Origin: a virus
Length of the DNA stretch: 22,665 nucleotides
Virus record (IMG/VR): IMGVR_UViG_3300050821_004582
Coordinates: 1-22,665 of that record
Reading direction: 5' to 3' (one strand)
The notes below the pieces were generated by a model. That model worked only from the letters and a program-made list of their open reading frames with translations, did no database searches and was not told the origin of the DNA. The position numbers and the translations under genes were made by a program. Shown piece after piece: positions 1 to 22,665 of this stretch (positions are counted from its first letter, which is position 1; the number at the start of each line of letters is the position of its first letter).

Positions 1-484
1 GGGCCGTGACGGTCGAGTTCTCCCAGGCCGTGACGGTCGAGTTCCCCCAGGCCGTGACGGTCGAGTTCCCCCAGGCCGTGACGGTCGAGTTCCCCCAGGC
101 CGTGACGGTCGAGTTCCCCCAGGCCGTGACGGTCGAGTTCTCCCAGGCCGTGACGGTCGAGTTCTCCCAGGCCGTGACGGTCGAGTTCCCCCGGGCCGTG
201 ACGGTCGAGTTCTCCCGGGCCGTGACGGTCGAGTTCCCCCGGGCCGTGACGGTCGAGTTCCCCCGGGCCGTGACGGTCGAGTTCCCCCGGGCGTCGATGT
301 AGATCCGCGGGCCGCCGTAGGATGATGCGTCAAGCTTCGCGCCCGGCATCACGATCAGGGTGGGTGACATAGCGCCGGTGGCCAACTGGACCACAAAGGC
401 GACCTTGCCGATGAGATGGAAGGTGCCGCCCGGCTCGGCCTTCAGGGCCTTCTCCAAGGCCGCCTGCGTCTTGACTTCGATCAC
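1..484 (-). CDS. Octapeptide-repeat protein, ice-nucleation-like (partial, runs off left edge)
   Basis: The frame starts at GTG 484-482, which overlaps the stop of the upstream gene (GTGA) and has a GGGGG ribosome-binding stretch just before it. It stays open to the window edge (161 codons). About 65 residues of ordinary N-terminal sequence (MIEVKTQAALEKALKAEPGG, later PRIYIDARGN) are followed by twelve tandem 8-residue units, A-[R/W]-[G/E]-N-S-T-V-T. Alternating small and beta-branched residues on an 8-residue period resemble the AGYGSTxT repeats of bacterial ice-nucleation proteins and related phage or actinobacterial octapeptide proteins, which are thought to form stacked beta-solenoids. 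It is the last visible gene of the leftward accessory operon. Its role is unknown; a fibre-like or surface-binding role is a guess. The C-terminus lies outside the window. Confidence 0.75.
   Translation of the reverse strand, partial: MIEVKTQAALEKALKAEPGGTFHLIGKVAFVVQLATGAMSPTLIVMPGAKLDASSYGGPRIYIDARGNSTVTARGNSTVTARGNSTVTARENSTVTARGNSTVTAWENSTVTAWENSTVTAWGNSTVTAWGNSTVTAWGNSTVTAWGNSTVTAWENSTVTA
3..290. repeat. 24-bp direct tandem repeat, 12 copies
   Basis: Twelve head-to-tail copies of a 24-bp unit beginning GCCGTGACGGTCGAGTTC. Copies differ at only two sites: T or C in the run after GTTC, and A or G near the end (CCCAG versus CCCGG). No spacers separate them, so this is not CRISPR. The unit is a multiple of three and, read on the minus strand, encodes the octapeptide repeat of the overlapping gene. 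Near-identity at third codon positions points to recent expansion. The array probably continues left of the window. Confidence 0.95.
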
Positions 485-861
485 GATTGACCCCCGATGT
501 GCTTCAGTTCTGAGATGCGGTTCTGGAGATGGCGGAAGGTGCTGGGCGCGCTCTCCCCGAGCCTCGCCAAGCCGGTCCCGACGCCATCGATCGGGAAGAC
601 GACCGTCCGACCCTCACGGAGCGCTTCGAACAGCGGCTCCATGTCTGCGTCGATGATGTCGCAGTTGTCCTGCAGGTCGGCGTCGGACCAGAAGCGGCCC
701 GGGGCGGTCAGCGTCGCGATGCCGATCGCGTTCGGCTCATCGCGCATCTCGGCGGCTTGGCCGCCTCGACCCCAGCGCTCGGCGTTGTCACCGAAGACGT
801 AGGTCACCGATGGGTTGGCCCTCAGGTCGACACGGTAGATGCGTGATTGCAGGATCAACAT
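481..861 (-). CDS. DUF7831-like phage protein
   Basis: 126 aa. I chose the ATG at 861 because it overlaps the upstream stop (TGATG) and follows GGAGG; the frame is open much further upstream, but that part is read through another gene. The core contains YVFGDNAERWGRGGQA (about residues 21-36), then MRDEPNAIGI and FPIDGVGTGLARL (about 89-101). The FGDN..R.G.GGQA signature matches what I recall of the phage DUF7831 family. The glycine-rich pieces and the late DGVGTGLA turn recall nucleotide-binding macro-type folds, but that is inference. No function can be assigned. It is translationally coupled on both sides. Confidence 0.75.
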   Translation of the reverse strand: MLILQSRIYRVDLRANPSVTYVFGDNAERWGRGGQAAEMRDEPNAIGIATLTAPGRFWSDADLQDNCDIIDADMEPLFEALREGRTVVFPIDGVGTGLARLGESAPSTFRHLQNRISELKHIGGQS

Positions 862-1136
862 CACGCGGCCCTCCGCGCAGCTTCCGCCGCATGGGCCGGG
901 AGGATGGCGACGATCAGCCGGACCCTGCGGCCAGACCACTCCAGGCAGGAAACGTGCTTGTGTAGTCCGGCCGGATCGAACCCGCAGTGCATAGCCGCGA
1001 GGAGCAGGTCGGCGTGCTTGCGGTCGGCCTCGACGCCAAGCCAGACGCCGCCGAGGGTGCGCTGGAGTTCCGCCGCACCGATGTATTCGGCGTAGGCCGC
1101 GATGAGGGTGGTCTGGTCGGTGATCGAGCCACGCAT
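861..1136 (-). CDS. Hypothetical protein, 91 aa
   Basis: Start ATG at 1136 and stop TGA at 861-863 both sit in TGATG overlaps with the flanking genes, which is the main support that the frame is real. The protein is mostly helical, with an Ala/Leu-rich N-terminal half (TTLIAAYAEYIGAAELQRTL) and a basic middle (GRRVRLIVAILPAHAAEAARRAA at the end). No membrane segment, signal peptide or known motif is evident. I do not recognise the family. It is probably a small accessory protein of the leftward operon. Confidence 0.65.
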   Translation of the reverse strand: MRGSITDQTTLIAAYAEYIGAAELQRTLGGVWLGVEADRKHADLLLAAMHCGFDPAGLHKHVSCLEWSGRRVRLIVAILPAHAAEAARRAA

Positions 1137-1885
1137 CAGGCGGCCTCCTCTTCAGGTTCCCAGCCCGCCAGCCAGCTGCGGTATTGACGACCACGAACGA
1201 CGTTCATGATGGTGGTGGCGGAGACGCCGTACTTGTCGGCGAGGGCGAAGAAATTGTTGTCCGGCGAGCGGTATCGGTAGGCCGCGCGGATCTCCGCATC
1301 CTGCTCTTCGGTCAGCCGCAGGGTGCCGCGGCGCCGTACGACCATGTCCGCCGCGTTGTCGGCTTGCGTGCCAGCGCGGAGGTGGTCGGAGTTGACGCAA
1401 GGGGGCGTATCGCAATTGTGCAAGACGCCAAGCCCGGCGGGGATCGGACCTTTGACCTGTTCAAAAATCCAGCGGTGCGCCTTGTGGTGGACGCCGCCAT
1501 CTACGAACCTGCCGTATCCCGCGCGATCCCTGGACGCGGTCCACAGATGGCAACCGTTCGGCTGGACGGAGATGTTCGCCTGAAACCGCTCCATGGCCGG
1601 AGCGATCGGGGCGATTTGGCCGTCCCGATGCAGCTTCTGATAGGCGCGGTCGCAAGCTGGACAGAGGCAATGGCGACGAACGATGGCGGCCACGCTGGGC
1701 GCGTAGTCAGCCGCGCAGTGAATGCACGACACCCGATACCCGGCTAGCCAAAGCGAGTGCGCGCGGCTGCGGGCCTCGGCCTTCGCCAGCGACATTGAGA
1801 TGGCGTCGCCAGCTTTCTTTGCGCGCCGCTCTTCAGCTTGGAGGTCGCGGAGGGCGGCCAGGAGTTGGGCGATGCGGGCGGTCAT
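1136..1885 (-). CDS. HNH homing-type endonuclease with zinc ribbon and C-terminal HTH
   Basis: 249 aa from ATG 1885 (TGATG overlap with the upstream stop); an in-frame GTG one codon earlier at 1888 is also possible. Layout: helical basic N-terminus (1-45); a Cys4-type knuckle with C54-x2-C57 and C73/C75-x2-C78; an HNH_3-type nuclease core at about 110-182 (CHLW at 112, HHKAHRW at 133-139, VLHNCDTPPCVNSDHLR at 154-170, N177); then a C-terminal helix-turn-helix at about 190-235 (LTEEQDAEIRAAY...FALADKYGVSATTI). HNH_3 proteins of this form are free-standing homing endonucleases common in phages; they nick or cut DNA at long sites. The same nuclease-plus-HTH design recurs in the 18680-19222 gene, so the two may be related mobile modules. 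Confidence 0.9.
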   Translation of the reverse strand: MTARIAQLLAALRDLQAEERRAKKAGDAISMSLAKAEARSRAHSLWLAGYRVSCIHCAADYAPSVAAIVRRHCLCPACDRAYQKLHRDGQIAPIAPAMERFQANISVQPNGCHLWTASRDRAGYGRFVDGGVHHKAHRWIFEQVKGPIPAGLGVLHNCDTPPCVNSDHLRAGTQADNAADMVVRRRGTLRLTEEQDAEIRAAYRYRSPDNNFFALADKYGVSATTIMNVVRGRQYRSWLAGWEPEEEAA

Positions 1886-2109
1886 CACGCGCCCCTCAGA
1901 CTACGTGCGATACCGCCGCCGATGGCCTCGAACGGAAGTTCGCCATATGCGTTGCGGCTATCTTCGCCGCACGTCGCTTCCATCAGGTCGGCGAGGCGCT
2001 TCAGGCTGATCGCGATGGAGAGCAGCGCTCCATGCTCTGGCGAAGCTCCGTAGTTCCCAGGCTCTAGTCGATCAGCGACCGGCTCCAGTTTGTCATCAGC
2101 CGCGCTCAT
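1885..2109 (-). CDS. Hypothetical protein, 74 aa
   Basis: Start ATG at 2109 overlaps the upstream stop (ATGA) and the stop at 1885-1887 overlaps the endonuclease start. The sequence is acidic at the N-terminus (MSAADDKLEPVADRLEPGNY) with an amphipathic central helix (HGALLSIAISLKRLADLMEA). No recognisable domain or membrane segment. It is supported as a gene by its couplings and normal amino-acid composition; function unknown. Confidence 0.65.
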   Translation of the reverse strand: MSAADDKLEPVADRLEPGNYGASPEHGALLSIAISLKRLADLMEATCGEDSRNAYGELPFEAIGGGIARSLRGA

Positions 2110-2573
2110 GCCGCACCCGATTGGCCGGTGGCCTTGGCGATGGCGGCGCGGGCGGCATGGTAGTCGGCATCAACCCCTGTGGGGTCGGCCATATCCACGG
2201 CGCGCATCAGCTCGCGGAGCAGCTCTGGGGCCGCTGCGATCAGGTTGGCGTTCGCTAGCGCCTCCTCAGGTGTGCGGCCTCCGACCTCTTCGCAGATCGT
2301 CGTGTAGTGGAACTGGCCGTCATCCGGGCCGTCGATGTTGCCGATGATCGTCAGCAATCCCTCACGGTCGAAATCGTGCTTCTGCTGCCAGTCGTCCGAG
2401 ATTGCGGGCGCTGCGGCTTGGGCGACTTCGGGCGTGGGTTCGGCGGCCTTCTTGGCGGCCAAGGCCTCGCGCACCGGGCAGGCCTTGTGGGTGCAGAACC
2501 GATGCAGGAGCGTCTTCGCCTGCAGTCCGCACTTCGGGCACTCGGTGGCTGTTGCGATGTCGAAGGTGCTCAC
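2106..2573 (-). CDS. Zinc-ribbon-containing phage protein, 155 aa
   Basis: Starts at GTG 2573, in a GTGA overlap with the upstream gene. An N-terminal zinc ribbon is clear: ECPKCG at about residues 11-16 paired with FCTHKACPV at about 26-34. An Ala/Pro-rich linker (about 40-60) leads to a second part containing GLLTIIGNIDGPDDGQFHYT and an alpha-helical tail with ALANANLIAAAPELLRELMR. That ANANLIAAAPELL pattern recurs in many small phage accessory proteins of unknown function. It may bind nucleic acid or a protein partner through the ribbon, but no activity can be named. Confidence 0.75.
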   Translation of the reverse strand: MSTFDIATATECPKCGLQAKTLLHRFCTHKACPVREALAAKKAAEPTPEVAQAAAPAISDDWQQKHDFDREGLLTIIGNIDGPDDGQFHYTTICEEVGGRTPEEALANANLIAAAPELLRELMRAVDMADPTGVDADYHAARAAIAKATGQSGAA

Positions 2574-2803
2574 GCCGCCGCCCGCCGAGCTTGAGCCGCA
2601 CGGATCATCACGGGGGCCTTGAACGGCCCACCATCCGCCAGCAGCATTGCCAGCGCCGCCATCTTGTCCCCGCAGGTCGCCTTCAGGGCTTCACGGCAAC
2701 GCTGGTCCAGCTCGCGGCTGGCGGCGTGTTGGCCCACGACCATCGCCTTCGCGCTCTCGTGCGTCAGGGGGTACTGGCTGTCGAAGTTGAGGTTGCAGGG
2801 CAT
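2570..2803 (-). CDS. Hypothetical protein, first gene of leftward operon
   Basis: 77 aa from ATG 2803, which has AAGGA eight bases upstream. A longer reading from GTG 2848 would begin inside the inverted-repeat operator and is less likely. The protein starts MPCNLNFDSQYPLTHESAKA, then has a helical region with several charged residues (RELDQRCREALKATCGDKMAALAMLLADGG). No known domain. As the promoter-proximal gene it would be expressed first from the region around 2830-2890, and it is coupled to the zinc-ribbon gene by a GTGA overlap. Confidence 0.7.
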   Translation of the reverse strand: MPCNLNFDSQYPLTHESAKAMVVGQHAASRELDQRCREALKATCGDKMAALAMLLADGGPFKAPVMIRAAQARRAAA

Positions 2804-2833
2804 CTGGCGCGTCCTTGTCTCGATGACGAGAAC

Positions 2834-2848
2834 GTGCCACACAGGCAC
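2834..2848. promoter_or_regulatory. Operator-like inverted repeat O1 (GTGCC-N5-GGCAC)
   Basis: GTGCC ACACA GGCAC, a perfect 5+5 palindrome preceded by AC and followed by ATA. The same ACGTGCC-N5-GGCACATA layout recurs at 4007-4021 and, with one mismatch, at 2869-2883. All lie in the divergent control segments of the immunity region, so this is probably a binding site for one of the XRE proteins. It is 31 bp upstream of the first leftward gene. Confidence 0.7.
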
Positions 2849-2868
2849 ATACGATGCAACAGCTAAAT

Positions 2869-2883
2869 GAGCCGCACGGGCAC
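2869..2883. promoter_or_regulatory. Operator-like inverted repeat O2 (GAGCC-N5-GGCAC)
   Basis: GAGCC GCACG GGCAC, one mismatch from the O1/O4 palindrome, followed by ATTATTTTT. Its centre lies 35 bp from that of O1, between the leftward operon and the rightward 86-aa gene. The right flank CATTAT could be a -10 hexamer, as CATAAT is at O4. Paired sites of different strength are typical of phage repressor control regions. Confidence 0.6.
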
Positions 2884-2956
2884 ATTATTTTTCTAGGGCG
2901 CATGCGACCGATTCTGCCGCACCCCGCGCCCATGATGTGCAAAAGGGCGGCGGACG

Positions 2957-3217
2957 ATGTTCAAGGTGACGCGCTATTGCGTCCTTCCCTATGACCGCAG
3001 GGGTGGCGTTCTGGTGAAGGGCGAGGTGCAGCAGTTCTATGCGCGAGGCGACGCGGAGGCTGTCGCCGAGCGCTATGCGCGCCGGAAAGAACGTGTCGAC
3101 CTATACGAGGTCACCGGCTGGCCAGTGCAGGATATCTGGGACCGGCCCAGACTACTTGTCCGTAAGGGCCATCACGAAACCAATGCCAACAACGCTGGCG
3201 CCCACTTCCCAGAGTAG
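2957..3217 (+). CDS. Hypothetical protein, 86 aa
   Basis: Rightward gene just beyond operators O1/O2; a purine-rich GGCGGAC precedes ATG 2957. The N-terminus (MFKVTRYCVLPYDRRGGVLV) looks like a small beta-rich protein, followed by an amphipathic helix with DAEAVAERYARRKERVDLYEV. There is no membrane segment. The C-terminal 22 codons overlap the end of the convergent membrane-protein gene. The position in the immunity region implies repressor control. I do not recognise the family. Confidence 0.6.
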   Translation: MFKVTRYCVLPYDRRGGVLVKGEVQQFYARGDAEAVAERYARRKERVDLYEVTGWPVQDIWDRPRLLVRKGHHETNANNAGAHFPE

Positions 3218-3610
3218 CGCTAGGGCAGCGAGGCCAAAGCCCGCGAGCCTGCCGATTGGCTTGTCGGCATATCGGTCAGCCGCAGCCGCCTCCGCCGCCA
3301 CACGGCTGTCGACCGAGGCCCAGAAGGCGCTCCTTGTGAACTCGTCGGTGGGGAGCATCGGCGACTCGGCCGCCAAGACGATACAATGCCTCGTCTTTCT
3401 CTCTGCCGCGTCCGAAAGGATGGTCGCATTGACGGCAAGGACGGTCATCGAGTGACCGAGATGAACGACCATTCCCTGCAAGACCAAGAAGCCCAGGCCA
3501 ATTGACCATTTGTGCTCCGGGAACTCGGTAAACGCCGTGAAGAGAAACGCCAGCTCGATAATCCAGCGCCCGATGCTGCGTACCCAGCTCGCCCGGTTCA
3601 GCCGGTTCAC
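3152..3610 (-). CDS. Integral membrane protein in the immunity region
   Basis: 152 aa from GTG 3610, with AAGGA six bases upstream; it begins 20 bp after the repressor stop, so the two are probably co-transcribed. Hydrophobic stretches lie at about residues 15-30 (RWIIELAFLFTAFTEF), 37-60 (GLGFLVLQGMVVHLGHSMTV) and near the C-terminus (about 122-150, GFGLAALALLWEVGASVVG). A charged soluble loop with several Arg/Asp residues separates them. A membrane gene expressed with a phage repressor is a classic position for superinfection exclusion or other lysogenic-conversion proteins, but no family match is evident and that role is inferred from location. Confidence 0.7.
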   Translation of the reverse strand: MNRLNRASWVRSIGRWIIELAFLFTAFTEFPEHKWSIGLGFLVLQGMVVHLGHSMTVLAVNATILSDAAERKTRHCIVLAAESPMLPTDEFTRSAFWASVDSRVAAEAAAADRYADKPIGRLAGFGLAALALLWEVGASVVGIGFVMALTDK

Positions 3611-3630
3611 GGCGTCCTTTTGGGCGGAGT

Positions 3631-3936
3631 TCAGCCGTCAGTTCCTGTTCGGCGAATCGTCTTGGCGATCTCTACGACCTGGCTGCGCTCGACGGGCTTG
3701 AGCTGATCCCAGATTGACCAGATCCCGTCTGGATCGCGAGGGTCTCGAATGATCAGGTCCGCCGGCTCGCATTGCAGGACTTCAGCCGCGGCCTCTAGGA
3801 ACGGCTGATCATATCGCCGCTTGCCGCTCTCGATTTTGGAGAGATAGGCGCGGTTCATCCCAATGCGCTCGGCGAGCTGATCCTGAGACAGCCCCTTATG
3901 TTTTCGCCATTCGCGGATGAAGTGGCTCTTTGCCAT
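3631..3936 (-). CDS. XRE-family repressor (CI-like candidate)
   Basis: 101 aa from ATG 3936 (MAKSHFIREW); an alternative ATG lies three codons upstream at 3945. The N-terminal half is a canonical HTH_3 domain: HKGLSQDQLAERIGMNRAYL then SKIESGKRRYD (about residues 10-45). The rest is a short helical tail ending in IWDQLKPVERSQVVEIAKTI, with no LexA-like Ser/Lys protease domain. Induction by RecA-stimulated self-cleavage is therefore not expected. It diverges from the Cro-sized gene at 4032 across about 95 bp carrying the GTGCC-N5-GGCAC palindrome, the usual geometry of a phage genetic switch. It is the best candidate for the lysogenic repressor. Confidence 0.88.
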   Translation of the reverse strand: MAKSHFIREWRKHKGLSQDQLAERIGMNRAYLSKIESGKRRYDQPFLEAAAEVLQCEPADLIIRDPRDPDGIWSIWDQLKPVERSQVVEIAKTIRRTGTDG

Positions 3937-3961
3937 GGGCCACATAGTCACACCGCAACGC

Positions 3962-3987
3962 GTGCCAAGACAGGCCGAATGGGGCAC
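3962..3987. promoter_or_regulatory. Degenerate operator half-sites
   Basis: A GTGCC half-site at 3962-3966 and a GGCAC half-site at 3983-3987 lie in the switch intergenic region, with partial matches between them (AGGCC at 3972). Spacing does not fit the 5-bp rule of the clear palindromes, so these may be weak or half operators on the repressor-gene side. Confidence 0.35.
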
Positions 3988-3995
3988 AATACCTA

Positions 3996-4026
3996 TTGCG
4001 GACGACGTGCCCTTATGGCACATAAT
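3996..4026 (+). promoter_or_regulatory. Possible rightward promoter, leaderless start
   Basis: TTGCGG at 3996-4001 and CATAAT at 4021-4026 are spaced 19 bp apart, and the -10-like box overlaps the right end of palindrome O4. Initiation six or seven bases downstream would fall on or next to ATG 4032, giving a leaderless message; no Shine-Dalgarno precedes that ATG. The spacing is long and the -35 box is weak, so this is a candidate only. Confidence 0.35.
4007..4021. promoter_or_regulatory. Operator-like inverted repeat O4 (GTGCC-N5-GGCAC)
   Basis: GTGCC CTTAT GGCAC, flanked by AC on the left and ATAAT on the right, in the same arrangement as O1. It ends 10 bp before the Cro-sized gene and overlaps its likely -10 box, so occupancy would block rightward transcription. 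Confidence 0.7.
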
Positions 4027-4031
4027 GCGGA

Positions 4032-4223
4032 ATGACCCTGGACGAGTGGATGTCGCGCGAGAAGAAGTCGGACACTTGGCTTGCCAAGCAAGTCGGCGTC
4101 TCGCGCCCCTTCATCACCCGCATCCGAAAGGGCGAGCGCCAGCCATCGTTGACCGTCGCCGCTCGGCTCGCCGAGCGCACGCTCCTGCCAATTGAGACCT
4201 TCCTGCGGGATGTCGCAGCATGA
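4032..4223 (+). CDS. Cro-like XRE DNA-binding protein
   Basis: 63 aa, almost entirely one helix-turn-helix: SDTWLAKQVGVSRPFITRIR then KGERQPSLTVAARLAERT (about residues 13-50). The small size and divergent position from the XRE repressor fit a Cro-type early repressor that binds the same operators. The start at ATG 4032 is preferred over the out-of-frame ATG at 4025. No Shine-Dalgarno is visible, consistent with a leaderless transcript. It could instead be an activator; the size and place favour Cro. Confidence 0.85.
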   Translation: MTLDEWMSREKKSDTWLAKQVGVSRPFITRIRKGERQPSLTVAARLAERTLLPIETFLRDVAA

Positions 4224-4236
4224 CCCCTCGATCGGC

Positions 4237-4527
4237 TCAGCGTCGTCGCTTCCTCTTCGCTATCGGCCCAAGCGCCGCGACTGCGAACAACCCCGCAATC
4301 CTGAGCCACGCGATTCCGTTCTCCAGGTCGTCGCGCATCTTGGGTTCCATGCGCGGCCCTCGGATGGAGATCGCCGCCGACCGTAGGTGCGTCACTTCCA
4401 GTCGTTCCCGCGCCCGGTCGATGATACCCGGGAACTCCAGCTCCAGTTCCATCAGGATCGCCGCCAGGGCCACACCGGCCACTCCGGTATCCGGCGCCTT
4501 GTCGGACGCTGCTGGCTCCTCGCTCAT
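4237..4527 (-). CDS. Small membrane-anchored protein, leftward
   Basis: 96 aa from ATG 4527, preceded by AGGAG at a six-base spacing. A soluble, largely helical N-terminal part (MSEEPAASDKAPDTGVAGVA; later ELELEFPGIIDRARERLEV) is followed by one C-terminal hydrophobic segment (about residues 74-87, AWLRIAGLFAVAALGP) and a basic tail (KRKRRR). That is tail-anchored topology with the positive residues at the very C-terminus. It converges on the Cro-like gene. Function is unknown. The rightward frame across the same DNA has poor protein character, which supports this strand. Confidence 0.6.
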   Translation of the reverse strand: MSEEPAASDKAPDTGVAGVALAAILMELELEFPGIIDRARERLEVTHLRSAAISIRGPRMEPKMRDDLENGIAWLRIAGLFAVAALGPIAKRKRRR

Positions 4528-4663
4528 GAGCAACTCCTACCCCAACAGTAGAAGTTGGGGTCATGACGTTGCGATAGCCAAGCCCTTGAAGTGGCGGCCT
4601 TATGCCGCGGACGGTGTGGCTAAAATCTTCAGCATGACATCCTACGCGCGCGGAGGGGTGTAG

Positions 4664-4855
4664 GTGTCCATCCTCCGCTTCAATTTCCTCTTCGGCCTTC
4701 AGTGCTGCTGTTGCGCCGCTCTGAGCGCGATCTTCCACACTGGCCACGTCATCCATGAGCTTTGCATGGGGCTCGGAGCGTGGATCGCCGCTGCGATTGG
4801 CGCGAGCTGCTTGATCGTTTGGCGCGGCGCCGCCTTGAAGTTCCGCAAACCATGA
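4664..4855 (+). CDS. Small membrane protein with Cys cluster
   Basis: 63 aa from GTG 4664, with GGAGG seven bases upstream. Two hydrophobic segments are visible (about residues 6-24, including the run CCCC at 14-17, and about 36-54, LGAWIAAAIGASCLIVW), ending in a basic tail ALKFRKP. The four consecutive cysteines inside a hydrophobic stretch are unusual. No family recognised. The good ribosome-binding site and membrane-like composition support a real gene. Confidence 0.5.
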   Translation: MSILRFNFLFGLQCCCCAALSAIFHTGHVIHELCMGLGAWIAAAIGASCLIVWRGAALKFRKP

Positions 4856-4989
4856 CGGGGCCTCAATCCAAATTCCTGAACATGCAGCGGGCCGGCGCTC
4901 TACGCCCCCCCAAGCCGTCGCCGGCTTACGCGCGTGTCGGCGCTCCGATCCTGACTCTCCGGGATCGGGGCGCTGAGTATCTTCGCCGA

Positions 4990-5175
4990 TCACCGCCGCG
5001 TGCGGTTCGGCATGGCGAGAACGGCCAGGGTTTCGACCTGTCCGCTCGCGCCCTCGCAATATCTGGCCGCCGCTCTGAGCAGCGCCGCCATCACCTTCAA
5101 GTCCGTCTGAGCCAGGGCTGCCGCCAAGCACCTTCCTGCGCTCAAAATCTGCCGTGCGTTCCGTTCGCCCTCCAT
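4990..5175 (-). CDS. Small helical protein, leftward (tentative)
   Basis: 61 aa from ATG 5175 with GGAG seven bases upstream. The sequence (MEGERNARQILSAGRCLAAA then LKVMAALLRAAARYCEGASG) has the composition of a real helical protein. The competing rightward frame over the same stretch is Arg/Pro/Ser-rich like a shadow frame, although it begins at ATG 4852 in an ATGA overlap with the previous gene. Strand assignment is therefore not certain. The 4856-4989 stretch holds no other gene I can support. Confidence 0.4.
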   Translation of the reverse strand: MEGERNARQILSAGRCLAAALAQTDLKVMAALLRAAARYCEGASGQVETLAVLAMPNRTRR

Positions 5176-5204
5176 GGGTCAGCTCCGTTCTGTCGAGGCA
5201 GAAC

Positions 5205-5609
5205 ATGACAGCGACGGGGCACACAATCATGCGGGACGATCCGCAAATTTTGCAGGCGCGCTTTTCGAAGTACGTTCGCGACTATCCGGCCAAGGTGCTG
5301 GCCGCGACCATCAACTGCTCGGAGCGCACGGCAGAGAACTTCCGGCGCGGGACGAGTTGGCCGACCGCCCGTCACTGGAAGATGATCGTCCAGGCGTTCG
5401 GTCGGGACGTGATCGCCTGCGTTTTCGAACCAGAGATCAACGACACACTGGCCCGGCTGAACCGGGAGCAAGCCCAACTGGAGGCGCGACTTGACGATAT
5501 TCGCAAACGCCGTCGCCAGGCTGTTGGGGGTCTGGAAGTCGGTCAAGAACGCCGTGCTACGCCTGAGGATCGGGCGCTAGCCGGGGCCGCCGATGAGGCG
5601 CGGCCATGA
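5205..5609 (+). CDS. Putative DNA-binding regulator in CII position
   Basis: 134 aa. I prefer ATG 5205 (GAGG six bases upstream); ATG 5229 (MRDDPQ) is an alternative. The N-terminal part (IMRDDPQILQARFSKYVRDY then AKVLAATINCSERTAENFRR and GTSWPTARHWKMIVQAFG) reads as a helix-turn-helix similar in style to phage CII/replication-region regulators. A coiled-coil-like segment follows (EPEINDTLARLNREQAQLEA, about residues 82-108), then a loose charged tail. First gene of the long rightward operon, downstream of the Cro-like gene. It is coupled to the HNH-AP2 gene by an ATGA overlap. Confidence 0.7.
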   Translation: MTATGHTIMRDDPQILQARFSKYVRDYPAKVLAATINCSERTAENFRRGTSWPTARHWKMIVQAFGRDVIACVFEPEINDTLARLNREQAQLEARLDDIRKRRRQAVGGLEVGQERRATPEDRALAGAADEARP

Positions 5610-6130
5610 CGCACGAAATCCCGCTGACCAAGGGATACGTGGCCTTGGTCGATGACGAAGACTACGCGCTCGTCTCGGCGCACAATTGGCGAGCCCGCGG
5701 TTCCGAAGATCGGAGCGTTGGGCTCTACGCGCACGCGACCATCTGCGGCCGCGATGTCCGAATGCACAACCTCATCATGTCTCCGGGCCATGGCCAGCGC
5801 GTGGACCATCGCAACGGCGATGGCCTGGACAATCGCCGCATCGCGAACTTGCGGACCTGCTCCCGGCTTCAGAACGACCAGAACAAGCGGAAGAGCGCCG
5901 CGCGACGCTTCAAGGGTCCGATGCTCTATAGAGGCAGATGGCAGGCGCAAATCTGCGTCGGCGGCCGCACGCGCTTCCTGGGCCTGTTCAAGAGCGAAAT
6001 CGTCGCTGCCCGCGCTTACGACATCGCCGCCCTCGAGCATTTTGGCGAGTTCGCAAACCTAAATTTTTCAACCCGCCATGACTGGCTCTTCCCGCACGAA
6101 CACGTCGGGATATGGCCACCGGCGGCCTGA
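5606..6130 (+). CDS. HNH endonuclease with AP2 DNA-binding domain
   Basis: 174 aa from ATG 5606 (ATGA overlap). The N-terminal half is an HNH core: MHNLIM with H54, then RVDHRNGDGLDNRRIANLR (66-83) carrying D67-H68 and N70/N76, and N90/N93. Residues about 104-154 form an AP2-type domain (YRGRWQAQICVGGRTRFLGL, then FKSEIVAARAYDIAALEHFG). HNH-AP2 fusions are a well-known family of phage homing endonucleases, in which AP2 provides DNA recognition. It sits between regulatory genes, where such elements commonly insert. The last 19 bases overlap the next frame if that uses its first ATG. Confidence 0.93.
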   Translation: MTHEIPLTKGYVALVDDEDYALVSAHNWRARGSEDRSVGLYAHATICGRDVRMHNLIMSPGHGQRVDHRNGDGLDNRRIANLRTCSRLQNDQNKRKSAARRFKGPMLYRGRWQAQICVGGRTRFLGLFKSEIVAARAYDIAALEHFGEFANLNFSTRHDWLFPHEHVGIWPPAA

Positions 6131-6456
6131 CTGAACAAGGCATAGGCGACCCGCCTGAAGAGGTCGCCGGGGAAGAAGAGGGGGCTCAGCAAATGGCTGA
6201 TTCCGACGTCGAGAACTTGTGCCCGAAAGGTGACGCACTTCGCCTCCTGAGGTGGCGCGCTGCGCAACGGCGGATCGCCCAGCACGATGCGGTGAAGAAC
6301 CATCCGCGCCGGCTCTCTGCGCTCTACCTCACCCACGCCCGCGGCTCGCGACTCGCCGCTGCCGCGGACCGCCACCCCGGTCGGGAGTGGTGGGTGCGGA
6401 GCGCCCTGGCAAGCCTCTCTCTCGCAGCTTCTCAACGCACACAGGTGTCCACGTGA
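6112..6456 (+). CDS. Hypothetical protein, 114 aa
   Basis: The end is supported by a GTGA overlap with the TetR-like gene. The start is uncertain: ATG 6112 overlaps the endonuclease gene by 19 bases, while ATG 6193 (MADSDVENLC) has a strong GAGGGGG about eight bases upstream and may be the real start. The N-terminal extension is acidic (PPEEVAGEEEGAQQ); the rest is basic and helical (ALRLLRWRAAQRRIAQHDAV, then HPRRLSALYLTHARGSRLAA). No recognisable domain. Confidence 0.5.
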   Translation: MATGGLTEQGIGDPPEEVAGEEEGAQQMADSDVENLCPKGDALRLLRWRAAQRRIAQHDAVKNHPRRLSALYLTHARGSRLAAAADRHPGREWWVRSALASLSLAASQRTQVST

Positions 6457-6773
6457 CCCGTCGTCAACTCGCCAAGATTGCGACCCGCCAGAAGGTGCTT
6501 GAGGCCGCCAAGTCCGCCTTCGAGACGCATGGCTACGAGGCCGCGACGATCCGATGGATCGCCCTTGCCGCCGGCATGTCCACCGGCGCGGTCTTCGCCA
6601 ACTTCAAGGACAAGGGCGAACTCTACGCCGAGATCTACGATCACCCCCCGATCAGCCCGGAGGTCGGCGCCCGCTTGATGCGCGCCGCCAGGGAGCTTCT
6701 GCGGTCCAATCCCGAAGTGGCCGGGGCCAGGGCGCTTGCGGCTGCGGTCACCCTTACCGGCGTGAGGGCTTGA
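6453..6773 (+). CDS. Truncated TetR-like DNA-binding protein
   Basis: 106 aa from GTG 6453 (GTGA overlap). Residues about 8-60 are a clear TetR N-terminal domain: ATRQKVLEAAKSAFETHGYE then TIRWIALAAGMSTGAVFANF and KDKGELYAEIYD. Family members are usually around 200 aa with a ligand-binding C-terminal domain; here only about 45 residues follow the HTH, so no ligand pocket is expected. It may act as a simple DNA binder or a competitor of a host regulator. A reading frame extending upstream to 6252 is the shadow of the preceding gene. Confidence 0.85.
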   Translation: MTRRQLAKIATRQKVLEAAKSAFETHGYEAATIRWIALAAGMSTGAVFANFKDKGELYAEIYDHPPISPEVGARLMRAARELLRSNPEVAGARALAAAVTLTGVRA

Positions 6774-6775
6774 TC

Positions 6776-7015
6776 ATGGAGGATCTCTTCTTCCTGGTCT
6801 GGTGCGAAGGCGGCGGCGCGCCGACCTTCAAACACTACACTTTCGCGTCAGCAAAGGCCGAAGCTGCGCGGCTAGCTCGCCTCAGCCCTGACCGGCGCTT
6901 CACCGTAATGGTCGCCGTCCAGGGTGTCGAGGTCAGCGACCTCAAGACCACGCGCTACCTCGGGACGGAGCAATCCCTGGCTGAGCGTGAGCTGGATGAA
7001 GAGGTGCCGTTCTGA
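6776..7015 (+). CDS. Hypothetical phage protein, 79 aa
   Basis: Start ATG 6776 has GAGGG eight bases upstream, two bases past the TetR-like stop; the stop overlaps the next start (TGATG). The sequence begins MEDLFFLVWCEGGGAPTFKH and continues with a helix SAKAEAARLARLSPDRRF and a strand TVMVAVQGVEV, an alpha/beta pattern seen in small phage early proteins. The acidic C-terminus (ERELDEEVPF) is typical of the group. Function unknown. Confidence 0.7.
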   Translation: MEDLFFLVWCEGGGAPTFKHYTFASAKAEAARLARLSPDRRFTVMVAVQGVEVSDLKTTRYLGTEQSLAERELDEEVPF

Positions 7016-7329
7016 TGGGCCTCTTCCCGGAGTTCGAACAGCCGGCCGCTGAGGTCTATCCGAAGGCTCCAGGCTTCCGGCGCCGCACCACCTCCAAGGC
7101 CGCGGCCGACGCCATCGCGCCCCGCGCCGTGAAGCTGAAGGAGCTGGTCCTCGCGGAGATCAAGAAGCGCGACGGCACGGCGGACGAAGTAGCCCAAAGG
7201 CTGCGTCAGACCGTCTTGGCCACGAGGCCCCGTTGCACGGAGCTAGCGAAACTCGGGCTCATCCGGGATGCCGGTATCCGCCGTTCGAACGTCAGCGGGC
7301 GGTCGGCGATCGTGTGGACCGCGCGATGA
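7015..7329 (+). CDS. Winged-helix DNA-binding phage protein
   Basis: 104 aa from ATG 7015 (TGATG overlap). After a flexible N-terminus, residues about 25-104 follow a pattern common in phage early regions: TSKAAADAIAPRAVKLKELV, DEVAQRLRQTVLATRPRCTE, LAKLGLIRDAG, and finally SGRSAIVWT. The helix-helix-recognition-helix-wing order ending in a valine/tryptophan strand indicates a winged helix. It probably regulates transcription or assists replication; the specific role is unknown. It precedes the clamp and methyltransferase block. Confidence 0.75.
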   Translation: MGLFPEFEQPAAEVYPKAPGFRRRTTSKAAADAIAPRAVKLKELVLAEIKKRDGTADEVAQRLRQTVLATRPRCTELAKLGLIRDAGIRRSNVSGRSAIVWTAR

Positions 7330-7430
7330 CCCCGGCTCAGCGCGAAATCATCGCCGATGTCGCCGCCCACGCAGATCGCGCAGGCCTCCCGCACCTTTCC
7401 CTCAACGAGGAACTCCACCATGGCCTTTGA
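7326..7430 (+). CDS. Small ORF, 34 aa
   Basis: ATG 7326 overlaps the preceding stop (ATGA) and the frame ends 11 bases inside the next gene. Product: MTPAQREIIADVAAHADRAG followed by LPHLSLNEELHHGL, a plausible short amphipathic peptide. It fills what would otherwise be a 90-base gap in a fully packed operon. Support comes only from coupling and composition. Confidence 0.45.
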   Translation: MTPAQREIIADVAAHADRAGLPHLSLNEELHHGL

Positions 7431-7779
7431 TGGCTCAACCCTTCTGTCCCGCCTGGACATGTCCGACGTCGAGAATGTCAAGGACGCCGACCACCAGCTC
7501 CGCCGTTGCGTGAGCGACGCCGACTTCGCCGCCTGGGCCCGGAAATGGGGGGGGGCGTCGATGCAAGCGCTTCGTGATGCCCCGCCAAGCGATTGGGTTG
7601 ATTCTGATGTCGTGGCGGAGGCGGAGCGCGAGGCGACCGAAGCTGAAGAGGCGCTGGCCTCCCTCAAGTTGGTGGTCGAGGCATGCGCCAATGACCTAGC
7701 GGGCATTACGGAACTTCGCTTCGACCATGTTGCGGCCAAGGTCGACGCGATCACCTCCAAACTGGAGGCCGCGCTTTGA
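7420..7779 (+). CDS. Hypothetical acidic protein, 119 aa
   Basis: Start ATG 7420, with GAGGA about nine bases upstream; the stop overlaps the clamp's TTG start (TTGA). The protein is acidic and helical, with a coiled-coil-like stretch (about residues 65-90, VVAEAEREATEAEEALASLK) and a C-terminal helix HVAAKVDAITSKLEAAL. No enzyme motif. Tight coupling to the clamp gene suggests a replication-associated role, which is inference only. Confidence 0.65.
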   Translation: MAFDGSTLLSRLDMSDVENVKDADHQLRRCVSDADFAAWARKWGGASMQALRDAPPSDWVDSDVVAEAEREATEAEEALASLKLVVEACANDLAGITELRFDHVAAKVDAITSKLEAAL

Positions 7780-8915
7780 ACCTGACCATCGAACGCGGGC
7801 CGGCCCTGGCCGCGCTGCGGCGCCTTGCCGATGTCGTGGATCGCAAGTCCACCGTCCCCATCCTGGGCAACATCGCCCTGGCTGCTGAAGGCGGAAGCCT
7901 CTGCCTTCGCGCCACCAACCTAGACATGGAGGCGAGCGAGACCTTCGGGGCCGACGTGGGCCAGGACGGCGCGCTGACTCTGCCGGCCGACAAGCTTCGG
8001 GACATCGTCAGCAACTCCGAGACCGGGTCCCAGATCAGCCTCGCGCTCTCCGAGAACGGGCTTCGCATGGCCGTGAAGTCGGGTCGTTCGCGTTTCAACG
8101 TCGCTGGACTTCCCGCCGAGGACTTCCCGGCGTTCAAGGCCGAGGATTTCGTCTCCGACTTCACCATGTCGGCAAAGACCCTGGCGGACATGGTGACCCG
8201 CGTGGCCTGGGCCATGGAGCGGTCCGACACGCTGCCGTTCGGAAACGTCTACCTGGCCGACCAGGGCGATGAACTGCACGCCGTCGGCGCGGCGCAGACC
8301 GGCATCGCGTTACGCCGCGAGCCGCTGCCCGCCGGGGCGCGCCTCAAGGCCATGATGACGCCGCGCCTGGTCGCCCACCTGATCCGCTGGCTTGGCGACG
8401 ACGAGAACGAGGTCCGCATCCTCGTGACCGGCAGCGCCTACGATGACGACGGCCCGGCGCGCCTCATCCGGTTCGAGCAGCCCGGCTCGGTGCTGACCTC
8501 GAAGCTCTTCGATGCCCCCGCCTATGTCGACTACCTCCGACACATGCCGGCGCCCAGGGAGTTCGTCGCTACGACCGACCAGGACGCCCTGAAGGCCGCG
8601 ATCAAGCGCGTCTTGATCATGTCTGAGGAGAAGTCGCGCCTGATCTCCCTTGGCTTTGCCCCGGGCTCCGTGTCGGTGCGCGTAAGAGGATCCACCCTCG
8701 GCGATGGCGAAGACGAGATCGCCGCCGATTACGACGGTCCGGAAATCCGCTTCCCGCTGTCGGCCGCTCCGCTCCTCGATGCTCTCGAGGCGCTGAAGGG
8801 CGACCGGGTCGAGATCGGCTTCAACGAAAAGCCCGATGGCGACGACGCCAAGGTTTCGATCTCCGCGCCCGTCGATCCGGCCATGTCCTGCTTCCTGATG
8901 AAGTTGAGGGGCTGA
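7776..8915 (+). CDS. dnaN: DNA polymerase III beta sliding clamp, phage-encoded
   Basis: 379 aa, close to the family's usual length. It starts at TTG 7776, overlapping the previous stop (TTGA), with GGAGG upstream. The N-terminus has the clamp pattern: ALRRLADVVDRKSTVPILGN then LRATNLDMEA. Later features also match: LPADKLRDIV, FNVAGLPAEDFPAF, SRLISLGFAPGSVSV, and the C-terminal SCFLMKLRG in place of the bacterial VMPMRL-type end. Three clamp folds are expected at about 1-120, 121-245 and 246-379. The ring tethers polymerase to DNA and recruits partners. Phage copies may favour phage polymerase use or escape host clamp regulation. No phage polymerase is seen in the window, so it probably works with host Pol III. 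Confidence 0.95.
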   Translation: MNLTIERGPALAALRRLADVVDRKSTVPILGNIALAAEGGSLCLRATNLDMEASETFGADVGQDGALTLPADKLRDIVSNSETGSQISLALSENGLRMAVKSGRSRFNVAGLPAEDFPAFKAEDFVSDFTMSAKTLADMVTRVAWAMERSDTLPFGNVYLADQGDELHAVGAAQTGIALRREPLPAGARLKAMMTPRLVAHLIRWLGDDENEVRILVTGSAYDDDGPARLIRFEQPGSVLTSKLFDAPAYVDYLRHMPAPREFVATTDQDALKAAIKRVLIMSEEKSRLISLGFAPGSVSVRVRGSTLGDGEDEIAADYDGPEIRFPLSAAPLLDALEALKGDRVEIGFNEKPDGDDAKVSISAPVDPAMSCFLMKLRG

Positions 8916-10207
8916 TGGCGTTCCATCCGGTCAGCATTCTGGTGGGCGACGTTCGTGAGCGGTTGCGCGAGCTTCCGGCGGACCATTTCGACTGCGTAGT
9001 GACCAGTCCTCCGTACTGGCAGCTCCGCGACTACAACGTCGCCGGCCAGATCGGGCTCGAGCCGACGCTCGCCGAGCACATCTCGGTCCTAGTCGCGGTT
9101 TTCGAAGAGGTTCGGCGCGTCCTGAAGCCGCACGGCACCCTGTGGGTCAACTACGGCGATTGCTTCGCCACGACACCGAACGGCCGGCCGGCCGCCGAGG
9201 GGAAAGCCCTCAGCAGCGATGACCGGACGTTCCGAGACAAGCCCGGCTCAACCATCGGCGGAGGGATCAAAGCCAAGGATCTCTGCATGGTCCCGAACCG
9301 CCTAGCCATCGCACTGCAGGATGCTGGCTGGTGGGTTCGCGGCGAGTGCATCTGGGGAAAACCTAATTCGATGCCGGACTCGTCCGGAGCGCAGCGCCCG
9401 GCCGCCGCGCACGAGAAGATCTTCATGTTCGCCAAATCCGAGGATGCGCCGATCTGGCGCGCCCGCGACACTGGCGAGCTGTCGTTCATCCCCGATCTGA
9501 CAGAGCGCTGCGCCCTGATCACCGATCCCGACCGCACCGGCGCCCGGTGGCTGCGGATCGGCTCCTATTACGACGCCAACGCCGTCCTTCAGGGCCGCTC
9601 TAGCGACGAGGACGCTAACACCTATCGTGGCGGCTCATATGTCGCCGGAGAGCCCGGCCCGCGCGCCGTTCGGGGCAACAAGCGCATCAAGATGCCGGAT
9701 GGATGGGATACGGGGTCCGGTGGTCATGGCTCGCATCACCGCGAGGGTCGCGAGAAGGGCAAGACGAGAGCGGTCGGCCCGCGTCATGAAGGCCACACCA
9801 ACCACACCGGCATAGCCAACACCCCGCGCGGTGAGGGGCGCTTCCTTCGCAACTACGAGCCCGCCCACCTCCAAGTGTGGGAGATCGCGATTGCGCCGTT
9901 CAAGGAGGCGCACTTCGCCACCTTCCCGCCGGAACTCGCAGAGCGGTGCCTGCGTGCAGGCTGCCCAGTCGATGGTCAGGTTTTGGATCCGTTCGGCGGC
10001 GCCGGGACGACCGCCCTAGTCGCGTGGCGGCTCCAGCGCGCCTGCACGCTCATCGAGTTGAACCCCGACTACGCCCAGATCACCCGTCGGCGACTGGAGA
10101 AGGATCAGAGCTTCTTCGCCGACATCCGGGTTTCCGAGCCTGACGCGCCGGCAGCGAAAGCTGAACCGGAGATCATCCATCCCACTATGTTCGGAGATGT
10201 CGCATGA
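8915..10207 (+). CDS. DNA methyltransferase, beta-type (N4-cytosine or N6-adenine)
   Basis: 430 aa from ATG 8915 (TGATG overlap). The catalytic motif IV TSPPYW is at residues 30-35, close to the N-terminus, and the AdoMet-binding motif I is at the C-terminus (DPFGGAGTTALVAWRLQ, about 357-373, followed by IELNPDYAQI). Motif IV before motif I defines the beta class. SPPY is more common in N4-cytosine enzymes and DPPY in N6-adenine ones, so N4-cytosine is slightly favoured but not settled. Residues about 245-310 (around GWDTGSGGHGSHHREGREKG) form a Gly/His/Arg-rich, probably disordered insert. No restriction endonuclease partner is adjacent, so it is a solitary phage methylase, likely protecting phage DNA. 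Confidence 0.93.
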   Translation: MAFHPVSILVGDVRERLRELPADHFDCVVTSPPYWQLRDYNVAGQIGLEPTLAEHISVLVAVFEEVRRVLKPHGTLWVNYGDCFATTPNGRPAAEGKALSSDDRTFRDKPGSTIGGGIKAKDLCMVPNRLAIALQDAGWWVRGECIWGKPNSMPDSSGAQRPAAAHEKIFMFAKSEDAPIWRARDTGELSFIPDLTERCALITDPDRTGARWLRIGSYYDANAVLQGRSSDEDANTYRGGSYVAGEPGPRAVRGNKRIKMPDGWDTGSGGHGSHHREGREKGKTRAVGPRHEGHTNHTGIANTPRGEGRFLRNYEPAHLQVWEIAIAPFKEAHFATFPPELAERCLRAGCPVDGQVLDPFGGAGTTALVAWRLQRACTLIELNPDYAQITRRRLEKDQSFFADIRVSEPDAPAAKAEPEIIHPTMFGDVA

Positions 10208-12153
10208 GCCGCAAGAAGCTCCTTGTGGCGGACCTCCTGTGCGGCGCCGGCGGCTCGTCGACCGGCTGCGAGAGAGCGCTTCGCGACCTCGGCCTGGAGA
10301 TGGAACTGGTCTGCGTGAATCACTGGGACACCGCAATCGCGACCCACACCATGAACCACCCCAAGGCCCGTCACTTCGTCCAGGACATCGCGACCGTCAG
10401 GCCGCACTTGCTCGTTCCCGAGGGCTATCTCGACCTGCTGATGGCCTCTCCCACCTGCACGCACCATTCGGTCGCGCGCGGGGGAAAGCCGACCTCCGAC
10501 CAGCAGCGCAGCGACCCCTGGCACATCATCACATGGCTGACAGAACTTCGGGTCAAGCGGATCATCATCGAAAACGTGTGGGAGTTCACCGGTTGGGGTC
10601 CGGTCGATCCGAAGACCGGCAAGCCGATCCCCGCTCGTAAGGGCGAGTACTTCAACGCCTGGATCGAGACCTTGCGACGCCTGGGTTTCGATCCGGAATG
10701 GAAAAAGCTGAACGCCGCTGACTACGGCGATGCGACCACGCGCCAGCGGTTCATCCTGATGGCCCGCAGCGACCGTCGTCGCGTCGCGTGGCCGATGCCG
10801 ACGCACACCAAGCGGTCAGACGGCGACGGCCTGTCGCTGATGCCTCACATCAAGCCCTGGCGCTCGGCGCGCGAGATCATCGACTGGGAACTCAAGGGAA
10901 AGTCGATCTTCGGCCGCAAAAAGGATCTGGCCCCGAAAACCATGGAGCGCATCTACGCCGGCGCCGTGAAGTTCAAGTGGCCGGAGCCCTATCTGGTGAT
11001 CCTGCGCCAACACATGGCCGGCATGAGCGTCGATGGGCCTCTGCCGGTGATCGCGGCGAACGGCACGCATATCGGTCTCGCGCAGCCGGTCATCGGAAAC
11101 CTGAGGAAGGGCACAGCCCCAGTCAGCGTTGACGCGCCGCTTCCGACCCAGTCCATCCACGCAAGCATGTTCGCGGCCGAGCCGATCATCCTGTCTCAGC
11201 ACAACAGCGGCGCGGCTCGCTCGGCAGGCGACCCATTGCCGACCATCACCACGGGCGGCGCTGGCGCAGAAGATCATCCGGGGTGCGCGCGGCCGATGCT
11301 CGTCGAGCCCTTCATTCTCAGCCGCTTCGGTGAGGGATATGGCGAGACCCGGGCGCACTCGGTCGAAGAGCCCATGCCGACCAGCAGCGCGCGTGGCGCC
11401 GGCTACCTGATCGAGCCCGAGCCCTTCGTGCTTAGCCAGGCGTCCGGCGGCGCGCCGCGCGGCGTAGAAGACCCTATCCCGACCCAGACGGGCGGCGGTT
11501 CTGGCGGCGCGCATGCGCTGATCTCACCATATTACGGGAACGGTTCCGGAGAGACCTGCTGCTCTGATGCGGAACCGCTTCCGACAGTGACGTCCAAGGG
11601 CCGCTTCGGCGTGGTCGTGCCGGTCACTCACTCGACTGGCGGCCATCAGGCTATCGACGTCGAACAGCCTCTCCCGACGCTGACGACGGCCAAGGGTGGT
11701 GAGTTCGCAGTCGTGATGCCGGTGACCCACGACGACGCCAGCGATCGCGTGCGCGACGTCATCGAGCCTCTCCCGACCATCACCGGCGCGAACCGCGGCG
11801 AGTTGGCCTTCATCACCGCCCAGCACGGCGAGCGCCCTGGCCAAGCGCCTCGAGTCCACAGCGTTGACAGCCCCACGCCCACGATTGCCGCCACAGGCCA
11901 CGTCGATCTGGTCGTGACGACCGATGGCTACGACATCCTGTTCCGGATGCTGGAGCCGCACGAGCTGGCGGCGGCCATGGGCTTCACCAGCGACGACCAG
12001 AGCTACGAGTTCGCCGGGACCAAGACCGACCAGATCAAGCAGATCGGCAACGCGGTGTCGGTGGCCAAGATGAAGGCCTGCGTCGGGGCGCTGATGGCCG
12101 ACGCTGTTCCGAGGCCTAGGGCTGTTCAGAAGCCGGCGAGGGCCGCGGCATGA
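10204..12153 (+). CDS. C5-cytosine methyltransferase with nine-unit repeat region
   Basis: 649 aa (typical single-specificity enzymes are about 330-480) from ATG 10204 (ATGA overlap). Catalytic motifs: motif I DLLCGAGGSS (10-19), motif IV SPTCTHHS with the nucleophile C85 (PTC replaces the usual PPC), motif VI ENV (123-125), motif VIII RQRF (180-183) and motif X GNAVS (615-619). Between VIII/IX and X, residues about 278-573 hold nine units of 31-46 residues. Each is built on a P-[LMIT]-P-[TV] core such as EPLPTITG or EQPLPTLTT followed by a short hydrophobic strand such as FAVVMPVTH. A single copy of this unit normally lies at the target-recognition region, so repeated target domains are suggested. 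It is probably a protective or multi-specific DNA methylase. Confidence 0.93.
   Translation: MSRKKLLVADLLCGAGGSSTGCERALRDLGLEMELVCVNHWDTAIATHTMNHPKARHFVQDIATVRPHLLVPEGYLDLLMASPTCTHHSVARGGKPTSDQQRSDPWHIITWLTELRVKRIIIENVWEFTGWGPVDPKTGKPIPARKGEYFNAWIETLRRLGFDPEWKKLNAADYGDATTRQRFILMARSDRRRVAWPMPTHTKRSDGDGLSLMPHIKPWRSAREIIDWELKGKSIFGRKKDLAPKTMERIYAGAVKFKWPEPYLVILRQHMAGMSVDGPLPVIAANGTHIGLAQPVIGNLRKGTAPVSVDAPLPTQSIHASMFAAEPIILSQHNSGAARSAGDPLPTITTGGAGAEDHPGCARPMLVEPFILSRFGEGYGETRAHSVEEPMPTSSARGAGYLIEPEPFVLSQASGGAPRGVEDPIPTQTGGGSGGAHALISPYYGNGSGETCCSDAEPLPTVTSKGRFGVVVPVTHSTGGHQAIDVEQPLPTLTTAKGGEFAVVMPVTHDDASDRVRDVIEPLPTITGANRGELAFITAQHGERPGQAPRVHSVDSPTPTIAATGHVDLVVTTDGYDILFRMLEPHELAAAMGFTSDDQSYEFAGTKTDQIKQIGNAVSVAKMKACVGALMADAVPRPRAVQKPARAAA
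11035..11925 (+). repeat. Degenerate tandem repeat encoding nine PLPT units
   Basis: Protein-level repeat within the C5 methyltransferase. PxPT-type cores occur near 11038, 11132, 11228, 11367, 11468, 11570, 11665, 11764 and 11869, roughly 95-140 bases apart. The DNA copies are clearly diverged, so this is an old or diversifying expansion, unlike the near-identical array at 3-290. Confidence 0.75.
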
Positions 12154-12206
12154 CCTATCGCAAAAGCGTCCTCCTCATCCTTGAGCGGGAAGGGGTGACC
12201 AGGTGA
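12150..12206 (+). CDS. 18-codon coupling ORF (tentative)
   Basis: Product MTYRKSVLLILEREGVTR. Its ATG overlaps the methyltransferase stop (ATGA) and its stop overlaps the next gene's GTG start (GTGA). It therefore bridges a gap that would otherwise break the chain of translational coupling. It also spans the AAGGGG that serves the downstream GTG. It may be a real small protein or only a ribosome-delivery peptide. Confidence 0.35.
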   Translation: MTYRKSVLLILEREGVTR

Positions 12207-12520
12207 ACTCCCCCTGCCTCTTCCTCCAGCGCCTGGGCGTCGACAACCTCGACACCCCCAGCAAGCCCACCATGCCCACCATGCCCACCATGCGCCAGAT
12301 CGCCCAAGAGGTCGCCCAGCGCCATCAGCTCACCTTGGAGCGCCTACTCGGCCCGGAGGTGGAGCGCCGCGTCTCCTGGCCACGGCAGGAGGCCATGGCG
12401 GCGATCTACGCGATGGGTGGCCGAAGTTATCCGCAGATCGGCCGGTTCTTCCATCGCCACCACGCCACGGTGATCCATGCGGTGCGGCAGGTCGACAAGC
12501 GCCAGGGCGCCGCCAAGTGA
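12203..12520 (+). CDS. Stand-alone DnaA domain IV-like protein
   Basis: 105 aa from GTG 12203 (GTGA overlap, AAGGGG upstream). Residues about 30-98 match the C-terminal DNA-box-binding domain of DnaA: RQIAQEVAQRHQLTLERLLG, then RQEAMAAIYAMGGRSYPQIG and RFFHRHHATVIHAVRQVDKR with the signature H-x-TVIHA. The AAA+ ATPase and DnaB-contact domains are absent. It could mark a phage origin, titrate DnaA boxes, or regulate transcription. A run of three in-frame ATGs (12272, 12281, 12290) encodes PTMPTMPTM just before the domain, so a shorter start at 12290 is possible. Its neighbours are replication genes. Confidence 0.9.
   Translation: MNSPCLFLQRLGVDNLDTPSKPTMPTMPTMRQIAQEVAQRHQLTLERLLGPEVERRVSWPRQEAMAAIYAMGGRSYPQIGRFFHRHHATVIHAVRQVDKRQGAAK
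12266..12292 (+). repeat. 9-bp triplicate CCCACCATG
   Basis: Three perfect head-to-tail copies of CCCACCATG inside the DnaA-like gene, encoding PTM three times. Each copy supplies an in-frame ATG. This could be simple slippage expansion or a set of alternative starts. Confidence 0.85.
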
Positions 12521-13389
12521 CCAAGTGGCACCCCCGAGAGCACACGAAGGCCCTGCGCGGAATGCAAGCGCTCACGCTTGAGGAGCGCGGCGCCTACAAC
12601 ACCTGCCTTGATCTGATCTACGAGCGCGAGGGACCCATCCCTGACGACGGTCGCTGGCTCGCCGGATGGATGGGTTGCAGCGTTCGGAAGTGGACCTCCC
12701 TGCGTGCCTCCCTGGTCGTCAAGGGAAAGCTTTTTGAGATCAGCCTGAATGGAATCCCGTCCCTGATGAACGACCGCGCCGTTACCGAACTCAAAAACCA
12801 ATCGGAACGGTCGCGAACCCTCTCCGAAATTGGCGCGAAAGGTGGAAATAAAACCGCTGAAACGCGCAATAAGCATAGAAAAAACAGCGAGGTTGAGCAA
12901 GCATCCGGTGCGCCTTCGCTAAACCTATCTACAGGTACATCTACAGAGACAAGTACATCTATCGCCGACGACTCCGCGAGTGTGCCCGATTGGTCGGCCC
13001 GGCTGGATGAGGCGACCAGGGCTGGAGGCGATGGCCTGGACCGAACGTCCACCGGCCTGATGCACGCCAAGGATCTGCAGGCCCTTTGCGAGCCCCTGGC
13101 CGGCGAGCCCTGCGAGTGGGGGGAAGTCCTCGACGCCGTCCGGATGTGCGCCGCCCGCGCCAAGGTTCGCGGCAAGCCGATCCGATCATGGTCATGGGTC
13201 CGAGAGGACGCCCTGGCTCTCCGCGACAAGCGCCTCAACTCCCAGCTTCCGCCCCCCGAGAATCCCCATGAACGATCTCACCACAACTCAGGCCCAACCG
13301 CTCGCGAAGACCGCCTCGGCAGAAGTCTCCGAGGCCTTATGGCAGCGGTTGACGAACGCGAGTCTGACCTGGGCCGAGGCGGTGCATGA
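12517..13389 (+). CDS. DUF1376 (YdaU-like) replication-region protein
   Basis: 290 aa from GTG 12517 (GTGA overlap). The N-terminal 90 residues carry the DUF1376 pattern: WHPREHTKALRGMQALTLEE, RGAYNTCLDLIYEREGPIPD, DGRWLAGWMGCSVRKW and KLFEISLNGIPSLMNDRAV. A Lys/Asn/Ser/Thr-rich, probably disordered linker (about 95-150) leads to a second helical region containing GKPIRSWSWVREDALALRDK. DUF1376 proteins occupy the lambda O-like slot in many temperate phages and are presumed to act in replication initiation. Its last 122 bases overlap the next frame. Confidence 0.85.
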   Translation: MTKWHPREHTKALRGMQALTLEERGAYNTCLDLIYEREGPIPDDGRWLAGWMGCSVRKWTSLRASLVVKGKLFEISLNGIPSLMNDRAVTELKNQSERSRTLSEIGAKGGNKTAETRNKHRKNSEVEQASGAPSLNLSTGTSTETSTSIADDSASVPDWSARLDEATRAGGDGLDRTSTGLMHAKDLQALCEPLAGEPCEWGEVLDAVRMCAARAKVRGKPIRSWSWVREDALALRDKRLNSQLPPPENPHERSHHNSGPTAREDRLGRSLRGLMAAVDERESDLGRGGA

Positions 13390-13747
13390 GCTGGGGAGCG
13401 ACCCCGCGATCCGCAACGAATTGGCGATCGCTTCTACGAAACTGGCGAGGCATGCCGAACCTTGCGGATCCAAGGCGGTCGCCATCGTCCTCGGGCCGCT
13501 GTTGACGCTCTACGGCGTGGCGGACAAATCCACGGCAGAGGCCAAGGCCTTCTGGGGGTTCTACATTGACGCTCTGAGCGGGCTGCCGCTGGAGGCGCTG
13601 AAGGCCGGCGTGGCCGAATACGTCGCCGACCCGAAGAGCGAGTTCTTTCCGAAGCCCGGCCCGCTGAAAGCGATCTGCGACCGCCACGCCGTCCCACTGC
13701 GGATGGCCGCCAATCGGGCCGCGAAGGCGCTGGACGGTCTCGCATGA
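13268..13747 (+). CDS. Phage protein following DUF1376, possible replication partner
   Basis: 159 aa from ATG 13268, which would overlap the DUF1376 gene by 122 bases; a GTG at 13382 (121 aa) would cut this to 8 bases. The conserved-looking part is the C-terminal half: KAFWGFYIDALSGLPLEALK, AGVAEYVADPKSEFFPKPGP and LKAICDRHAVP. The FFPKPGPLK motif recurs in phage proteins next to replication initiators and may interact with the helicase or loader (inference). No Walker motif is present. It is coupled to the next gene by ATGA. Confidence 0.75.
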   Translation: MNDLTTTQAQPLAKTASAEVSEALWQRLTNASLTWAEAVHELGSDPAIRNELAIASTKLARHAEPCGSKAVAIVLGPLLTLYGVADKSTAEAKAFWGFYIDALSGLPLEALKAGVAEYVADPKSEFFPKPGPLKAICDRHAVPLRMAANRAAKALDGLA

Positions 13748-14091
13748 TCGTCCAGCCTTCCGCCATGCAGCGCGTCGCCCAGGCCGTTGACGGAGCGCCG
13801 GCTGCCGACGCGCCGGCCGTCCAGCTTCATGCCCCCGACAAGCCCGGCGAAGCCGCCTACGCAGCCAGCCAGCTCGCCCATCCGGTGTTCGTGAACCTGA
13901 TGGTGGCGGCCAGCCCGACTGCCGAACTTCCGGCCCGGATCGAGGCGCTGGAGCGCGTGTTCACCGCCTGGCCGGGGTTGTGCCGAGAGATCGCAAGGCT
14001 TTCCGAGGTGGCGCCGAACTCGGCGGCCGAGGGCCGTAGGCGAGCGGCGGATCTGCGGGACTTCATCGAGAACAAGGGGAGCACACCGTGA
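13744..14091 (+). CDS. Hypothetical protein, 115 aa
   Basis: ATG 13744 overlaps the previous stop (ATGA) and its stop overlaps the next GTG (GTGA). The N-terminal third is Ala/Pro-rich and probably unstructured (AVDGAPAADAPAVQLHAPDK). The rest is helical, with PARIEALERVFTAWPGLCRE and EGRRRAADLRDFIENKG. No known domain. It lies between replication and antitermination-type genes. Confidence 0.65.
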   Translation: MIVQPSAMQRVAQAVDGAPAADAPAVQLHAPDKPGEAAYAASQLAHPVFVNLMVAASPTAELPARIEALERVFTAWPGLCREIARLSEVAPNSAAEGRRRAADLRDFIENKGSTP

Positions 14092-14690
14092 GCGAACGGC
14101 AGTCCATGACCGAGCTGAACCCAGTCTACATCCTTTGCGTAAATGGCGAAGAAAAGGCCACGATGCAACTCGGCGAGGTCGGGGTGACCAGTTGGGCTCC
14201 CACCTTCAAGAAACTCAGGCTCGCCATCGGCCGTCAGCCGGCGCGGCTGATCGACCGACCCCTGATCCCTGGATACGTGTTCGCGCGCCTCGGAAAGAAT
14301 GACTTCGCGGCAGCCCTCGCGACGGAGCGAGTCCATGGCGTGATCAGCAGCGGTGGCGTCCCCAAGGTGTTTCCAGAGGCGGAGTTCACCAGGGTCCTGA
14401 TGATGTCGATTTCCGGAAGGTTTGACGAGCGCCTTCCGGCGACAAAGGCCGCCCCGCGGGGTGTCCGAAAGAGGGGCTTGGCAGGCCTCCACGCCTGGTT
14501 CGAGGCGGTCGAAGTATCGCAGTTGCATCCCGGCGCGAACACTGGCAGACAACGGAATGGCGGCGAGTCGGTTTCAGACGGGCCATTGGCACCATCCCGG
14601 CGCAGCACCAGAGGATCAGGCAGTCCCGCTGGGACGCGTGTTTCTCGCGGAAGAAGAAAAGTGCCCAAAATTCGCAAGAACGCAGGCTAG
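14088..14690 (+). CDS. NusG/RfaH-like NGN-domain protein, putative antiterminator
   Basis: 200 aa from GTG 14088 (GGGAG six bases upstream, GTGA overlap). Residues about 12-118 follow a NusG N-terminal domain: PVYILCVNGEEKATMQLGEV, GVTSWAPTFKKLRLAIGRQ, then IDRPLIPGYVFARLGKN and ERVHGVISSGGVPKVFPEAE. The PLIPGYVFARL strand is diagnostic. No KOW domain follows. Instead residues about 120-200 are Arg/Gly/Ser-rich and basic (PSRRSTRGSGSPAGTRVSRG), either an RNA-binding tail or the result of a frameshift. Such proteins bind RNA polymerase and suppress pausing. It is placed just before the structured gap and late genes, where an antiterminator would act. Confidence 0.78.
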   Translation: MSERQSMTELNPVYILCVNGEEKATMQLGEVGVTSWAPTFKKLRLAIGRQPARLIDRPLIPGYVFARLGKNDFAAALATERVHGVISSGGVPKVFPEAEFTRVLMMSISGRFDERLPATKAAPRGVRKRGLAGLHAWFEAVEVSQLHPGANTGRQRNGGESVSDGPLAPSRRSTRGSGSPAGTRVSRGRRKVPKIRKNAG

Positions 14691-14694
14691 ACCG

Positions 14695-15195
14695 ATGTCG
14701 CGAATCTACTGGCTCACCCGCCCAGACGAGAAGCCGCTAACTCACAGTGAGGTGCGCGGCATCCTTCGGGAGGAAGCCAGCCACATCCTTCGCAACTCGC
14801 GCGGCGTGGACGTTGGCTTCAGGCGCAGTCGTCCCCGCACCAGTCGCGGCTACGCCGGCTCAGCGCCGCGCCCGACGCCTCAGTTAGAGGCCGTGGACGG
14901 GAGATCCTTTGTCTACGTGATCGGCTGCGACGGCCATCCGGTGAAGGTCGGCACGGCGCGCGATGTGGTCCAGCGGGTGAAGGAATTGCAGACCGGCTTT
15001 CCCTTCGACCTCCGCATCTATGGCACGGTCGAAATCGAAGCCTCGGCCGCTCGCCATCTTGAACGGGCCGCCCACAAAGCCCTCAGTAAGCATCGCTTGC
15101 GCGGAGAGTGGTTCCAAGTCTCTCCGGCTACAGCGCTTGACACAGTAGAGCGCATCGCTGCCGACTGGTCCAGTAAAGTGCGAAGCGTTGCCTAA
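14695..15195 (+). CDS. GIY-YIG nuclease family protein (T5orf172/Mug113-like)
   Basis: 166 aa from ATG 14695. An Arg-rich N-terminal region (about 1-65) is followed by the nuclease domain: SFVYVIGCDGHPVKVGTARD (71-90) with the YVI and KVG strands, R94, E123 in the ARHLERAAHKAL helix, and GEWFQVSP (137-144). This is the GIY-YIG variant of the T5orf172/Mug113 type. The role may be homing, repair or recombination; a free-standing homing nuclease is plausible given its place at the end of the early operon. The in-frame extension upstream to 14422 reads through the NusG-like gene and is not supported. Confidence 0.88.
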   Translation: MSRIYWLTRPDEKPLTHSEVRGILREEASHILRNSRGVDVGFRRSRPRTSRGYAGSAPRPTPQLEAVDGRSFVYVIGCDGHPVKVGTARDVVQRVKELQTGFPFDLRIYGTVEIEASAARHLERAAHKALSKHRLRGEWFQVSPATALDTVERIAADWSSKVRSVA

Positions 15196-15213
15196 AATCC
15201 CGTTCAGATCGCA

Positions 15214-15262
15214 CCCGAGCAGCCGATGGCCCCATGCAGGGCCAAGACGGGTTGGCTCCGGG
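15214..15262 (+). other. Long imperfect hairpin
   Basis: CCCGAGC AGCC (15214-15224) pairs with GGTT (15250-15253), GCTC (15255-15258) and GGG (15260-15262), with single-base bulges at 15254 and 15259. The loop contains a perfect GGCCC (15228-15232) / GGGCC (15239-15243) hairpin. No U-run follows, so it is not a simple terminator. Confidence 0.5.
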
Positions 15263-15280
15263 ACACGATAAAATCCTTTC

Positions 15281-15331
15281 GCGAGCGCCGCTAGAGGCTT
15301 CTGGGGTGCAATTCCCTGGGCTCGCTCCACC
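15281..15331 (+). other. tRNA minihelix-like element ending TCCA
   Basis: GCGAGC (15281-15286) pairs with GCTCGC (15320-15325). CTGGGG (15301-15306) pairs with CCCTGG (15314-15319) around a 7-base loop TGCAATT, one base from the T-loop consensus TTCRANY. Together they give 12 bp of stacked helix followed by T-CCA, as in a tRNA acceptor/T arm, with a 14-base insert in place of the D and anticodon arms. This is a mimic, an att-site remnant or chance. Confidence 0.35.
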
Positions 15332-15398
15332 TTTCGCCACCGGAGCGCTGACCAAGCTTCAGCATCCCTAGCAGCCGCGTCCGCGCTGGCGAAAACCA

Positions 15399-15476
15399 TT
15401 CACTGCGGCGGCCCTGAACGGCCCTCTCGCGGGAGGGTCGCAGCTACCCGTAAGAATGCTGGAACGCCGCAGTGAA
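15399..15476 (+). other. 12-bp perfect inverted repeat with internal hairpin
   Basis: TTCACTGCGGCG (15399-15410) is the exact reverse complement of 15465-15476. The 54-base interior includes CCCTC (15422-15426) / GAGGG (15433-15437). The right arm ends 22 bases before ATG 15499, so the fold could control translation or transcription of that gene. Confidence 0.6.
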
Positions 15477-15498
15477 CCTCCTACCCCAGGAGCGCTCC

Positions 15499-15720
15499 AT
15501 GATAGACGCGCTCGACCAGCTCCAAGAACTCGCAGAGATCGCGACCGTAAAGCTCGCGCCCTACGTCATCTGCTTCGACCGGCAGACCAAGACCTACCGT
15601 GTCGTGAAGTTCTGCCGGACCGGCGAAAGCCACATGGGCTGCTTCATCGATCGGGAGGCGGCGGAGGATTACCTGCTGTCGCGGTTGCCGAGGCCTGCGG
15701 CGACGAGGGTTGAGCCTTAG
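15499..15720 (+). CDS. Hypothetical protein, 73 aa
   Basis: Start ATG 15499, with AGGAG seven bases upstream; an in-frame GTG at 15472 lies inside the inverted repeat and is less likely. The protein begins MIDALDQLQELAEIATVKLA and has an alpha/beta look (YVICFDRQTKTYRVVKFCRT, then GCFIDREAAEDYLLSRLP). No family recognised. It is monocistronic, follows the structured leader, and its stop overlaps the stop of the convergent cassette. Confidence 0.65.
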   Translation: MIDALDQLQELAEIATVKLAPYVICFDRQTKTYRVVKFCRTGESHMGCFIDREAAEDYLLSRLPRPAATRVEP

Positions 15721-15995
15721 GGCTTGAGGGCGGCGTCTATCATGGCGCGCCAGACGGCCTCAAAGCTCCATAGCGTATCGGGCTTGGCAACGAACTGAGC
15801 GGCGCTCGACATTGCGCTGGTCGGTTCACGCATCGCCTCAATGGCGGCTCGGGCGACGGCGGCGAAATCGACTTCGCCTTGGTCGAGCCACGCTGTCGTT
15901 AGTTCGGGACCGAGCGGCGAGATCTCGGCGCGTCCCTCTTGTCGCTGAAGTTCCGCGTCAGTCGCCGATGCGACTCGCTTAACCATCTCGCTCAT
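15717..15995 (-). CDS. Hypothetical protein, third gene of leftward cassette
   Basis: 92 aa from ATG 15995 (ATGA overlap). Helical and acidic, with WLDQGEVDFAAVARAAIEAM in the centre and LWSFEAVWRAMIDAALKP at the C-terminus. No catalytic motif or membrane segment. It is part of a three-gene unit transcribed against the surrounding phage genes, so it is probably expressed in the lysogen. Stop codons of this gene and the rightward 73-aa gene overlap by two bases. Confidence 0.6.
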   Translation of the reverse strand: MSEMVKRVASATDAELQRQEGRAEISPLGPELTTAWLDQGEVDFAAVARAAIEAMREPTSAMSSAAQFVAKPDTLWSFEAVWRAMIDAALKP

Positions 15996-16004
15996 CGCTT
16001 AGCC
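15992..16004 (-). repeat. 13-bp junction repeat, copy 1
   Basis: TCATCGCTTAGCC on the plus strand (GGCTAAGCGATGA on the coding strand) spans the stop/start overlap of the second and third cassette genes. An identical copy is at 16174-16186. Confidence 0.85.
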
Positions 16005-16177
16005 TTCTGATAGAAGTCCTCGACCACTTCGAACCGAAGCTTCTGCGCCGCCTCGTCATACCAGATGCGCGTCGCCTGCCCGAGGCAAGCGGCGGCGGCC
16101 AACCGGTCGATTTCCGCGCCGTGTTCGGCCACGAGCACGGCCACCATGCCATCCACGACATCTTGCGGGCCGGTCAT
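15992..16177 (-). CDS. Hypothetical protein, second gene of leftward cassette
   Basis: 61 aa from ATG 16177, coupled to both neighbours by ATGA overlaps. Sequence: MTGPQDVVDGMVAVLVAEHG, then AACLGQATRIWYDEAAQKLR and FEVVEDFYQKAKR. A small alpha/beta protein; no known family. It ends in AKR like the preceding gene, because both junctions share the same 13-bp sequence. Confidence 0.6.
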   Translation of the reverse strand: MTGPQDVVDGMVAVLVAEHGAEIDRLAAAACLGQATRIWYDEAAQKLRFEVVEDFYQKAKR

Positions 16178-16186
16178 CGCTTAGCC
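16174..16186 (-). repeat. 13-bp junction repeat, copy 2
   Basis: Same 13 bases as 15992-16004, spanning the overlap of the first and second cassette genes, 182 bp away. It suggests duplication of a gene-junction module or a hot spot for gene exchange. Confidence 0.85.
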
Positions 16187-16611
16187 CTCTTCGCTCGTTC
16201 GCCGGGCTTGGCGTGAATGGGTCCGAGCTGGACGATAACGCGCCCGACCTTAGCGACCCGCTGGGGCTCAGCGCCTAGCCCCGTGACTACATCTCCGACC
16301 TTAAGCGGTGGCGCCTTCGGCAGGTGTAGGGACTTGGGGTTCATTCCCTGTAGTTCCTTGTCGATGCGGCGAACGGCATCTAGCGCATCGCGATACCTCC
16401 GCTTTCTTGCCGCGGCCTCTTCTCCCGCCAGTTTCGGCCGCGCGAGCGCCGGGTCTTTCGCTCCGGCTGACTCCCACGCGTCGAGCTGCCGCTTAACGGC
16501 CAGATGGACCAGGGCGTTCACCGTATCGGCTTCACCCGCCAGCGCTGCCAGCCGCCCCCAGAGCGTGTCGGGCAGGCGGATCGAGCGGACTGACGTTGGC
16601 GGCTTCGGCAT
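16174..16611 (-). CDS. Ribbon-helix-helix-like regulator, first gene of leftward cassette
   Basis: 145 aa from ATG 16611 (MPKPPTSVRSIRLPDTLWGR); a start further upstream would lie in the operator repeats. Residues about 7-45 have an RHH pattern: a short strand SVRSIRLP, then helices LWGRLAALAGEADTVNALVH and AVKRQLDAWE. The middle is a charged helix (EEAAARKRRYRDALDAVRRI). The C-terminal part (PLKVGDVVTGLGAEPQRVAK then VGRVIVQLG) looks like a small beta-barrel, and the end is very basic (PGERAKRAKR). RHH proteins often repress their own promoter, and direct repeats lie just upstream. No Shine-Dalgarno is seen. Confidence 0.65.
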   Translation of the reverse strand: MPKPPTSVRSIRLPDTLWGRLAALAGEADTVNALVHLAVKRQLDAWESAGAKDPALARPKLAGEEAAARKRRYRDALDAVRRIDKELQGMNPKSLHLPKAPPLKVGDVVTGLGAEPQRVAKVGRVIVQLGPIHAKPGERAKRAKR

Positions 16612-16619
16612 TCGCAAGC

Positions 16620-16651
16620 TGTAACACAAACCATCGGCATTTGTAACACAA
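16620..16651. promoter_or_regulatory. Direct-repeat operator TGTAACACAA, 22-bp period
   Basis: Two exact copies of TGTAACACAA at 16620-16629 and 16642-16651, exactly 22 bp apart (two helical turns), lie immediately upstream of the leftward RHH-like gene. On that gene's strand the copies read TTGTGTTACA. The distal one supplies a TTGTGT -35-like box and the proximal one TGTGTT or TGTTAC as a weak -10. Tandem sites on one face of the helix are the usual target of RHH repressors, so autoregulation is likely. Confidence 0.65.
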
Positions 16652-16727
16652 TTTCAGCCACCAACCTTCGGGAGTGGCGAGCAACCCCAAACCCGGCAAG
16701 CCCGGCTAAATCAGAAAGGCCACCTCC

Positions 16728-17126
16728 ATGGCTACCGCCGCCCAGATCGCCGCTCGCCACCCTGGCGCGTTCAATCGTATCGAGGACATCGTGTCCCTGG
16801 CGGTCACCGCGACCGCGAACACCGACGTCGCCCTCGCAATCCCCCCGCAGGCCCGGAACCTGACGTTCCGGGTGAAGACCACCACGGCCTATGGCGCGGC
16901 GACCGATGCGCAGATTCAGATCGGCAAGACGGTCGGCGGCGCGGAGTACGTGGCGGGAACCTCGGTCAAGTCGCAGGGCGAGGTTTCGCTGACCGCCGTG
17001 GGGAGCGGCGTGCCCGACCTCGATGGGCCGTTCCCGGGAACGCTGACCGTGCGCATCGTCCAGACCGGCGCGACCTCTGCCACTGGCGCCGCCAGCCTCT
17101 ACATCAGCTACTCGATGCCGCTCTAG
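16728..17126 (+). CDS. Putative phage structural protein, 132 aa
   Basis: Start ATG 16728 with GAAAGG about eight bases upstream. After a short helix, residues 20-132 are beta-rich with Ala/Gly/Thr/Val strands: DIVSLAVTATANTDVALAIP, RNLTFRVKTTTAYGAATDAQ, GTLTVRIVQTGATSATGAAS and LYISYSMPL at the C-terminus. There is no signal peptide. The composition and the place at the head of the late genes fit a capsid decoration or head/tail accessory protein, but no family is recognised. Confidence 0.65.
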   Translation: MATAAQIAARHPGAFNRIEDIVSLAVTATANTDVALAIPPQARNLTFRVKTTTAYGAATDAQIQIGKTVGGAEYVAGTSVKSQGEVSLTAVGSGVPDLDGPFPGTLTVRIVQTGATSATGAASLYISYSMPL

Positions 17127-17131
17127 GACCG

Positions 17132-17395
17132 ATGCTGTTCAACCCCGACATGGATAAGCGCCTGGCGGACCTGCACACCGCGGCCACGTCGGGCGGCGCC
17201 CTCTCGGCGACCTTCCATCCGGCGTTCGAGCACGACAACACCAAGCAGCCCGCAAGGATCTGGGTCGATATCGCCGAGACCGGCCGACGCCTGGTATTCG
17301 ACGTTCCGACTGCGGAAGCTGTCGCGGGTCAGCTCAAGGCGAACGGGCTTGCGGATGCGGCGGGTGTGATCCTGGCGGCGATTCCGGTGGCGTGA
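17132..17395 (+). CDS. Hypothetical late protein, 87 aa
   Basis: Start ATG 17132, five bases after the previous stop, with AGGA immediately upstream. The product begins MLFNPDMDKRLADLHTAATS and contains a strand-rich stretch ARIWVDIAETGRRLVFDVPT followed by a helix EAVAGQLKANGLADAAGVIL. It precedes the small terminase-like gene. Function unknown; a virion-assembly role is inferred only from location. Confidence 0.6.
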   Translation: MLFNPDMDKRLADLHTAATSGGALSATFHPAFEHDNTKQPARIWVDIAETGRRLVFDVPTAEAVAGQLKANGLADAAGVILAAIPVA

Positions 17396-17397
17396 CG

Positions 17398-17775
17398 ATG
17401 GCGAAGCGTAAGGCCGAGGTCTCTGCACCTACAGAGCCGAAACATAGCGGCCTAATCCCATTCAAGCCGGGCCAGAGCGGAAATCCCGCCGGCAGGCCCA
17501 AGGGATCACGCAACAAGCTCGGTGAGGCCTTTGTCCAGGCGCTCCACGACAGCTTCCAACTTCACGGACCGGCGACCATCGAAACCGTTCGTGTTGAGCG
17601 TCCCCATGAATATCTCAAGGTTGTCGCCTCGCTGCTTCCGAAGCAGATCGAGGTGAAGGAGAGCGCCTTTGATGGCATTGGCGACGAAGAACTCTCCGCT
17701 CTCATCGTTGCCGCCCGCTCAGCTCTCGGTGTTGCTGGAGAGGGCGGAGACAGAGCTACGGACACGACGCACTAG
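17398..17775 (+). CDS. DUF5681-domain protein, small terminase-like
   Basis: 125 aa from ATG 17398; a GTG two codons earlier (17392) overlaps the previous stop and is an alternative. The DUF5681 signature is clear at about residues 20-45: LIPFKPGQSGNPAGRPKGSR then NKLGEAFVQAL. A helical C-terminal part contains VERPHEYLKVVASLLPKQIE and DEELSALIVAARSALGV. Proteins with this motif lie immediately before large terminases and are thought to serve as the small subunit that recognises packaging sites. The end overlaps the large-terminase start by 104 bases. Confidence 0.85.
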   Translation: MAKRKAEVSAPTEPKHSGLIPFKPGQSGNPAGRPKGSRNKLGEAFVQALHDSFQLHGPATIETVRVERPHEYLKVVASLLPKQIEVKESAFDGIGDEELSALIVAARSALGVAGEGGDRATDTTH

Positions 17776-18415
17776 GAACCGCCTGGCGGACTACGTTCCC
17801 TACGCCAAGCAGCTCGAGTTCCACGACGCCGGCAAGGACCACGATGAGCGCCTGTTTATGGCGGGCAATCAGCTCGGAAAGACCTGGGCCGGCGGCTTCG
17901 AGTGGGCGATCCATCTGACGGGCCGCTATCCCAACTGGTGGGAAGGCAAGGTCTTCGACGAGCCGGTTCGCATGTGGGCGGCGGGCGTGACCGGCGAAAG
18001 CACGCGGGACAATCCGCAGCGCATCTTGATCGGGCCTCCGCAGCAGGAAGAGCTGCGCGGAACCGGCGCGATCCCGTTTGACGCACTGAAGGACTGCACC
18101 CCGGCCCGCGGCATCCCGGATGCGCTCGATAGCGCGGTGATCAGGTGGGGCGGGGGAGGGGACGTGCAGGCCAAGGAATCCGTCCTCGCCTTTAAGTCCT
18201 ACGAGAAGGGGCGCCAGAAGTGGCAGGGTGAAACCCTGCACGGCGTCTGGTTCGACGAAGAGCCCCCGGCCGATATTTACAGCGAGGGTAAGACCCGAAC
18301 CAACGCGACGAACGGGATCGTCATGGTGACCTTCACGCCGCTCCTCGGAATGAGCGACGTGGTGTCGATGTTCCTGTCCGACGCCGACCTAGAGCGGATG
18401 ACGAAGGGCCAATGA
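17672..18415 (+). CDS. terL: Terminase large subunit, N-terminal ATPase half (split gene)
   Basis: 247 aa from ATG 17672 (GGAGAG upstream). Packaging motor ATPase: the adenine-binding region LADYVPYAKQLEFH (38-51), Walker A GNQLGKT (65-71), Walker B VWFDEE (192-197, D195-E196) and a coupling motif TFTPLLG (220-226). The frame stops at residue 247 (MFLSDADLERMTKGQ), where an intact terminase would continue into the nuclease domain. The nuclease half is a separate frame at 19219-19953 beyond two inserted genes. The stop overlaps the KTSC gene start (ATGA), so this is a translated, ended protein rather than a random frameshift. The two chains would have to assemble to package DNA. Confidence 0.92.
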   Translation: MALATKNSPLSSLPPAQLSVLLERAETELRTRRTRNRLADYVPYAKQLEFHDAGKDHDERLFMAGNQLGKTWAGGFEWAIHLTGRYPNWWEGKVFDEPVRMWAAGVTGESTRDNPQRILIGPPQQEELRGTGAIPFDALKDCTPARGIPDALDSAVIRWGGGGDVQAKESVLAFKSYEKGRQKWQGETLHGVWFDEEPPADIYSEGKTRTNATNGIVMVTFTPLLGMSDVVSMFLSDADLERMTKGQ

Positions 18416-18633
18416 GCAAGCACCCGACGTTCACGCCGATCAAGTCCTCGATGATGAAGGGCTACCACTACGACCCGGCGAGTAGGGTGCTCACGGTCCA
18501 ATTCCACGGCGGCTCGCCTTACGCCTATGCCGACGTTCCGGCCGAAAGGGTCGCAGCCATGACCGGCGGTAAGTCCGCAGGCTCCTACTTCGCAGCCTGC
18601 ATCAAGCCGCAGCACGCACCGACCAAGTTGTAG
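18412..18633 (+). CDS. KTSC-domain protein inserted in split terminase
   Basis: 73 aa from ATG 18412 (ATGA overlap with the ATPase-half stop). The whole protein is a KTSC domain: FTPIKSSMMKGYHYDPASRV, LTVQFHGGSPYAYADVPAER with the central YAY, then SAGSYFAACIKPQHAP. KTSC is found at the end of some lysyl-tRNA synthetases and as single-domain phage proteins; an RNA-binding role has been suggested but is not established. It probably travelled with the neighbouring HNH gene or was captured at the split point. Confidence 0.88.
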   Translation: MSKHPTFTPIKSSMMKGYHYDPASRVLTVQFHGGSPYAYADVPAERVAAMTGGKSAGSYFAACIKPQHAPTKL

Positions 18634-18679
18634 TAAAAACAATCGAGTAATGCTAGTCTCCAATCGTCAGGAGGCCAGC

Positions 18680-19222
18680 ATGGTTTGGAAATCCTACGTC
18701 GATTGTTCTGACTACGAGGTGAGTGACGCCGGCGAGGTTAGGCGTGTTGTTCGGGTGCTTCCGCGAGGCCGTAGGACCCCCTATCTCCTCTGCCAATTCG
18801 CCGGCTCCAGTGGGTATCTGCAGGTCAGCATGAGCATCGGCGGTGTGGCCTCCAAAGTGATGGTCCACCGGGCGGTGCTAAGAACTTTCGTTGGTGAGCC
18901 GCCGAGCCCTCGGCATGAGGGTGCTCACCTGGACGGCGACATGCTGAGGAATGTTCTCGGCAACTTGGCGTGGGCCACGCGGGCGGAGAATGCGGCCCAC
19001 AAGCTAGAACATGGCACGGCCTATGTACCGCGTGCGCTAACGGCAGATCAGGTCATTGAGATGCGACGGCGCTATCGGGACGAAGACATCTCGTACAAGT
19101 CGCTGGGCCGAGCGTTCGCCGTGTCGGCACCAACGGCGCACGGGATCGTCACTGGCCGGTATTGGCCACACTTGCCCGGCGCCACAGCCAGCAAGCCTAA
19201 GGGCCGAAGGACCGCTGCATGA
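18680..19222 (+). CDS. NUMOD4-HNH homing endonuclease inserted in split terminase
   Basis: 180 aa from ATG 18680, which has a strong AGGAGG five bases upstream. NUMOD4 motif WKSYVDCSDYEVSDAGEVRR (3-22), HNH_3 core with VHRAVLRTF (62-70, H63), HEGAHLDGD (79-87, H83) and NVLGNLAWATRAEN (91-104), and a C-terminal helix-turn-helix (about 119-162, LTADQVIEMRRRY, SLGRAFAVSAPT). The NUMOD4-HNH-HTH layout is that of free-standing homing endonucleases. It lies exactly between the two terminase halves, and its stop overlaps the nuclease-half start (ATGA). AT-rich sequence at 18634-18660 may hold its own promoter. It is the likely cause of the terminase split. Confidence 0.93.
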   Translation: MVWKSYVDCSDYEVSDAGEVRRVVRVLPRGRRTPYLLCQFAGSSGYLQVSMSIGGVASKVMVHRAVLRTFVGEPPSPRHEGAHLDGDMLRNVLGNLAWATRAENAAHKLEHGTAYVPRALTADQVIEMRRRYRDEDISYKSLGRAFAVSAPTAHGIVTGRYWPHLPGATASKPKGRRTAA

Positions 19223-19953
19223 CGCGCCATGTGACTTTCATGGAAATCGGCGACGCAGAGCACTATACCCCGGAGCGCCGCGCTGAGATCATCGCCGGCT
19301 ATCCGCCGCATGAGCGCGAGGCCCGGGCCAAGGGCATTCCGGTTCTGGGCTCAGGCCGCGTCTTCCCGGTCGCCGAAGAAGAGATCCGCTGCGATCCGTT
19401 CAAAATCCCTGACCACTGGCCGCAGATCAATGGCCTGGACTTCGGCTGGGATCACCCGTTCGGCGCCGTGAACTGCGCCTGGGACAAGGACGCCGACTGC
19501 TTCTACGTCTGCAAGGAGTACACGGCCCGGGAAACCACGCCGCTGATCCACGCGGGTTCGATCAAGCCCTGGGGTTCCTGGATACCCACCGCGTGGCCCC
19601 ACGACGGGCTGCAGCACGACAAGGGCTCCGGTGAGGTTCTCGCCAAGCAGTACGGCGCTCACGGCCTGAACATGCTGCCCGAGAAGGCCACGTTCGAGGA
19701 TGGCGGAAACGGGGTCGAGGCGGGAATCCTCGACATGCTGGACAGGATGCAGACCGGGCGCTTCAAGGTCTTCTCGACGTGCGGCGGCTGGTTCGGTGAG
19801 TACCGGCTCTATCACCGCAAAGACGGCCTCATCGTGAAGCTGAAGGACGATATCATCTCGTCCAGCCGCTACGCGCTGATGATGAAGCGCCACGCGATCA
19901 TCAGGCCGAACCGGACGGCCGCGATCAAGATTGCGGCGTTCGGGGCGGTCTAG
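19219..19953 (+). CDS. terL: Terminase large subunit, C-terminal nuclease half (split gene)
   Basis: 244 aa from ATG 19219 (ATGA overlap). It begins MTRHVTFMEIGDAEHYTPER, the sequence that in unsplit relatives directly follows the ATPase domain. The RNase H-like nuclease has three likely metal-binding acids: D74 in GLDFGWDHPFGA, D129 in WPHDG and D210/D211 in KLKDDIISSSRYALMM. The linker motif YPPHEREARAKGIPVLGSGR (28-47) is also family-typical. This half cuts concatemeric DNA during packaging. It is a complete open frame with its own start, which argues that the split form is functional rather than decayed. Confidence 0.92.
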   Translation: MTRHVTFMEIGDAEHYTPERRAEIIAGYPPHEREARAKGIPVLGSGRVFPVAEEEIRCDPFKIPDHWPQINGLDFGWDHPFGAVNCAWDKDADCFYVCKEYTARETTPLIHAGSIKPWGSWIPTAWPHDGLQHDKGSGEVLAKQYGAHGLNMLPEKATFEDGGNGVEAGILDMLDRMQTGRFKVFSTCGGWFGEYRLYHRKDGLIVKLKDDIISSSRYALMMKRHAIIRPNRTAAIKIAAFGAV

Positions 19954-19960
19954 GGTGTCG

Positions 19961-20052
19961 GGAGCCGAGCGGGATTCGAACCCGCGACCCTCCAGCTACT
20001 CACGCCACCACAGCGCTTTGGCCATTCGCTCTGCCTTCTGAGCTACCGGCGG
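19961..20052 (-). tRNA. tRNA-like element, probably degenerate
   Basis: On the minus strand a perfect T arm (GCGGG TTCGAAT CCCGC, plus-strand 19969-19985) and a perfect D arm (GCTC AGAAGGCA GAGC, plus-strand 20028-20043, with TA before it) are spaced as in a long-variable-arm (class II) tRNA of about 91 nt. The acceptor stem pairs only over its inner five positions (GCCGG with TCGGC), no CCA is encoded, and no canonical anticodon stem can be drawn in the 42 bases between the arms. It is probably a tRNA pseudogene or tRNA mimic lying between terminase and portal. The flanks at 19954-20132 show no gene. Confidence 0.5.
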
Positions 20053-20132
20053 ACGGGTGGTTAAGCCGCCACGTCCCGACCTGCCAACCATAGCGCTTCA
20101 CGCCCTTTTCGCCAAATAGCCAGGGAGCGCGC

Positions 20133-22517
20133 ATGGCCTATACCGACGCGGAAGTCCTGGCGTTCGTCAGCGACGAGAAGAAGCGCTCCATCGGCTTCAG
20201 CATCAACGCCAACTCGGCGGAACTGGTCGCCGACCGCGAGCGGGCGCTGAACTACATCAAGGGCGACGTGTCGCAAGACGTGCCGTCATTGCCGAACCGC
20301 TCTTCCGTTGTCTCCACCGATGTCGCAGACACCATCGAGACCTGGCTTTCCGATATGGTGGAGATCCTGGCCGGCGGCGAGGACGTGGTGACGTTCCGCC
20401 CCAACGGCCCACAGGACGAAGCCTCGGCCCGGCAAGAGACCGACTACGTGAACCATGTGTTCTTCAACGAGAACGCAGGCTTCATGACGCTGTACACCAT
20501 GCTGAAGGACGCGGGTCAGACCAAGACCGGCGTCGTGACGTGGTGGGAAGAGGCTTGCCCCGAGGTCGAGCCGACCCATTTCGAGGGGCTGACGGAAGCC
20601 GCGCTGGGGCTGATCTCCAGCCAGGACACCGACGAATACACCATCGAGAACGTGCGGCCCTCCGAACAGCAGGGGCCGCCCCAGATGGACCCGATGACGG
20701 GTCAGCCGATCCCGACGCAGCTTTTCGACGCCGATATTGTCCCGAAGCCCCGCAAACGCGCTCGTGTCGCCGCGGTGCCCCCGGAGGACTTCTCCGTCGC
20801 CGCCGACACGGTGCGCCTGGCGGAGACCACCTACTGCGCGATGAAGTCCCGGCCGCGGGCTCAGGACCTTATCGCCGATGGCGTCGATCCCGACATCGTT
20901 GACCAGATCGCCCCGTTTGGCAGTTCCACCGACATCGAGGTGCTGGCCCGCGATACGGCCGGCGAACACACCGGCGGCATCAACCAGGGCGGCAATGGCG
21001 AACTGCGCCAGGTCGAGATCACCAAGCACTATATCCGCCTGGTGGACGTACCTGAGGCCAAGCCGCGCATCTGGATGGTGCGGACCTCCAACGATGATGC
21101 TCTGCTGATCGACAAGGAGGAGGTGGACGAAATCCCCTTCGCCGCGATCACGCCCTATCCGGTGACCCACAGGTTCTACGGCGAGTCTATCGCCGACAAG
21201 ACCATGGAGCCTCAAAAGATCCGCACGTCGCTGACGCGGATCGCGCTCGACAGCGCCTACTTCGCGCAGAACCAGCGGATGGAAGTCGCGGAAGACCAGT
21301 CCAGCGACAACACCATACCCGACCTGCTTCGCAATGAGCCCGGGATGCCGATCCGCTCCAAGAGCGGGAACGCGGTGCGCCCGGTCCAAGCCGGATCGCT
21401 GGGCTTCGATCCGTTCAACGCCTTGGAATACTTCGCAACCGTCGTCGAGGCCCGCACCGGCGTCGTCCGCAATGCTCAGGGCCTGAACCCCGACACGCTG
21501 CACGACACCGCCTCGGGCGCCGGGATGCTCGCCACCGCGGCCCAGAAGCGCGTCAGGCTCATGGCCCGCATCTTCGCCGAGACCGGGATCAAGGATCTCT
21601 ACCTCGGCCTTCACGCCCTGCTGCGCCGCATCGGCGGCATGACCGACACCATCCGCCTTAACGGACAGTGGCAGAACATCGACCCCACCAAATGGGGCCA
21701 GCGCGACGACATGACCGTTGAGGTTGGCGTCGGCTCGTCCGGCAAAGCCCAGGACATGGCGATGCTGGGCATGATCATCGAGAAGCAGGCGCAGGCCGTG
21801 CAGATGCAGGGGGGCGCCACGGGTCCGCTCGTCAATCTGGCGAACCTCTACGCCTCTGCGATCCGCCTCACGCAGAAGGCCGGTTTCAAGGACGCCGAGA
21901 CCTTCTGGACCGACCCGGCCCAGCAGCAGCCGCAGAAGCCGCCGACGCCGGAACAACAGGCGCAGATGGCCGACGCCCAGAACGACCAGGCCAAGGTGCA
22001 GATCGATCAGGGAAAGCTAGCCCTGGAGCAGCAGGCCCAGCAGGCCAAGGCGCAAGCCGAACAGACCAAGTTGGAACTGGAGCAGCAGAAGCACGTCATC
22101 GGCGCTCAGTTCGACGCGGCCAAGATCGAGATAGATCAGCGTCGCATCGCCCTGGACGAGCAGAAGCTTCAACTGGACATCCGGGAGCGCGACCGAGCCC
22201 ACCAGATCGCGATGGCCAAGATCGAGCTGGAGGCCCGGCACGCCCGGGACAAGCTGGACAGCGAGAACGCCCTGAAGCTGGCGGCGATCAACGCCCAGTA
22301 CCAGACCTCGGTCACGGTCGCCTCCATCAAGTCGGACGCCGAGGAGTTCCGCGCCCACGCCGACGTGGCGATGCAGGCCGCCGAACATCAGCACGCCCAC
22401 GCCCTTGCCGAACAGGAACACGCGCACGGACTGGAGCAGACGACCCTTGCCGCCGATCTCCACCGCGAGCCGGTGACGGAAGCCGAGGCGGATGAAGTCG
22501 AGGACGACGAGAAATGA
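20133..22517 (+). CDS. Portal protein, P22-like, with long coiled-coil tail
   Basis: 794 aa from ATG 20133 (AGGGAG upstream), near the length of P22-type portals. The N-terminal portal pattern is clear: RSSVVSTDVADTIETWLSDM, VEILAGGEDVVTFRPNGPQD and ETDYVNHVFFNENAGFMTLY. Then come a clip/stem-like central part, YGESIADKTMEPQKIRTSLT and an ARTGVVRNAQGLNPDTLHDT segment typical of this family. Residues about 610-780 are Gln/Ala/Lys/Glu-rich with heptads (GKLALEQQAQQAKAQAEQTK), predicted to form an alpha-helical barrel or coiled coil as in P22. Twelve copies form the vertex through which terminase pumps DNA. It is followed by an ATGA-coupled gene. A long open frame on the opposite strand is a shadow. 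Confidence 0.9.
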   Translation: MAYTDAEVLAFVSDEKKRSIGFSINANSAELVADRERALNYIKGDVSQDVPSLPNRSSVVSTDVADTIETWLSDMVEILAGGEDVVTFRPNGPQDEASARQETDYVNHVFFNENAGFMTLYTMLKDAGQTKTGVVTWWEEACPEVEPTHFEGLTEAALGLISSQDTDEYTIENVRPSEQQGPPQMDPMTGQPIPTQLFDADIVPKPRKRARVAAVPPEDFSVAADTVRLAETTYCAMKSRPRAQDLIADGVDPDIVDQIAPFGSSTDIEVLARDTAGEHTGGINQGGNGELRQVEITKHYIRLVDVPEAKPRIWMVRTSNDDALLIDKEEVDEIPFAAITPYPVTHRFYGESIADKTMEPQKIRTSLTRIALDSAYFAQNQRMEVAEDQSSDNTIPDLLRNEPGMPIRSKSGNAVRPVQAGSLGFDPFNALEYFATVVEARTGVVRNAQGLNPDTLHDTASGAGMLATAAQKRVRLMARIFAETGIKDLYLGLHALLRRIGGMTDTIRLNGQWQNIDPTKWGQRDDMTVEVGVGSSGKAQDMAMLGMIIEKQAQAVQMQGGATGPLVNLANLYASAIRLTQKAGFKDAETFWTDPAQQQPQKPPTPEQQAQMADAQNDQAKVQIDQGKLALEQQAQQAKAQAEQTKLELEQQKHVIGAQFDAAKIEIDQRRIALDEQKLQLDIRERDRAHQIAMAKIELEARHARDKLDSENALKLAAINAQYQTSVTVASIKSDAEEFRAHADVAMQAAEHQHAHALAEQEHAHGLEQTTLAADLHREPVTEAEADEVEDDEK

Positions 22518-22665
22518 CTAGGTACGCGTCTTCTTTCATGACCGGCATGATCAAGCCGGTTCGCTATCGCCGTGGTGAAGGTGTCAACATCTGGGCATCG
22601 AAGCTGAATGAGATCGCCCACAAACTCGATGCGATGGATCTTCCGCCGGAAGCCGCCGCCGTCCT
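22514..22665 (+). CDS. Start of next late gene (partial)
   Basis: ATG 22514 overlaps the portal stop (ATGA) and follows GAGG; the frame is open to the window end (50 codons). It begins MTRYASSFMTGMIKPVRYRR and continues GEGVNIWASKLNEIAHKLDA. Too short to classify; a head-assembly or scaffold-type gene is expected next to a portal. Confidence 0.65.
   Translation, partial: MTRYASSFMTGMIKPVRYRRGEGVNIWASKLNEIAHKLDAMDLPPEAAAV

Follow-up and report, generated by a model that had tools for sequence, protein, structure and literature searches.

When an endonuclease gene lies between the two halves of an essential phage gene, was the gene split by the endonuclease, and do the halves still form an enzyme? 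This question is raised by a locus in an IMG/VR virus record (IMGVR_UViG_3300050821_004582), in which the large terminase (TerL) is encoded by two open reading frames with a KTSC gene and an HNH gene between them. The window, which is the whole stretch of DNA that was analysed, has a length of 22,665 bases and is probably a fragment, since no end repeats are listed for the record. The first-pass annotation of this DNA considered that the KTSC and HNH genes had split TerL by their insertion. In this work, we compared the locus with its relatives, and the explanation that we prefer, with a probability of about 82%, is that TerL is made as two non-covalent chains after an old fission and that the KTSC and HNH genes were inserted later at an ATGA seam.

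Results

The genes of the locus are arranged in the order DUF5681, TerL-N, KTSC, HNH, TerL-C, a tRNA-like gene on the minus strand and portal (Table 1). The DUF5681 gene overlaps the start of TerL-N, and a homolog of it is found immediately 5' of TerL-N in most relatives. All four reading frames from TerL-N to TerL-C are open as first annotated, and the ATGA overlaps at the TerL-N/KTSC and HNH/TerL-C junctions are both present. The four-gene layout was retained in its genes and order, with a corrected start of the HNH gene, which is most likely at 18680 (with GGAGG just 5') rather than at 18650. The gap between the KTSC and HNH genes is 46 bases. Elsewhere in the window, a C5-cytosine methyltransferase of 649 aa (10204-12153, plus strand) has its conserved halves parted by several hundred residues of SVDxPLPTxxxx-type repeats, and an N6/N4 DNA methyltransferase (8915-10207, plus strand) has about 150 extra residues within its catalytic domain. 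A further HNH_3 endonuclease, whose C terminus is possibly Mor-like (1136-1888, minus strand), is distant from the terminase.

Table 1. Features of the terminase locus, in window coordinates
Feature	Position	Strand	Evidence
Probable small terminase subunit (TerS; DUF5681)	17392..17775	+	DUF5681 2.2e-10; role from position
TerL-N, ASCE ATPase core chain, 247 aa, C-term ...RMTKGQ*	17672..18415	+	Terminase_6N, phrog_31467, alignment
Walker A GNQLGKT	17864..17884	+	alignment
Walker B and catalytic glutamate VWFDEE	18245..18262	+	alignment
ATPase coupling motif TFTP, just 5' of the break	18329..18340	+	alignments
Left edge of insert, ATGA: TerL-N stop / KTSC start	18412..18415	+	L002 empty-site comparison
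KTSC-domain protein, cargo	18412..18633	+	PF13619 3.8e-16
HNH homing-endonuclease-like protein, free-standing, NUMOD4-like N terminus, cargo	18680..19222	+	PF13392, phrog_59, SD GGAGG
Right edge of insert, ATGA: HNH stop / TerL-C start	19219..19222	+	L002 empty-site comparison
TerL-C, lid subdomain and RNase H-like nuclease chain, 244 aa	19219..19953	+	Terminase_6N, Terminase_6C, 4DKW
RHVTFMEI, strand after the broken loop in the intact model (L193 residues 251-256)	19225..19248	+	
Nuclease motif GLDFGWD	19432..19452	+	alignment
Nuclease motif WPHDG	19594..19608	+	alignment
Nuclease motif KLKDD	19837..19851	+	alignment
tRNA-like gene, anticodon unresolved	19960-20052	-	between TerL-C and portal, antisense to packaging operon
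Portal protein, 3' of TerL-C	20133..22517	+	SU10_portal 1.4e-154

The two halves together encode the Walker A, Walker B, coupling and RNase H-like nuclease motifs of a P22-like terminase (Terminase_6), not as one polypeptide with ATPase and nuclease but in two reading frames that differ in phase and are 803 bases apart. TerL-N matches Terminase_6N (1.6e-19) over model positions 1-153 of 215 and also phrog_31467 (2.4e-43), and TerL-C matches positions 163-214 of the same 215-position model, followed by Terminase_6C (1.4e-22). The structure of the P22 nuclease domain (4DKW) aligns to TerL-C (5.4e-64) starting at its residue 43. Because the break falls inside Terminase_6N (153-160 versus 161-163 of 215) and about 43 residues before the nuclease domain, it is not at the ATPase/nuclease boundary, where the first-pass annotation had placed it. 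In alignments with intact relatives no conserved residues are missing at the seam, and the catalytic residues are invariant across 15 diverse split relatives, with the Walker A of L68 as the exception.

The position of the cut was examined further in an AF2 model of an intact relative, L193 (pLDDT 85.8, pTM 0.63), whose fold matches the P22, D6E, T4, Sf6 and P74-26 terminases. The seam corresponds to modelled residues 240-250, in a predicted loop leading from the helix after the coupling motif (233-239) to a strand (251-256), beyond which two helices (266-285) and then the nuclease are predicted. Since a PDB sequence-profile search gave 4DKW as its only match, the seam was placed on D6E and Sf6 by counting residues from the coupling motif, and not by residue-by-residue mapping. 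The D6E terminase has its linker to the nuclease at 230-241 and the lid residues Y213 and R224 (PMC5727402), and by this count the seam is close to the D6E ASCE/lid boundary. The model thus puts the break in a loop of the ATPase domain, past the coupling motif but short of the lid subdomain, and since the seam lies before the lid, the ASCE motor core would be one chain and the lid with the nuclease the other. An AF2 model of TerL-C alone was poor (pLDDT 57.4), with its first eight residues at low confidence and not folded as a strand; as the whole of this model is poor, it is at most a suggestion that the first strand of TerL-C needs TerL-N.

Loci with relatives of either half were collected from IMG/VR and from genomes and were scored by whether the halves share an open frame. 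Among the IMG/VR loci, which include the window's own copy (L001), 92 of 141 were split and 49 intact; the named genomes gave 43 split and 32 intact loci out of 75, and overall, of the 222 relatives in which both halves occur, 135 have the break at this seam. Clustering at 88% identity left 48 split and 53 intact representatives. The split appears to be widespread among mostly alphaproteobacterial phages and prophages, and it is not an assembly artefact, because the finished chromosomes NZ_CP034448, NZ_CP015318 and NZ_CP042425 also carry it.

The form of the seam varies among these relatives. In L002, whose N and C proteins are 78% and 85% identical to those of the window, the halves meet at a bare ATGA junction and the spacer is absent, as it also is in L003 and L004, and an exact 4-base stop/start overlap was found in 33 of the 135 split loci. 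In the main group TerL-N stops soon after GMSDVVxxFL and TerL-C opens with M[ST]RHVTxMTIDDAEHYTPE, while the intact relatives read TFTPLLGMSxVVxRFLxExSPDRHVTxMTIDDAEHYT across the same place, with a loop of variable length there. In L005-L008 the halves overlap by 16 bases. The start position of TerL-C in these loci (e.g. L005:1676, L008:3039) has ATC and not ATG, in sequences that still differ mutually; either this is a rare ATC start or translation restarts at MMTIDD, 18 bases on. In Mesorhizobium prophages (L084, L090, L105, L110, L160, L180) the stretch between the halves is 100-2600 bases long and contains varied, unrelated genes (bestrophin, solute-binding protein, HEAT-like proteins), so the seam takes cargo readily there as well. 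Two very distant relatives, L066 and L069, have TerL split near the same place, with the halves of L066 being 967 bases apart; these splits are possibly independent fissions.

The insert of the window was then the subject of a separate comparison. Its second gene matches HNH_3 (9.4e-06, over the cut-off) and the HNH family phrog_59 (1.2e-27), and its protein combines an HNH fold with a NUMOD motif outside any intron, as a free-standing NUMOD4-HNH homing endonuclease does, the NUMOD4 match being weak (0.0023, below its cut-off). The HNH protein has no relatives in IMG/VR and the KTSC protein has one, which is weak (47%). It had been proposed that TerL was intact until the gene of this HNH homing endonuclease inserted itself and so divided it, as was reportedly the case for mobE in nrdA of Aeromonas phage Aeh1. 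The HNH gene does sit between the halves, and homing endonuclease genes cluster near phage terminase genes (PMC10448857). However, the search for relatives without the insert, which the first-pass annotation had suggested, found L002, L003 and L004 with TerL already split; no KTSC or HNH match occurs in the seam of any other collected locus, so that dozens of split lineages do without them, and the window is not adjacent to intact relatives in the tree. An insertion by the HNH gene as the cause of the split is thus highly improbable. Because the nearest relatives split at the same place without the insert, the two genes would have landed in an older seam, and the insert is best described from these sequences as a late, window-specific arrival. 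Both ends of the insert carry ATGA, as if the seam had received the cargo without loss of either overlap, and such cargo would be tolerated because nothing must be read across the seam.

A packaging role of the HNH protein, and not homing, would concern the insert only and is compatible with a two-chain TerL. In HK97 an HNH protein acts with terminase at cos (PMC10448857), and the gene of the window lies inside the terminase operon. We find this role quite unlikely, as the protein, which is of the HNH_3/NUMOD4 type, is related to HNH proteins and homing endonucleases of other phages, and as an HNH gene is absent from the seam of the relatives.

Rejoining of the halves was considered at the level of RNA, protein and translation. 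In other phages terL is interrupted by introns that are spliced (PMC12363816, PMC10448857), as in Jug phages and ICP1, and the insert could be a group I or II intron of this kind. A comparison of the window and 17 split relatives with Rfam detected no intron, the reading frames occupy almost all of the insert, and the relatives with a bare ATGA overlap have no room for an intron. The earlier view that no intron separates the halves is supported by these results, and splicing is extremely improbable. A split intein was ruled out: the N halves nearly always have tails of 3-30 aa and the C halves begin with M[ST]RHVT, extensions that are too short for inteins, so the protein is not spliced either. 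Programmed ribosomal frameshifting might fuse the halves in relatives where the spacing is short and the frames overlap, but TerL-C starts 4, 8 or 1 bases inside TerL-N or 5, 37 or 100-2600 bases beyond it. The frames therefore differ, the overlaps of 4 and 8 already setting the C half in different frames; the window itself has 803 bases between its halves, and a scan with a frame table of the split loci found no conserved slippery site. We give this mechanism hardly any credence.

The simplest account of these sequences is that the halves are translated separately, with ATGA coupling in the ancestral form. An SD-like motif precedes the downstream half in 29 of 48 split loci; at the corresponding site of intact genes it occurs in 7 of 41 (Fisher p 3.5e-5), and the background is 63/480. 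In the window, the 3' end of the HNH gene provides TerL-C with an upstream GAAGGA of its own.

Purifying selection acts on both halves: dN/dS is at most 0.21 in every computable split pair, and synonymous distance was saturated in one pair. No second TerL, and no other Terminase_6 protein, was found in the window's record, which is probably partial, or in 13 split relatives of up to 60 kb, whose records may be incomplete as well. The split TerLs could be dead or served by the TerL of another phage. The C half is truncated in several Mesorhizobium prophage loci, and some split loci are therefore decaying; for the split group as such, pseudogenisation is very unlikely given the strong selection on both halves, the invariant catalytic residues and the enrichment of SD-like sites. 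The sequence comparisons thus agree with the first reading of two apparently functional half-genes and a likely two-chain packaging motor.

In the tree, the window, L002, L003 and L005 form a clade with full support (100/100). On the 76-row tree the split or intact label changes at least five times (bootstrap range 4-6; shuffled mean 24.5), and the AU test weakly rejects the grouping of all split rows in one clade (p 0.038). When the tree is rooted towards P22, split lineages stand near the base with intact ones nested among them. This pattern may reflect one early fission that was followed by re-fusions, or else a number of fissions. L137 and L142 are 91% identical in their N halves and 76% in their C halves, a mismatch that hints at recombination at the seam. 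The Mantel correlation of N and C identities was 0.51 for split and 0.78 for intact loci, but since the two sets span different divergence, these values were left out of the argument.

Discussion

The position of an endonuclease gene between two half-genes does not imply that it caused their separation. In the explanation preferred here, TerL-N would carry the ASCE core, with Walker A, Walker B, the catalytic glutamate and the coupling motif, and TerL-C would carry the lid (transmission) subdomain and the nuclease. The two chains would be products of one operon with separate translation, in the ancestral form through termination-reinitiation at the ATGA overlap, and would assemble non-covalently into the packaging motor. 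The fission would be old and common to a broad range of phages and prophages, most of them alphaproteobacterial, and the KTSC gene and the homing-type HNH gene would have entered exactly at the ATGA seam in this phage. What the sequences show is the split, its recurrence, the purifying selection on each half and the signals for translation; co-expression of the chains, their binding to one another and DNA packaging by them are inferred.

According to proposed models of TerL mechanics, motion driven by ATP is passed on from the ASCE core, through the lid subdomain, to DNA or the nuclease (PMC5727402). A lineage that is cut between core and lid offers a natural experiment on the need for a covalent connection. 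A further idea, tentative and rather unlikely, is that the lid-nuclease is a separate, exchangeable subunit of the ASCE ring, with fission and re-fusion repeated at this seam; if so, association and exchange of the chains could regulate translocation and headful cutting.

The results also bear on annotation, in which such halves may readily be mistaken for two terminases or for a broken gene. In PHROGs, phrog_31467 (261 positions) and phrog_5653 (199 positions) match TerL-N and TerL-C separately, and the former, whose extent is limited to the ATPase half, is annotated as being of unknown function. The half-sequences were thus known but unexplained; our comparison identifies phrog_31467 as the ATPase half of TerL, and it can be renamed. 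No description of a splicing-free two-gene TerL was found in the open-access literature that was searched.

Among known systems, the closest is P22 gp2 with the other Terminase_6 proteins, which share 45-53% identity with both halves and the same motifs, besides the alignment of 4DKW over TerL-C. The window differs in this from P22 and from every cultured relative that was checked, where TerL is a single chain: the gene is intact in P22, Rhizobium phage RHph_N2, Achromobacter CF418P1, Microcystis MJing1 and Vibrio Phriendly, as it is in the metagenome-derived ctDrO704, and no cultured phage was found by identity inside the split group. The Jug phages and ICP1 also have an interrupted TerL coding region, but their halves are rejoined by RNA splicing, whereas the group of the window has no intron and often no spacer. 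In Aeromonas phage Aeh1, the free-standing HNH gene mobE is said to split nrdA into two halves. The analogy that was drawn with this case holds for the outcome, namely an HNH gene between the halves of an essential enzyme that is expected to work as two chains, but not for the cause, since the split of the window predates the endonuclease and exists in relatives without it; the locus does not belong with essential genes split by a homing endonuclease. The packaging ATPase gp16 of phi29 is a chain that, like TerL-N, bears no nuclease; phi29 has no TerL nuclease, whereas the window keeps it as a second chain, together with the lid. On our best reading of the sequences, the locus encodes a splicing-free two-gene TerL that would act as a natural two-chain motor.
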